From the NCBI RefSeq assembly GCF_900476395.1, contig NZ_UIHB01000004.1, positions 248,001-312,000 on the forward strand: DNA of 64,000 nt, read 5' to 3'. Shown piece after piece: positions 1 to 64,000 of this stretch. How positions within the stretch are numbered: position 1 is the stretch's first letter; every line of letters begins with the position of its first letter. This DNA comes from Xanthomonas euroxanthea (lineage in GTDB: Bacteria > Pseudomonadota > Gammaproteobacteria > Xanthomonadales > Xanthomonadaceae). A program made the position numbers and the translations under genes. The notes under the pieces were generated by a model. It ran no database searches and was not told where the DNA came from. It saw only the letters and a list, made by a program, of their open reading frames with translations.

Positions 1-473
1 CCATCGCCCATGAACACCCAGGTGCGGTGGTCGACGATTTCCAGCTCCGGGCGGTTGTAGCGCTGCGCCAGCAACTTTTCGGCCAGCGCGAACCCGACCG
101 CATTGGCAAAGCCCTGCCCGAGCGGACCGGTGGTGGTCTCCACCCCGGGGGTTTCGCTGCGCTCGGGATGGCCGGCGGTCTTGCTGTGCAGCTGGCGGAA
201 CTGCTTGAGCTGCTCGATCGGCAGGTCGTAGCCGGACAGGTGCAGCAGCGCGTACTGCAGCATCGAGCCGTGGCCGTTGGACAGCACGAAACGGTCGCGG
301 TTGAACCACTGCGGGTTGTTCGGGTTGTGCCGGAAGAAATCGTTCCACAGCACTTCGGCAATATCGGCCATGCCCATCGGCATGCCGGGATGGCCGGATT
401 TGGCGGCTTCGACCGCATCGGCGGCGAGAAAACGGATGGCGTTGGCCAGCTGGCGGCGGGTGGGCTGGGTCAT
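1..473 (-). CDS. tkt: Transketolase, N-terminal part (runs off the window)
   Basis: Thiamine-diphosphate enzyme of the non-oxidative pentose phosphate pathway and Calvin-type rearrangements; cytosolic. The first 157 residues are visible and match the family from the start: SGHPGMPMG near residue 26, the [14 protein letters not shown] cofactor segment at about 66-79, TTGPLGQG at about 123-130, and the beginning of the GDG diphosphate motif at 155-157, where the window ends. The start ATG at 473 gives the usual N-terminus. The upstream symporter is co-directional, separated by a 240-bp gap that holds an inverted GGGAATC-type repeat. The remaining roughly 500 residues lie outside the window. Confidence 0.95.
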
Positions 474-544
474 GGGCGTCTATGGAAGCGGAGGGGAACA
501 CCGCTGGAAGCGGAGACGCTTATTCTCCCACAGAGCGCGTTAGG

Positions 545-720
545 GGGATGGGGAGTCGGGAATGGAGAATTGGGAATGGGGAATCGGATGCAGTGTTGCA
601 GGTTGGCCGCTATCGCTGCTCGCACCGCAACTCTTCCCCCCGGTGTGGCATGACCTCCCATTACACGTACCGATCGCAACAGCCGGCTTTACCCATTCCC
701 GATTCCCAATTCACTATTCC
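545..720. repeat. GGGAATC-type inverted repeat element between the symporter gene and tkt
   Basis: The left arm (545-586) carries repeated GGGAATGG / GGAGTCGGGAA words. The right arm (690-720) carries the reverse complement (CCCATTCCCGATTCCC). About 100 bp of non-repetitive spacer separates them, so a long hairpin can form. The right arm runs into the 3' end of the symporter gene, whose TAG stop (714-716) lies inside it. Four other loci in this window carry the same words (three with both arms, one with a single arm). Confidence 0.85.
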
Positions 721-1994
721 TCGCCCTTGGCAACCAGGGTCGTCAGCGCCAGATCGCCGGTCACGTTCAACGCCGTCCGGCACATGTCCAGGAAGTGATT
801 GACGCCCAGGATCATGCCGATGCCGACCGGGTTGACCCCGACCATCGCGCAGATCAACGCCACCACCGGCAGCGAGCCGGAGGGCACGCCGGCGGTGCCG
901 ATGCCGCCCAGGATGCACACCAGCATCACCATGAACTGCTGGCCCAGGCTCAAGTCCACGTTGAAGAACTGCGCCAGGAAGATCACCGTCACCCCTTCGA
1001 ACAAGGCGGTGCCGTTCTGGTTGGCGGTCGCGCCCACGGTCAGCACGAAGCGCGACACCCGCGGCGGCAGGCCCATCTCGTCGGCCACGCGCAGGGCGGT
1101 CGGCAGGGTGGCGTTGCTGGAGGCGGTGGAGAAGGCCATCATCGTGGCCTCCTGGGTCTGCCGGAAGAAGCCGATCGGCGAGCGCCCGGCGAACTTCACC
1201 GCCAGCCCGTAGCTGACCACCATGTGCAGGCCCAGCGCCAGCACCACCACGCCCACGTAAGCGCCCAGACGGATCAACAGATCGAAGCCGAACAGCGCGG
1301 CCAGGTTGAACATGAAACAGGCCACCGCATACGGCGCCAGCCGGATCACCAGGCCGATCAGGGTCATCGAGATTTCGAAGATGCCTTCGATGCCGCGCTT
1401 GAGCGTGGCCACTTTTTCATCGGCGGTCAGCACCATGCCCACGCCGAACATCACCGCAAAGAACATCAGCGACAGGATCGCACCGTTGCTGGACGCCGCA
1501 GCGATCACGTTGCTAGGCACGATCGACAACAGCATGTCCATGCCCTGCGGCTGGGTGCCGGAGCTGGAGATGATTTCGCGGGTGCGCTCGGCGTTCTGCT
1601 GGATCAACTGGTTGGCCAGTTGCGGATCCACGCCCGCACCAGGCCTGAGCACATTGACCAACACCAGCCCCAACAACACCGCCACGCCGGACAGCACGAT
1701 GGTGTAGCCCAGGGTGCGCCACCCCACCCGCCCGAGCGCGCGGATGTCGCCCATTTCGGAAATGCCCATCACCAATGCCGAAAACAGCAACGGCACGATC
1801 AGCATGAAGATCAGATTGAGGAAGATCTGCGAGAACGGAGTGGTGACGTACCTGGTCACCATACGCACCCAGTCGGCATCGCTGCCCGCCAGGTAGTAGA
1901 CCGCCAGACCCAGCAGCAGACCGACGGCGAAGCCAATGCCCATCTTCCAATGCAGGGGCAGGCCCGGGCGGCGCGCGGCGGGGGATGCAGTCAT
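714..1994 (-). CDS. Dicarboxylate/amino acid:cation symporter (DAACS family, GltP/DctA-like)
   Basis: Inner-membrane Na+- or H+-coupled carrier for acidic amino acids or C4-dicarboxylates. The 426 residues hold about eight hydrophobic helices and the family's C-terminal substrate region: GATANQNGTALFEGV, then AGVPSGSLPVVA, then LDMCRTALNVTGD. The canonical NMDGT motif reads NQNGT here, as in some DAACS subfamilies, so the exact substrate is uncertain. The start at 1994 has an AAGG about 9 nt upstream. A GTG at 2018 in the same frame would add eight residues. The end of the gene overlaps a GGGAATC repeat arm. The gene upstream on this strand is batD, across a 1.3-kb repeat-rich gap. Confidence 0.88.
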   Translation of the reverse strand: MTASPAARRPGLPLHWKMGIGFAVGLLLGLAVYYLAGSDADWVRMVTRYVTTPFSQIFLNLIFMLIVPLLFSALVMGISEMGDIRALGRVGWRTLGYTIVLSGVAVLLGLVLVNVLRPGAGVDPQLANQLIQQNAERTREIISSSGTQPQGMDMLLSIVPSNVIAAASSNGAILSLMFFAVMFGVGMVLTADEKVATLKRGIEGIFEISMTLIGLVIRLAPYAVACFMFNLAALFGFDLLIRLGAYVGVVVLALGLHMVVSYGLAVKFAGRSPIGFFRQTQEATMMAFSTASSNATLPTALRVADEMGLPPRVSRFVLTVGATANQNGTALFEGVTVIFLAQFFNVDLSLGQQFMVMLVCILGGIGTAGVPSGSLPVVALICAMVGVNPVGIGMILGVNHFLDMCRTALNVTGDLALTTLVAKGEE

Positions 1995-2053
1995 CTGGTC
2001 AGGCCTTGATCTGGACACAAGCTCCGGAGCTTAACAAACGCCATCGACGCGGC

Positions 2054-2096
2054 CACCTACCCGGCCGGCCGCCATGCGCCCGCCCGAGGGTAGGTG
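2054..2096. promoter_or_regulatory. Inverted repeat CACCTACCC / GGGTAGGTG upstream of the symporter gene
   Basis: A perfect 9-bp inverted repeat (2054-2062 and 2088-2096) with a 25-bp spacer lies 60-100 bp upstream of the symporter start. The CCTACCC core recurs as an inverted repeat at 59095-59120, upstream of the Oar-like receptor gene. It could be an operator or an mRNA leader hairpin; the sequence does not decide which. Confidence 0.4.
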
Positions 2097-2371
2097 TCTC
2101 TCACAACATCAGGTGATGCAGGCGTTGGAGCGGGCGAGGCCCCTGCGACCAGCCCGCGGATCAGCCGCGCTGCAAGTGCTCTATCCGCAGTGCCCAGGCC
2201 TCATCGGGACGTAACGCGTAAGGCAACGAATCCATAGACCCGGGGCGTATCTAGTCGCGCCGGGATGCGTGAATCAAAAGCCCGATGAGAGTCGAGGGCG
2301 CGGTGTCGACGCTTCATGTCGAACGAGGTGCATCCAGCACCGCTCTTCCATGCACACCGACCAACTCGACA

Positions 2372-2479
2372 GGTCCTTGCCCGCCTACCGTCGCGGGACC
2401 TTACGCGGCATGGATGCCGCGTAAGAGCTTACAAGGACGTACTTGCAGCGTGTCCCGCGATGGTGGGCGGGCAAGGGCC
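2372..2479. repeat. Type A 108-bp nested palindrome, copy 1
   Basis: The outer arms, about 25 bp (CCTTGCCCGCC..CGCGGGAC and its reverse complement), match except for two positions. An inner palindrome TTACGCGGCAT-GG-ATGCCGCGTAA sits directly inside the left arm (2401-2424), followed by an unpaired 26-nt stretch. Either strand could fold into a long stem with one side hairpin. Confidence 0.9.
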
Positions 2480-2642
2480 CCGCAGCAAACTTGCAGCGGC
2501 GAGGGCACCGCACCAGACAATTGGTCGGGGCTCATCTAAAAAGCTGTCTGTCATGCGGCAAGCATCGGACGTGGCGTCGACGCTTCACGTCGAACGAGGT
2601 GCATCCAGCACCGCTCTTCCATGCACACCGACCAACTCGACA

Positions 2643-2750
2643 GGTCCTTGCCTGCCCACCGTCGCGGGACCTTACGCGGCATGGATGCCGCGTAAGAGCC
2701 TACAAGGACGTACTTGCGGCGTGTCCCGCGATGGTGGGCGGGCAAGGGCC
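2643..2750. repeat. Type A 108-bp nested palindrome, copy 2
   Basis: Nearly identical to copy 1 and exactly the same length, with the same outer arms and inner TTACGCGGCAT hairpin. It is preceded by the same flank (GAGGTGCATCCAGCACCGC), which makes a 271-bp direct duplication with copy 1. Confidence 0.9.
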
Positions 2751-2777
2751 CCGCAGCAAACTTGCAGCGTCGAGAGC

Positions 2778-2881
2778 GCGGTGCCCTCACCGCTTGCGGG
2801 ACACGCCGTGAACCCACCCCTGGGGGACCGTGTGGCGGCATCCATGCCGTCACACGGTCCCGCAACCGGCGAGGACACCGC
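2778..2881. repeat. Type B palindromic element, copy 1
   Basis: The outer arms GCGGTG.CCTC.CCG..TGCGGGAC and GTCCCGCAACCGGCGAGG..CACCGC are inverted copies with a few mismatches. An inner hairpin is GGACCGTGTG.CGGCAT / ATGCCG.CACACGGTCC. The element lies 27 bp after a type A element and shares the CGGGAC/GTCCCG junction words with it, so the two types look related. A half copy (GCGAGGGCACCGCACCAG) follows A1 at about 2497-2515. Confidence 0.85.
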
Positions 2882-3072
2882 ACCAGGACGTTAGTCGGCT
2901 GCTTTATTGAAAGCGTTTCGCTCGGCTTGCAGCGGCAGACGAGACATTTCCATATTTCGTGTCGAAAGCCTGCCTGTTGCTCGGCTTGCGCGGGGAACTG
3001 GTCGAACGCAACGTGATTCGAACAGCGAAAGCCATGCCTTGCTTGTAACTGCGCACACCGACCATCTCGACG

Positions 3073-3180
3073 GGTCCTTGCCCGCCCACCGTCGCGGGAC
3101 CTTACGCGGCATGGATGCCGCGTAAAAGCTTACAGGGACGTAGTTGCAGCGTGTCCCGCGATGGTGGGCGGGCAAGGGCC
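3073..3180. repeat. Type A 108-bp nested palindrome, copy 3
   Basis: Same length and arms as copies 1 and 2, with few substitutions. It is preceded by a different flank (flank2) whose homologue precedes copy 5 in block 2. Confidence 0.9.
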
Positions 3181-3342
3181 CTGCAGCCACGCCGCAGACC
3201 AAACGCCTTGCCTTGGAAAACCGCCTTTCTTTAAGTAGCACAGCTTAAAGAACCAGCTGCACCCGCAGTCAGCGTGTCAAAACGAGGCGCAGCACGCTGG
3301 CTATCCAGGACCTGTCCACCGCTGCCAATGCAGCGACACCGA

Positions 3343-5076
3343 TCAAGGCGCCGGCGGATACAGCGGCGCCAATACCTCCGGCTCCGCAGCCGTGGCGTGC
3401 CGCCAACGCGGTCCCTTGGCGAAGGCCTCGCGCAATGCCGAACGTGCACTGCTCACGTCACCATCGCCGCCCCAGCGGGCGCGCTGCATCTGCGCCACCG
3501 CCGCGCGCTGCGCCGGGTCGCTCAACGCGGCCAGCACGCTGTCGATGTCGGAAACGCCGGCCATGCCACATAGCACCGCGGCCACATCGTCCATGCCGCC
3601 GGTGTCGAGCGCGCGTCGCAATTCGGCCACACCGTGGGTCACACGCCGGCCGGGCGCAGCTGCATCGCCGGCATTGAGCACCGGCACCCCGTGCGAACCG
3701 CCGCGACGCCGTGACAAGGCCCACACCAGGGTGGCAATCCACAGCAGCGCAAAGCCCATCGCCGCAGCGATCCAGCCCCACGGCCGTTGCGTGGCCGCCG
3801 GTTGCTGCAGACTCAGCGTGCTGGCCGCAGGCGTGGTCGCCGGGTTACCCGGTGACGGACTGGCTGCCGGCGCGGGCGCCGGCGCCGCAAACGCACCGGT
3901 ACCAGCCGCCACATCCAGCGTCAGATCCGGCAGCGAGGCCGTCTTGGCCGCCGCCGCGCCCACATCCCACCATGCTACCTGCAAGCCGGGCACCACCAGC
4001 GGACCGGCGCGGTTGGGCACGATCGAATAGCGGCGGGTCAGCCGCAGCTGCGGCGAGCCATCCACGAAGCGTTCTTCGTACTGCGCCGGCTCGGCAAACA
4101 CCTGCGCATCGGGCACGCTCGGGGTCGGCAAATCGGGGAACTGCGCCTGGGTGGCGCCGCGCGCGCTGGCCTCCACCACGATCTGCGCCGCTTCGCCGGC
4201 GGTGGCGCGCTGCGGCGTGGTCGTATACCGCAGCTGCAGGCTGCGCAACGGCAACCACGGCTGCGGCGCATTGGCCGGTTGTGCACGGACCTGCAGCGGG
4301 ATGCTGGCGCTACGCGCGCTCAGCTCGCCATTGCCGCGACCGAAGTAATCGTCGAAGAAGCCCCCGACCGAACGGCCGTTGAAGCGCGCCGACGGCAACA
4401 CCAGGCGACCGCTGCGCTCGGGCACCAGCAGGTAACGTCGTTCGACCACGTTGTATTGGCGATTGTTGAGCACCTTGACCGAACTAACGTCATCGCCGAT
4501 GCGCTGCAGCGATGCACCATCGGGCGCTTCCAGATCCAGCTCGCCGGACGCCAGCTGCGTGGCGAAATACAGCCGCACCACCACGCCCACACTTTGCTGC
4601 ACATAGGGCTGCGGATCGTCCACCTGCGTCTGGACAAACGCATCCTCATTGCCTTGCGCCGCAGCTGCTGCGCCGGGCGCGCTGCTGCCGGCACCGCTTG
4701 CCGAAGCGCCCACCTGCAACCGCAACGGTTCGGTGCGCTCGTTACCGACGCGGATCGCCGGTACGATCAGCTCGCCGCTCTTGCGCGGCGTCAGCACCAC
4801 ACCGAACAGCGCGCGCACCGTCACCGACCCATTGGTCACCTGCATCTGCTGGTTGGCGCTCTTGGCCCCCAGGGTGAAATCGTTGCGCAAGGGCGTGTAA
4901 TCCGGATCGACACCGCGTTGATCGGTTTCGATGTTCAACATCACCACGTCGCCGGCATTGGCGCTGTCGCGGTCCAGCCACGCGCGCGTGACGGCGCCCA
5001 CCGGTGCACAGGTGAGCAGCATCACGCAGGTCAACATGCCGATCGCCGCGCGGCGCAAATGGTGTGTGCCGATCAT
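3343..5076 (-). CDS. batD: BatD-like oxygen-tolerance protein
   Basis: Last gene of a MoxR/Bat operon. Proteins of this family are periplasm-facing membrane proteins associated with aerotolerance and stress resistance; the molecular role is not settled. The 577 residues start with a signal peptide (hydrophobic to about residue 28, ending APVGA). A long beta-rich periplasmic region follows, then a low-complexity Ala/Pro linker, a single C-terminal membrane helix (GWIAAAMGFALLWIATLVWA) and a cytoplasmic tail of about 120 residues. The ATG overlaps the TGA of batB/C (ATGA at 5073-5076), so translation is probably coupled. Confidence 0.88.
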   Translation of the reverse strand: MIGTHHLRRAAIGMLTCVMLLTCAPVGAVTRAWLDRDSANAGDVVMLNIETDQRGVDPDYTPLRNDFTLGAKSANQQMQVTNGSVTVRALFGVVLTPRKSGELIVPAIRVGNERTEPLRLQVGASASGAGSSAPGAAAAAQGNEDAFVQTQVDDPQPYVQQSVGVVVRLYFATQLASGELDLEAPDGASLQRIGDDVSSVKVLNNRQYNVVERRYLLVPERSGRLVLPSARFNGRSVGGFFDDYFGRGNGELSARSASIPLQVRAQPANAPQPWLPLRSLQLRYTTTPQRATAGEAAQIVVEASARGATQAQFPDLPTPSVPDAQVFAEPAQYEERFVDGSPQLRLTRRYSIVPNRAGPLVVPGLQVAWWDVGAAAAKTASLPDLTLDVAAGTGAFAAPAPAPAASPSPGNPATTPAASTLSLQQPAATQRPWGWIAAAMGFALLWIATLVWALSRRRGGSHGVPVLNAGDAAAPGRRVTHGVAELRRALDTGGMDDVAAVLCGMAGVSDIDSVLAALSDPAQRAAVAQMQRARWGGDGDVSSARSALREAFAKGPRWRHATAAEPEVLAPLYPPAP

Positions 5077-6926
5077 CGTCCGTCCCGTTGCCTGCGTTCG
5101 TGTTCCAGCCTGAATTTGGTGCGCAACAAACTGCCCGGATCATCCGGCACCCGCCGCAGCCAGGCATCCACCGCCTGGCGCTGTTCGCGTTGCTCCGGCG
5201 TCTCGGTCGCCGCCGCTGCGGCGGCCTGCTTGCCATTTGCATCGGCGCTCTTGTCACCGGCCTGCGCCATCGCCTGCTGCATCTTTTGCCGCTGCGCGGC
5301 GTCGGCCTGCTGCTGCGCCTTGGCATCGGCCGATTGTGGCGCTGCGTCCTGCTTGCTCTGCTCGCCCTGGCCGTTTTTGGACTGCTGGTTATGCGAGGCT
5401 GCGTCCTGCGGTGTCTGCGCAGACGGTTGGTCCTTGCCATCCTGCTTGCCTTGCGAATCCTGCTTGCCTTGACCGTCCTGGCCAGGCGTCGAGTCGTCCT
5501 TCGCGTTCTTCCCGGACTGATTCTGGCCGGCGCTGTTCTTGTCGGCCTGCTTCTGGTCCTTGGACTGACCCTTGCCGTCCTGGTCTTTCCCGTCCTTGTT
5601 GTTCTGCTGCTGACGCTTGCGCGCCGCATCCACCGCCGCACGATTGGCGATGGCGTCGGGCTGATCCGGGTGTTGCTTGAGCGCGCGATCGTAAGCCGCA
5701 ATCGCTTCGTCGTACTGGCCCTGCCTGGCCAGCGCATTGCCGAGGTTGTACAGCCCCTCATCGGTGGGCACCTCTTCGAAGGCTTTTTGTGCCGCGGCAA
5801 AATCGCCCTTGCGATAGGCCTGCACGCCGGCATCCAGGCGTTGCTGCTGCACCTGGTCGGCGCGTTGCCACAAGGTGCCGTCGGCAGCATGTGCGGGCTG
5901 GGCCAGCGGCAACACGCACACCAGGGCCAGGACCGCCACAACCGCACGCCGCCGGAACGCCAGCAGTGTCAGCAGCATCACCGGCAGCAGCAGCCAGTAA
6001 CCTTCGTCCAGCCAGGTCTTGCCGCCAGTGGATTCGGCGGTTTCATCGGCCAGCGGCTGTTGCGCCGGATCGAGCACGCCCAGCGCACGCAGGTCCGCAT
6101 CGTCGGCAGTGATACGCGCATAGCGACCACCGCCCTGCCCGGCAAGGTCGCGCAGGCTGCCCTCATCCAGTCGTGTCTGCGCGATCTCACCGGTCATGGT
6201 GCGATAGGCGGCGCCGCGCTCGCTCCCCACGCCGAGCGCAGACACGCTGAATCCACGCGAGCGCGCCAGCCGCGCAGAACTCGAGGCCGCACGGTCGGCA
6301 CTGTCGCTGACCAGCAGGATCTCGCCTTGCTTGAAGCCGGCCTGCAGCAGCAACTGCGTGGCCGCATCGATTGCCGCATCGGCGCGCTTGCCGTCCACCG
6401 GCATCACCGATGGCGACAGCGCATCCAGGAACAACGCCACGTTGGCCTTGTCATCGGTCAACGGTGCAACGGTGAAGCTCTCGCCCGCATAGACCAGCAG
6501 TGCGACTTCCCCACCGGCCCGCTTGCGCAACAACGTGGCCAACTTGGCACGCGCCTGCAGCAGGCGCGAGGGCGGCAGATCGTTGGCAGTGATGCTGGAC
6601 GACAGGTCCAGCGCCACCACCAACGGCATGCTGGAGCGATACACCGGCCGCTCGGTCTGCCGCCAGCTCGGCCCGGTCATCGCCAGCACCGCCAGCGTAT
6701 AGGTCAGCGCAGCCAGCACGAATCCCAGCCATCCACGCCGACTGCCCGACACCAGCAGGGTCGGCAGCAGGTGTGCATCCACACTTTGCCGCCAGACATC
6801 GGCATCGCGTCGACGCAGCTGCCACAGCACCGCCGCCGGCACGATCGCCAGCAGCGCCCAGAGCAGACGCGGGCGCAACAGATGCAGCGACTGCAGCCAG
6901 CCAGCCAGTTCGGTCAGCGCGTTCAT
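5073..6926 (-). CDS. batB: BatB-BatC fusion: VWA domain plus TPR and low-complexity tail
   Basis: A 617-residue inner-membrane protein. It has N-terminal helices (about 20-36 and 66-84) and a von Willebrand A domain with the metal-site motif DLSSS at 107-111. A second membrane helix near residue 310 is followed by TPR repeats (GVQAYRKGDFAAAQKAFEEV and the next repeat). About 130 residues rich in Lys, Gln, Asp, Asn and Gly come next, then a short charged C-terminus. BatB and BatC are separate genes in many bacteria; here they are one frame. The start at 6926 overlaps the batA stop (ATGA) and has GGAG 6 nt upstream. An in-frame ATG at 6932 is an alternative. Confidence 0.87.
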   Translation of the reverse strand: MNALTELAGWLQSLHLLRPRLLWALLAIVPAAVLWQLRRRDADVWRQSVDAHLLPTLLVSGSRRGWLGFVLAALTYTLAVLAMTGPSWRQTERPVYRSSMPLVVALDLSSSITANDLPPSRLLQARAKLATLLRKRAGGEVALLVYAGESFTVAPLTDDKANVALFLDALSPSVMPVDGKRADAAIDAATQLLLQAGFKQGEILLVSDSADRAASSSARLARSRGFSVSALGVGSERGAAYRTMTGEIAQTRLDEGSLRDLAGQGGGRYARITADDADLRALGVLDPAQQPLADETAESTGGKTWLDEGYWLLLPVMLLTLLAFRRRAVVAVLALVCVLPLAQPAHAADGTLWQRADQVQQQRLDAGVQAYRKGDFAAAQKAFEEVPTDEGLYNLGNALARQGQYDEAIAAYDRALKQHPDQPDAIANRAAVDAARKRQQQNNKDGKDQDGKGQSKDQKQADKNSAGQNQSGKNAKDDSTPGQDGQGKQDSQGKQDGKDQPSAQTPQDAASHNQQSKNGQGEQSKQDAAPQSADAKAQQQADAAQRQKMQQAMAQAGDKSADANGKQAAAAAATETPEQREQRQAVDAWLRRVPDDPGSLLRTKFRLEHERRQRDGR

Positions 6927-7930
6927 CGCCATCTCCGCGGCAACACGTAGGCGAGCAGCGCAATCATGATCGCAGCGCCCAACGGCCAGTAGTAACGTTC
7001 CACGCGCGGCTGCACCGACGGACCGAGCGCCTTGACCGGTTCCAGCCGATCCAGCTCGGCATAGATGCCGGCCAGCTCTTCGGTATCGCGCGCACGGAAG
7101 AAGCGCCCACCGGTTTGCGCGGCGATCTTGCGCAAGCCGTCTTCGTCGATATCGTCGTTGCCCGTGGCCGGAATCGGCACACCGAACAACGAATAGCCGC
7201 CATTGCCGCCAAAGGCAATCGTGTGCACCCGCACGCCCTGGGCCTTGGCAAGCTCGGCGGCCTTGAGCGGATTGAGCACGCCTGCGGTGTTGACACCATC
7301 GGTGAGCAACACCACCACGCGCTGGCCCTGCTTCTGCTCGCGCAGCCGTTTGACCGACAACGCGATCGCATCGCCGATCGCCGTTTCGCGCCCGGCCAAT
7401 CCCACCACGCTGTCGGCCAGCTGGTCGCGCACGGAGGTCAGGTCGGCGGTCAACGGCGTCAACGCGTACGCCCGCTGACCAAATACCAGCAGACCGACCC
7501 GGTCGCCGTCGCGACGATCCAGAAAGTCCGACAACACCGCCTTGGCGGCGGTCAGGCGGTCCACCACCTTGCCGCCGAGCACCATGTCCGGCTCGCTCAT
7601 GCTGCCGGACAGATCTACCGCCAGCATCATCTGGCGTGCCTCGCGCGGCGGCTGGATCACATCGCCCAATTGTTGCGGGCGCGCCAGCGCAGCGCACAGG
7701 AAGAACCAGCCCAGCCACGCCAGCCAGCGCGGCACCCGCAGCACCGGTGCACTCTTAGCCTGCGCAACCGCCTGCAATTGGTCGGGGTAAGGCACGCGCA
7801 GTGCAGCCGTATCGGCGCGGCGCTGCGGCCAGAACCACATCAGCAACGGCAGCGGCATCAACCACCATGCCCACGGCCATGCGCAGTGTGCCAGCGCATC
7901 CTGCCATTGCGACCACTGCAGCCAGTTCAT
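6923..7930 (-). CDS. batA: BatA-like VWA-domain membrane protein
   Basis: The 335 residues have two hydrophobic segments near the N-terminus (about 20-34 and 69-83). A von Willebrand A domain follows with a complete MIDAS start, DLSGS at 106-110, and the downstream LLTDGVNTAG segment. A C-terminal membrane helix (WPLGAAIMIALLAYVLP) anchors the protein. It is partner and neighbour of the BatB-BatC fusion. The start at 7930 overlaps the stop of the DUF4381 gene by 4 nt. The role in oxidative-stress survival is known only at family level. Confidence 0.9.
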   Translation of the reverse strand: MNWLQWSQWQDALAHCAWPWAWWLMPLPLLMWFWPQRRADTAALRVPYPDQLQAVAQAKSAPVLRVPRWLAWLGWFFLCAALARPQQLGDVIQPPREARQMMLAVDLSGSMSEPDMVLGGKVVDRLTAAKAVLSDFLDRRDGDRVGLLVFGQRAYALTPLTADLTSVRDQLADSVVGLAGRETAIGDAIALSVKRLREQKQGQRVVVLLTDGVNTAGVLNPLKAAELAKAQGVRVHTIAFGGNGGYSLFGVPIPATGNDDIDEDGLRKIAAQTGGRFFRARDTEELAGIYAELDRLEPVKALGPSVQPRVERYYWPLGAAIMIALLAYVLPRRWR

Positions 7931-8388
7931 CGCCGGCCTCGCATCAAACCCAGAAAGCGCTGCCGTGCCAGTGCCTGCACCGTATCCAGATCGGTCACCG
8001 TCGGCGTACGTTGAAAACCACCGTCCAGCAGCGCGCGACCCGGTCCCTGCGAAAAGGCCCGCGTCTTACTTTTGCGCCCATCCAGAAACTGCAGCCATGC
8101 CTCGCCCTGCAGCCGGTCGGCCTGCGCATCGACGCTGCGCGCTGCGCGCCGCAACAATATCGACAACGCTGCCAGGCGCTGTGCGGAAGTCGTTGCGCGC
8201 TGCAGTTCGGCATCGAATGCCGCCAGCCACAGACGCTGCCGCTGACGGCGGCGCCACCACCACCAGCCGACCGTGCCAAGCACCAGCACCACGGCCGTAA
8301 TCACCAGCCACCAGCCCGGCGCCAGCGGCCACCACGACGGTGACGGCGGCAGATGGACATCGCGCAGCGGCAGCGATTGCGGTGCCAT
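7927..8388 (-). CDS. DUF4381 small membrane protein of the Bat operon
   Basis: The 153 residues comprise a short proline/tryptophan-rich N-terminus, one membrane helix (WWLVITAVVLVLGTVGWWWW, about 24-45) and a helical cytoplasmic domain. This matches DUF4381, which is found between the DUF58 and batA genes in such operons. The start ATG at 8388 lies 2 nt past the DUF58 stop, and its own stop overlaps batA. Function unknown beyond the association. Confidence 0.8.
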   Translation of the reverse strand: MAPQSLPLRDVHLPPSPSWWPLAPGWWLVITAVVLVLGTVGWWWWRRRQRQRLWLAAFDAELQRATTSAQRLAALSILLRRAARSVDAQADRLQGEAWLQFLDGRKSKTRAFSQGPGRALLDGGFQRTPTVTDLDTVQALARQRFLGLMRGRR

Positions 8389-8390
8389 CG

Positions 8391-9353
8391 TCACAGGCTC
8401 CGCGCGGCAGCGCCGCCGCCCAGCCAGGCATCGCTGGCATCGTCGGTGGACAGGCGATGCAGGCGCACGCCGCGTGCCTGCAAGACCGAGGTCAACTGCT
8501 CCAGCGGCGCCACGAATTCGGCCTGCCAACGCGCCCGTCCGGCCTGCGTGGACAGATCGATCGCAATACGCTCGCCGCGCACATCGAAGCTCAGTGCTCG
8601 GGCCGGTGGCGCCAGCTCCAGGGGGTCGACCAGCACGATCACCACCACCTCATGATGCAGGGCCAGCCCCGACCAGCGCGTGGCAGAAATCCTGCTGGCG
8701 CTGCGCGCGTCGGCCAGCACGGTCAGTCGCGCGCCCGGGCGCAGCAGCCGCGCGGCATGGTCCAGTGCCACCTCCAGGCCCGCGTCGCCGGACGGCGGCT
8801 GCGCATACCAGCGCGCCAAGGCATCCAGTACCGGCAATACGCCGCGTTGCCCCGAGCGCGGCGCAATCGGCGCCTCGCTGGCAGTGCCGCGCAGGGCGGC
8901 GATGCGGTCGCCCTGCCGCTGCGCCAGCCACGCCGCAACCGCACCGGCACGTGCGGCCTGCACCGATTTGTAGCGCACCCGCGTGCCGAAGAAGAGTGCC
9001 GGCGAGGTATCGGCCACAATCAGACTCAAGCGTTCGCGCTCGGCCTGAAACAATTTCGTATGCGCACGCCCGGTACGCGCAGTGACGCGCCAGTCGATAT
9101 GCCGCGCATCGTCACCCGCCACGTACTCGCGCGACTCGGCGTATTCCATCCCGCGCCCGCGCGTTGCCGCGGGCACCGGCCCGACCAGTCCATGGCGGCC
9201 ACGCCCCGGCTGCCCGCGATGGATCGTGGTGCCGCGCAGCGCGATCAACTCCGCCAGCGTCGGCCGCAGTCCATCGCCGGCGATCGACGACGGCGCGGTG
9301 ACAGGGGAAGAAGACGGCATCGAAGACATCGGATTCTGGTCAGAGGACGGCAT
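8391..9353 (-). CDS. DUF58-domain protein of the MoxR/Bat operon
   Basis: The 320 residues contain the DUF58 core: GRGMEYAESREYVAGDDARH, with its acidic GDD, then IDWRVTARTG and LIVADTSPALFFGTR. The C-terminal part resembles a degenerate VWA fold. Such proteins are thought to receive the action of the MoxR ATPase, which lies immediately upstream. The start at 9353 (MPSSDQNP) is chosen because the longer frame to 9425 would overlap moxR by about 50 nt. A further in-frame ATG lies at 9329. Confidence 0.85.
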   Translation of the reverse strand: MPSSDQNPMSSMPSSSPVTAPSSIAGDGLRPTLAELIALRGTTIHRGQPGRGRHGLVGPVPAATRGRGMEYAESREYVAGDDARHIDWRVTARTGRAHTKLFQAERERLSLIVADTSPALFFGTRVRYKSVQAARAGAVAAWLAQRQGDRIAALRGTASEAPIAPRSGQRGVLPVLDALARWYAQPPSGDAGLEVALDHAARLLRPGARLTVLADARSASRISATRWSGLALHHEVVVIVLVDPLELAPPARALSFDVRGERIAIDLSTQAGRARWQAEFVAPLEQLTSVLQARGVRLHRLSTDDASDAWLGGGAAARSL

Positions 9354-9375
9354 ACCTCGGCGACACGCTACCCGA

Positions 9376-10395
<1,020 letters not shown>

Positions 10396-10426
10396 AGGCC
10401 CAGTGTGACCGATTCGAGCGCGATTG

Positions 10427-10463
10427 GTTCACTGAACGGCTTTGAGTTGTTCACTGAGTGAAC
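10427..10463. promoter_or_regulatory. Paired palindromes upstream of moxR (candidate operators)
   Basis: GTTCACTGAAC (10427-10437) and GTTCACTGAGTGAAC (10449-10463) are both perfect dyads sharing TTCACTGA, with centres about 24 bp apart. They lie in the leader or promoter of the moxR operon. The shape fits a dimeric repressor site; the regulator is unknown. Confidence 0.45.
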
Positions 10464-10638
10464 CCAAGTATGACGCGCGTCACCCGCATCGCGACTTGGC
10501 AGGGAGGCAAGCTAATTGAACCAAAAGCCAGGACAGCAATAAGCTCTCGGGCCTGTTCAAGCTTGAGATCGCAGTAGCTATTTATAGCCGGAGCACGGCA
10601 AATCGCGCGCAATGGACAACTACCCACATCCAACACCG

Positions 10639-10668
10639 AAAAAAAGGCCGCTTTCGCAGCCTTTTATA
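10639..10668 (-). terminator. Intrinsic terminator of the pilMNOPQ operon
   Basis: On the minus strand an AAAAGGC..GC / GC..GCCTTTT hairpin is followed by a run of seven T, 12-40 nt after the pilQ stop. The A-rich left side could also let it act weakly on the plus strand. Confidence 0.8.
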
Positions 10669-10679
10669 TTTATGCTATC

Positions 10680-12575
10680 TCAGGGAGTAGCGCTCGCCAC
10701 ACGCAGTACCTTTGGAGTTACGAAAACCAACAATTCGGCCTTCTCCTTGCTTCGCCCACGCTTCTTAAACAAATTTCCAAGGAACGGAATGTCGCCCAAG
10801 AATGGAACCTTTGCAATGCTCTCACGATCGGTAAACTCATAAACGCCACCAATGACTACAGTCTCGCCATCCCCAACCAGAACAGCAGTATTAACTTCGC
10901 GCCTATTTATTTCAGGGACCGTACCATAGCCCTGAAGCACGATGAACCTGGCAACTTCATCTTTTTTCACATTCATGTTCAAAAACACACGATTATCATT
11001 AGTGATCGTAGGTGTAACCTTGAGCTCTAACAACACTTCCTTGAATTGAACATTTGCCTGTGCCTGACCGCCATTGCTCGAGCCACTGATTGTCACATAA
11101 CCGATTTCACGCCCCTGTTTAATCACGCCCTCACGCTGATTCGCTGTCACGATCCGAGGATTGGAAACAACCTCACCGCGTCCCTCTTCCTGCATTGCCG
11201 ACAACTCCATGTCGAGAGCAAAGTTCCGCCCCAGCAAGGTGTAAGCAATTGAACCTGCAGTGCTAGTAGTGAATGTCCCAGCAGGCAGATTAAAGTTCAG
11301 TCCCGCAGGAACGTTATGTAATCCATCGTTAATAATAGATACATTATTCGTTGTGCTACCGCTGATAACGCTAGTGTTGTCGCCATACTGACGACGCCCG
11401 GCGATACCAAAGCGCGCCCCCAAGTCACGGGCAAATGTATCGGTCGCGATCACGATACGGCTCTCGATCAACACCTGATCCACGGGGCGATCGATATGCG
11501 AAATCAGCTCGCGCATCTGCGCGACCTTCTTCGGAATATCGCTGATCATCAACGTATTGGTGCGCTCATCGGCAACCAGGCGACCGCGAGGCGACAGGAA
11601 TCCGTTGTCCTGCTGCCCGCCTTGCCCACCTTGACCACCGCCCTGACCGCCACCAATCCCCTTGGCCTCCGTCAGCGCCTTGAAGATCACCGCTGCGTTG
11701 TGGTAATTGATCTGCACGTAATCGGTGATCAGATCCTCGCGATTCTCGATCGCGATGCGGGCGTCTTCCTTGTCCTGCTCGAACTTGGCCAGCTCCGGCT
11801 GCGGGGCGACCCACACCACGCCGCCGTCGCGGCGCTTGTCCAGGCCCTTGGCGCGCAGCACGATGTCCAGCGCCTGGTCCCACGGCACGTTCATCAGCCG
11901 CAGCGTGACATTGCCCTGCACGGTGTCGGAGGCGACGATATTGAGGTTGGATTCTTCGGCGATCAGCTGCAGCACGGTGCGTACCGGCACGTCCTGGAAG
12001 TTGAACGTCACCGGGCGGCCGCTGTAACCGCGCGCAGCGATCTGCGCCGCGGCCTGGGTGACGGCTGCGGCGCTGACGCCACCGACCGCGGGCTGGCCCT
12101 TGCGCGGAGTGATTTCGACCACGTATTCGTTGCCGGTCTGGTAGGCCAGCGAATCGAACGCGCCCTTGGTCGACAGCACCAGCTGCGACCCCGAGCCGGA
12201 CGGCTTGACCTCGACACGTTGCACCGGCGTTGCGAAGTCGGTGACGTTGAGCGGGCGCTGCAGTTCGGCGGGCAACCGCGCGTTGCTGATGTCGACCAGC
12301 ACGTTGTCGCCCTGCGTACGCAGGTCCGGGCTGGCGCCTTGGCCGTCGAACTGCAGGATCAGACGACCCGTGCCATCCTCGCCCCGTTTGAAATCGATCT
12401 TGGACACCGCCAGGCTCGCCGGAGCGGTCTTGGCCGGATCCTGCGCGGGCTGCTTCAGTGCCGCCGCCGCGACCGCGCCACCACTCGCCAGCGCCAGCGC
12501 GAACCCCAACGCGCAGGCCCGAAGTGCCACGTGGCGTCGAACCGGACGCAGCCGCTGGGCATTGGAAAACGTCAT
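10680..12575 (-). CDS. pilQ: Type IV pilus secretin PilQ
   Basis: Outer-membrane secretin that forms the exit channel for the type IV pilus. The 631 residues include a signal peptide (cleavage near 37, after ASGGAVAAA), AMIN-type peptidoglycan-binding sequence, an STN/N0 domain (VTFNFQDVPVRTVLQLIAEE), an N1 domain, a Gly/Gln-rich loop (GGGQGGGQGGQGG) and the C-terminal secretin domain ending VFVTPKVLRVASATP. The start at 12575 has AGGGGA upstream; an in-frame ATG at 12605 is possible. It is the last gene of pilMNOPQ. The 3' part, about 10680-11460, is much AT-richer than the 5' part: two 60-base lines counted by hand give 38% and 40% GC, against roughly 60-65% elsewhere. Confidence 0.95.
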   Translation of the reverse strand: MTFSNAQRLRPVRRHVALRACALGFALALASGGAVAAAALKQPAQDPAKTAPASLAVSKIDFKRGEDGTGRLILQFDGQGASPDLRTQGDNVLVDISNARLPAELQRPLNVTDFATPVQRVEVKPSGSGSQLVLSTKGAFDSLAYQTGNEYVVEITPRKGQPAVGGVSAAAVTQAAAQIAARGYSGRPVTFNFQDVPVRTVLQLIAEESNLNIVASDTVQGNVTLRLMNVPWDQALDIVLRAKGLDKRRDGGVVWVAPQPELAKFEQDKEDARIAIENREDLITDYVQINYHNAAVIFKALTEAKGIGGGQGGGQGGQGGQQDNGFLSPRGRLVADERTNTLMISDIPKKVAQMRELISHIDRPVDQVLIESRIVIATDTFARDLGARFGIAGRRQYGDNTSVISGSTTNNVSIINDGLHNVPAGLNFNLPAGTFTTSTAGSIAYTLLGRNFALDMELSAMQEEGRGEVVSNPRIVTANQREGVIKQGREIGYVTISGSSNGGQAQANVQFKEVLLELKVTPTITNDNRVFLNMNVKKDEVARFIVLQGYGTVPEINRREVNTAVLVGDGETVVIGGVYEFTDRESIAKVPFLGDIPFLGNLFKKRGRSKEKAELLVFVTPKVLRVASATP

Positions 12576-12594
12576 CGTGCTATCCCCTATCACT

Positions 12595-13128
12595 TTATTG
12601 ATCATCCAGCGCGAGCGCGGCCGGCCGTTCAAGCCATCCACCCGCACCGTCCGGCACAAGTTCAATCAGCTCGATGCGGTCTTCGTAGACCCCGGTGACC
12701 CGGCCATCGCTCTGTCCCAGATACACACCCGGCCGTACCCGGTAGGTCACCTTGTCCGGTGCCATGACCAGGGCAACCAGGCCCGCGCCGCCACCAATGG
12801 TCCCCACCATGTCGAGGGCGTCGAGCGGATAGGCTTCCAGCGGCTCCTTGCGCCGGTTCGGATCCGGACGCGTGCCATTGCCGCCTTCGGCACTGACCCA
12901 GGCATCGCTGAACGGGTCGCGCATCGACTGGGCCGCATATTCGAACGTCTCGAACTGCTGCATCACCGGCAATGGCTCCAACGGCGGCGCCGGACGTGCG
13001 CGCACCTCGGCAACCCAGGCTTCCAGATTCGGCGCATCGCCCGGGGTGCTGGTCACACCGCGCGTACACGCCGGCAATACAGCCATTAGCGCCACGCAGG
13101 ACAGGATCTTGAGCAGTCTCATGGTCAT
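12595..13128 (-). CDS. pilP: Type IV pilus assembly lipoprotein PilP
   Basis: Inner-membrane lipoprotein that links the PilM-N-O platform to the PilQ secretin. The 177 residues begin with a lipoprotein signal; the cysteine is in LPACTR near residue 21. A disordered Pro/Glu linker follows, then the beta-sandwich domain ending GVYEDRIELIELVPDG. The start at 13128 overlaps the pilO stop (ATGA). A second ATG two codons on (13122) is equally possible. Confidence 0.93.
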   Translation of the reverse strand: MTMRLLKILSCVALMAVLPACTRGVTSTPGDAPNLEAWVAEVRARPAPPLEPLPVMQQFETFEYAAQSMRDPFSDAWVSAEGGNGTRPDPNRRKEPLEAYPLDALDMVGTIGGGAGLVALVMAPDKVTYRVRPGVYLGQSDGRVTGVYEDRIELIELVPDGAGGWLERPAALALDDQ

Positions 13129-13790
13129 TGGCCGCCCTTCTTCGCAGCGTCGGCCGCCGCCTTCTCCTGCTCGGCCATTTCCTCATCGTCCAGATAACGA
13201 TAGGTCTTGACCGTGCCGGACAGTTCCAGCGCCCCGCGCGGCGTGATGCCGGCCTTGGGATCCTTCGGCTTGAGGTTGATGTCGTGCATGGTCAGGATCA
13301 CCACGCGCGGCAGCGACGCCACGCCGCTGACGAAGGCACCGAACTGGTGGTAACTGCCCACCATGCGCAAGGCGATCGGCTTTTCGGCGTAGAACTCCTT
13401 CGGCGACTCCGGACCCGGCTGGAACAACTCGTTGGACAGGCCGCTGGACAACGCGGTCTGCGAGATGTCGATGATCAGATCCGGCATTTCGGTCTTGCTG
13501 GGCAGCTGGCGCAGCATCTGCTGCAGCACCTGCTCCATCTGCGCGAGCTGCTGCTTGAGCGGCTCCAGATTCACCGCACGGCCCTGCTGGGTCTCGAACT
13601 CGGTGCGCAGCTGCGTTTCGGTGCCTTCCAGGCTTTCGAGTTCATCGCGCTTGCCGCTGATCAGCAGGAACCAGGCCAGCACCATGATGAACAGGCCGAC
13701 CACCACGCAGAACACGATGCGTGCCTGCTGCGGCCAGCCGCCGATGTTGTTGAAATCCAGATCGCTGAGCTTGAATGCTTTCTTACTCAT
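13125..13790 (-). CDS. pilO: Type IV pilus inner-membrane protein PilO
   Basis: The 221 residues comprise a short cytoplasmic N-terminus, one membrane helix (ARIVFCVVVGLFIMVLAWFLL, about 23-43), a periplasmic coiled coil and the ferredoxin-like C-terminal domain. It pairs with PilN to form the alignment subcomplex. Starts and stops overlap both neighbours by 4 nt, as expected for coupled translation within pilMNOPQ. Confidence 0.93.
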   Translation of the reverse strand: MSKKAFKLSDLDFNNIGGWPQQARIVFCVVVGLFIMVLAWFLLISGKRDELESLEGTETQLRTEFETQQGRAVNLEPLKQQLAQMEQVLQQMLRQLPSKTEMPDLIIDISQTALSSGLSNELFQPGPESPKEFYAEKPIALRMVGSYHQFGAFVSGVASLPRVVILTMHDINLKPKDPKAGITPRGALELSGTVKTYRYLDDEEMAEQEKAAADAAKKGGQ

Positions 13791-14538
13791 GACGCCGCCC
13801 CCTCCTGCGGCCGATTGGCTGGCACAGGCGCAGCGGCCGGCGGCGTGGCAGGTGCAGGCGCTGCAGGTGTCGCCGCTGGCGCGCCCGCGGGTGCGGTCCC
13901 GGCCGGCGTTGCGCCCGGCGCTTGCGCGTCGACCGGTGCGGTGCCGTTCTTGTCAGCCTCGTTCGGATTGGCCAGCTTGACCTTGAGCGTAAATACGTAC
14001 GGCAGCGCCGTGGTGTCCGTCGCAGATGCGGCAGGCTGCCCGGTTTTGTCCTGGCTCTTGGCCTCGATGATCGACAGGTCCGGATTGGTCATCCAGCCCG
14101 AGCCTTCCAGGTTGCGCATGTAGGCACTGACGCGCGCATTGGACTGCGAGCGACCTTCCAGGGTCAGGATGTCGCCGTCCTGCTTGATGTTGGTCAAGGC
14201 CACGCCATCGGGAATGGTGCGCACCAGCGAGTCGAACAGGTGCACCATCTGCGAGCGATTGGCCTGCAGTTCCTCGATCACCTTCTTGCGGGCGAGCAGA
14301 CGGTCCTTCTTCTTGTCGAGCTCCTTGATCTCTTCGTTCTGCGCCTTGACCTTGTCGATTTCGGTGGTCAGGAACGCATTGCGCTCGGTCTGGCCGCTGA
14401 TCTGCGCGTCGTAGTAGAACCAGATTAGTGCAGACAGCAGCACTCCGCCCAGCGCGGCGAAGCCCAGCATCGAATAGAACTCGCGCTCGCGCGCCTTCCG
14501 GCGCTCGGCGCGCCAGGGCAATAGATTGATTCTTGCCA

Positions 14539-14539
<1 letters not shown>
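13787..14539 (-). CDS. pilN: Type IV pilus inner-membrane protein PilN
   Basis: The 250 residues begin with the conserved MARINLLPWR motif that binds the PilM groove. A membrane helix (LGFAALGGVLLSALIWFYY, about 25-43), a coiled coil and a ferredoxin-like periplasmic domain follow. The C-terminal 45 residues are an Ala/Pro repeat tail (APAGAPAATPAAPAP), a lineage-specific extension. The start overlaps the pilM stop (TGATG). Confidence 0.93.
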
Positions 14540-15645
<1,106 letters not shown>

Positions 15646-15673
15646 TTAATAATCAAATTTTAACAGTAGACAA
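15646..15673 (-). promoter_or_regulatory. Candidate promoter of pilMNOPQ
   Basis: Read on the minus strand, TTGTCT (15668-15673) and TATTAA (15646-15651) are 16 bp apart in an AT-rich patch about 50 bp upstream of the pilM GTG. This is a sigma-70-like match found by eye only. Confidence 0.4.
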
Positions 15674-15812
15674 GCCCTTCACGCGCGAGGCAATGGCCCC
15701 GCGACCGTGACCCCAGTGCTGTCTGCTGCGATCCCCAGAGTTCGGCCCCAGCCAAACCCGGCGTCATCTATACTCTGTGACCAAGAAATCTGCAATCGGA
15801 ATCTCTCTCAAC

Positions 15813-18230
15813 ATGCCCCGTATTCGTCGTTGGCTGGGCTGGATCCTGGCCGCGTTCGTGGTGCTCGCCCTGCTTGGCGCTATTGCTGCCGGCGGCTTGT
15901 ATTACGCCGTTTCCTCCAAGCTGCCGGACGTGCAGTCGCTCAAGCAGGTCGAACTGCAGGAGCCGATGTATGTCTACTCCAGCGATGGCCGCCTGATGGC
16001 CGTCTATGGCGAGACCCGGCGCTATCCCATCCAGATGAAGGACGTGCCGCTGCGCCTGAAGCAGGCCTTCCTGGCGACAGAGGATGCGCGCTTCTACGAG
16101 CACGGCGGCGTGGATTACAAGGGCATCGCCCGCGCGGTGTGGCTGCTGGCCAGCACCGACGCCAAGCGGGTGCCGGGTGGTTCGACCATCACCCAGCAGG
16201 TGGCGCGGCAGTTCTTCCTCAGTTCCGAGTACAGCTACACCCGCAAGCTGGCCGAGATCCTGCTGGCACGCAAGATCGAAAGTGAGCTGAGCAAGGACGA
16301 GATCTTCGAGCTGTATCTCAACAAGAGCTTCTTCGGCAACCGCGCCTACGGCGTGGGTGCTGCGGCCGAGTACTACTACGGCAAGAAGATGAGCGAACTG
16401 AGCCTGGACGAGATGGCCTCGCTGGCCGGCATCCCCAAGTTCCCGTCCAGCGGCAACCCGATCAGCAATCCGGAGCGTGCCCAGGAACGTCGCGATTACT
16501 ACGTGCTGCAACGCATGGCCGACCTGGGCTTTGTCAGCCAGGCCGAAGCCGATGCGGCCAAGGCGGTGCCGATGCACGCCAAGCCGCATGAGCCGCCGGT
16601 CGAGGTCTACGCCCCGTACGTGGCCGAGCTGGTGCGCCAGGAAATGATCGCCAAGTACGGCGGCGATGTGCTCAACAAGGGTTACCACGTCACCACCACC
16701 ATCGATGCCACGCTGCAGACCGGCGCCGATGCAGCGGTTGCCGACGGCCTGCGCCTGTACGACCACCGGCATGGCTGGCATGGCGTCGAACAGCATTTCG
16801 ATGTCCCTGCCGACGCGGATGCAGCGGCACTGGCCAAGCATCTGTCCGGCGTGTTCACCCAGGGCGGCCTGCGCGCGGTGATCGTGGCGCGCACCAATGC
16901 CGACGGCGGCGTGACCGTCGTGCAGAGTGACAAGACCGAGCTGACCCTGCCGGCCAGCGCCAGCCGCTGGACCAACAAGACCCCGGCCAAGCTGCTGACG
17001 CGCGGCGACCTGACCCGCATCCGTGCCGGCGAAAAGGACGGCGAATGGATCATCGACCAATTGCCGCGCGGCCAGGCCGCACTGGTGTCGCTGGATGCCA
17101 ACAGCGGCGCGCTGCGCGCGCTGGTCGGCGGTTTCAGCTTCGCCGGCAACAAGTTCAACCGTGCCACCCAGGCACGCCGCCAGCCCGGTTCCAGCTTCAA
17201 GCCGTTCGTCTATGCGGCCGCGTTCGAAAAGGGCTTCAACCCCGCCTCGATCGTGCTCGATGCCCCGGTGGTGTTCCGCGACCGCCGCGGCAAGACCTGG
17301 TCGCCGCAGAACGACGGCGGCGGCTTCCGCGGCCCGATGCGGCTGCGCGAGGCGTTGGTGCAATCGCGCAACCTGGTGTCGGTGCGCCTGCTGGACGCGA
17401 TCAGCGTCGATTTCGCACGTAAATACATCAGCCAGTTCGGCTTCCAGGAAGCCGAGCTGCCGCCCAACCTGTCGATGTCACTGGGTACCGCGTCGCTGAC
17501 GCCATTATCGGTCGCGCGCGGCTATGCGGTGTTCGCCAACGGCGGCTCGCGCGTGGACACCTGGATCGTGGACGAGGTGAAGGACCGCGACGGCAATGTC
17601 GTCTTCAAGGAAGTGCCGGCAGTGGCCTGCCGTACCTGCGCGTTGCAGGGCGGCAATGTCGCACCGGTAAGCCAGGTGGTGGACGGTTTCAACTTCGGCG
17701 CCCCTGCGCTGCCCAAGTCGATCGAGCCGACCACGGCCACGCCGGCGGAGACCGCCCCGGCAGCCACTGCCGAAACCAAGATCGCGCCGCGCGCCATCGA
17801 CGAGCGCACTGCCTACCAGCTGGTGTCGATGATGCGCGACGTGGTCCAGCGCGGCACCGGCACCGCGGCCAAGGTGCTGGGGCGCGAGGACGTCGGCGGC
17901 AAGACCGGCTCGACCAACGATCACCGTGACGCCTGGTTCTCCGGCTTCGGCGGTCCCTATGCCACCACGGTCTGGGTGGGCCGCGACGACTTCCGCTCGC
18001 TCGGCTATCGCGAATACGGCGGCAAGGCCGCATTGCCGATCTGGATCGAGTACATGCGCGTGGCCCTGAAGGACAAGCCGATCGCCGCCAACGACCCGCC
18101 CGACGGCATGACCCAGGCCACCATCAATGGCGCGGTGGAATGGGTGAAGAACGAGGACCTGGATCGCCTGCAGGATTACGACTACGGCCTGCAGGAGCAG
18201 CAGGACGAGAAGGCGTTCGATATTTTCTGA
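15813..18230 (+). CDS. mrcA: Penicillin-binding protein 1A (bifunctional peptidoglycan synthase)
   Basis: Inner-membrane class A PBP with transglycosylase and transpeptidase activity. A signal anchor ([21 protein letters not shown]) is followed by the glycosyltransferase domain with [20 protein letters not shown] and [15 protein letters not shown]. An OB-like insertion precedes the transpeptidase domain, with the serine motif [11 protein letters not shown] and KTGST. The start at 15813 gives 805 residues. The GTG at 15777 in frame sits only 3 nt after a TATACT -10-like box (15769-15774), so it is unlikely. The gene diverges from pilM, an arrangement common in gammaproteobacteria. Confidence 0.94.
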
Positions 18231-18234
18231 GTGC

Positions 18235-18280
18235 CGGGAATCGGGAATCGGGAATCGGGAATCGAGAATGGGGAATCGGA
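18235..18280. repeat. GGGAATC-type direct repeat array after the penicillin-binding protein gene
   Basis: Four tandem GGGAATC units and two variants begin 6 nt after the TGA stop. Only one clear arm is seen; the opposite strand words (CCGATTCCC) appear once at about 18295-18301. Confidence 0.8.
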
Positions 18281-18458
18281 ACGGCGCAGGCCGGCCGATT
18301 CCCTGGGTTCGGCACGTAGCGGCAGCGATGGTGCAACGCATGCCAGCGCGTGCTTGCGGTCATCGAGCACGGTCCATCGGGCCTGCGCCCTGTGACCTTC
18401 GCCACACCGTCATGCCGCTGTTGTAGAGTCGAACCAGGTTCATGAGGGGAGCCCGGTC

Positions 18459-19109
18459 ATGCATCACGCGCGCGAACACGCCGATACGCGAACCCGAGAA
18501 CGGCGCCACCGCCTGGCGCACGAAGCGGCCCGGTTGATGGCCGAAGGCGGCATCCGCGATTTTCATCAGGCCAAGCTCAAGGCGGCCAGCCGGCTGGGCA
18601 TCCACGACGACGCATCGCTGCCGCGCAATCGCGAGATCGAAGACGCCCTGCGCGAGCACCAACGCCTGTTCGCCGGACCTGCGCACGGGCTGCGCTTGCG
18701 CCGGCGCCGCGAAGCGGCGTTGCGCGCGCTGGAGTTTCTCGGCCCGTTCCAGCCGCGCCTGGCCGGCCCGGTGCTCGATGGCACGGCCGACGCCAATGCG
18801 CCGGTGCAGTTGCAGCTGCACAGCGACGATGCCGATGCCGTGCAGCGGTTTCTGGAAGAACACTACATTCCTGCCGAATTGCGGACGCGCCGGCTGCGCC
18901 TGGACCGCGAGCGGACTGCCGAGTTTCCGGTCTGGTTGTTCAGTGCCGAGGAACTGACCTTCGACCTGACCGTGCTGCCGTATGACGCCCTGCGCCAGGC
19001 GCCATTGTCGCAGCTGGACGAAAAGCCGATGCAGCGCGCCTCGGCCGCCCAGCTGCGTCAGTTGTTGGCAGAAGAGGACGGTAGCGACGCCCTGCCGCGC
19101 ACGCGCTGA
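18459..19109 (+). CDS. Conserved hypothetical protein
   Basis: I do not recognise this 216-residue protein. It is soluble, strongly charged and mostly helical, with an Arg/His-rich N-terminus (REHADTRTRERRHRLAHEAA). The Leu-rich middle (LRLRRRREAALRALEFL) is followed by a mixed region with WLFSAEELTFDLTVLPYDA. There is no signal peptide or membrane helix. GAGGGGAG lies 7 nt upstream of the ATG, and the codon use fits the neighbours, so it is very likely real. It converges with gltA, with the gltA terminator between them. Confidence 0.75.
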   Translation: MHHAREHADTRTRERRHRLAHEAARLMAEGGIRDFHQAKLKAASRLGIHDDASLPRNREIEDALREHQRLFAGPAHGLRLRRRREAALRALEFLGPFQPRLAGPVLDGTADANAPVQLQLHSDDADAVQRFLEEHYIPAELRTRRLRLDRERTAEFPVWLFSAEELTFDLTVLPYDALRQAPLSQLDEKPMQRASAAQLRQLLAEEDGSDALPRTR

Positions 19110-19159
19110 TCGCAGCGCGCCATGACGCGTGACCACTGACCACAACGCCAACCCGCAAA

Positions 19160-19190
19160 AGCAAACGCCCCGCAATGCGGGGCGTTCGTT
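19160..19190 (-). terminator. Intrinsic terminator of gltA
   Basis: A perfect 10-bp stem AACGCCCCGC / GCGGGGCGTT with a 3-nt loop (19164-19186). On the minus strand it is followed by TTTGCTTTT, about 25-45 nt after the gltA stop. It may also serve the convergent hypothetical gene. Confidence 0.8.
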
Positions 19191-19211
19191 CAAGCAGAGA
19201 ACCGCAGGCGT

Positions 19212-20501
19212 TTAGCGCTTGGCGCTGTCGGTGTAGTCGCGCTTGTCGTAGCCGGTGTAGATCTGGCGCGGACGGCCGATCTTCATTTCCGGGTCGACCT
19301 GCTGCTCCAGCCAATGCGACACCCAGCCGGCGGTGCGTGCAATGGCGAACATCACGGTGAACATCTCCACCGGAATATTCAGCGCCTTGTAGATCAGGCC
19401 GGAATAGAAGTCGACGTTCGGGTACAGCTTGCGCTGCACGAAATAGTCGTCCTTCAGCGCGGCTTCTTCCAGCTTCACCGCCACTTCCAGCAGCGGATCG
19501 TTGACGCCCAGCTCGCCCAGCACCTTGTGGGTCATCTCGCGGATGATCTTGGCGCGTGGGTCGAAGTTCTTGTAGACGCGGTGACCGAAGCCCATCAAAC
19601 GGAACGAGGAGTTCTTGTCCTTGGCCTTGGCCACGGCGGACTCGACGTTGTCGGCGGTGCCGATCTCTTCCAGCATCTTCAGCACGGCTTCGTTGGCGCC
19701 GCCGTGTGCCGGGCCCCACAGCGCGGTGATGCCCGCGGCGACCGAGGCGTACGGATTGGCACCGGTCGAACCGACCAGGCGCACGGTCGAGGTCGAGGCG
19801 TTCTGCTCGTGATCGGCATGCAGGATGAACAGCAGATCCAGCGCCTTGGCCACCACCGGATTGATCTCCAGCGGCTCGCTCGGCACTTCGAACATCATGT
19901 GCAGGAAGCGGTCGACGTAGTTGAGGTTGTTGCGCGGGTAGCGGATCGGCCAGCCGATCGAATAGCGGTACGCGGCAGCAGCCAGGGTCGGCACCTTGGC
20001 GATCAGACGGATGGCGGCCTGACGGCGCTGCTCCGGATCGTTGAGGTCCAGGGTGTCGTGATAGAACGCCGACAGCGAGGCGACCGAACCGGCCAGCATG
20101 GCCATCGGATGGGCGTCATGACGGAAGCCACCGAGGAAGTTCTTCAGCGACTCGTGCATCATCGTGTGATGCGTCACTTCGTGGTCGAACTTCTTGAACT
20201 CGTCCGCGGTCGGCAGCTCGCCGTTCATCAGCAGGTACGAGACTTCGAGGAAGCTGGACTTCTCGGCCAACTGTTCGATCGGGTAGCCGCGATACAGCAA
20301 CACGCCGTTGTCGCCATCGATGTAGGTGATGGCCGACTTGCAGCTGGCGGTGGCGGTGAAGCCCGAGTCGTAGGTGAACAGACCGGTTTCTTTGGTCAGC
20401 TTTGAGATATCGACGCAATCATTGCCAAGCGTGGGCTTGAGAACCGGCAGAACGACCGACTTGTCGCCGGCGTTGAGCGTGACCTGATCAAGATCGGACA
20501 C
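19212..20501 (-). CDS. gltA: Citrate synthase (type II, hexameric class)
   Basis: Condenses oxaloacetate and acetyl-CoA, the entry step of the TCA cycle. The 429 residues match the Gram-negative long form, with the [18 protein letters not shown] segment, catalytic histidines in [14 protein letters not shown] and [16 protein letters not shown], and the C-terminal [15 protein letters not shown]. The start is GTG at 20501, with AAGGAG 8 nt upstream. It is followed by its own terminator and stands as a single gene. Confidence 0.97.
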
Positions 20502-20673
20502 TGTGTACGCTCCTTCAGTGGAAGGCGCCTGTCACCGGATGGGCAGGCACGTGATGGAAGTCCAGGGCATCGCCCCGGATCACGTCATTATCGCACAGCA
20601 GCATTTTGGCCGTCGCTTGGACAGAAGTCGTAGACGCCTCTGCCGAAGGCGTGAAAACGAAGTTGCCAAGGCC

Positions 20674-20705
20674 CCAAAAAACAACGGCCGCGCAATGCGC
20701 GGCCG
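20674..20705 (-). terminator. Intrinsic terminator of rpmE2
   Basis: A 9-bp perfect stem CGGCCGCGC / GCGCGGCCG with an AAT loop (20685-20705). On the minus strand it is followed by TTGTTTTTT, 27 nt after the rpmE2 stop. Confidence 0.88.
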
Positions 20706-20731
20706 CTGCCGGTACAGCCCGTCCTGCAAGC

Positions 20732-20974
20732 TCAGCGCGCGTAGCGCTTCTGGAACTTGTCGATCCGGCCGCCGGTGTCGATCACCTTGTGCTTGCCGGT
20801 ATAGAACGGGTGCGATGCCGAGGAGATATCCACCTTGATCAGCGGGTATTCCTGGCCGTCTTCCCACTTCACGGTCTCTTTCGAGCTCATGGTGGAACGG
20901 GTCAGAATCTTGAAATCGGACGTCACGTCGTGGAAGACGACGTCGTTGTAGCTGGGATGAACGTTATCTTTCAT
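20732..20974 (-). CDS. rpmE2: 50S ribosomal protein L31 type B
   Basis: An 80-residue ribosomal protein of the YkgM/RpmE2 class. It begins [16 protein letters not shown] and ends [20 protein letters not shown] plus a short basic tail. It has no cysteines, so it is the zinc-independent (C-minus) form. Such copies are often used under zinc limitation, but I see no clear Zur-type palindrome upstream. It has its own promoter and terminator. Confidence 0.95.
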
Positions 20975-21008
20975 GGACTTGGCGCCGGGCTGCCTGGATA
21001 AGCCGGGC

Positions 21009-21038
21009 ATTATAGCGGCCTCCAGACGCCCGGCGCAA
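21009..21038 (-). promoter_or_regulatory. Candidate sigma-70 promoter of rpmE2
   Basis: On the minus strand TTGCGC (21033-21038) and a perfect TATAAT (21009-21014) are 18 bp apart, 35 bp upstream of the rpmE2 ATG. Confidence 0.65.
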
Positions 21039-21045
21039 GATCGCC

Positions 21046-21984
21046 CTAACCCGCCGCCAGCGCCGCCCCGACCAGACCGTAGAATTGCCGGCGGTCGTAC
21101 TCCAGCAACAGGTTGGCATTGTCGGGCGCGCCACCCTGCCGGTTCCAGTCCACCAGGGTCATCCCGCGGGTATGCGTACCGGTCAACTCGATATGGACCG
21201 GACGCTGCTCCAGCCGCTGGGCACCTTCCGGGTGCAGCGCGAACGCCATCGCCAGTGCATCGGCGGCGTACCAGTACTCGCCGCGGCTGTCTTCGGACCA
21301 CAGGCGGGTCTTGCGCGAGATTTCCTCGTAGAACCGCGCCTGCGCCGAGTCGGCCGCCAGCCATTGCTCGACATCGCGATGCAGCAGGCCGTGGGCGATG
21401 GTGGCTTCCCAGTCGGCCACGTCGAACTGCGGAAAGCCGCGGAACACGATATGCGCCGCTTCCGGGTCGAAGCCGATGTTGAATTCGGCCGCCGCGGTGA
21501 TGTTGCCGTGCCCGGTCAGCGCCCCGCCCATCACCACCAGCCGCGCCACCCGCTGCGGCAGGGTCGGATCCAGCGTCAGCGCCAGCGCCAGATTGGTCAG
21601 CGGACCGAGCGCCACCAGCAGCAGCTCGCCGGCGTATTCGTGCGACAGGCGCAGGATGGCCAGTGCAGCATGCTCGGTCTCGGCAGTACGCCTGGCCGGC
21701 GCCAGGCCGACATCGCCGAAACCGTCGATGCCATGCACATGCGCCGCGTCCACCGACGGATGCAGCAGCGGCTGCGGGCAGCCCGCGTAGACCGGCACAT
21801 CCTCACGCCCGGCAATCTCGCAGACCTTCAAGGCATTGCGCACGGTGTGCTCCAGGCCGACGTTGCCGGCGGCGATGGTCAGGCCAACGACCTCATGCCG
21901 GGGGTCGTTGAAGGCCATCAGCAAGGCCAGCGCGTCGTCCACGCCCGGGTCGGTGTCGATCAGCAGCGGTATCTTTTTGGTCAT
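21046..21984 (-). CDS. Inosine/uridine-preferring nucleoside hydrolase
   Basis: Cleaves the N-glycosidic bond of ribonucleosides for salvage; the exact base preference cannot be read from the sequence. The 312 residues begin with the calcium- and ribose-binding motif [19 protein letters not shown] (residues 7-25). They also show [43 protein letters not shown] and the late [12 protein letters not shown] aspartate motif. The start codon is 1 nt from a GGGAATC-type repeat arm. recG lies upstream on the same strand across that repeat. Confidence 0.92.
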
Positions 21985-22124
21985 GGGATTGGAGATTCGG
22001 GATTCGGGATTCGGGATTCGTCGCCGCATCTTCGCAAGGATCAGCGAGGCGCGCGAATCACCGGGACGCCAAGGCGGCAGCAGCCTTGCCTTTACGATTC
22101 CCGATTCCCGATTCCCCAATCCCC
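21985..22124. repeat. GGGAATC-type inverted repeat between recG and the nucleoside hydrolase gene
   Basis: The left arm (about 21985-22020) has GGATTCGGGATTCGGGATTCG units. The right arm (22094-22124) has ATTCCCGATTCCCGATTCCCC. The spacer is about 73 bp. The element occupies the whole intergenic gap, from just after the recG stop to the base before the hydrolase start. Confidence 0.9.
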
Positions 22125-22129
22125 GCCAC

Positions 22130-24274
22130 TCAAGCCGCGGCGTAACGCACCGCGCTGCCGATCCAGCGCGCGACCACACGGTCGGCAATCTCCGGCGCGT
22201 CGGCCAGCAGCCGCTCGGCAAGCACCTGCACGCGCGGCAGCAACCCGGCATCGCGGGTGAGATCGGCGATGCGGAAGCTGGCCAGGCCGGTCTGGCGGGT
22301 GCCCAGCAATTCGCCGGGGCCGCGCAGCTCCAGATCCTTTTCCGCGATCACGAAGCCGTCGTTGGTCTGGCGCATGGTTTCCAGGCGTTGCCGCGCCATC
22401 ATCGATAGCGGCGCCTGATACAGCAGCACGCAACTGGACGCGGCCGCGCCGCGCCCGACCCGGCCGCGCAACTGGTGCAACTGCGCCAGGCCCAGGCGCT
22501 CGGCGTTTTCGATGATCATCAGCGAGGCGTTGGGCACGTCCACGCCGACCTCGATCACCGTGGTGGCGACCAGCAGGTCGGTGCGGCCCTGCTTGAAATC
22601 CAGCATGGCTTTCTGTTTTTCGGCCGCTTTCATGCGCCCGTGCACCAGTGCCACACGCACCCCGGGCAATTGCGCGGACAGGGCTTGGAAGGTGACCTCC
22701 GCCGCCTGCGCTTCGATCCTTGGCGGGCCGCTGGGCGCGTCCTTGCCGGGCTCCTCGCTTTCTTCGATCAAGGTGCAGACCCAGTAGGCCTGACGCCCTT
22801 CGGCGCAGGCGGCGCGGATGCGCTCGACCAGCTCCGGCCGACGCTCGGCACTGAGCACGATGGTCTGTACCGGGGTGCGCCCGGGCGGGAGTTCGTCGAT
22901 GGCCGAAACATCCAGGTCCGCATAGGTAGACATCGCCAGGGTGCGCGGAATCGGCGTGGCGGTCATCACCAACTGATGCGGCACGCTGCCGGCAGCTGCG
23001 CCCTTGTCGCGCAAGGCCAGGCGCTGATGCACGCCGAAGCGGTGCTGCTCGTCGATGATGGCCAGCGCCAGATCGTGGAAGACCACCGCGTCCTGCATCA
23101 AGGCATGCGTGCCGACCACCACCTGCGCCTGGCCGGAGGCCACCTCGGCCATCGCCGCGGCGCGCGCCTTGCCGGTGACCTTGCCGGCCAGCCAGACGAT
23201 GCGCACGCCCAGCGGTTCCAGCCAGCCACGCAGATTGGTGAGGTGCTGCTCGGCCAGCAGCTCGGTCGGCGCGGCCAGTGCGACCTGCTTGCCCTGCTCC
23301 ACCGCCAGCATCGCCGCCAATGCCGCAACCACGGTCTTGCCGCTGCCGACATCGCCCTGCACCAGCCGCAGCATCGGCGATGGCTTGGCCAGGTCGCGGG
23401 CAATCTGTGCGAACACGCGCTGCTGCGCGCCGGTGAGCTGGAACGGCAATGCCGCACGCAGTTGCTGCACCAGGATGCCGTTGCCCGGCAGCAGCGGCGC
23501 GCGGAAGCGCTGCAGGGCGATGCGCTGGCGGCGCAGGCTGAGCTGATGCGCCAGCAGTTCTTCGATCGCCAGACGCTGCTGGGCCGGGTGCCCACCGGCG
23601 AGCAGTTGCTGCGGGTCGGTGTTCACCGGCGGGCGATGCATGGTCAGCAGCGCGGCGCGCAGCGAGGGCAGTTGTTGGTCCTGCAACCAGTGCGGCGGCA
23701 GCAGTTCCAGCGCGGCCTCTTCCGGCAACCGCTCCAGCGCCTGGCCGATGAGCTTGCGCAGCGTGGCCGGGCCCACGCCTTCCAGGACCGGATAGACCGG
23801 GTCCAGGCTGTCACCCAGCACGGCATCCTCGCCAGGTGCCAGCACACGGTAGCTGGGATGCACGATTTCCCAGCCATTCTGTCCCGGCTTGGGCGTGCCG
23901 AACACCCGCAACCGCGTGCCCGGTGCGAACTGCGCCACCTGCGCGGCGCGGAAATGGAAGAAGCGCAGCACCACGCTGCCGTGCGACTCGTCCGAGACCG
24001 CCACGCGCAACACCGGGCGAAAGCGGAAGCCGCGCTCCACCGCGTCCACGCGCACCTCGATCTGCGCCGGCACACCGCTCTGCAACTGCGCGATCGTGGT
24101 CAGCCGCGTGCGGTCCTCGTAGCGCAAGGGCAGATGCAGCCACAGATCCTGCAGCGTCAAGATGCCGCGCGCAGCAAATTTCTCGGCCACTTTCGGGCCG
24201 ACGCCGGGCAGGCTGGCAAGCGAGGCCTGGCCTGCGACGGCCAGGCGCGGGGTGAGGGTCGCTGCGCGCGGCAC
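22130..24274 (-). CDS. recG: ATP-dependent DNA helicase RecG
   Basis: Branch-migrating helicase for stalled forks and Holliday junctions. The 714 residues include an N-terminal wedge domain with helix-hairpin-helix-like LASLPGVGPKVAEKFAARGI (about 18-37) and an OB fold. The SF2 motor follows with Walker A GDVGSGKT, DEXH-type IIDEQHRFGVHQR, motif III VMTATPIPRTLA and motif VI QLRGRVGRG. The start at 24274 gives a length close to other RecG proteins. The preceding ridA gene is co-directional, with a gap of 29 nt. Confidence 0.96.
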   Translation of the reverse strand: MPRAATLTPRLAVAGQASLASLPGVGPKVAEKFAARGILTLQDLWLHLPLRYEDRTRLTTIAQLQSGVPAQIEVRVDAVERGFRFRPVLRVAVSDESHGSVVLRFFHFRAAQVAQFAPGTRLRVFGTPKPGQNGWEIVHPSYRVLAPGEDAVLGDSLDPVYPVLEGVGPATLRKLIGQALERLPEEAALELLPPHWLQDQQLPSLRAALLTMHRPPVNTDPQQLLAGGHPAQQRLAIEELLAHQLSLRRQRIALQRFRAPLLPGNGILVQQLRAALPFQLTGAQQRVFAQIARDLAKPSPMLRLVQGDVGSGKTVVAALAAMLAVEQGKQVALAAPTELLAEQHLTNLRGWLEPLGVRIVWLAGKVTGKARAAAMAEVASGQAQVVVGTHALMQDAVVFHDLALAIIDEQHRFGVHQRLALRDKGAAAGSVPHQLVMTATPIPRTLAMSTYADLDVSAIDELPPGRTPVQTIVLSAERRPELVERIRAACAEGRQAYWVCTLIEESEEPGKDAPSGPPRIEAQAAEVTFQALSAQLPGVRVALVHGRMKAAEKQKAMLDFKQGRTDLLVATTVIEVGVDVPNASLMIIENAERLGLAQLHQLRGRVGRGAAASSCVLLYQAPLSMMARQRLETMRQTNDGFVIAEKDLELRGPGELLGTRQTGLASFRIADLTRDAGLLPRVQVLAERLLADAPEIADRVVARWIGSAVRYAAA

Positions 24275-24303
24275 GGCAGGGCGCTCGGATCAGCCGAGCT
24301 GGA

Positions 24304-24684
24304 TCAGTCGAGCACCATCACCGCATCGACCTCGAAGCCGGCGCCCTTGGGCAGGCCGGAGACCTCGATGGTCGAACGCGCGGGGAACGGCGCCTGGAAA
24401 TACTCCTGCATCACCGCATTGACGGCGGCGAACTGGCCCAGATCGGTGAGGTACAGGCCCAGTCGCACGATCCTGTCGAGCGAGCCACCGGCCGCTTCCG
24501 CAACCGCCTTGAGGTTGTCGAACGCGCGGCGTGCCTGCGCGCCGATGTCGCCGGGCACGATCTCGCCGGTGGCCGGGTCCAGCGGGATCTGCCCGGAGAA
24601 ATACACCGTGTTGCCGGCGCGCACGGCCTGGGAATACGGACCGATGGCGGCAGGCGCCTGATCGGTATGGATGATCTGGGACAT
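24304..24684 (-). CDS. ridA: RidA family reactive intermediate deaminase
   Basis: Hydrolyses 2-aminoacrylate-type enamine/imine intermediates from PLP enzymes. The 126 residues show the family core: AIGPYSQAVRAGNTVYFSGQ, the arginine-containing VRLGLYLTDLGQFAAVN, and PARSTIEVSGLPKGAGFEVD with the substrate-binding Arg. The start has GGAG 5 nt upstream. The gene lies just upstream of recG. In many relatives spoT lies next on this side, but here a hexarate catabolic cluster intervenes. In 24685-24943 I see no gene. Confidence 0.93.
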   Translation of the reverse strand: MSQIIHTDQAPAAIGPYSQAVRAGNTVYFSGQIPLDPATGEIVPGDIGAQARRAFDNLKAVAEAAGGSLDRIVRLGLYLTDLGQFAAVNAVMQEYFQAPFPARSTIEVSGLPKGAGFEVDAVMVLD

Positions 24685-24943
24685 GGGAACTCCGTCAACA
24701 CTGAAAACAAGCGCGCATTGTATCGGCGCATGCGGCAGGGGAGCGACTGGTGAAGGCGCAGGACCGGCTTGGTGACTCAGGTGCGGGCGCCTGACGCGAG
24801 CCGGTGGGTTGAAAGCCCCCAAGCCGCGGGGCGAGAAGGCACGGATTGCACGCCACCGGTGCGCCTGCCCGGGAGCGCCCGCATCGCGGGCCGGGCCGTG
24901 GCGTGGCGTGGCATGAGGGCTGGGGTGAGGGTACGGAATCGCC

Positions 24944-26485
24944 CTAGGTGATCGGCGCCGGGTTGAACAGGGCCAGGTCATTGTGCAGGCGATGCTGCTC
25001 GGTCCAGGTGCGCTGGCCGCTGGCCACGTCCAGATAGCGCTGGAACAGCTCCCAGCCCAGTTGCTCCAGCGTCTTGGCCCCGGTGGCCACGCCGCCAGCG
25101 TCGATATCCATCAGGTCGGACCAGCGCTGCGCCAGCTCGCTGCGGGTGGCGACCTTGATCACCGGTACCATGCCCAGGCCGTACGGGGTGCCGCGCCCGG
25201 TCGTGAACACATGCAGGTTCATGCCGGCGGCCACCTGCAGCGTGCCGCAGACAAAATCGCTGGCGGGCGTGGCGCAGTACTGCAATCCACGCCCCTTGAC
25301 CCGCTCACCGGGCGGCACCACGCCGTTGATCGCCGACGAGCCGGACTTGGCGATCGAGCCCATCGCCTTCTCCACAATGTTGGCCAGCCCGCCCTTCTTG
25401 TTGCCCGGCGTGGTATTGGCGCTGCGGTCGGCCTGGCCGCGTGCCAGATAGCCGTCGTACCAGGCCATTTCGCGTACCAGCGCCCTGGCCACGTCCGCAT
25501 TGGCGGCGCGCGGTACCAACAGATGGATGCCATCGCGCACTTCGGTGTTTTCCGAGAACATCACCGTGGCGCCGGCACGCACCAGCAGGTCGGCGGCCAC
25601 GCCCAGGCCTGGGTTGGCGGTGACGCCGGAAAACGCGTCGCTGCCGCCGCATTGCATGCCCACCACCAGTTCGCTGGCCGGCACGGCTTCGCGGCGGCGC
25701 AGGTCCAGATGGCGCAGCCGTTCCTCGGCCATGGCCATGATCGAACTCACCATGTCGGCAAAGCCCAGGCTGGCTTCCTGCAGGCGATACACGCCACTGT
25801 CGTCCTCGGTGGCGTCGTCGGGCAGCAGACGCTCGGGTGCGAGCTTCTCGCAACCTAGGCCCACGATCAGCGCCTGCCCGCCGAAGTTGGGGCTGCGCGC
25901 AATATTGCGCAGCGTGCGGATGGGAATGATGGCCTCCGGCGCGGTGATCGCCACGCCACAGCCGTAGACGTGATTGACCGCCACGACATCGTCGACATGT
26001 GGATACCTGGGCAGCACCTCGGCGCGGATGCGCTCGACCGCATGCTCAAGCACGCCGACCACGCACTGCACGCTGGTCATGATGCCCAGGATGTTGCGAG
26101 TGCCCACGCTGCCATCGCGATTACGGTAGCCCTGGAAGGTGTAGCCCTCCAGCGGCTCGGGCTCCGGCGCCGGATGCAGCGACAGATCCAGCGTGGTCAG
26201 CTCGGGGGCCTGCGGCATGTCCAGCAACTGCTCGCTCACCCATGCGCCGCGCAGGATGTCGGCGTTGGCAGTACCGATGACCGCGCCCAGGCGGATCACC
26301 GCCGCGCCTTTGCGCAGGTCCACCAGGGCGATCTTGTGGCCCTGCGGAATATGCTCGATGGCAGTGAGACCGTCGGCGAAGGTGGCGCCGGCGGGCGCGC
26401 CGCCATCGTTGACGACAATGGCGACATTGTCGCGCGCATGGGCGCGGATGCTGAGCCAGGGCATGGCGTGCTGGGTTGCGGACAT
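24944..26485 (-). CDS. garD: Galactarate dehydratase
   Basis: Dehydrates galactarate (mucate) to 5-dehydro-4-deoxy-D-glucarate; cytosolic. The 513 residues align along their length with Gar[103 protein letters not shown] and a C-terminus FNPAPIT. The start is set at 26485, with AAGG about 10 nt upstream. An in-frame ATG at 26524 overlaps the porin stop (TAATG) and could be used by coupling. It is the last gene of the hexarate cluster. Confidence 0.93.
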
Positions 26486-26523
26486 CAGGGGGCTACCTTG
26501 CAGGACATTGGGGGTGGAGTGCA

Positions 26524-27795
26524 TTAGCGGTCGGGGCTGTCGAACTGGCGCCGGTACTGCAGGATCAACCGGTTTTCATCGACATTGCGCTGGTAGTTGG
26601 AGCGAAAGGTGCCGTTGAACCAGATGATGCTGAGGTGCTTGAAGCGCTCGCCCTGGAATTGATAGGTGGTCAGCACGTCGCGCGCCCACTCGCGGCCTTC
26701 GCCGGCATAGGTGGCCGGCCGTGCATCGTCGCCGCTGATGTAGCGCGCCATGACGCTGAGGCCGGGGATGCCGATGCTGTCGCCATCGATGCTGTAGCGC
26801 AGCTGCCAGCTGCGCTCGCCGCGTTCGAGAAAGTCGTTGATGAAGGTCCAGTTGAAGACGTTGCCATCGGTACCTCCCGGCCAGGGCATCGCGCTGGGTC
26901 CGGACAGCTTCTGATAGCCGGCGCCGAATTCATGGCCGCCGCTGCGCCAGGACAGCATGCTGCTGAACATGCGGTTGTCGATCGGGCCGGCGCGCGACTG
27001 GCCGACAGCGTCGGTGCGGAAATAGCGCAGATCCACGCGCAGGCGGTCCTTGCCGAACATGTGGGTCTGGATCAGGTTGTAGAGCTGCTGGCGGTAGATG
27101 TCCTCCATCAACCCGCCTTGATAACGCAGCTGGGTAGCGGGGGCCAGCGTGTAGGTGGCCGACACCAGATTGAACGCATCCGAATCCGGGGTACCGAGGA
27201 AGCGGCGGTTCTTGTTGGTCAGGGTGATCGGCACGCGCGAATCGCCGTCGCGGTACCAGGCGCTGGTAAAGCGGGCCAGCAGCAGGTCGAGCTTCGGGAT
27301 GTCCTTGGATTCCAGCGTCACGCCCTGAAACGTCTCGGGCATGATGCGGGTGATGCTGGCACGCACCAGCGGCTCGTTGGGAATGAAGCTGCCCCATTTC
27401 AATTCGGTCTGCGAGGCGCGCAGCTTGAGCGTGGGCGCCACCCGGACCAGCGCATGCCGGGCGGTGCCGTCGTCGTCGTTGGGCAGCAGGCCGGTGCCGC
27501 CTTCGGCGCGTACGCCATCGAGCTTGAAATCGCCGATGCCCAGCAGGTCCAGGCCCGCGCCGACCGGACCGCGGGTGTAGCCGCTCCTGGCATCGACCAC
27601 GAAGCCCTGCGCCCATTCGGCCCGCTTGCCCTGCCCTTCGCCACTGCGGAAGTCGCGGTTGTAGTAGAAGTTCAGCGCGGTGACCTCGGCGGTGGCGCCC
27701 TGCCAGAACCCCTCGTCGGGGTGTTGCGCGCGCGCGCGCCCGGCCGCGCCGACCGCCAGCAGCGCGGCGCCGCTGATTGCCATCATGCGTTTCAT
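26524..27795 (-). CDS. OprD-family outer-membrane porin of the hexarate cluster
   Basis: The 423 residues begin with a signal peptide ([23 protein letters not shown], cleavage near 23). A beta-barrel pattern follows: alternating hydrophobic/aromatic strands such as [27 protein letters not shown] and [13 protein letters not shown], ending [11 protein letters not shown]. OprD porins are substrate-specific channels, often for basic amino acids or organic acids. The position between gudD and garD suggests galactarate/glucarate uptake across the outer membrane, which is inference. GGAGAA lies about 8 nt upstream of the start. Confidence 0.82.
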
Positions 27796-27871
27796 TGCTC
27801 GGTTCTCCACCTGCGGTGAACGCGCCGCCATGCGCTGCGGCCGGCACTCCGGCAGCAGGCATCGGGACGCC

Positions 27872-29227
27872 TCAGCGCACCAGGCACGGCCGCTTGTTGT
27901 CGAAGGTCCAGTTGGGGATCAGCGCCTGCATGGCGGCCGCATCGTCGCGCACGCCCAGGCCCAGGCTCTGGTAGGTGCGATGCGCGGCCTCCAGCGCGTC
28001 CATGTCCAGCTCCACGCCCAGCCCTGGCCTGGCCGGCACCTGGATCTGGCCGCCGGCAATCTGCAACGGAGCGCGGGTGAGGCGCTGGCCGTCCTGCCAG
28101 ATCCAGTGCGTATCGATGGCGGTGATGCGCCCGGGCGCGGCGGCGGCCACATGGGTGAACATGGCCAGTGAAATGTCGAAGTGGTTGTTGGAATGCGAGC
28201 CCCAGGTCAGGCCCCAGTCGCGGCACAGTTGCGCCACCCGCACCGAGCCCTGCAAGGTCCAGAAATGCGGATCGGCCAGCGGGATGTCCACCGACTGCAA
28301 CTGGATGGCATGGCCCATCTGGCGCCAGTCGGTGGCGATCATGTTGGTGGCGGTGGGCAGGGCGGTGGCACGACGGAACTCGGCCATGACCTCGCGGCCG
28401 GAATAGCCCTGCTCGGCACCGCAAGGGTCCTCGGCATAGGCCAGCACGCCATGCATGTCGCGGCACAGCGCGATGGCCTGCTGCAGCGACCACGCCCCAT
28501 TGGGATCGAGGGTGATGCGCGCCTGCGGAAAGCGCGCGTGCAACGCGTGGATCGCCTCGATCTCGTCCTCGCCGCGCAGCACGCCGCCCTTGAGCTTGAA
28601 ATCGCGGAAGCCGTACTTCGCATAGGCCGCTTCGGCCAGCTGCACCACCGCCGCAGGCGTCAACGCTTCTTCGTCGCGCAATGCTTCCCACTCATTGCGT
28701 GCAGCGCTGCCGTCGCGGTAACTCAGGCCGGTCTTGCGGCGGTCGCCGATGAAGAACAGATAGCCCAGCACGTCCACTGCATCGCGCTGCTGGCCTTCGC
28801 CGAGCAGCGCGGCGACCGGCTGGTCCAGGAACTGCCCCAGCAGATCCAGCAGCGCCGCCTCGATGGCGGTCACCGCATGGATGGTGATGCGCAGATCGAA
28901 GGTCTGCAGGCCACGCCCGGCGCTGTCGCGGTCGGCAAAGGCGGTGCGCACCTGGTTGAGGATGCGCTGGTAGTCGGCGATGGAGCGGTTGCGGATCAGC
29001 GCAGCGGCCTCGTTCAACAAACCGGCGATGGCAGCGCCGCCAGGCACCTCGCCCACGCCGGTGCGTCCGGACGAATCGCGCAACACCAGCACGTTGCGGG
29101 TGAAGTACGGCGCATGCGCGCCACTGAGATTGAGCAGCATGCTGTCCTGGCCAGCGACCGGCACCACGCGGATGTCGGTGATGCGCGGTGTGGTGCCGAT
29201 GTTTGCAGCTGAGGTATGAATGGTCAT
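27872..29227 (-). CDS. gudD: Glucarate dehydratase
   Basis: Enolase-superfamily enzyme converting D-glucarate (and L-idarate) to 5-dehydro-4-deoxy-D-glucarate. The 451 residues include GVGEVPGG and [17 protein letters not shown]. The catalytic KLKGG comes next, then metal ligands in [17 protein letters not shown] and [12 protein letters not shown], and the general-acid region [15 protein letters not shown]. The start at 29227 is 19 nt after the transporter stop, with GGAG upstream. With GarD it lets both stereoisomers feed one pathway. Confidence 0.95.
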
Positions 29228-29246
29228 CAAGAGTCTCCGAAGACGA

Positions 29247-30641
29247 TCAACGCGGTGCGGTGACAGGCGCGGCCGGGCCACCCGGAGGCGCCTTCAGTTC
29301 GACGCGCTTGATCTCGCCAACCACGGCCAGATAGGACACCACCGCCAGCAAGGCATTGAGCCCGACGAAGACCAGCGCCCACTCGAAGCTGCCGGTGGTG
29401 GAGACGATGTAGCCGATGACAATCGGCGTGGTGATGCCGGCGATGTTGCCGAAGGTGTTGAACAGGCCGCCGGACAGACCGGCGATTTCCTTGGGCGAGG
29501 TATCGGCGACCACCGCCCAGCCCAAAGCGCCGATGCCCTTGCCGAAGAAGGCCAGCGCCATCAGCCCCACCACCATCCATTCGGCCTGCACGTAGTTGCA
29601 GCCGATCATCGTCACCGACATCAGCATGCCGACCACGATCGGCGTCTTGCGCGAGACGGTAAGCGAATAGCCACGCCGCACCATGCGGTCGGAGACATAA
29701 CCGCCGAGCACGCCGCCGGCGAAGCCGCACACCGCCGGCAACGAGGCCACGAAGCCGGCTTCCAGGATCGACATGCCGCGTTCTTTCACCAGGTACACCG
29801 GGAACCAGGTCAGGAAGAAATAGGTCAGCGTGGTGATGCAGTACTGGCCGATATACACCCCCAGCAGCATGCGGTTGCACAGCAGTTGCTTGGCGTAATG
29901 CCATTGCGCGCCCCTGGGCTGGCTGCCTGGCCTGTTGCCCTGCTCCATGTCCACCAGCGCGCCATTGCGCTGGATGTAGTCCAGCTCCTGCGCAGACAGG
30001 CGCGGGTGTTCGCGTGGCGCATAGATGGTCTTGCGCCACAGCAACGCCAGCAGCACACCCACGCCGCCCATCACCAGGAAGACATGCTCCCACCCCCAGG
30101 CATGCACCAGCCAGCCCATCAGCGGCGCAAACGCCACCGTGGCGAAGTACTGCGCGGAGTTGAAGATGGACGCGGCCAGGCCACGCTCGGCGGTGGGAAA
30201 CCAGGCCGCGACGATGCGGCTGTTGCCGGGAAACGAGGGTGCTTCGGCAATGCCCACCAGAAAGCGCAGCACGAATAGCGTGGTCACCGCCCAGGCCATC
30301 GGCACCCAGCCGATGAAGCCCTGCAGCGCGGTGAACAATGACCAGACCAGCAGCGACAGCCCGTACACGCGGCGCGAGCCGAAGCGATCGAGCAACCAGC
30401 CGCCGGGAATCTGCCCGGCCACATACGCCCAGCCGAACGCGGAAAAGATGAAACCCATCTGCAGCGCGTCGATGCCCAGTGCATCCTGGACCGCGGAACC
30501 GGCAATGGACAGGGTGGCGCGATCGGCGTAGTTGATCGTGGTCACCACGAACAACATCAGCAGGATCAGGTAACGCCTGCGCGGAACCGCCGCTGCGCCG
30601 ATTGCCGTGGAACCGACCGTTTTTGAATCGATAGCCATCAT
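29247..30641 (-). CDS. gudP: MFS hexarate transporter (GudP/GarP, anion:cation symporter family)
   Basis: Inner-membrane symporter with 464 residues and about 12 helices. ACS-family signatures are seen: [15 protein letters not shown] in helix 1, [25 protein letters not shown] after helix 2 and [20 protein letters not shown] in helix 4. The gene context (gudD downstream, semialdehyde dehydrogenase upstream) supports glucarate/galactarate uptake. The start has AGGAACG upstream. The upstream gap of 115 nt to the dehydrogenase gene may hold a second promoter. Confidence 0.88.
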
Positions 30642-30756
30642 CGTTCCTCACCTATGACGATGGAAGCGCACTGCGCTTCGGTACTTCGAGTGGGCCTGCG
30701 ATTGGCGTGCCGGACCCTCCTCCGGCACGCCTCAGGCAACGTTGCGAGCGGGGCGG

Positions 30757-32337
30757 TCAGTCGTGGCCCAGTGCGCCGTCCACGCGCCGCCACAGGCCCA
30801 GCGGATTGCCGTGCGCCACGGCCGCCGGCAACAGCGCCGCCGGCAAATCCTGGTAGCAGACCGGTCGCAGGAAGCGGTCGATCGCCAGCGTGCCCACCGA
30901 GGTGCTGCGGCTGTCGGACGTGGCCGGGAACGGGCCGCCATGCACCATCGCGTGGCAGACCTCCACGCCGGTGGGCCAGTCGTTGACCAGGATGCGGCCG
31001 GCCTTGCGCTCCAGCACCGGCAGCAGCGCGGCCGCCAGCTCGGTATCGCCGTCGTCCATGTGCAAGGTGGCGGTGAGCTGGCCCTCCAGTTGTTCGCTCA
31101 ATGCGCGCAACTGGGTGATGTCCTTGCAGCGCACCAGCAGCGACGAGGCGCCAAACACCTCGGCCTGCAGCGCTTCGTCGGCCAGGAAGGCATCGGCATC
31201 GGTACCGAACAACGCCGCCGGGCAACGCCCCGTGTCCGCCGCCGCGCCACGCGCCAGCGTGGCCACTCGCGGATGCGCACCCAACCGTTGCACGCCTTGC
31301 GCGTACGCCTGGCCGATGCCTGCGGTGAGCATCGGCGCCGGTGAGACTTCCTGCAGCGTTTGCGTTGCGGAGGCGATGAAGGCATCCAGCGCCGGCGAAT
31401 CGATTGCCAGCAGCAGGCCGGGATTGGTGCAGAACTGTCCCGCACCCAGGGTGAGCGAGCCGACGAACGCCTTGCCCAGGTCGGACGCGCGTGCCTGCAG
31501 CGCCTGCGGCAACAGATACACCGGGTTGATCGCGCTCATCTCCGCATAGACCGGAATCGGTTCGCGACGTGCGGTGGCGATCTGCACCAGCGCCATGCCG
31601 CCGGCACGCGAGCCGGTGAAGCCCACCGCCTTGATGCGCGCATCGGCCACCAGCTGCGCGCCAATCTCGATTCCCGCATCGAACAGCAGCGAGAACACCC
31701 CTTCCGGCAGGCCGCACTGCGCCACCGCGGCCTGGATCGCGCGGCCGACCAGTTCGGAAGTGCCTGGATGCGCGCCATGCGCCTTGACCACCACCGGGCA
31801 GCCGGCCGCCAGGGCCGAAGCGGTATCGCCGCCGGCCACCGAGAACGCCAGCGGAAAGTTGCTGGCGCCGAACACCGCCACCGGCCCCAGCGCGATATGG
31901 CGCTGGCGCAGGTCCGCGCGCGGCAACGGCGTGCGCTGCGGCATGGCGGGGTCGATGCGGGCCTGCAGCCAGCTGCCTTCGCGCACCACGTTGGCAAATA
32001 ACCGCAACTGCCCAACGGTGCGTCCGCGTTCACCTTCCAGGCGTGCGCGTGGCAGGCCGCTTTCGCGCATCGCGCGTTCGATCAGCGTATCGCCCAGCGC
32101 CAGGATCTGCTCGGCGATGGTCTCCAGAAAGCCGGCGCGCGCTTCCAGCGATGTGTCGCGATAGATATCGAAGGCCGCGTGCGCCAGCGCACAGGCCTGT
32201 TCCAGATCCTGCACGCTTACCGAGCCGAACGCTGGCTGCAACGACGCGCCGCTGGCCGCATCCACGCCATGGAATGGCGCACCGGTGCCTTGCACACAGC
32301 GCTGCCCGATCAGCGATTCACCCTGGATGGCATGCAT
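30757..32337 (-). CDS. 2,5-dioxovalerate (alpha-ketoglutarate semialdehyde) dehydrogenase
   Basis: NAD(P)+-dependent aldehyde dehydrogenase that would oxidise 2,5-dioxopentanoate to 2-oxoglutarate, the last step of non-phosphorylative hexarate breakdown. The 526 residues show [25 protein letters not shown], the catalytic glutamate in [10 protein letters not shown] and the catalytic cysteine in [11 protein letters not shown]. The length and the MSAINP and GQFCTNPG motifs fit the KGSADH branch. Its ATG overlaps the kdgD stop (TGATG), which ties the two enzymes together. Confidence 0.92.
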
Positions 32338-33254
32338 CAGCGGCGCCCTCCGATCAGTTGCTTGAGATGCGCAAATTCGGCCTCGGTCAGGTCGGCCAAG
32401 GGCGAGCGCACCGGCCCGGCCGGGCGGCCCACCGCACGCATGCCGGCCTTGACGATGGACACCGCATAGCCGGCACGCCGGTTGCGCAACACCGTGTACG
32501 GCAGTACGAAGTCGTTGAGCTCGCGGTAGATGGTGGCGTGGTCGCGGGCGCGCACTGCGGCATAGAACGCCAGCGCCCATTCGGGGAGGAAGTTGAAGAT
32601 GGCCGACGAATAGGTGGTGACGCCCATTTCCAGATACGGCAGTGCAAAGGTTTCGGCGGTGGGCAGGCCGCCCACGTACAGCAGCCGGTCGCCCAGCCGT
32701 GCGTAGATGCGGGTCATGCGATCCACGTCGCCGATGCCGTCCTTGTAGCCCACCAGGTTGGGGCAGCGTTCGGCCACGCGCGCCAGGGTCACATCGTCGA
32801 GCCTGGCGTTGGCGCGGCCGTAGACGATCACGCCCAGTGAGGTCGCCTTGCAGACGCGTTCGACATGCTCGGCCACGCCGTCGGCATCGCACTCGGTCAG
32901 GTATGGCGGAAACAGCAGGATGCCGTCGGCGTCGCTGCGTTCGGCCGCCTGCGCCATTTCGATCGCGATCGCGGTGCCGTAGCCGGCCGGCGCGATCACC
33001 GGCATGCGCCCGGCGGTCTGGGTCACCGCGGCACGCACGGCGCGGTTGACCTCGTCCAGGGTCAGCGAAAACAGCTCGCCGGTCCCGCCTGCGGCGAACA
33101 GGCCGGCCGCCGGGTGGGAGGACAGCCAGTCCAGGTTGGCGCGATAGGCCGGCTCGTCAAACGCCAGATCGGCATCGAAATGGGTGACCGGAAACGACAG
33201 CAACCCGGCGCCAAGCGCCTGGGCCATTTCGGACGGGGTATATCTGCTGCTCAT
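32337..33254 (-). CDS. kdgD: 5-dehydro-4-deoxyglucarate dehydratase
   Basis: DHDPS-superfamily lyase that decarboxylates and dehydrates 5-dehydro-4-deoxyglucarate to 2,5-dioxopentanoate. The 305 residues show [13 protein letters not shown], the catalytic-tyrosine segment [10 protein letters not shown] and the Schiff-base lysine in [10 protein letters not shown]. It is the first gene of the catabolic operon, divergent from the LysR gene. AGGAG lies about 11 nt upstream of the ATG, a little far. Its product is used directly by the overlapping dehydrogenase. Confidence 0.94.
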
Positions 33255-33334
33255 CGGACAAACGCTCCTAGGCGGGGGATGGGCTGATCCTAGGAACGCA
33301 GATCATTGCTGGTCCAAACCAAATTACGTATTGT

Positions 33335-33355
33335 TTGATATTTAAATTGAATCAA
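33335..33355. promoter_or_regulatory. Candidate LysR operator TTGAT-N11-ATCAA
   Basis: A perfect 5-bp inverted repeat with an 11-bp AT-rich centre in the 297-bp divergent region between kdgD and the LysR gene. It lies 81 bp upstream of kdgD and 197 bp upstream of the regulator. The spacing fits the usual LysR-type site. Confidence 0.55.
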
Positions 33356-33551
33356 TCGCGGCATGGATGGTGCGAAAGTGCTGCAAATCGCTGCTTTGCA
33401 ACGATTTTTCGTAGCCGTCATCGCGGTGGATGCTAGCGTTCGTTTCAACCGCCTGCGGCGCCTGTGCCGTATTCATCCCGGCCCCGCGCGTCGCGATGTT
33501 GCACGTGCAGCATCGATTCGCCCCCACTCCCCACCCAAAGGGACTGCCACC

Positions 33552-34421
33552 ATGTTCGACCTGCCCCAGTTGCGCTGCTTCGTCGCGGTGGCCGACGAAC
33601 TGCACTTCCGTCGCGCGGCCGAGCGCCTGAACATGACCCAGCCGCCATTGAGCCGCCAGATCCAGCTGCTGGAGCACAGCGTCGGTACCGCATTGCTGGA
33701 GCGCAACAGCCGGCATGTGCGGCTCACCCAGGCCGGGCGCAGCCTGCTGGCCGAAGCGCGCGCGATCCTGCGCATGGCCGAGAACGCCGGCCTGCGCGCA
33801 CGCCGGATCGGCACCGGCGATGCCGGCAGCGTATCGGTGGGCTTCACCGCCGGCGCCAGCTACCGCTTCCTGCCCGAAGCCATCGCGCGCTGGCGCAGGC
33901 AGGCACCGGATGTGGACCTGCAGCTCAAGGAAATGGTCAGCCTGGCGCAGCTGGATGCGCTGGACGCAGGGCGGCTGGACATCGGCCTGCTACGCCCGCC
34001 GATCCAGCGCCCCGGCCTGCACAGTCGTTGCGTGGCGCGCGAGCCGTTGATCGCCGCGCTGCCCGAGGACTCGCCGCTGGCACAGCGGAGCAGCTTGTGC
34101 CTGCAGGACTTCGATGGGCAGCCGCTGGTCAACTACGCCCCGGACGAGGCGCGCTACTTCTACGACCTGCTGGCGCAGCTGTTCGGCAGCCGCGGCATCG
34201 CGCCACGCTCGGTGCAATACGTCAGCCAGATCCACTCGGTGCTGGCGCTGGTGCGCGGCGGCATGGGCATGGCGCTGGTACCCGAGGGGGCCAGCGGCCT
34301 GCGCTATGCCGGCATCGTGTACCTGCCGCTGCGCGATGAGGCGCCTGCCACGCCGGTGGAATTGCATCTGGTATGGAAGCAGGACAACGACAATCCGGCG
34401 CTGCGCCGATTGATTGCCTGA
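33552..34421 (+). CDS. LysR-family regulator of the hexarate cluster
   Basis: The 289 residues comprise an N-terminal winged helix-turn-helix (MFDLPQLRCFVAVADELHFRRAAERLNMTQPPLSRQIQLLE in the first 41 residues) and a periplasmic-binding-like effector domain (VSVGFTAGASYRFLPEAI, then VSQIHSVLALVRGGMGMALVP). The start at 33552 has AAAGGGA 9 nt upstream and gives the canonical LysR N-terminus. Divergence from kdgD suggests that it controls the catabolic operon and itself. The effector is probably an intermediate of the pathway, which is inference. Confidence 0.9.
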   Translation: MFDLPQLRCFVAVADELHFRRAAERLNMTQPPLSRQIQLLEHSVGTALLERNSRHVRLTQAGRSLLAEARAILRMAENAGLRARRIGTGDAGSVSVGFTAGASYRFLPEAIARWRRQAPDVDLQLKEMVSLAQLDALDAGRLDIGLLRPPIQRPGLHSRCVAREPLIAALPEDSPLAQRSSLCLQDFDGQPLVNYAPDEARYFYDLLAQLFGSRGIAPRSVQYVSQIHSVLALVRGGMGMALVPEGASGLRYAGIVYLPLRDEAPATPVELHLVWKQDNDNPALRRLIA

Positions 34422-34839
34422 GCACGGCGAACCTGCGCCTGCGCGATTCAAGCAGGACTGCTCGCCGTAGTCACACAGCGACACCTGCTCCAAGAGCTTC
34501 GGCGTCGAGGTTGGCCGACACGCGCACGCCGGAGTGTCCTGAGGGCGGGTGCGGTGCATGCCATCCACGTCCAACGAACACCGCGCAGCGCCGTAACAGC
34601 GGGCATGACAAGCCGAGCGCAGACATCGCATCGAACAACCGCCAGGCACACGCAGTCCCCGCCGTGGCGGGCAAGCAGCGCTTCCGCCGCGGCGCCTGCA
34701 GTACAACTCACGATGCCAGCACTGCGCTGCATCAACCGTTTCACCCGCCCTGCAGGGCGCTACGCCGCAGAGAGAAAAGCGCAGCGCCTTCGCCGCGAAC
34801 CGATCCGGGAGGCCGGCCCCCGGGCACGCCCCTGGACGC
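34422..34839. other. Gene-free 418-bp gap between the LysR gene and spoT
   Basis: Convergent 3' ends. I find no convincing gene, repeat or terminator hairpin with a T tract. Short frames here lack ribosome-binding sites and natural protein composition. Confidence 0.5.
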
Positions 34840-37011
34840 CTACTGCCGCCCCACGCTCTGCACCACATGCAGCCGCCGCAACCGGCGCATCACCTCGGCC
34901 AGATGGCGGCGGTCGCGCACCTGGATGTTGAAGCGCAGCACTGCGGCGTTGAAGTCGCGGTCCAGGTAATCCACCCGCTCGATATTGGACTGGCTTTGCG
35001 CGATCGCCGCGGCCAGCTGGGCCAGCACGCCGGTGCGGTTTTCCACCTCGACGATCAGGGCGGTGTCGTAGTCGCCACTGACGCTGGAATCCCAGTCGAT
35101 CGGCACCCAGCGCTCGGGCGACTTGCGCAGCTCGGCCAGGTTCGGGCAATCCAGGCGGTGCACCACGATGCCCTTGCCGGCGGTGTGGTAGCCCATGATT
35201 TCGTCGCCGGGAATCGGCTGGCAACAGTTGGCGAAGCTGATCACGCCACGCTCGCTGCCGTCGATCAGGATCTTTTCGTGCGAATGCTTGGAGTGGCCGC
35301 CACCGCGCAATTCGGCGTAGGCCATCAGCGCCTGCGCGGCCTGGGTCGGCATCCAGTTGCCCAGCGCCACATCGGCCAGCAGCGCTTCCAGACGTGGATA
35401 GCGATGCTCGGTAAGGAAGGCATCCAGGCGCCCCTTGGGCAAGCGTTCCAGCGAGCTGTCCATCGCTTCCAGCGCGCGATCGAGCATGCGGTGGCCGAGC
35501 TGCACGGCATCTTCGTGTTCGAGTTGCTTGAGCTGGTGGCGGATCGCGGTACGCGCCTTGCTGCTGACCACGAACTCCAGCCACTGCGGCTTGGGCGTGG
35601 CCGAGCGCGCGGTGATGATCTCCACCGCCTGGCCGCTGACCAACTTGGTACGCAGCGGCACCAGTTTCTTGTCCACCCGCGAGGCGACCGCGCGGTTGCC
35701 CACGTCGGTGTGCACCGCATAGGCGAAATCCAGCGCGGTGGAGTTGCGCGGCAACGCCAGGATCTTGCCCTTGGGCGTGAACAGATAGACCTCGTCCGGG
35801 AACAGGTCGACCTTGACGTTGTCCAGGAACTCCAGCGACGAGCCTGCGGCGCGCTGCGAATCGATCAGCTCCACGATCCAGTCGTGCGCACGGCTCTGCG
35901 CGCTGTTGGGCGAGGCCGAGCCGACCTTGTAGGTCCAGTGCGCGGCCACGCCGCGTTCGGCGATCAGGTCCATCTCCTCGGTGCGGATCTGCACCTCGAT
36001 CGGCGAGCCGTACGGGCCGAACAACACGGTGTGCAGCGACTGATAGCCGTTGGCCTTGGGAATGGCGATGAAATCGCGGAAGCGCCCGTCCAGCGGCTTG
36101 AAGGTGGCATGCACTGCGCCCAGCGCGTGATAGCAGTCGGCCACCGAGCGCACCACCAGGCGGAAGCCGAACACATCCATCACCTGGTCGAAGGACTTGT
36201 TCTCTTCGTGCATCTTCGAATAGATGCTCCAGGGCGTCTTGATGCGGCTGACCAGGCGATGTTCCAGCCCTTCCTTGGCCAGCCGCTGCGACAGCTGCAC
36301 TTCCACCTGCGCCATCGATTCGCGCCGCACCACCGGCTGGCTGCGGATATGTTTTTCGATGATGGCGTGACGCCACGGATACAACGCGCGGAAGCCCAGG
36401 TTCTGCAGCTCGGACTTGATCAGGCTCATGCCCAGGCGCTGGGCGATCGGCGCGTAGATCTCCAGCGTTTCGCGCGCGATGCGGCCGCGCGCTTCGCTGC
36501 TCTGCGCACCCAGGGTGCGCATGTTGTGCAGGCGGTCGGCCAGCTTGATCATGATCACGCGCAGGTCGCGCGACATCGCCAGCAGCATCTTGCGGAAGCT
36601 CTCCGCCGCCGCTTCCTGGCGGTCGCGGAACTTGAGCTTGTCCAGCTTGGTGACGCCATCGACCAGCTCGGCCACCGCCTCGCCGAATTCCGAGGCCAGC
36701 TCTTCGCGGGTCAGCGGGGTGTCTTCGATGGTGTCGTGCAGGATCGCGGCGATCAGCGATTCCATGTCCAGGCCGAGCTCGGCGAGCACGCCGGCCACCG
36801 CAACCGGATGGGTGATGTAGGGCTCGCCCGACTTGCGGGTCTGGCCGGCATGCGCGCTGGCGCCCACTTCCCAGGCACGGCGCAGGATCGGCAACTGCTC
36901 CTTGGGAAGGTAGCTGGCCGCGCGTTCGAGGTGCAGGACGTAGTCGGGGATGGCCTGGTCGGAAGACGGAGACGTCACGACGGTCGCCTGGGCAGTGGGG
37001 CCTGGGTTCAT
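34840..37011 (-). CDS. spoT: Bifunctional (p)ppGpp synthetase/hydrolase SpoT
   Basis: Makes and degrades (p)ppGpp in the stringent response; cytosolic. The 723 residues comprise an HD hydrolase domain with intact HDTIEDT (about 91-97), the synthetase domain (SIYSKMHEENKSFDQVMDVF, GYQSLHTVLFGPYG, EVQIRTEEMDLIAERGVAAH), TGS (VYLFTPKGKILALPRNSTA), a helical/zinc-finger-like region and a C-terminal ACT domain (NRTGVLAQLAAAIAQSQSNI). The intact HD motif supports active hydrolase. It is transcribed after rpoZ, with a hairpin between the two. Confidence 0.96.
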   Translation of the reverse strand: MNPGPTAQATVVTSPSSDQAIPDYVLHLERAASYLPKEQLPILRRAWEVGASAHAGQTRKSGEPYITHPVAVAGVLAELGLDMESLIAAILHDTIEDTPLTREELASEFGEAVAELVDGVTKLDKLKFRDRQEAAAESFRKMLLAMSRDLRVIMIKLADRLHNMRTLGAQSSEARGRIARETLEIYAPIAQRLGMSLIKSELQNLGFRALYPWRHAIIEKHIRSQPVVRRESMAQVEVQLSQRLAKEGLEHRLVSRIKTPWSIYSKMHEENKSFDQVMDVFGFRLVVRSVADCYHALGAVHATFKPLDGRFRDFIAIPKANGYQSLHTVLFGPYGSPIEVQIRTEEMDLIAERGVAAHWTYKVGSASPNSAQSRAHDWIVELIDSQRAAGSSLEFLDNVKVDLFPDEVYLFTPKGKILALPRNSTALDFAYAVHTDVGNRAVASRVDKKLVPLRTKLVSGQAVEIITARSATPKPQWLEFVVSSKARTAIRHQLKQLEHEDAVQLGHRMLDRALEAMDSSLERLPKGRLDAFLTEHRYPRLEALLADVALGNWMPTQAAQALMAYAELRGGGHSKHSHEKILIDGSERGVISFANCCQPIPGDEIMGYHTAGKGIVVHRLDCPNLAELRKSPERWVPIDWDSSVSGDYDTALIVEVENRTGVLAQLAAAIAQSQSNIERVDYLDRDFNAAVLRFNIQVRDRRHLAEVMRRLRRLHVVQSVGRQ

Positions 37012-37088
37012 GCCGGAAGACTATGCCAGCAACGCAGTCACGGCAAACGTTTGCACGCTGTACACAGCAACGCGGGCCTGAAACGGAA

Positions 37089-37111
37089 ACAGCCCGCACG
37101 TGGCGGGCTGT
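37089..37111 (-). terminator. Hairpin between rpoZ and spoT
   Basis: AACAGCCCGC / GCGGGCTGTT stem with a short loop, 28 nt after the rpoZ stop. On the minus strand it is followed by TCCGTTTC, a weak T tract, so termination may be partial and allow read-through into spoT. Confidence 0.6.
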
Positions 37112-37138
37112 TCAGATCGATCGCAGCGATGCGGACGA

Positions 37139-37438
37139 TCAATCGTCGTTCTTGGACATGTCTTCGTCGGCGACGACTTCGGCAGCGGCCCATTCCAGCG
37201 CTTCGCGCTCGGCACGCTCGCGCTCGGCCTTCTCGACCTCGTCGATCAGTGCGTTGTCGATCCGGCGTGCGGCGATTTCGCGCAGTGCCATCACGGTGGG
37301 CTTGTCGCTGGCGTCGGCATTTTCAATCAACGGCTGCACGCCGTTGGCGAGCTGACGGGCGCGCTTGGACGCCATCATGACCAGCTCGAAACGGTTGTTC
37401 ACGACTTCCAGGCAATCTTCTACGGTAATGCGGGCCAT
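37139..37438 (-). CDS. rpoZ: RNA polymerase omega subunit
   Basis: Small subunit that helps assemble RNA polymerase and contributes to ppGpp binding. The 99 residues match the family: [44 protein letters not shown]. An acidic C-terminal tail ([13 protein letters not shown]) follows. It lies between gmk and spoT, the usual order. A 127-nt gap separates it from gmk. Confidence 0.97.
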
Positions 37439-37565
37439 GCGGGCTCCCGGCGACCAGCAACGGCCGCGCATCGAATGAGGGAAAGGGGGCGGAGTGTACG
37501 CCCCGGCCGCCGTCACGGCAACCTGGGCCTATTCAGTTTCCTTTGGAATCAGGGGTTTGAGCCGC

Positions 37566-38177
37566 TCAGTCCAGCAGGGCCCGGATCAGCTCCGCATGCC
37601 GCTGCTGTTGCGCCTGCCGGCGCAGCCGGCTGGCGGTAAAGATCGCACACATCTCCGAGACAGCCGTCTCGAACGTCTCGTTGATGATGACGTAATCGAA
37701 TTCCTCGAAGTGCAGCATCTCTTCGCGGGCGGCAGCCAGGCGCTGCGCCATCACGTCCTCGCTGTCCTGGCCGCGCTTGCGCATGCGCTCGTCCAGCGCC
37801 TGGCGCGATGGCGGCAGGATGAACACGCTGACCGCGTCGGGCACCTTCTGGCGCACCTGGCGCGCGCCCTGCCAGTCGATCTCCAGAAGCACGTCGTGCC
37901 CGGCGGCCAGCTGCGGTTCCACCGATTGGCGCGCGGTGCCCTTCCAGTCGCCGTGCACCAGCGCATACTCGAAGAAGTCGCCCGCCTCGATCATGCCCTG
38001 GAACTCGTCGGCGGAGACGAAATGGTAGTGCTCGGCATGCCGCTCGCCCGGCCGCGGCGCGCGCGAGGTGAACGAGATCGACAAGGCGATCTTGGGATCA
38101 CGCGCCAGGGTGGCGTTGACGATGCTGCTCTTGCCGGCGCCGGAAGGGGCCGCAACGATATAGAGAGTGCCGCGCAT
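37566..38177 (-). CDS. gmk: Guanylate kinase
   Basis: Phosphorylates GMP to GDP. The 203 residues include P-loop APSGAGKSS (residues 9-17), the GMP-binding SFTSRAPRPGE and HYHFVSADEF, and LLEIDWQGARQVR. It is followed by rpoZ and spoT, a guanine-nucleotide-themed group. The start ATG is 3 nt from a GGGAATC-type repeat arm, so the ribosome-binding site is poor or built from the repeat. Confidence 0.97.
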   Translation of the reverse strand: MRGTLYIVAAPSGAGKSSIVNATLARDPKIALSISFTSRAPRPGERHAEHYHFVSADEFQGMIEAGDFFEYALVHGDWKGTARQSVEPQLAAGHDVLLEIDWQGARQVRQKVPDAVSVFILPPSRQALDERMRKRGQDSEDVMAQRLAAAREEMLHFEEFDYVIINETFETAVSEMCAIFTASRLRRQAQQQRHAELIRALLD

Positions 38178-38180
38178 TTT

Positions 38181-38287
38181 AGGGAATAGGGAGTCGGGAA
38201 TAGGGAATGGGGCACCGCGCCAAGCAAGCAGGCCAAGGGTGAATCGTACCTGCTTTGACGATTCCCCATTCCCGATTGCCTATTCCC
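38181..38287. repeat. GGGAATC-type inverted repeat between yicC and gmk
   Basis: The left arm (38181-38210) has GGGAATAGGGAGTCGGGAAT. The right arm (38258-38287) has ATTCCCCATTCCCGATTGCC. It fills the yicC-gmk gap and ends next to the yicC TAG. Confidence 0.9.
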
Positions 38288-38289
38288 GG

Positions 38290-39150
38290 CTATTCGATGT
38301 TCTGCACCTGCTCGCGGATCTGGTCGATCAGCACCTTCAGATCCACGGCGGCGTTGGAGGTGCGGCTGTCCACCGACTTGGAGCCGAGCGTATTGGCTTC
38401 GCGGTTGAATTCCTGCAGCAGGAAATCCAGGCGGCGGCCGACCGGCTCGCGCTGCCTGAGCACGCGGCGGATCTCGGCGATGTGGCTGGACAGGCGGTCG
38501 AGCTCTTCGTCCACGTCCAGCTTCTGCAGCCACAGCACCAGTTCCTGTTCGGCGCGGCCCGGGTCCACCGGATGCGGCAGATCCGCCAGGCGTGCGGCCA
38601 GCTTGGCGCGCTGACCTTCGCGGATGACGGGAATCAGCGTGCGTACCTCGGCGGCGATGCGTTCGATCGCATCGACCCGCTCGCTGATCGCATCGGCCAG
38701 CTTGCCGCCTTCGCGCTCGCGCGCGGCCACGAAACTGTCCACCACCTCGTCCAGCAATGCCAGGGCCTGGGCCTGCAACGCCGGTGCGTCCACGTCCTGC
38801 ACCTGCAGCACTCCGGGCAGCTGCAGCAGATCGGTGAAACCCACCTGCAGTTTGGGGAACATCCCGTCAAGGCGGGTGGCCAGGGCGCCCAGTTCCTGCA
38901 GCAGCGATTCGTTGACGGCCAGGGTCTGCGCGTTGTCCGGCGCGCGCAGGCGCAGCGCCAGATCCAGCTTGCCGCGGCTGTTTTTCGCCGCCACGCGCTC
39001 GCGCAGCAGCGGCTCCAGCGCACGCAGTTCTTCGGGCAGGCGCACGCCCACTTCCAGAAACCGATGGTTGACCGAGCGCAGCTCGCAACCGAGCGTGCCC
39101 CAGGGCGTGATGCGTTCGCCACCCGCAAACGCGGTCATGCTTCGAATCAT
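38290..39150 (-). CDS. yicC: YicC-family endoribonuclease
   Basis: The 286 residues have the conserved N-terminus [18 protein letters not shown] and [17 protein letters not shown], and the C-terminus with [19 protein letters not shown] and [12 protein letters not shown]. YicC proteins are now viewed as RNA-cleaving enzymes linked to small-RNA turnover (family knowledge). The gene diverges from rph, whose product also processes RNA, across 109 bp. gmk follows downstream across a repeat element. Confidence 0.92.
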
Positions 39151-39259
39151 CGTCAGTCCCGTACCTTCAAAGCGCGAATGGTACCCTAGCGGCCCGCGCT
39201 GGCTGACCGCCCCGCCACGCGCCGCCCCAGACCCACCTCCCGACTTCCGGACTCATCGC

Positions 39260-39985
39260 ATGACCTTTTCCCGTCCCAGCGGCCGCACGGCCGACCAGCT
39301 GCGCCCGGTGCGCATCGAACGCGCCTTCACCCGTCACGCCGAAGGCTCGGTGCTGGTCAGCTTCGGCGACACCCGCGTGCTGTGCACCGCCAGCGTGGAA
39401 AACCGCGTGCCCGGGTTCCTGCGCGGCAAGGGCGAAGGCTGGGTGACCGCCGAATACGGCATGCTGCCGCGCTCCACCCATACCCGGTCCGATCGCGAAG
39501 CCGCGCGCGGCAAGCAGGGCGGGCGCACGCTGGAAATCCAGCGCCTGATCGGCCGCGCACTGCGCGCCTGCGTGGATCGCAATGCCCTGGGCGAACGCAC
39601 CATCACCCTGGACTGCGACGTGCTGCAGGCCGATGGCGGCACCCGCACCGCCGCGATCACCGGCGCCTACGTGGCGCTGGCCGATGCGGTGAACCTGCTG
39701 CTCAAGCGCGGCGACATCAAGAAGCATCCGCTGATCGGCGCCGTGGCCGCGGTCTCGGTGGGCATCTATCGCGGCGAGCCGGTGCTGGATCTGGATTACC
39801 CCGAAGACAGCGACTGCGACACCGACATGAATGTGGTGATGAACGACGGCGGCGGCTTCATCGAGCTGCAGGGCACCGCCGAAGGCCACGCCTTCCGCCG
39901 CGACGAACTCAACGCGCTGCTCGCCCTCGCCGAACAAGGCATGAGCGAGCTGTTCGCCCTGCAACGCGCTGCGCTGGCCGGATGA
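39260..39985 (+). CDS. rph: Ribonuclease PH
   Basis: Phosphorolytic 3'-5' exoribonuclease that trims tRNA precursors. The 241 residues show [72 protein letters not shown] and [17 protein letters not shown]. It is the first gene of an overlapping run: rph-VOC (ATGA at 39982), VOC-rdgB (ATGA at 40371), then hemW. Confidence 0.97.
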
Positions 39986-40374
39986 GCCGACGCATTGCCC
40001 TGACCACCTTGCTGGTCGCCGACTACGATGCGGCGATCGCCTGGTACACCGGCGCGCTGGGTTTCCAGGTGTTGCAGGACCGCCCGCTGGACGATGGCAA
40101 GCGCTGGGTGGTGATCGGCCCGGGCGGCGCACAGGAGGCCGCGCTGCTGCTCGCGCGGCCGGGCGACGACGCCCAGCGCGCGCGCATCGGCGACCAGACC
40201 GGTGGGCGGGTGGATCATTTTCTCTACACCGACGACTTCTGGCGCGACCACGCGGCAATGCAGGCGTTCGGCGTGGAATTCCTGGAAACCCCGCGCGAGG
40301 AACCGTACGGCACGGTCGTGGTATTCCGCGACCTGTACGGCACCAAGTGGGACCTGCTGGAGCCCAAGCAATGA
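39982..40374 (+). CDS. VOC (glyoxalase/bleomycin-resistance fold) family protein
   Basis: The 130 residues have two beta-alpha-beta-beta-beta units: [20 protein letters not shown], then [20 protein letters not shown] and [15 protein letters not shown]. The family uses a divalent metal; the terminal [12 protein letters not shown] resembles the metal-ligand edge. Substrate unknown. It overlaps rph upstream and rdgB downstream by 4 nt each, so it is co-translated with housekeeping genes. Confidence 0.85.
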
Positions 40375-40970
40375 AACACCTGGTCCTGGCCAGCGGCAAC
40401 GCCGGCAAGCTGGAAGAGCTGCGCGCCATGCTCGCCGACCTGCCGCTGCGCATCGTGGCGCAAGGCGAGCTCGGTGTGGAGGACGTGCCGGAAACCGGCC
40501 TGACCTTCGTCGAGAACGCCTTGATCAAGGCGCGCCATGCCAGCGTGGTCACCGGCCTGCCCGCCCTGGCCGACGACTCCGGCCTGATCGTCGATGCGCT
40601 CGGCGGCGCACCCGGCCTGTACAGCGCGCGCTACGCCGGCAGCCCGACCGATGCACAGGCCAACAACGCCAAGTTGCTCGATGCCCTGCGTGAGGTGCCG
40701 GCCGAGCGCCGCAGCGCGCGGTTCTACGCGGTGATCGTGCTGCTGCGTCACCCGGAAGATCCGCAACCGCTGATCGCCGAAGGCAGCTGGGAAGGGGTGA
40801 TCACCACCGAACCGCGCGGCACGGGCGGCTTCGGCTACAACCCGGTGTTTCTGGATCCGGTGCATGGCCTGACCGCTGCGGAAATGGATACCGCGTTGAA
40901 GAACCGGCTGAGTCACCGTGCGGTGGCATTGGCCACGTTGCAGCACAAGCTGCACGCCCTGTCGCTGTGA
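40371..40970 (+). CDS. rdgB: XTP/dITP diphosphatase (RdgB/HAM1)
   Basis: House-cleaning pyrophosphatase that removes ITP, dITP and XTP. The 199 residues show [63 protein letters not shown] and the C-terminal SHRAVAL. The start overlaps the VOC stop. Confidence 0.96.
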
Positions 40971-40986
40971 ACCATGGCCTGATGCA

Positions 40987-42144
40987 GTGCCCGACCTGAT
41001 TCCACCGCCGCTGGCGCTGTACGTGCACCTGCCCTGGTGCGTGCGCAAGTGCCCGTACTGCGACTTCAATTCGCATGCGGCCAAGGGCGTGCTGCCGTTC
41101 GAAGACTATGTGGATGCGTTGATCCGCGACCTGGATGCGGACCTGCCGCTGGTGTGGGGTCGCGTGGTGCATTCGGTGTTCTTCGGCGGCGGCACCCCGA
41201 GCCTGTTCCCGCCCGAGGCGATCGACCGCTTCCTGCAGGCCGCCGCCGCGCGGCTGCGCTTTGCGCCGAATCTGGAAATCACCCTGGAAACCAATCCAGG
41301 CACCGCCGAGCATGGCCGCTTCGATGGCTATCGCGCCGCCGGGGTGAACCGGCTGAGCTTCGGTGTGCAGACCTTCGACGATGTGGCGCTGCAGCGGCTC
41401 GGTCGCATCCACGACAGTGCCCAGGCCGAGCGTGCAATCACGCTGGCGCAGGATGCCGGCTACGACAATTTCAATATCGACCTGATGTACGCGCTGCCCG
41501 AGCAGACCCTGGCGCAGGCCGAGCACGATCTCGAGCGCGCGTTCGCGTTGCAGCCCACCCATCTGTCGCATTACCAGCTCACGCTGGAGCCGAACACGGT
41601 GTTCTTCGCGCGGCCGCCCAAGGGCATTCCCGACGACGATGCGGCCTGGGATATCCAGGAACATTGCCAGCGCCTGCTGGCCGAGGCCGGCTATGCGCAG
41701 TATGAGGTGAGCGCCTACGCCAGGCCCGGGCGGCAGTGCGCGCACAACCTCAATTACTGGCGCTTCGGCGATTATCTGGGCATCGGCGCCGGCGCGCACG
41801 GCAAGATCAGCTCCGGTGCCGAACAGCATGTGTTGCGACGCTGGAAGCACAAGCACCCGCAGAGTTACCTGGCCAGCGCCGGCAGCACGGCATCGATTGG
41901 CGGCGACGAGATCGTGCCGCGCGAGCGGCTGCCGTTCGAATACATGCTCAACCTGTTGCGCCTGCACGAGGGCTTCGCGCTGCGCGACTTCGAAGTCTCC
42001 ACCGGGCTGGCGGCGTCGGTCATCGAGCTGCCGGTGGCGCGCGCGATTGCGCAAGGCTGGATGACCGCGCAGGACGGACGCGTGGTGCCGACCGAGCTGG
42101 GCCGCCGCTTCACCAATGACGTGGTCGAGCTGTTTCTTGCCTAA
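40987..42144 (+). CDS. hemW: Radical SAM protein HemW (heme chaperone, HemN-like)
   Basis: The 385 residues carry the radical-SAM cluster motif CVRKCPYC near residue 16, FFGGGTPSLF, LETNPGTAE, VNRLSFGVQTF, NIDLMYALPEQ and YEVSAYARPG. The HemW tail is present. The short N-terminus before the cluster motif distinguishes it from true coproporphyrinogen dehydrogenase HemN. The start is probably the GTG at 40987, 17 nt after rdgB; no strong ribosome-binding site is seen, so the exact start is uncertain. Confidence 0.92.
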   Translation: MPDLIPPPLALYVHLPWCVRKCPYCDFNSHAAKGVLPFEDYVDALIRDLDADLPLVWGRVVHSVFFGGGTPSLFPPEAIDRFLQAAAARLRFAPNLEITLETNPGTAEHGRFDGYRAAGVNRLSFGVQTFDDVALQRLGRIHDSAQAERAITLAQDAGYDNFNIDLMYALPEQTLAQAEHDLERAFALQPTHLSHYQLTLEPNTVFFARPPKGIPDDDAAWDIQEHCQRLLAEAGYAQYEVSAYARPGRQCAHNLNYWRFGDYLGIGAGAHGKISSGAEQHVLRRWKHKHPQSYLASAGSTASIGGDEIVPRERLPFEYMLNLLRLHEGFALRDFEVSTGLAASVIELPVARAIAQGWMTAQDGRVVPTELGRRFTNDVVELFLA

Positions 42145-42365
42145 TCACGGCGATCGCGGCGCGGCACGGCAGCCAGCACGCCGCGCCATGATCGGTAGCG
42201 CACGCGACAGCACTGGCGCGCAGATCCAGCGAGTCGTGCCATGCGCGCCGTCCGCGCCAGAGTGGCGACCGGATCTTGCCAGGCACGTCTCGCGGCCGCG
42301 CGGTCGCTGACCGGTGGAAAAACATGCTACATAACGCACGCCTCGCACCGAGCCCGCCTTCACGG

Positions 42366-44798
42366 ATGTCCACTCCCGCCTTTTCCCTGCAGCACACGCC
42401 CAGCGGTCCGATCGCCGATGCGCCGGTTTCCGTGCGCGGGCGGCGCCTGCTTGCCGCGCTGCACGCCCATTGCGTGCAGGCGCTCAGCGGGCCGCTGCGG
42501 CTGACCGTCGTGGAGCTGGAGCGTGAGCTGCTGCATCAGGCCGAGCATGCACGCAGCAGCCAGATCCAGGCCGAAGCCTATGCGCAGATGCGCGGCCTGC
42601 GCGATCACATCGATCTGTTTCCGCAGGCGTTCCTGCAGCAGCTGGCGCAGGACCTGGCCACGCTGCGCGATCGCCCGTCGCTGACGCCGGCAGCCGACGC
42701 ATCAGCGCAAGCGCATCCGCAGATGCTCACCCTGGTGGAAGACACCGATATCGACCGCGATATCGTGCTCAGCGAGATTGCGCGCCGCGAGACCTCCCGG
42801 CGCGCCGATGCGCTGCAATTGCTGGCGCAGCGATTGGCGGTGATCGGCGCGGTGCCCGAATTCGAACTGGAAGCCGTGCCACTGGGCCCGTACGCCGTGT
42901 GCCGCGTGCTGCGCCAGTGCGGCCAAACGTTGGGATTGAGCCTGGATGGGCAGCTGACGCTCTACCGCGTGTTCGAGCGTCAGGTGATCGAACGGTTGAA
43001 CGATCTGTACGAGCGTGCCAACGGCGCACTGGCGCAGGAAGGCATCCTGCCGGGATTGATCTATCACCCCTATCTGGTCAAACCCACCCAGGTGCAGACC
43101 CGGCGCGCCGCGCCTGCATCAGCCACCGCAGCGAAGGATGCTGCGGCCACCAGTGGGCGCGCGATGCCGCCGCGCGGCGGGCGACCTGCAACCGGCTGGA
43201 GCGGGCAGTCCGCACCGACGCCGTGGCAGAGCGCCTTGCTGGATCCGCCCGCTGTTCCGATGACACTGGCAACGGCCACCTACGGTGAGCAGGCGACACC
43301 AGCACTGAGCGATGCAGTGCTGGCGCTGGGCGGCCTGATGGCGTCGGCGCGGCAGTCGCAGGCGGCCGGCGAGGTCGGCGCAGCGGCGACTCAAGACACT
43401 GCACAGCACGGCGCAGCGCCTGCGACAGGCACGCAGGCAACACCTGAGAAAGCATCGGCCCAGCGTGCTTCCACGACCGTGCCCAAAGCCGCCCTCGGCG
43501 ACGCACTGGCCAGCCTGCAGGGCGCGCTGGCGGCGCAGGCGGCGGCATCGCCGCAGCCTGCCGGCATCGATGCGGTGCAGCGCCAGGTGCTGGCGTTGCT
43601 GCGGGCCCAACACGGCCCCGAGGCTGCGCTGTCGCCGCAGGACACCGACACCTTCGATCTGCTCGGCCTGCTCTACGCGCAGATGCAACGCGAGGTCCGC
43701 CCGCAGACCCCGGCGCAGGCCCTGCTCGCCAAATTGCAGGTCCCGGTGGTGCGCGCGGCGTTGGCCGATACGCATTTCTTCGTGCGCGACCAGCACCCGG
43801 TGCGCGAATTGCTCAACACCGTAGCCGAGTCCGGCGCGGTCTGGCTGGGCGAGGACGATGTCGACCCGCAGCTGCTGCACAAGCTGGGCAGCGCGGTGGA
43901 CAGGATCGTCACCGACTATCAGGGCGACGAGGCCGTGTTCGCCGCGGCCAATGACGAGATCCAGACGCATCTGCGCACGCTGGCCCGCAAGGCCGAGGTC
44001 GCCGAGCGGCGCCATGTGGATGCGGCACGCGGCAAGGAGCGGCTGGAGTCGGCCAAGCAGCAGGCCGAGGCGCGCATCGAGCAACTGTGCGAGCAGAGCG
44101 CCCCGCCGCGCTTCGTGCAGGCGCTGCTGCGTCAGGCCTGGTCGGACGTGCTGACGCTGACGCTGCTGCGCCAGGGCGAGCAGTCGCCCGAATGGGACGA
44201 GCGTCAGGCGCTGACCACCCGCATTGCCGAAGTCACCTGCCGCAGCAAGGGGCAACCCGCCGACATCGCGCTCGGCACCGAGATCGACACCGCGCTGCTG
44301 CAGGTCGGCTACCACCACGATGAAGCGGCGGCGATCGCGCGGCGCCTGTCCACGCCCGGTGGCGAGGACGAGATGACCTCGCGCACCGAACTCACTGCCA
44401 GGCTCAAGACGCGCACGCGGCTGGGTGACCAGGGCGACAGCGCGCCGCGCAGGGACATCGCCACCGCGCGTTCGCCAGCCGAGGAGGCGTGCTACGTGCA
44501 GCTGCGCAGCCTGCCGTTCGGCAGCTGGTTCGAATTCGTCATCAACCAGCAGGGCGACCTGCGCCGGCAACGGCTGTCCTGGTATAGCCCGATGACCGAC
44601 AACGCGTTGTTCGTCAATCAGCGCGGACAGAAGGTCGGCGAGCACTCGCTCGATGGCCTGTCGCGGCTGATGGCCGGTGGCCAGGCACGCCTGCTGGTCG
44701 AAGAGAAATCGCGCCTGATCGACCGCGCCTGGCATGCCACCGTGCGCACGCTGCGCAGCCTGGCCGGCCAGGCGCCCGCTGCCGAGGCCACCCGATGA
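42366..44798 (+). CDS. DUF1631 family protein
   Basis: An 810-residue, mostly helical cytosolic protein of DUF1631, a family sometimes misnamed thymidine phosphorylase. The N-terminal part is helical (VVELERELLHQAEHARSS), then an Ala/Thr-rich low-complexity stretch around residues 240-410. The C-terminal helical domain ends with a beta-rich segment containing RQRLSWYSPMTDNALFVNQRG, which resembles PilZ-associated sequences. Its stop overlaps the PilZ gene start (ATGA at 44795-44798), which hints at a joint role in c-di-GMP signalling. The start at 42366 (MSTPAFSLQ) is preferred over 42276. Function unknown. Confidence 0.8.
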   Translation: MSTPAFSLQHTPSGPIADAPVSVRGRRLLAALHAHCVQALSGPLRLTVVELERELLHQAEHARSSQIQAEAYAQMRGLRDHIDLFPQAFLQQLAQDLATLRDRPSLTPAADASAQAHPQMLTLVEDTDIDRDIVLSEIARRETSRRADALQLLAQRLAVIGAVPEFELEAVPLGPYAVCRVLRQCGQTLGLSLDGQLTLYRVFERQVIERLNDLYERANGALAQEGILPGLIYHPYLVKPTQVQTRRAAPASATAAKDAAATSGRAMPPRGGRPATGWSGQSAPTPWQSALLDPPAVPMTLATATYGEQATPALSDAVLALGGLMASARQSQAAGEVGAAATQDTAQHGAAPATGTQATPEKASAQRASTTVPKAALGDALASLQGALAAQAAASPQPAGIDAVQRQVLALLRAQHGPEAALSPQDTDTFDLLGLLYAQMQREVRPQTPAQALLAKLQVPVVRAALADTHFFVRDQHPVRELLNTVAESGAVWLGEDDVDPQLLHKLGSAVDRIVTDYQGDEAVFAAANDEIQTHLRTLARKAEVAERRHVDAARGKERLESAKQQAEARIEQLCEQSAPPRFVQALLRQAWSDVLTLTLLRQGEQSPEWDERQALTTRIAEVTCRSKGQPADIALGTEIDTALLQVGYHHDEAAAIARRLSTPGGEDEMTSRTELTARLKTRTRLGDQGDSAPRRDIATARSPAEEACYVQLRSLPFGSWFEFVINQQGDLRRQRLSWYSPMTDNALFVNQRGQKVGEHSLDGLSRLMAGGQARLLVEEKSRLIDRAWHATVRTLRSLAGQAPAAEATR

Positions 44799-45142
44799 TC
44801 CAGGACACCCGCCGCGCACCGCGCCGCCAGCCGTCCGACCTGGTACCGGTGACCGACATGCTCAGCGAGGCGCAGATCGGCCGGGTGGGTAATGTCTCGG
44901 AAACCGGCATGCTGCTGCTGGCCTCGGTTCCGCTGCAGGACGATGCCCTGTACCAATTGCGCTTCAGCCTGCCCGAGCGCATCGGCCGCGCCACCGAGAT
45001 CGACGTCGGCGTGCATCTGTTGTGGACCGAAGCCGCGCACGCACCCGGACAGGCCTGGGCCGGCTTCCGCTTCCTGACCATGTCCGAGCCGCATCGCCAA
45101 CGCCTGCGCGCCTGGATCGCCGAAGAACACATGCTGGGCTGA
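44795..45142 (+). CDS. PilZ-domain c-di-GMP receptor
   Basis: A 115-residue single-domain protein with both ligand motifs: RxxxR in DTRRAPRRQ at the N-terminus and (D/N)xSxxG in VGNVSETGMLLLA near residues 32-44. The beta-barrel tail (IDVGVHLLWTEA, WAGFRFLTM) follows. It probably binds cyclic di-GMP and signals to a partner. It overlaps the DUF1631 gene by 4 nt, which points to that protein as a possible partner. The start GATGATCC at 44795. Confidence 0.88.
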   Translation: MIQDTRRAPRRQPSDLVPVTDMLSEAQIGRVGNVSETGMLLLASVPLQDDALYQLRFSLPERIGRATEIDVGVHLLWTEAAHAPGQAWAGFRFLTMSEPHRQRLRAWIAEEHMLG

Positions 45143-45207
45143 AGGACAGCATCACCACGATTACGGCAAAATCGCGACCTGTCCTTGCATCGCCGATCGA
45201 GCCCCGC

Positions 45208-46533
45208 ATGCCCCAGCCGTCCTTGAGCCACCTGTATTCCGACCACCTGCGCACGCTGACCGCGCGCGCCGACGAGGCGCTGCAACGCGGCGGCTTCGAC
45301 CACCTGGTCGTGCCCAGCGGCAGCCTGCATTACCAGGTGTTCGACGACCGCGATTACCCGTACGCGGTCAATCCGCAGTTCAAGGCCTGGGTGCCGCTGA
45401 CGCGGGTGCCCGACAGCTGGCTGGTCTACACCCCGGGCAAGCGCCCGACGCTGATCTTCTGCCAGCCATTGGACTATTGGCATGTGGTGCCCGACGCCCC
45501 CAGTGGCTGGTGGGTCGAACACTGCGACATCCACATCATCCGCACCCCGGACCAGGCAGTGGCGCTGCTGCCCAGGCAGATCGAACGTTGCGCCATCCTG
45601 GGCGAGGCGCAGAGCGCGCTCGGTGCCTATGTGCCGAACAACCCGCAGCCGGTGCTCGATTACCTGGAGTATCAGCGCGCCTTCAAGACGCCCTACGAAC
45701 TGGCCTTGCTGCGCATCGCCCAGCAACTGGCGGTACGCGGCCATCGCGCGGCCGAAGCGGCCTTCCGCGCCGGCCAGAGTGAGTTCGGCATCCACATGGC
45801 CTATTGCGCCGCCGTCGGCCAGGACGCCACCGAGCTGCCGTACGGCAACATCATCGCGCTCAACGAACACGGTGCGGTGCTGCACTACACCGAGCTCGGC
45901 CAGCAGCCGCCGCAGCCGCTGCGCAGCTTCCTGATCGATGCCGGCGCTTCGGCCTACGGCTATGCCAGCGACATCACCCGCACCTATGCCGCCGACCCCG
46001 GCAGCGAATTCCAGGCGCTGATCGATGCGGTCGATGCCGCGCAGATCCGCATGGGCCAGAACGTGCGCGCCGGGGTGGATTACAAGCAACTGCATGTGGA
46101 TGCGCACCTGGCCTTGATGGGCATCCTCAAGGACTTCGGCATCCTCACCGTGTCGCCGGAAGCTGCGCTCGCCACCGGCGTCAGCGCCGCGTTCTTCCCG
46201 CACGGCCTGGGCCATCTGATCGGCCTGCAGGTGCACGACGTGGCCGGTTTTACGGCCAGTGACCGCGGCGGGCGCATCGAACGCCCGGACGGCCACCCGT
46301 ATCTGCGCCTGACCCGCGTGCTGGAACCGGGCATGGTGGTCACCATCGAACCGGGCGTGTACTTCATCGACATGCTGCTGGACGAAGTGAAGAAAAACGG
46401 CCACGCCGCCAGCGTCGACTGGGCACGCGTTGCGCAGTTCACACCCTACGGCGGCATCCGCATCGAAGACGAGGTGGTATGCACCGATGGCGCCCCTGAA
46501 AACCTGACCCGCCCGGTGTTTGCCGCCCCCTGA
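45208..46533 (+). CDS. pepQ: Xaa-Pro dipeptidase
   Basis: M24 metallopeptidase cleaving X-Pro dipeptides. The 441 residues (near the usual 443 of PepQ) show the metal ligands: LIDAGASAYGYASDITRTYA (two Asp), GLGHLIGLQVHDVAG (His), LEPGMVVTIEPGVY (Glu) and GGIRIEDEVVC (Glu). The N-terminal domain has the PepQ-type LHYQVFDDRDYPYAVNPQFK. The start at 45208 is chosen by homology; the longer frame upstream has unnatural composition. Confidence 0.95.
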   Translation: MPQPSLSHLYSDHLRTLTARADEALQRGGFDHLVVPSGSLHYQVFDDRDYPYAVNPQFKAWVPLTRVPDSWLVYTPGKRPTLIFCQPLDYWHVVPDAPSGWWVEHCDIHIIRTPDQAVALLPRQIERCAILGEAQSALGAYVPNNPQPVLDYLEYQRAFKTPYELALLRIAQQLAVRGHRAAEAAFRAGQSEFGIHMAYCAAVGQDATELPYGNIIALNEHGAVLHYTELGQQPPQPLRSFLIDAGASAYGYASDITRTYAADPGSEFQALIDAVDAAQIRMGQNVRAGVDYKQLHVDAHLALMGILKDFGILTVSPEAALATGVSAAFFPHGLGHLIGLQVHDVAGFTASDRGGRIERPDGHPYLRLTRVLEPGMVVTIEPGVYFIDMLLDEVKKNGHAASVDWARVAQFTPYGGIRIEDEVVCTDGAPENLTRPVFAAP

Positions 46534-46561
46534 GTCATTTTGCACAGCACGGAGCATTGCC

Positions 46562-46960
46562 ATGCACGATCCACGTCAACCCTCGCATCCCGACCACCCG
46601 ATGTACCAGCAGATCCAGCGCGGCGTGCATGCAATCGATGCGGCACATGGACGCGCACCCGACCAGACCAGTGACCGGCTCAGCGCAGCGCTGCTGCCGC
46701 TGGCCAAGGAAGGCGGCCTGTCGCGCGTGGACCACGTGCTGATGAGCGAGGCCAACCACCGCGGCGTGCACGGCGGCGAAAACGTGTTCGTGGTGCAGGG
46801 CGATCCGGCCAACCCGGCGCATCTGCGCGCGCACATGAAGACCGAGCAGGCATTGCGCACCCCGGAAGAGCAGTCGTTCGCGCGCGCGCAGCAGCTTTCC
46901 GCATCGAGCGAGCAGGTCCAGCAGCCCGAGCGCACCCAGACACCGCAGCTCAGTCAATAG
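46562..46960 (+). CDS. Stand-alone XVIPCD protein, candidate type IV secretion substrate
   Basis: The 132 residues look like an XVIPCD, the C-terminal domain that delivers Xanthomonadaceae effectors to the VirD4 coupling protein. The pattern is HPDHPMYQQIQRGVHAIDAAHGR in the N-terminal third, DQTSDRLSAALLPLAKEGGL, RVDHVLMSE, then NVFVVQGDPANPAHLRAH and KTEQAL. A glutamine-rich tail (QQLSASSEQVQQPERTQTPQ) follows. No enzymatic domain precedes it, so it is either an orphan signal domain, a truncated effector or an adaptor. GGAG lies about 9 nt upstream of the ATG. No immunity-type gene is adjacent. It sits between pepQ and pepP. Confidence 0.8.
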   Translation: MHDPRQPSHPDHPMYQQIQRGVHAIDAAHGRAPDQTSDRLSAALLPLAKEGGLSRVDHVLMSEANHRGVHGGENVFVVQGDPANPAHLRAHMKTEQALRTPEEQSFARAQQLSASSEQVQQPERTQTPQLSQ

Positions 46961-46978
46961 CACGCCTCGCAACAGACG

Positions 46979-46997
46979 GCCCGGCGCGGCGCCGGGC
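46979..46997 (+). terminator. GC-rich hairpin after the XVIPCD gene
   Basis: GCCCGGCGC / GCGCCGGGC, 18 nt after the stop and without a T tract. It may be a weak terminator or 3' protective hairpin; it also lies 106 nt past the convergent pepP stop. Confidence 0.4.
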
Positions 46998-47102
46998 AGA
47001 GCGTGTCTTGAGTAACAACGCCGGCGCAATCGCACGTGCCGGGCAATCGGAACACCACCTGTAGTGCGCGCGTTGCATTGCAGCGCAATGCAACGATCCG
47101 CG

Positions 47103-48473
47103 TCAGATCCGCTCACCATCGGCGTTGCCGCGCCCTGCGCCCAACGCGTCGCGATCCGCCATCTCCGCTTCGATCTCCTCGGCGCTGCGTGCCAAGGCAT
47201 CGGTCAGCACCCGATGGCCGTCGGCGGTGATCAGCACATTGTCTTCGGTGCGGATGCCGATGCCGCGCCACCTGGCCTCCACCGTGGTGTCGTCGGCGGA
47301 GATATAGAGCCCCGGCTCGATGGTGAACACCATGCCGGGCTCGAGCAGACGCGAGTCACCGGCCAGCCGGTAGTCACCCACATCGTGCACATCCAGCCCC
47401 AGCCAGTGGCCGGTCTTGTGGCGATAGAAGCGTTTGTAATGGCCATCGGCGATATTGCGCTCCAGCTTGCCCTTGAGCAGGCCCAACTGCAGCAGTCCTT
47501 CGGTCAGGGTCTGCACCGCGGCCAGATGCCCGGCTTCGTAGGCCACGCCGGGGCGCGCCTGTGCAAGTGCGGCAGCCTGCGCCGCGCCGACCAGATCATG
47601 CAGCGCGCGTTGCGCGGGGGTAAAACGGCCGTTGACCGGGAAGGTGCGGGTGATATCGGCCGCGTAGCCGCGGTATTCGGCACCGGCATCGATCAGCACC
47701 AGCTCGCCATCGCGGCTGCGCGCATTGTTGGCGCGGTAATGCAGCACGCAGGCATTGCTGCCGGTGCCCACGATGCTGCCATACGCCGGCCATGCATCGG
47801 CGGCGCGAAACGCGCGCTCCACCTCGGCCTGCAGTTCGTACTCATGCATGCCCGGCCGCGCCATCCGCATGGCGGCGCGATGGGCGCGCACGCTGATGTC
47901 GGCAGCGTGTTGCATCAACGCGATCTCGTCGCGCGACTTGAACAGCCGCTGCTCGTGCAGCAGATGCCCGAGCTCGAGGAATTCGTGCGGCGGCTGCGCG
48001 CCGTGGCGCACCTGCTCGCGCACGCGCTTGAGCCAGCCGATCAGCTTGAGATCGAAATCCACGTCGCGCCCGAAGTGGTAATAGACGCGGCTGCGCCCCT
48101 CCAGCAGGCCCGGCAGGATCTCGTCGACATCGTCGATGGGATACGCATCGTCCATGCCGTAGCGCTCCACCGCGCCTTCCTGGCCCTCGCGCGGGCCATC
48201 CCAGGCTTCGCGCTCGGCATCGCGCTCGCGGCAGAACAGGATCGCCTCGCCATGCTTGCGGCCCGGCACCAGCACCAGCACCGCCTCCGGCTCGGGAAAG
48301 CCGCTCAGGTACCAGAAATCCGAATCCTGCCGGTACGGGTAGTGGGTGTCGTGGCTGCGCACCCGCTCGGGTGCGGCCGGCAGGATCAGGATGGCCTGAT
48401 CGCCGGCCATCTGCATCAGTTGCTTGCGCCGACGCGCGTACTCGGCCGCGCCGATCCCGGTGAGCTTCTTCAT
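47103..48473 (-). CDS. pepP: Xaa-Pro aminopeptidase
   Basis: M24 metallopeptidase removing N-terminal residues before proline. The 456 residues comprise an N-terminal AMP_N domain (ARRRKQLMQMAGDQAILILPA, YRQDSDFWYLSGFPEPEA) and a catalytic pita-bread domain. Its metal ligands are in LIDAGAEYRGYAADITRTFP, GHWLGLDVHDVG, EPGMVFTIEPGLY and GIRTEDNVLI. It is co-directional with the UPF0149 gene, 13 nt apart; this pair (ygfB-pepP) is a conserved arrangement in gammaproteobacteria. Confidence 0.96.
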   Translation of the reverse strand: MKKLTGIGAAEYARRRKQLMQMAGDQAILILPAAPERVRSHDTHYPYRQDSDFWYLSGFPEPEAVLVLVPGRKHGEAILFCRERDAEREAWDGPREGQEGAVERYGMDDAYPIDDVDEILPGLLEGRSRVYYHFGRDVDFDLKLIGWLKRVREQVRHGAQPPHEFLELGHLLHEQRLFKSRDEIALMQHAADISVRAHRAAMRMARPGMHEYELQAEVERAFRAADAWPAYGSIVGTGSNACVLHYRANNARSRDGELVLIDAGAEYRGYAADITRTFPVNGRFTPAQRALHDLVGAAQAAALAQARPGVAYEAGHLAAVQTLTEGLLQLGLLKGKLERNIADGHYKRFYRHKTGHWLGLDVHDVGDYRLAGDSRLLEPGMVFTIEPGLYISADDTTVEARWRGIGIRTEDNVLITADGHRVLTDALARSAEEIEAEMADRDALGAGRGNADGERI

Positions 48474-48486
48474 GGCGCAGACGCGG

Positions 48487-49029
48487 TCAGTTCAACCGTT
48501 GGCGGAAGCGCGGCCCCATGACGCAGTCGCCATGCAGCAACAGCACCGCCACGCGCACGAACTCTTCGATCTCGGCCAGGGCGGTGTCGTCCTCATCGGC
48601 CGCATCGAAATCGTCGCTGGACGCCTGCGCCAGCCGCGCCAGGTCCTGCAGCGCCTCCTCCCCCTCTTCGGTCAGTGCCGGGCGCTGCTGCGCCGCCAGG
48701 CCGAAGCCGCCCAGAAAGGCGCGACACCAGTCGAACAAGGCATCGGTACGCGCCGCCAGCGGTGCACCGTCGTCGATCAACAGCAGCTCGAAGGCGAAAT
48801 CGCGGTCTTCCAGCTGCGCCACCGTGGCCTGACGCATCTGGTCCAGCGCCCCTCCCTGCCTGGGCGCCACCTGCGCGGTGTCGGCCAGGATGCGCGCCAG
48901 CCAGTCGCCGCTGTCGGCACCCCCGCCGGAAAGCCACCCGCACAATCCACCATGCAACTCCGCTGCGGAGGAAGCCAGCTCCAGCTGGCGACTTTCGTTT
49001 TGCACGGCGGTTACATCGGGCAGATCCAT
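48487..49029 (-). CDS. ygfB: UPF0149 (YgfB/YecA) family protein
   Basis: A 180-residue helical protein. Family marks are [46 protein letters not shown], and the C-terminal [14 protein letters not shown]. YgfB homologues modulate gene expression in other gammaproteobacteria; here only the family is certain. It is translated just before pepP. The start at 49029 (MDLPDVTAV) fits the family length. The gene faces the zapA group divergently. Confidence 0.88.
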
Positions 49030-49266
49030 CGGGTCATCCAGGCTGAGAGCGGAAGGTACCGGCACGGGCGCCGGCGATGTGACTCCCCAGTGTATCAAGG
49101 CACCCAGCATCGGCCGCCAGCGGTACGTTCCATGCAGCGTTCCACGCACATGACGCCGGCTGGGGCGAAGCCCGTGGCAGCCCTTGTCGGGATTGGCCCG
49201 ACGGCAGGTGAGCGGGCGGCAACCGGGCGCTTGACCGGCGCGCGCGCGCGCCCCTATCGTGAGCAG

Positions 49267-49488
49267 ATGGACAACGCCGCTGCCCTCGCCCAGATCCGCG
49301 CACTTGCCGCCCGTGTGGAGGCCCTGGTCGAGCGTAGCCAGCGGTTGACCGACGAGAACCGCAGCCTGCGCCATCAGCAGGAACAGCTGATCGGCGAGCG
49401 CGCGCAGCTGCTGACCAAGAACGAGCAGGCGCGCTCGCGCGTGGAAGCCATGATCGTCCGCCTGAAATCCCTGGAGCAGCACACGTGA
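49267..49488 (+). CDS. Short coiled-coil protein (TIGR02449 type) upstream of zapA
   Basis: A 73-residue continuous coiled coil ([20 protein letters not shown] with Leu/Ala heptads throughout). It matches the small ZapB-like TIGR02449 proteins that precede zapA. Its TGA overlaps the zapA GTG. A part in cell division is likely from context, not shown. Confidence 0.8.
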
Positions 49489-49784
49489 GCACCAACGAGC
49501 CGGTCAGCGTGCGCATCCTGGATCGTGAATACACGGTTGGCGTCACTGCCGAGGAACGCGAGAGCCTCACCGCCGCGGCGCGCCTGCTGGATCTGCGCAT
49601 GCGCGAGATTCGTGGCAGCAATCGCATGGCGGCGGTAGATCGTGTGGCGGTGTTGGCCGCACTCAATCTGGCGCACGAATTGCAACAGCTGCGCGATCAG
49701 CAAGCGCTCTACGACCGTGAATTGGCCAATACGCTGGACAGCTTGAATCGCCGCCTGGACAGCGTCTCCGACACACCGCGTTGA
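49485..49784 (+). CDS. zapA: Cell division protein ZapA
   Basis: FtsZ-ring-associated protein. The 99 residues have an N-terminal globular part ([34 protein letters not shown]) and a C-terminal coiled coil ([20 protein letters not shown]). The start is GTG at 49485, overlapping the preceding stop. The 6S RNA gene follows, the standard order. Confidence 0.93.
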
Positions 49785-49878
49785 GGTGCGGTTCGCACTG
49801 TCGTCGCAAATATGAACTTTCAATTGCGCCGGCCGACGAATGGGCTAGCCATCGCGCAGCAGAGGTCTATACTTCACC

Positions 49879-50066
49879 TGCGTTCTCTGCTGTAAACGAC
49901 AGCGTGCAAAACATTCGCCTTGTCCCTTAATTACGACCACGGGGGCGCGACGAAGCCGGGAGTGCAAGTCCGCCTTGTAGCGGGAAGCCCGATGGCCTCA
50001 CAACGTCCCCACTTGAACCCCGGGTTCAAGGTCGTTTCGCCCGCATCGTTCACGGCGGAGAATGCA
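49879..50066 (+). ncRNA. ssrS: 6S RNA
   Basis: Global regulator that binds sigma-70 RNA polymerase as a promoter mimic. The ends pair: TGCGTTCTCTGC near 49879-49890 with GCGGAGAATGCA near 50055-50066, the typical closing stem. The interior contains long imperfect pairing and a central bubble region. A TATACT -10 box lies at 49868-49873. The gene sits between zapA and fau, the conserved location. Boundaries are estimates to within a few bases. Confidence 0.88.
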
Positions 50067-50071
50067 AATCT

Positions 50072-50102
50072 GAAACGGCGCCTTCGGGCGCCGTTTCTTT
50101 TT
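50072..50102 (+). terminator. Strong intrinsic terminator after 6S RNA
   Basis: An 11-bp perfect stem GAAACGGCGCC / GGCGCCGTTTC closed by a TTCG tetraloop and followed by TTTTT. It starts a few bases past the 6S closing stem. Confidence 0.92.
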
Positions 50103-50335
50103 GTGTGCCTGAAACATGCGGCATGTGCACGCAGCGTGGCTGCGCCACTGCTGCGATCACTGCGCCCGGACATGATGCGCGCATGTGCAACGCGCAACCC
50201 GGCCACCGCTTCACGCACATGCGCTCAGCGACAGGCCAGAGCCGTGCAGGAGCTGGAAATCCGGCGATACACACGCACTAGGCAGGCGCACCCACGCCAT
50301 CGACAATATCGGCCCGCCTATCGCTGCGAGACACC

Positions 50336-50926
50336 ATGACCGACGACCGAGACGCCTTGCGCCAGCAGTTGCGCGCGCTGCGCCGCAGCCTGCCGGCGAC
50401 GCAGCGACTGGCGGCCGCCGATGCGCTGGCCGAGCGCCTGCTGGCGCTGCCGTTTGCGCCGCAGACCGGTGCGGTGGCCGGGTACTGGGCGATGGATGGC
50501 GAAATCGCGCTGCACCGTTGGCAACTGAGTCTGCCGGCCGGCGTGCGTTACTGCCTGCCGGTGCTGGACGGGCGCGTGTTGCGCTTTGCGCCGTGGCGGC
50601 CGGGCCAGGGCCTGGTCAGCAATCGCTACGGCATCCCCGAGCCGGACGTGGAACGCGCCGACCTGCTGGCAGCCGAGGAGATGGCGCTGGTGGTCACGCC
50701 GCTGACCGGTTTCGATGCGCAGTGCCGGCGGCTGGGCATGGGGGGCGGCTGGTATGATCGCAGCTTCGCGTTCCGGCATCGCCAGACGCCGCCGCCCTGG
50801 CTGGTCGGCGCCGGCTTCGCCACGCAGCAGTTGCCCACCTTGCCCACCGAATCCTGGGACGTGGCAGTGGATGCGATCTGCACCGAACACGCCACCTTCC
50901 TGAAGGACGACGCCGTTTCCGTATGA
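50336..50926 (+). CDS. fau: 5-formyltetrahydrofolate cyclo-ligase
   Basis: ATP-dependent conversion of 5-formyl-THF to 5,10-methenyl-THF. The 196 residues show the N-terminal RDALRQQLRALRRSLPA, the middle VAGYWAMDGEIAL and the ATP/substrate loop VVTPLTGFDAQCRRLGMGGGWYDR (about 119-142). It follows zapA and 6S RNA. The stop overlaps the next gene by 4 nt. Confidence 0.95.
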   Translation: MTDDRDALRQQLRALRRSLPATQRLAAADALAERLLALPFAPQTGAVAGYWAMDGEIALHRWQLSLPAGVRYCLPVLDGRVLRFAPWRPGQGLVSNRYGIPEPDVERADLLAAEEMALVVTPLTGFDAQCRRLGMGGGWYDRSFAFRHRQTPPPWLVGAGFATQQLPTLPTESWDVAVDAICTEHATFLKDDAVSV

Positions 50927-51393
50927 CTGCCCGCAAGCGCTACTGGTTGATGAAGTCCGAGCCGGACACGTTTTCCATCGATGATCTGGAGCGTGTCGGC
51001 ACCGAGCCGTGGAACGGCGTGCGCAATTACCAGGCACGCAACTTCATGCGCGACGGCATGCATGTCGGCGACGGAGTGTTCTTCTACCACTCCAACTGCA
51101 AGGTGCCGGGCATCGTGGGCATCGCCAAGGTCGCCAGCGACGCGTATCCGGACGACACCCAGTTCGATCCCAAGTCCGACTACCACGACCCCAAGGCCAC
51201 CCGCGAAGATCCGCGCTGGATGCTGGTGGACGTGGCCTTCGAACGCAAACTCAAGCGCACGATCGCACTGGACGAGATCAAGCTGCAGGCCGATGCGCTG
51301 GGTGAAGGCTTCCCGCTGATCGCCCGCGGCAACCGCCTGTCGATCCTGCCGGTGACCGCCGCGCAGTGGAAATTGCTGCTGGCGATGGAATAG
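50923..51393 (+). CDS. EVE-domain protein
   Basis: A 156-residue protein made entirely of an EVE domain (PUA-like fold): RYWLMKSEPDTFSIDDLERV, NGVRNYQARNFMRDGMHVGD, FFYHSNCKVPGIVGIAKV and DPRWMLVDVAFE. EVE domains bind modified bases in DNA or RNA. This stand-alone form resembles thymocyte nuclear protein 1. Translational coupling to fau is likely (ATGA-type overlap). The gene ends in a GGGAATC-type repeat. Confidence 0.9.
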   Translation: MTARKRYWLMKSEPDTFSIDDLERVGTEPWNGVRNYQARNFMRDGMHVGDGVFFYHSNCKVPGIVGIAKVASDAYPDDTQFDPKSDYHDPKATREDPRWMLVDVAFERKLKRTIALDEIKLQADALGEGFPLIARGNRLSILPVTAAQWKLLLAME

Positions 51394-51486
51394 CCGGGAT
51401 TCGGGGATTGGGATTGGCCCACTGCCCGCCCGCGTTGCACCGCTTTGACGAATCCCGAATCCCGAATCCCCAATCACTAATCCCGA
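51392..51486. repeat. GGGAATC-type inverted repeat between the EVE gene and rpiA
   Basis: The left arm (51394-51416) has CCGGGATTCGGGGATTGGGA. The right arm (51449-51486) has GAATCCCGAATCCCGAATCCC and more. The spacer is about 32 bp. It abuts the EVE stop and ends 10 nt before the rpiA ATG. Confidence 0.9.
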
Positions 51487-51496
51487 GCTCTTACCC

Positions 51497-52144
51497 ATGT
51501 CCGAAGCAAAACGCCTGGCCGCCGAAAAAGCGATCGATTACGTGGAAGACGGCATGATCGTCGGCGTCGGTACCGGCTCGACGGTGGCCTACTTCATCGA
51601 TGCCCTGGGCCGCATCAGCCATCGCATCAAGGGCGCGGTGTCCAGCTCCGAGCAGAGCAGCGCGCAACTCCGGCGCCATGGCATCGAGGTGCTGGACCTC
51701 AACCACACCGGCAATCTGTCGCTGTATGTGGATGGCGCCGACGAGTGCGACCCCAACCGCTGCCTGATCAAGGGCGGCGGCGCGGCGTTGACGCGCGAGA
51801 AGATCATCGCCGAGGCCAGCGAGCGCTTCATCTGCATCGTCGACCCGAGCAAGCAGGTGCCGGTGCTGGGCAAGTTCCCGCTGCCGGTGGAAGTGATTCC
51901 GATGGCGCGCAGCCTGGTGGCCCGGCAGATCCTGGCGCTCACCGGCGGCCAGCCGGTATGGCGCGATGGCGTGGTCACCGATAACGGCAACGTGGTGCTG
52001 GACGTGCACAACCTGCAGATCACCGACCCGGTGGCGCTGGAGCGCAGCGTGAACCAGATCCCCGGCGTGGTCTGCGTGGGCCTGTTCGCGCGTCGCCCGG
52101 CCGATGTGGTGATCGTCGGCGGCGAGCCGCCACGGGTGATCTGA
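51497..52144 (+). CDS. rpiA: Ribose-5-phosphate isomerase A
   Basis: Interconverts ribose-5-phosphate and ribulose-5-phosphate. The 215 residues show [16 protein letters not shown], the catalytic-acid [10 protein letters not shown], the lysine in [13 protein letters not shown] and [18 protein letters not shown]. Only about 10 nt separate the start from a repeat arm, so AGCTCTTACCC is all the leader left for ribosome binding. Confidence 0.97.
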
Positions 52145-52307
52145 GCGATCGCACACGGGCACGCGCACACGCATTTCCGGCCCGCATTGCGAAGTAATGG
52201 CGAGCGGGCCCTGATTGCACGCAATGATCCGCTCAACACGCCATAGCCGCTTGACGCACGCGGCCGCTTGGCAGATGGTGCGGCATCCCCGCCCGCTGGT
52301 ATGCCGT

Positions 52308-52757
52308 ATGCGCCGTCTTCGCCTCCTCGCCCTTGCGTCCTTGATCCTGCTCGGCGGCTGCGCCAGCAGCGGCGGCAGCTGGGTGGAATTGGCCGGTACC
52401 CGCTACCAGGTGGAGCTGGCGCAGAACGATGCCGATCGCGCCAAGGGCCTGATGTTTCGCGATGCGATGGCGGACGATCACGGCATGCTGTTCGTCCACG
52501 ACCGCCAGGAGCCGCTGGCGTACTGGATGAAGAACACCAAGATCGCGCTGGACATCCTGTATTTCGACGATGAGCGCCGGCTGGTCTCGCAGCAGCGCGA
52601 CGTGCCGCCCTGCTCGGCCGGCGATGCCTGCCCGCCCTACCCCAGCAAGCGCCCGGCCCGTTACGTGCTGGAACTCAACGCCGGCCAGGCCGCCAGGATC
52701 AACCTGCAGGACGGCGCCACATTGACCCTGAGCCCGGACATCCCAAAGCTCAAGTAA
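52308..52757 (+). CDS. DUF192 lipoprotein
   Basis: The 149 residues begin with a lipoprotein signal (LLALASLILLGGCAS, Cys near 19) and then a DUF192 domain: RAKGLMFRDAMADDHGMLFVHD, YWMKNTKIALDILYFDD and YVLELNAGQAA. Probably periplasmic and membrane-anchored. Function unknown; the family is widespread and small. The start at 52308 gives the signal peptide; the upstream frame to 52215 does not. Confidence 0.88.
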   Translation: MRRLRLLALASLILLGGCASSGGSWVELAGTRYQVELAQNDADRAKGLMFRDAMADDHGMLFVHDRQEPLAYWMKNTKIALDILYFDDERRLVSQQRDVPPCSAGDACPPYPSKRPARYVLELNAGQAARINLQDGATLTLSPDIPKLK

Positions 52758-52797
52758 ATCTCACACGGCAGGCCCTTGCTGTCAGGAAGTACCGGAC

Positions 52798-53679
52798 TTG
52801 AACCACGCGCCAGTTGCCGACACTCTTGGCAGCATGGTCGACATGCTCCCACTTCCCCATTGGACCGCACTCGCCAGCCTGGACGACGACGCAGTGCCGT
52901 TGATGTCCACCGCGCTGCTGATCGCGCGCGACGAGTATCCGCAGCTGGACGCCGAGCTGTACGACACGCTGGTGCAAAGCCACGTCGAGCATCTGCGCCG
53001 CGAGGTGGAGACGATCGACCTGTGGCCGTTGAAGATGGCCGCGGTCAATCGCTACCTGTTCGACGAGCTGGGCTATTCGGGCAATCACGACGAGTACTAC
53101 GACCCGCGCAACAGCTACCTCAACCAGGTCTTCGAGCGCCGCCTGGGCAACCCGATCTCGCTGGCGATGGTGCAGATCGAAGTCGCGCGCCGGTTGGGCA
53201 TTCCGCTGGCGGGCGTGTCGTTTCCCGGGCATTTCCTGGTGCGTTTGCCGGTGGACGACGGCGTGCTGGTCATGGACCCGTTCAACGGCGGCCGCCCGCT
53301 GGGCGTGGACGAGCTGCGCGAGCGTGCGCGCCCACATCTGGGGGGCGAGATTCCCGACGACCGCGCCCTGGCGCAGATCCTCGACCCCGCGCCGCACCGC
53401 GCGATCCTGATCCGCATCCTGCGCAATCTGCACGGCGTCTACGCCGATGCCGAGCACTGGGACCGCGCCGCGCGCAGCGCCGACCGCATCCTGAAGCTGG
53501 TGCCGGACCAGCCCGAGGCGTTACGCGATCGCGGCATGGCCTATCTGCATCTGGGCCACCGCAACGGCGCACGCCACGACTTATCGCGCTACCTGCAGCT
53601 CAATCCCGGCGCGCAGGATGCGACCAATCTGCATGAGCACCTGGTCGAGCTGAGCAGTCAGCGCGCGCGCGCGCACTGA
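52798..53679 (+). CDS. SirB1-like transglutaminase-fold protein with TPR tail
   Basis: The 293 residues have a transglutaminase-like N-terminal region ([51 protein letters not shown]) and C-terminal TPR repeats ([40 protein letters not shown]). The family Cys is replaced by Ser in ISLAM, so it is unlikely to be a peptidase. AGGAAG sits 8 nt before a TTG at 52798, which I take as the start. An ATG at 52834 lacks a site. Confidence 0.85.
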
Positions 53680-53777
53680 AACCACAGCTTGCCGCGTCGT
53701 CATCAGCGCCCGCCCGAATGGAGGCAGGCGATGTTGTGGCGCGCAAAACGCACCAATCCAGCTGAACGGGCAGCGCC

Positions 53778-53969
53778 TCAGTCGATCTCGACCATCTCGA
53801 AATCGTCCTTGGTCACGCCGCAATCGGGGCAGGTCCAGGTGTCGGGAACGTCCTGCCAGGCGGTGCCCGGGGCGATGCCTTCTTCGGGGATGCCGTCGGC
53901 CTCGTGGTAGAGAAACCCGCAGACGACGCACATCCAGGTGCGGTAGGTGGTCGTGGATGTCTCGCTCAT
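53778..53969 (-). CDS. Rubredoxin
   Basis: A 63-residue electron carrier with one iron bound by four cysteines: CVVCG near residue 14 and CPDCG near 47. [20 protein letters not shown] and [11 protein letters not shown] are also typical. It may serve an alkane- or fatty-acid-type oxygenase elsewhere. It is divergent from thiE across 71 bp. Confidence 0.95.
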
Positions 53970-54040
53970 CGGATAATCGCGGTCACGCAACGGTGGGACT
54001 GCATTGTCCCATCCCACCCACCGCTTCCGGAAGCGCTGCC

Positions 54041-54664
54041 ATGCCCGACCTGCACAACGCCCGCGGCGTCTACCTCATCACACCCGACGAGCCCGACACC
54101 GCGCGCCTGCTCGCGCGCACCTTGCCGCTGCTGCCCGCTGTCGCCTGGCTGCAGTACCGCAACAAGCAGGCCAGCGCGGCGCTGCGCCTGGAACAGGCCA
54201 GTGCGCTGCACGAGGCCTGCGCCGCGCACGCCGTGCCGTTGATCATCAACGACGATGCGCAGCTGGCATTGCAGGTGGGCGCGCAGGGCGTGCACCTGGG
54301 CGAAGACGATGGCGAGGTGGCGGCCGCGCGTGCGCTGTTGGGCGAACAGGCCATCATCGGAGTGTCGTGCTATGACGAGATCGCGCGTGCGGACGCAGCG
54401 GTCGCGGCCGGTGCCAGCTACGTGGCCTTCGGTGCGTTCTTCCCCACCACCACCAAGGTGACGACACGTCGCGCAACGCCTGCGTTGCTACAGCAAGCTG
54501 GAGCGCTGGGAGTACCACGGGTGGCGATTGGCGGCATCGCGGCTGCGCAGGTGCCCGCGTTGGTGGCTGCGGGCGCCGAGTTGATTGCGGTGGTCAGCGG
54601 CGTCTATGCCGCGCCGGATCCGCTCGCGGCAGTACAGGCCTATCGGGCCGGGTTTGCACGGTAG
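54041..54664 (+). CDS. thiE: Thiamine-phosphate synthase
   Basis: Couples HMP-pyrophosphate and thiazole phosphate in thiamine synthesis. The 207 residues form a TIM barrel with [73 protein letters not shown] and [11 protein letters not shown]. The start at 54041 is set by homology; the frame extends upstream without family sequence. No other thi gene is nearby. Confidence 0.94.
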
Positions 54665-54677
54665 AGTGGCTGGTAGG

Positions 54678-54719
54678 TAACAGACAACAGATAATAGATA
54701 ACAGATAACAGATAACAGA
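54678..54719 (+). repeat. Six tandem copies of the heptamer TAACAGA
   Basis: Six consecutive 7-mers, four of them exact TAACAGA and two with one substitution (CAACAGA, TAATAGA), directly after the thiE stop. This is a microsatellite-like tract that could vary in copy number. Confidence 0.95.
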
Positions 54720-54817
54720 GGTTACCGGCGACACGCCCACGCGAAGACACAAGAAACCGAGATTCGAGTCGAAGCGTCGTTTATCAAATGCAGTCACAAG
54801 CTGAGTGCGTCGAGTGC

Positions 54818-54919
54818 GCGGCGCCCTCACCGCTCGCGGGACACGCCGTGCATCCGTCCCTGGAGGCTCCGTGGCGGCATCCATGCCGCCAAGGGTCCCG
54901 CAATCGGTGAGGACACCGC
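54818..54919. repeat. Type B palindromic element, copy 2
   Basis: Same outer arm words as B1 (GCCCTCACCGCTCGCGGGAC and its partner ending GGACACCGC). The inner hairpin is GTGGCGGCAT / ATGCCGCC. Confidence 0.85.
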
Positions 54920-55053
54920 ACCAGACAGTTGGTCGGCGCTCTTGTGAAAAGCTGTCTCTCGTGCGGTATGCATTAAGACGTGAAGCCGTTGCTCCACGAT
55001 CCAACGAGGCGCATCCAGCACCGCTCTTACCGTGCACACCGACCATCTCGATT

Positions 55054-55161
55054 GGTCCTTGCCCGCTCACCGTCGCAGGACCCTGAGCGGCATGGATGCC
55101 GCGCCGGAGCCTACATGGACGTACTTGCGGCGCGTCCCGCGATGGTGGGCGTGCAAGGGCC
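55054..55161. repeat. Type A nested palindrome, copy 4
   Basis: 108 bp, the most diverged type A copy. The inner palindrome is reduced to GCGGCAT-GG-ATGCCGC and the arms carry a few mismatches. Confidence 0.85.
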
Positions 55162-55188
55162 GTGCAGCCAACTCGCAGCGTCGTGTTC

Positions 55189-55290
55189 GCGGTGCCCTCA
55201 CCGCTCGCGGGACGCGCCATGCATCCGTCTCTGGAGGCTGCGTGGCGGCATCCAGGCCGCCAGGAGTCCCGCAATCGATGAGGACACCGC
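55189..55290. repeat. Type B palindromic element, copy 3
   Basis: About 102 bp, close to B2 in sequence. It is placed 28 bp after a type A element, as B1 is after A2. Confidence 0.85.
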
Positions 55291-55482
55291 ACCAGGCAAT
55301 TGGTCGGTGATCAGGCAAACCCTGCGTGTTGCGAGACCTACATTGAGACGCTGAGAAAGTTGGGAGCTTATTTATAAGCTTGCCTGTTACTCGAACTGCG
55401 ATGGGGGATTTTCAGACGCAACGTGGTCCAAACAATGCACGCCCAGCCCTGCTCGCAACCACGCACACCGACCATCTCGACA

Positions 55483-55590
55483 GGCCCTTGCCCGCCCACC
55501 GTCGCGGGACCTTACGCGGCATGGATGCCGCGTAAGAGCTTACAGGGACGTACTTGCAGCGTGTCCCGCGACGGTGGGCGGGCAAGGGCC
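55483..55590. repeat. Type A nested palindrome, copy 5
   Basis: 108 bp with fully matched outer arms (a natural compensatory change: ACCGTCGCGGGAC with GTCCCGCGACGGT) and the intact inner TTACGCGGCAT hairpin. Confidence 0.9.
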
Positions 55591-55679
55591 CTGCAGCCAA
55601 GCCGCAGATCAACCGCTCTACACCTGCCGCGCGTCGTACGTCAGATGATTGAAGCGGCTTGAGCGCCAGCACCCAAACG

Positions 55680-55721
55680 CCAAAAACAAGGCAGCGACGC
55701 GTGCCATCACGCGTCGCTGCC
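55680..55721 (-). terminator. Intrinsic terminator of the Oar-like receptor gene
   Basis: A perfect 14-bp stem GGCAGCGACGCGTG / CACGCGTCGCTGCC with a 4-nt loop (55690-55721). On the minus strand it is followed by TTGTTTTTGG, 27 nt after the stop. Confidence 0.9.
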
Positions 55722-55747
55722 GGCGCTAACCTTATTACCTGCCTCGA

Positions 55748-58700
55748 TCAGAAGTCGTAGCTCAATGTCACCCGGCCCGAGCGCGGTGCCTGATAGGCCA
55801 CGACCTGGTCCCAGAGCGGGTTGGTGGTGTTGTCGGGCAGCTGCGAGAACGGGTAGATGTTGGTTGCAGTCTGCTCGTTGGTGATGTTGAACACGTCGAA
55901 ACGCAGTGCCAGCTTGCCGGCGGCGAATGCCGGCTTGTAGGTCACGCCCATGTCGAGCTGCGCGATCCAGCCCAGCCGTCCCTGCGAGCCGGGAGGCGAT
56001 GCCACGCCGGTGCCGGTTTCCGGGTTGTAGCAGTAGTGGTAAGGACCGCCGGTGATCGCGCTGCCACCGTAGCCGGCCGGATCGGTGCCGGTGTAGTTGT
56101 CGCCGTAGTAGTTGCCCAGGCAATTGTGTGGTGCGCCCGAGATCAGGCTGAAGTTGGCCGACGCCCCCCATTGCGGAGTGAACTGGTAGAAGCCGAATAA
56201 CTTGAGCTGATGGCGGTGATCGTTGGATTGATCGCCGTTGAAGTGTTCCATCAGCGCCGCGTGGTCCCAGCTCTGCGTGGTGGAGACCGAGGCCTGGCCC
56301 TGATAGCTGCCCAAGGCGCCACCGGTGCGCCACAGGTCCGAACGCACCTGGCCTTCGGTGGTGCCGTAGCTATGCGACCAGACGTAGTTGACCTTGGCGT
56401 ACCACTTGCCGTCGAACGGACGTTCCAGGTTGAACTCGACTGCCGAGTAGTTGCGCTTGAACTTCGGGAAACCGGCCGCTTCGCGGCTCACCGATACCTC
56501 ATGGAACTGGCCATCGGTACCGATCACGCCCCAGGTATTGGTCTGGCCGGGGTTGATCAGCGATGCGCCGGCAACCTGCGAGAAATCAATGGTCACGCCC
56601 TGCGCGGCCGCAGCGGCGATCAATGCGGTATTGGAGACGTCGTAGTTCTGATCGTCGATACCCGCATTGAGGCGCCGATGCGTGCCGCGCACGCCCAGCA
56701 CCCAGCCGGTCTCCAGCTGCTTGGTGAAACCGAGGATGACTTCGTCCTGGTTCTCGCCCTCGATGTCCTTGACCACTGCAGTGCGCACATCGGCGATGCG
56801 GCCGAAGCGCGAGTTGGCCGACACCGCCGACCCCAGCTGCTGCGCCAGGACCGGCGTGCCATCGGCATTGATGCCGCTATAGGTGAAGTAGGTATCGGTG
56901 GTGGTGGCCGGGGTGAACAGGCTCACTGCCGACAGCGGCAGGCCAAGGTAATAACGGCCGACGTTGCCGAATACCTTCAGGCTGGAATCGCCGTTGACGT
57001 CCCAGCTGAAACCCAGGCGCGGCGCCCAGGCGTTATCCACTTCGATGTACGGGTCGCCGAACGGGGTGTAGTTGGTGAATTCGTCCTTGCGCAGGCCGAT
57101 GCTCAACAACAGGTTGTCGGTGACCTGCCACTTGTCTTCGATGTAGTAGGCGCGCTGCTTGGCCTCGTAGGAGTATAGGCTGGTGTTGATGTTGCGCACC
57201 ACGTAGTAGCCGCTGGACCCATTGACCGGATCGACCAGGCCCGGGCTCGGCGCGCCGATGCCGCCGGCTTCGTTGGCCGATTGGCTGACCAGTCCGCCCG
57301 TCCGCACGCCATTGGGATCGTTGGTCTGGCCGTAGGTCCACGCAAAGCCGGGGCCTGACAGCACCGAACCCACATCGATACCTTCGGACTTCTGGTTGTC
57401 GATACCGAAGTTGAGCGTGTGGTGGCCGATACGCCATTCCAGATTCAGGCGCTGATTGTCTTTCTTGTATTCGCGGTCCGGTGAACTGACCGAGGTGACC
57501 AGCTGATTGCCGATGCGCGGGGTGCCGCCGGTGTAGGCCGGATTCTGCAACGCAGCGCTGTTGATGACCGGGCCGCCGGCCGCGTCGTAGTTGAAGGGCG
57601 TCAGCTCGTCGGGCGTCTTCATCTTGCCGTACAGCGCGGTCACGGTGAGGTTGTCGCTGAGATAGCCGGTGTACTTGCCGGTGAACAAGGTCGGGCCGGT
57701 CTTCCAGGTGGATTCGTCGGTGAAATAGCTGCCGCGCTGGCGATTGACATAGTCGTAGCGGTAGATCGACCCGTTGGTCTCCGCCTCGTCGCTGGCGCCG
57801 GTCACCTCGATCAGGTGGTTGTCGGTGATGTTCCAGTCCACCTTGGCGTACCAGCGTTTCTGCTTGTAGTCGTAATCGGTGAGGCCGCCGGTGCGTCCGT
57901 TGTCGGTGTCGCGATTGGTGCCGACGCGTACGCCGTCCGAATCCACCTGCTCGGCAGCCAGGAAGAAGAACAGCTTGTCCTGGATGATCGGTCCGCCGAC
58001 ATAGGCGCTGTAGGTGGTCTGGTTGGCTTCGGCCTCGCTGGCCGGCTGGTACAGGCCATTGGCCGCGCGCGCATAGCGGTAGGCGGCGTTGTTGATCGCG
58101 CTGCCCTGGCTGTCCGGGCGCCAGTAGATATCGCGCTGGTTGGCACGCAGGCCATTGGGTTCCCAGATGACGGCGGCGCCGAACTTCCACTCGTTGGTGC
58201 CGCGCTTGCCGATCTGGTTGATTACGCCGCCATTGGCGCGGCCGTACTGCGCGCCATAGCCGCCGGTGAAGATTTCCTGCTGGTCGATGGCGCCGTACGG
58301 CAGGGTCAGACCACCCAGGTTGTTGCTGATGGTGGTGGTATTGAAACCATTGAGGTAATAGGCGTTTTCGCTGGCGGCCGAGCCGCCGAAGCTGGGCAGC
58401 GAGCCACCGAGCGGGCCATTGTCGAAGCCGCCGCTGTTGACCACCACGCCCGGTGCGAGCAAAGCAATCGCCTCGGCGGTGCGGCCCAGCGGCAGCTGCT
58501 GCAGCTGCTCGGCGGTGACCACGGTGCGGGTGTCCACGCTGCTGACGTCGATGGTGGTCAGGCCCGCGGCGGTGACGGTGACGCTGTCCAGGGTCTGCAT
58601 GCCGCTCCCCGAAGCGGCAGCGAACGAGACGTCGGTGTTGGCGCCGACGGTGATCGCGACGTTTTCGCGGGTTTCCACCACCGCGCCATCGCGCTTGACC

Positions 58701-58924
58701 GTGACCTTGTAGGTGCCCAGCGGCAGATTGCCGGCGGTGTACCGGCCGCGTGCATCCACCGGCACTTCGCGGCTGAAACCGCTGTTGTTTTCCACTAGCA
58801 CGCTGGTGCCGCTGCTCTGTCCCACGCTGCCGACGATGCTGCCGCTGGTGGACTGCGCGTGGACGCTCCCCATGGCCACGACCAGCGCCAACGCCAAGGC
58901 ACGCTTCTGGATACTACGGTTCAT
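55748..58924 (-). CDS. Oar-like TonB-dependent outer-membrane receptor
   Basis: A 1058-residue outer-membrane protein. A signal peptide (cleavage near 23, GSVHA) is followed by a carboxypeptidase-regulatory-like beta domain (VLVENNSGFSREVPVDARGR, PLGTYKVTVKRDGAVVETRE). A TonB-type plug follows (LQQLPLGRTAEAIALLAPGV, FGGSAASENAYYLNGFNTTT), then a long barrel ending SGRVTLSYDF with the terminal Phe of outer-membrane proteins. The substrate is unknown; Oar proteins have been tied to adhesion, secretion or peptide uptake in different bacteria. GGGGAGA lies about 5 nt before the start, which is set at 58924. Single gene with its own terminator. Confidence 0.9.
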   Translation of the reverse strand: MNRSIQKRALALALVVAMGSVHAQSTSGSIVGSVGQSSGTSVLVENNSGFSREVPVDARGRYTAGNLPLGTYKVTVKRDGAVVETRENVAITVGANTDVSFAAASGSGMQTLDSVTVTAAGLTTIDVSSVDTRTVVTAEQLQQLPLGRTAEAIALLAPGVVVNSGGFDNGPLGGSLPSFGGSAASENAYYLNGFNTTTISNNLGGLTLPYGAIDQQEIFTGGYGAQYGRANGGVINQIGKRGTNEWKFGAAVIWEPNGLRANQRDIYWRPDSQGSAINNAAYRYARAANGLYQPASEAEANQTTYSAYVGGPIIQDKLFFFLAAEQVDSDGVRVGTNRDTDNGRTGGLTDYDYKQKRWYAKVDWNITDNHLIEVTGASDEAETNGSIYRYDYVNRQRGSYFTDESTWKTGPTLFTGKYTGYLSDNLTVTALYGKMKTPDELTPFNYDAAGGPVINSAALQNPAYTGGTPRIGNQLVTSVSSPDREYKKDNQRLNLEWRIGHHTLNFGIDNQKSEGIDVGSVLSGPGFAWTYGQTNDPNGVRTGGLVSQSANEAGGIGAPSPGLVDPVNGSSGYYVVRNINTSLYSYEAKQRAYYIEDKWQVTDNLLLSIGLRKDEFTNYTPFGDPYIEVDNAWAPRLGFSWDVNGDSSLKVFGNVGRYYLGLPLSAVSLFTPATTTDTYFTYSGINADGTPVLAQQLGSAVSANSRFGRIADVRTAVVKDIEGENQDEVILGFTKQLETGWVLGVRGTHRRLNAGIDDQNYDVSNTALIAAAAAQGVTIDFSQVAGASLINPGQTNTWGVIGTDGQFHEVSVSREAAGFPKFKRNYSAVEFNLERPFDGKWYAKVNYVWSHSYGTTEGQVRSDLWRTGGALGSYQGQASVSTTQSWDHAALMEHFNGDQSNDHRHQLKLFGFYQFTPQWGASANFSLISGAPHNCLGNYYGDNYTGTDPAGYGGSAITGGPYHYCYNPETGTGVASPPGSQGRLGWIAQLDMGVTYKPAFAAGKLALRFDVFNITNEQTATNIYPFSQLPDNTTNPLWDQVVAYQAPRSGRVTLSYDF

Positions 58925-59023
58925 GTTTTCTCCCCAAGTCTGGAACTGTCGGCAACGCGACAAAAATGAACGGCGCCAATGGCTACCGGAATCACACTCT
59001 CTGAACATCTGCCGCAGCAGACC

Positions 59024-59040
59024 AATGACCACCGGTCATT
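59024..59040. promoter_or_regulatory. Palindrome AATGACC-ACC-GGTCATT upstream of the Oar-like gene
   Basis: A perfect 7-bp dyad with a 3-nt centre, 100 bp upstream of the receptor start in the divergent region with hemL. A plausible dimeric-regulator site; no regulator can be named. Confidence 0.45.
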
Positions 59041-59094
59041 TGCTCATGCCAAACCGTCGATACCCTTGCGTTCGATCATAGGCAGCCGGATCGC

Positions 59095-59120
59095 CCTACC
59101 CGTGCGCTCCGACGGGTAGG
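59095..59120. promoter_or_regulatory. Inverted repeat CCTACCCGT / ACGGGTAGG in the Oar/hemL divergent region
   Basis: A perfect 9-bp stem with an 8-nt loop. It shares the CCTACCC core with the inverted repeat upstream of the symporter gene (2054-2096). A further GGGTAGG lies at about 59133. No other feature is seen in 58925-59231. Confidence 0.4.
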
Positions 59121-59231
59121 CAGGCATCTGGTGGGTAGGCGGACGGGGGCCGCAAGCCTGACAATGGCGGGTGCGCCGCCCGCAGTCGGGCAGCGCCGCC
59201 CCCAATCGGTACCACTCAAGGATCTGCGCGC

Positions 59232-60521
<1,290 letters not shown>

Positions 60522-61009
60522 GGCGCATCCAGGCGTGGCGTTGCCGGCGATGGGCCCGGCAACGCTGACCTTTGTGGTGCGTTGAAGGCGAGGTGTCATC
60601 GCCTGCGTCGCGGTGGCCGCTGGTGACGCTGGCCGCGCAGGACGCCCGGCATCGGTGCGGGCCTGAGACGCCTCTTAGGCCCGCGCCGACGCTGAACAGG
60701 CGCGGCGCCGGCGCTGCAACCGGCTCGATGGCGTCCAGACGGGCCCGGCCGTTCCTAGCAATGGCGCACACCCTGCGCCACCGCAGGCTCCATTCAGGCG
60801 GCGGCGTAGCGACAGGCTTTGCTTTTGTCTTGTGGCTGTCATACCTTTCTGAAAGGTGTCCATGGACGGGCATGGGTGGGGACCCTCGAAGCAGCCGATG
60901 GACGTTGTCGCCGGTCACGGTGACGCCTGTGCATCGCCGCTGTTTCATCACGATCTGCAGCGTGTCGAGCCGGCGCGCTGCCGACGCTTGCCAGGGCCGC
61001 CCTCGCCTC
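60522..61009. other. 488-bp gap between hemL and the MalT-type regulator
   Basis: Apart from the hairpin after hemL I see a small dyad ACCTTT-CTG-AAAGGT (60843-60857) and no gene. The frame of the regulator stays open back to 60572, but the sequence before 61010 is Arg/Ser/Pro-rich and unlike protein. Confidence 0.5.
60538..60565 (+). terminator. Hairpin after hemL
   Basis: A perfect 10-bp stem GCGTTGCCGG / CCGGCAACGC, 17 nt after the hemL stop, followed only by TGACCTTTG. Probably a weak or Rho-aided terminator. Confidence 0.5.
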
Positions 61010-63778
61010 ATGCTCAAGCCTGTTGCGTTGCTCACGCCGCGCCCCTCACCGCCGCGCGATTCCGCTCTTCCCGATTGGCTGCTCGCCAGCAAGCTGGAGC
61101 CGCCGCTGCCGCGTCCCGGTGCGGTGGTGCGCAGCACCTTGCTGGCGGCGCTGGATCAGGCACAAGCCCGGCCGCTCACCCTGCTGCTGGCGCCGCCCGG
61201 ATTCGGCAAGACCACACTGCTGGCGCAGTGGCATGCGCAGCTGCGCGCGCGCGACCACGCCGTGGCCTGGCTGTCGCTGGACGAAGAGGACACCGATGCC
61301 ACGCGCTTCCTTGGCCACCTGGCGTTGGCGCTTCAGCACGCAGGCGCCGATCCGGCACTGTGTGCGGCGGTGCTGCACAACCGCGACCAGGATCCGCGCG
61401 AGGCGGTGACGGTGCTGCTCCGCGCGCTACGCACTGCGCCCCGGCGCATCAGCATGATCCTCGACGATTACGACCGGCTCGGCAGCGGCATCGTCGACGA
61501 GCTGGTGCTGCGCCTGGTCGAGCACGGCGGCGGACGTCTGCACCTGTTGCTGGCGACCCGGCGCGTACCGGCACTGCCGCTGGCGCGGCTGGACCTGCAG
61601 GCGCAGCTCAGCCGTCTTGGCAGCGCGCAGCTGGCACTGGATGAGCCCGAAGCGCAGGCGTTGCTGGGCCCCCAGGTGCCGGCGCCGGTCGTGGACGAAT
61701 TGCTGCGCTACACCGAAGGCTGGCCGGTGGCGCTGCATCTGGCGCGCTTGTGGCTGGAAGGCGGCGCGCAGCGTCAACAGGAGGTGGCCGCGCGCTTCTC
61801 CGGCCGCAGCGCGCAGATTGCCGCGTATCTGGCCGAGCAGGTGGTCAACGACCTGGATGCCGACACGCGCGACCTGCTGTTGCGGACCAGCCCCCTGGAG
61901 CGCGTCAACGCAGCGCTGGCCGATGCGGTGCGTCAGTGCGACGACAGCGGCCGGCTGCTGGCGCGCCTGGAACATTTCCACGGCCTGCTGGTGCCCATGG
62001 ATGGCGAGCGCGAGTGGTTCCGCTATCACCCCTTGTTTGCCGACTTCCTGCAGCAACTGCTCGATCGCGAACACCCCGGTCAGGCCACCCAACTGCATCA
62101 ACGGGCCGCACGCTGGTTTGGCGATCATCGGTACCTGGCCGACGCGGTGCGGCACGCATCGCGTGCCGATTGCAGCGACCTGGCCGCCAGCTACATCGCG
62201 CGCGCCGGTACCTGGCAACTAGTGCTGACCCACGGCACGCACGCGGTACGCGCTCTGCTGCGGCATTTCGAACACCGCACCATCCGCGACACCCCGGCGC
62301 TGAATCTCACCCAGGCACATCTGCACGCGAAGCTCGGCGAATTCAGCCATGCGCGCCTGCTGCTGGAACGCTTCCGCGACTTTCCGGCTGCGCTGCGCGA
62401 GCCCTTGCAACGCGACTACACGGTGGTGGTGGCGCTGTTGCGCGATCGCCTCGACGAGATCTGCGGCAATCCGCATGGTCTGACCCAGATCGCCGCGCAA
62501 GCCTCCGCGCTGGACGAGGACGACCACCTGGGCCGCGGCATGCTGCTGTGCATCTGTGCCACCACCGCCATTGCGCAGGGTGCCTTTGCAACTGCCGAAC
62601 GCTACGCCCTGAACGCACGCGATGCGATGCAGCGCGGCGGCAGCGAACCAGGCGGGGGCCAGGCGCTGCTGGCGCTGGGCCAGAGTTTTTTCTATCGCGG
62701 ACAGCTCGGTGACGCCGAAGCCTGTTACCGGCAGGCCCTGCACTGGTGCGCCCGCTCCCCGCAGCTGGATCGCGTGCTGGAGGCCGCCGGCCAGTGCCTG
62801 CTCGCACAACTGCACTACGAACGCGGCCACCACGACGATGCGGCCGACCTGCTGCATCCGGCACTGGAATTGCTGGAACAGCACGATGGCGGCATGGACG
62901 TGCTGGCCGCCGCCTACGACACCGCGCTGGGATTGGAGCGTGTGCGCGACCACAGCGGGCGTAGTGCCTTGGCGCTGCTCGAACACGTCGAGCAGATCGC
63001 GCACGGGCGCAAGCTGACGCGCCTGTCGGAACTGGCTGCAGCATGGCGTTTGATGCTGTTGCTGGAGCATCCGGGCAATGCCGCCATCGATGTGCTGATT
63101 GCACGCACCGGCGGCGAATCCGGATTGGCGCATACGCTGCGCTCGCCCCACCGCTGGCGCGACCGCGCGGCGATGGGCTTTGCGCTGGCACGCTGGCATC
63201 GGCTGGCCGGACGCAGCAGCGCCGCGCTGACCATCCTGGGCCAGATCGAACAGGCCTGCCTGGCCAACGACAACCTGTGCCACCTCGCGCGCACCCGCGC
63301 GCGCATCGCCCTGGTGCTGCAGCAACGCGGCGAACTGGTCGCGGCGCTACCGCACCTGTATAGCGCGCTCGACCATGTGGCACTGACGCAAAGCTGGCAG
63401 GCGATCGTCGAACTCGGACTGCCGGCCAAGGCGATGCTGCGCTCGCTGCGCCAGCACGACCCGCATACCGTCGGCGGCACCACACGCGCACTCACCATCC
63501 AGGCCCTGCTCGAACGCCTCAGCGGCGACGAGGACCCGGCCGGCGACATCTTCAGCGAGCGCGAGCTGGAAGTGCTCGCGCAACTGGCACGTGGGTATTC
63601 CAACAAGCAGATCGCACGCTGTTTGCATCTGTCGGAAAACACGGTCAAGTTCCATTTGAAGAATCTCTATCGCAAGCTGGATGCACGCAGCCGCGAAAGC
63701 GCGCTGGCGCAGGCCTTGCAACGCGGGTTGTTGCGCGCAGCCGATCCACCAGGCAATTCGGAAACGGTGCCGGGCTGA
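61010..63778 (+). CDS. MalT-type LuxR-family ATP-binding transcription regulator
   Basis: A 922-residue signal-transduction ATPase (STAND class). Walker A is APPGFGKTT (61-69) and a Walker B-like ISMILDDYDRL follows. A winged-helix segment (LLRYTEGWPVALHLARLWLE) and an array of TPR-like repeats from about 400 to 820 come next. The C-terminal LuxR helix-turn-helix reads FSERELEVLAQLARGYSNKQ, IARCLHLSENTVKFHLKNLY, KLDARSRESAL. Such regulators bind an inducer through the repeats and need ATP. No inducer or target can be read here; neighbours are hemL and an unassigned tail. The start at 61010 is an estimate. Confidence 0.88.
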   Translation: MLKPVALLTPRPSPPRDSALPDWLLASKLEPPLPRPGAVVRSTLLAALDQAQARPLTLLLAPPGFGKTTLLAQWHAQLRARDHAVAWLSLDEEDTDATRFLGHLALALQHAGADPALCAAVLHNRDQDPREAVTVLLRALRTAPRRISMILDDYDRLGSGIVDELVLRLVEHGGGRLHLLLATRRVPALPLARLDLQAQLSRLGSAQLALDEPEAQALLGPQVPAPVVDELLRYTEGWPVALHLARLWLEGGAQRQQEVAARFSGRSAQIAAYLAEQVVNDLDADTRDLLLRTSPLERVNAALADAVRQCDDSGRLLARLEHFHGLLVPMDGEREWFRYHPLFADFLQQLLDREHPGQATQLHQRAARWFGDHRYLADAVRHASRADCSDLAASYIARAGTWQLVLTHGTHAVRALLRHFEHRTIRDTPALNLTQAHLHAKLGEFSHARLLLERFRDFPAALREPLQRDYTVVVALLRDRLDEICGNPHGLTQIAAQASALDEDDHLGRGMLLCICATTAIAQGAFATAERYALNARDAMQRGGSEPGGGQALLALGQSFFYRGQLGDAEACYRQALHWCARSPQLDRVLEAAGQCLLAQLHYERGHHDDAADLLHPALELLEQHDGGMDVLAAAYDTALGLERVRDHSGRSALALLEHVEQIAHGRKLTRLSELAAAWRLMLLLEHPGNAAIDVLIARTGGESGLAHTLRSPHRWRDRAAMGFALARWHRLAGRSSAALTILGQIEQACLANDNLCHLARTRARIALVLQQRGELVAALPHLYSALDHVALTQSWQAIVELGLPAKAMLRSLRQHDPHTVGGTTRALTIQALLERLSGDEDPAGDIFSERELEVLAQLARGYSNKQIARCLHLSENTVKFHLKNLYRKLDARSRESALAQALQRGLLRAADPPGNSETVPG

Positions 63779-64000
63779 CCTCCAGCTACGGCGCTGACGC
63801 GCGGCAAGACGCCACTTCGGGCGGCCGGAGGCGGTGATGACACCTGCACGCTGCGGCAAGCTGGTCTATCTCGGCATCCAGAAGCGGCCCGGTCACGACA
63901 ACACATGGAGCCTGCCACAACAGCGCGCCTTCCTTTACGCGCAGTTCTCCGCGCACCGTCTACGACGGTCGCTGGCGCTGCCGTCCGCTCCGCTCACGAT
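63779..64000. other. Unassigned right end of the window
   Basis: An ATG at 63837 opens a plus-strand frame that stays open to the window edge, but I do not recognise the residues. The minus strand also has open stretches. Nothing can be called with confidence from 220 bp. Confidence 0.3.

Follow-up and report, generated by a model that had tools for sequence, protein, structure and literature searches.

The 64,000-nucleotide stretch of Xanthomonas DNA analyzed here (the window, G000:C7:248001-312000, in a genome of 4.9 Mb and 10 contigs) carries two intergenic blocks of long palindromic elements, block 1 after a BatD-like gene and block 2 after a thiamine-phosphate-synthase-like gene. Both are built of two sub-types, A and B:

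2354..2489, + strand (core-forward on +): B element 1 of block 1, general model match 2374-2477
2409..2416, + strand: loop of hairpin 1 in this first B (example), CATGGATG, CsrA-type CANGGAYG
2432..2439, + strand: loop of hairpin 2 in the first B (example), CAAGGACG, CsrA-type CANGGAYG
2497..2533, - strand: truncated A element (remnant) of block 1, 37 bp, A query positions 99-135, 89% identical; its core-forward strand would be -
2625..2760, + strand: B element 2 of block 1, general model match 2645-2748
2767..2903, - strand (core-forward on -): A element of block 1, general model match 2777-2882
3055..3190, + strand: B element 3 of block 1, general model match 3075-3178
54807..54941, - strand (core-forward on -): A element 1 of block 2, general model match 54817-54920
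55036..55171, + strand: B element 1 of block 2, general model match 55056-55159
55178..55312, - strand (core-forward on -): A element 2 of block 2, general model match 55188-55291
55465..55600, + strand: B element 2 of block 2, general model match 55485-55588

Read along the + strand, block 1 has the order B, A remnant, B, A, B and block 2 the order A, B, A, B. The first-pass annotation had assigned both blocks the series B, flank1, A, B, flank2, A; the collinear palindromes are real, but that series is not exact, and the truly collinear portion is B-A-(~150 bp flank)-B. Two ungapped repeats link the blocks, 2619-2826 with 55030-55237 (85% identical over 208 bp) and 2966-3206 with 55376-55616 (85% over 241 bp). 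The annotation had also missed that A is an inverted relative of B, homologous to its reverse complement (74-81% identity, inverted repeats I1-I6 in the window), so that A-linker-B forms an inverted pair. Both sub-types fold into a two-hairpin core of ~50 nt atop a stem of about 28 bp, and in the first B the two loops are spaced 23 nt from GGA to GGA. Elsewhere in the window lie GGGAATC-type heptamer repeats (530-602, 686-725, 18222-18294, 21986-22127, 38182-38291 and 51449-51488), possibly the quadruplex-forming repeat enriched in Xanthomonas that PMC4692102 takes as its subject in the part consulted, and a 6S RNA (RF00013, 49881-50065, 85 bits).

The rest of the genome was searched with A, B and the models R1 and R2, scoring 40 or 150 candidates each, so the resulting counts are lower bounds. 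Merged matches gave 86 stretches (398 kb), in which BLAST annotation identified at least 88 clusters and at least 219 copies; of these, 194 (124 B and 70 A) exceeded 105 bp. Among the clusters found, all 66 with several copies had a single orientation. The 104 directly neighboring full pairs among the copies found were 61 A-B, 30 B-A and 13 B-B, with no A-A; when partial copies were skipped, 91 of 106 neighbors alternated, whereas 10,000 shuffles averaged 51 and never exceeded 69. Together with the uniform orientation of the clusters, this shows that the alternation is not due to chance. The random order of A and B without shared flanks that the first-pass annotation had named as speaking against a composite was not seen. 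Nearly all A-B linkers (59/61) fell into groups of about 20-32, 84-106 and 143-190 bp, the two others measuring 60 and 121 bp. We conclude that the composite is a real unit, best viewed as an A-linker-B pair whose core-forward strands face outward; in other families, 10/10 adjacent pairs were likewise outward and inverted. The two options offered at the outset, a composite copied as a unit or a structure under selection, each proved partly true: A-linker-B recurs as a unit with grouped linkers, and the structure is itself preserved.

Some loci of this genome depart from the common pattern. Six (L199, L200, L206, L218, L219 and L223) carry a third sub-type pair with different stem sequences, and same-type copies recur every 472-478 bp in 4/6 of them. 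L053 (1497-1632) and L025 (1501-1636) hold chimeras, an A with a B-type second hairpin and the converse, which suggests gene conversion between sub-types. Assembly contigs also end at elements (G000 C1:98-440, C6:96-454 and C4:174071-174412), and the start of C1 and the end of C4 correspond in relatives (L094, L115) to opposite sides of a single site.

To place the two blocks in time, we compared orthologous sites in the genus, taking 30 loci from 35 genomes with a match. Elements were present in 28/30 loci after the BatD-like gene and in 25/30 after the thiamine-phosphate-synthase-like gene, in one orientation throughout at each site. The two empty loci at the former belong to the element-poor genomes G022 and G032 (5 and 4 matches), and two of the five at the latter lie on contigs that stop shortly downstream of the gene. 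A single recent duplication of one block was rejected, since both sites are occupied in most species of the genus examined. When the top-scoring site of each of 29 species was considered, 19 coincided with a cluster of our genome and 10 were not found among its stretches. Linker lengths at a single site vary between species. One site of the window differs in occupancy:

46950..47158, no strand: convergent intergenic site, empty here; its ortholog in the relatives G015, G017 and G025 holds A-(20 or 21 bp)-B

This site is also empty in G009, and its flanks are too diverged for an empty/filled junction to be read.

Such presence and absence would fit selfish or passively mobilized miniature insertion elements of YPAL/REPIN-like type, the core serving as the single-stranded DNA recognition site of a putative transposase and gene 3' ends being harmless places to insert. 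The outward inverted pairs of other families point the same way, as do several traits that the consulted part of PMC2229807 reports for YPAL: duplication of 3-26 bp at the target site, the existence of both empty and filled sites, and targets that coincide with or adjoin dyad symmetry. Against this stand the age of the two block sites and the 19 of 29 shared top sites, together with orthologous sites at which the core is retained and the arms change in compensation, so that copies look maintained in place. Nor did Pfam identify a transposase among the four genes flanking the blocks, which bears out the first-pass annotation on this point. As a full account, we consider mobility somewhat unlikely.

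Outside this genome, the elements are spread across the class. R2 matched 39/61 genomes, comprising 35/35 of the genus, 0/2 of other genera of the family and 4/24 outside the family, and R1 matched 68/299 genomes of the order in 21/85 genera, including many other genera of the window's own family. Beyond the genus the ~50-nt core stays constant and the stem sequence changes. A third model, R3, was built from 40 elements, none of them from the window's genus as judged from all loci but L394-L396; it recovered exactly the 8 elements in the window (E 8e-16 to 2e-23) and matched 77/369 sampled Gammaproteobacteria genomes in 69/272 genera. A and B are therefore members of a Gammaproteobacteria-wide palindromic family, of which YPAL/RU-2 is a named branch. 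Of the 53 stretches returned by a contig scan with a second-family pattern, 17 held an element by the stem rule, 16 of them on CAJXKA01 contigs and L353 on a different Gammaproteobacteria MAG; the remaining 36, which include many from unrelated phyla, appear to be chance matches. Carriage as plasmid or phage cargo was rejected, as one B query found no match in plasmids and one A query none in phages.

Several loci from these searches hold additional features. In L398 of genome G392, a second repeat (GTCCGACAGGCTGCTGGCCTCAT...) accompanies the elements at 136-158 (+), 923-945 (-) and 1117-1139 (+), and inspection by eye of the ORF list recognized no transposase in a possible gene between inverted copies. 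In L252, L266, L247, L253 and other G042/G052 loci, many elements have short tandem repeats (GTGACGC, GAGACGGT) directly adjoining the upstream side of the stem. L401 2907-3104 matches Rfam RF02675 (Ysr141) at 37.9 bits, with a gathering score of 196, and matches of long hairpins to miRNA families of Rfam were judged to be chance.

The stems drift in sequence and stay paired. In G042 and G052, two species of one genus, 12/20 G042 loci match a G052 element locus by their flanks (74-89% identical), and at these orthologous sites the arms differ yet each is paired. Compensating arm changes are clear in some (L306/L288, L265/L277), and in others the arms have diverged too far for alignment. Among 30 copies from the R3 search, arm similarity is that of random sequence (0.327), yet 759/773 inner pairs are Watson-Crick. 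An alignment of 40 elements, A3, was restricted to rows of 104 nt (the length of 58/75) with at most three unpaired or A-C positions. In A3, 96.5% of cells are paired, 540 cells are changed on both sides vs 152 when shuffled, and covariation reaches 0.883 compared with 0.193 for shuffled and at most 0.160 for slid versions; because the stem rule retains only well-paired copies and A3 rows were selected for pairing, outer-stem pairing is partly built in. Hairpin 2, which lies outside the stem rule though within the search models, is thus a cleaner test, and there 120/120 cells (100%) are paired with 23 double changes.

The loops of the core carry a strand-specific signature. The bases C, A, G, G, A and G of both CANGGAYG loops are invariant in 40/40 A3 rows, and the N positions use all four bases; AGC and GC are further invariant bases of the core, unexplained by CsrA binding. 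ANGGA occurs in hairpins 1 and 2 of 148 and 146 of 152 own copies, 63 and 63 of 63 copies from other families, 21 and 21 of 21 from other genera of the own family, and 30 and 30 of 30 from the class search. At least two CANGGAYG motifs per element were found core-forward in 133/152 own copies, 58/63 from other families, and 26/26 and 22/29 in further sets; on the reverse strand, no copy in any of the four sets had two. Real cores carried both motifs in 178/209 cases, shuffled cores in 0/10,000. RNAs that bind CsrA/RsmA present CANGGANG in a hairpin loop, with paired sites 10-60 nt apart, and RsmE recognizes A/U-CANGGANG-U/A. Both loops follow the former rule in sequence, with a GGA spacing of mostly 23-25 nt. 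The exact SELEX consensus of CsrA, RUACARGGAUGU, is present in 0/152 own copies, 15/63 from other families, and 0/26 and 5/29 in the further sets.

The stems also distinguish the two strands. Read core-forward, departures from Watson-Crick pairing within the inner 26 pairs of 157 own copies comprise 489 G-U and 35 A-C (152 vs 3 per own element), compared with 50 and 9 in 63 copies from other families (30 vs 6 per element) and 7 and 0 in class-search copies, all being counts over related copies and not independent events. An equal bias would be expected if a single DNA strand folded, which suits mobile elements as well as RNA. It does not suit a DNA-level site (a cruciform, or a nucleoid-protein or recombination site), which we regard as very improbable. 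Very long near-perfect palindromes are what such a site would offer, and palindrome correction at the DNA level would give the high proportion of Watson-Crick inner pairs noted above; a strand-symmetric site, however, predicts neither an excess of G-U over A-C nor loop motifs on one strand. Each of the eight contigs with clusters also holds both orientations, leaving no apparent chromosomal polarity.

The elements are located at gene 3' ends, about half of them between convergent genes. Using a home-made codon-score gene finder, we assigned 79 distinct own clusters (stem rule) to 41 convergent, 34 co-directional and 2 divergent gene pairs, 2 having a missing flank. Hence 41/77 clusters with two flanking genes are convergent and 2/77 divergent, against 33/358 and 38/358 background gene pairs, or 17/118 and 23/118 for background pairs with gaps of at least 150 bp. 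The 88 BLAST-defined clusters, a lower bound, gave 47 convergent, 36 co-directional and 2 divergent, with 3 missing a flank. Between co-directional genes, the own element lies closer to the upstream stop in 31/34 clusters. In other families of the order, 25/50 clusters with both flanks are convergent and 4/50 divergent; in wider order and class loci from the R1 and R3 searches, based on cruder gene calls, the figures are 17/39 and 3/39. Single elements between co-directional genes occur in sense and antisense in 5 and 6 own cases, 5 and 11 in other families, and 7 and 9 among R1/R3-search loci. That no orientation is preferred with respect to genes is the chief finding that speaks against a simple 3'-UTR reading, and it favors mobile elements, as does the avoidance of promoter regions between divergent genes.

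Enrichment in convergent intervals and proximity to stop codons would equally be expected of hairpins indifferent to strand, acting between convergent genes as bidirectional transcription ends or mRNA stabilizers that require no specific protein. REP-like mRNA stabilization is established in other systems, and both strands of the elements fold stably (B1, -98.9 and -92.0 kcal/mol). TTTT within 15 nt after the stem appears on the reverse strand in 9/63 copies from other families (1/166 own). On the core-forward strand it appears in 0/166 own copies and 0/63 from other families, which counts against this explanation; an intrinsic terminator on that strand was rejected, as no U-tract directly follows the stem. 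The G-U/A-C asymmetry and the invariant loop bases point to a strand- and sequence-specific role beyond that of a plain hairpin, and we judge strand-indifferent hairpins improbable.

The putative partner is encoded in this genome (csrA, G000:C9:462254-462409). Within the order, csrA was found in 57/57 element-positive good-quality genomes (65/68 of all) vs 215/243 good-quality genomes overall (Fisher p=0.0003, ignoring kinship). Across the class, the counts were 63/64 element-positive vs 217/250 element-negative good-quality genomes (Fisher p=0.003, again ignoring kinship), or 72/77 of all element-positive and 280/314 of good-quality genomes overall. The search returned no csrA match in 5/77 element-positive class genomes, including G520 at 98% completeness. 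The co-occurrence is weak, since csrA is nearly universal (313/369).

Taken together, the double loops, their strand and their position lead us to tentatively favor, with a probability of roughly 0.45, dispersed CsrA/RsmA-binding RNA hairpins at gene 3' ends that may act as a decoy, as 3'-end stabilizers, or as both. Read-through or 3'-UTR transcription would produce the core-forward RNA, in which the two CANGGAYG hairpin loops, mostly 23-25 nt apart, could bind one CsrA/RsmA dimer while the paired stem would protect the RNA. An outward A-B pair would supply one sense copy whichever of the convergent genes is transcribed, and the many copies might jointly form a dispersed RsmA decoy, stabilize the 3' ends of their host transcripts, or do both. 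Core-forward transcription in this genome, CsrA/RsmA binding and decoy function are parts of this model that we infer from sequence. A mobile-element origin and a CsrA/RsmA function are mutually compatible. Rather more doubtful is the further step of a mobile-looking family turned into a genome-wide distributed CsrA/RsmA sponge, in which lineages such as Xanthomonas would have, in place of one CsrB-type gene, more than 100 3'-end hairpins that each hold one RsmA dimer, and RsmA activity would be set by bulk read-through of transcription.

If the loops bind CsrA/RsmA, they would provide a testable answer to Xanthomonas having RsmA but no identified rsmB homologue, and an example of a repeat family tuning a global regulator. 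A true sponge would explain both the absent CsrB homologue in Xanthomonas and the role of YPAL/Ysr224 across Gammaproteobacteria.

Among known systems, CsrB, RsmX, RsmY and RsmZ share hairpin loops with ANGGA with the A/B elements and are encoded by one or a few dedicated sRNA genes, whereas the elements here have two loops each and many copies per genome. None of these Rfam families reached its gathering score in the window. RNAs of this type are not reported for Xanthomonas in the consulted parts of PMC7694677 and PMC3937308, the latter stating that rsmB homologues were not identified there (Andrade et al. 2014, PMC3937308), and the elements are possibly the missing RsmA decoys of the genus. 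RsmU of Xanthomonas campestris is an RsmA-binding 3'-UTR RNA (Tang et al. 2020, PMC7694677). As described in the part of that paper drawn on, it differs from our elements in ending in an intrinsic terminator and being limited to Xanthomonas, with no repeat nature described. Changing all four GGA of RsmU did not abolish RsmA binding (PMC7694677, same part), which calls for caution with the motif argument.

The elements resemble the RAYT-associated REP, BIME and REPIN sequences in being numerous intergenic palindromes with alternating inverted orientation and preferred linkers. The Xanthomonas REPs set out in the consulted part of PMC2817692 consist of a short palindrome (GTAGGAGCGC...) headed by GT(A/G)G. 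Neither feature occurs in the consensus sequences of 29 B and 27 A copies, and our elements, capped by two hairpins, are several times longer, so a RAYT-type REP was ruled out. ERIC (IRU, RU-1) is likewise an intergenic palindrome, of ~127 bp, and was rejected: the best R3 score on an E. coli ERIC locus was 3.1 bits (E 1.7), and the ERIC center sequence is missing from our elements.

The closest relative is YPAL. The first-pass annotation could not tell whether the family had been named; its enterobacterial branch has been, as YPAL/RU-2. RU-2 is the YPAL sequence printed in PMC2759123, cited here for that sequence, and it matches A3 at positions 63-119 (E=6e-14); the two CANGGAYG loops are both present, at a spacing of 24 nt. 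YPAL shares with our elements the core, the intergenic location and the long hairpin fold. It differs in its full length of 167-168 bp, compared with 104-136 modeled positions here, and the RU-2 stem is interrupted and fails the stem rule; since the similarity is confined to the core, we speak of the same family by core and not of YPAL elements. De Gregorio is said to have described in 2006 that YPAL lies close downstream of stop codons, a trait also seen in our own elements. YPAL is a stem-loop family of Y. pestis (PMC2267715, in part), reported for Yersinia and Erwinia carotovora with target duplications, empty and filled sites, and a possible influence on upstream transcripts (PMC2229807, in the part consulted); a two-sub-type outward composite, a CsrA reading or a class-wide spread is absent from the portions of the YPAL literature used here.

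Ysr224 (Rfam RF02770) matched below threshold (29.9 bits, gathering 70). Its printed consensus is the reverse complement of the core, and this opposite strand counts against the core-forward CsrA reading. Transcripts of several Ysr224 copies in Yersinia ruckeri (PMC12112432, in part) favor an RNA, and Ysr224 is among the most prevalent sRNA annotations in bacteria according to the part of the survey PMC9029176 consulted. Our search of open-licence papers recognized no account of the Xanthomonas composite and none of a connection to CsrA. The elements are thus a known kind of repeat that extends far more widely than the consulted portions of the literature report, and what appears to be new is the presence of CsrA/RsmA-type CANGGAYG loops at both hairpins, on the only strand that tolerates G-U pairs. 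The comparison joins three loose ends: a Xanthomonas composite repeat for which we found no name, the YPAL elements of Yersinia and Ysr224 of Rfam.
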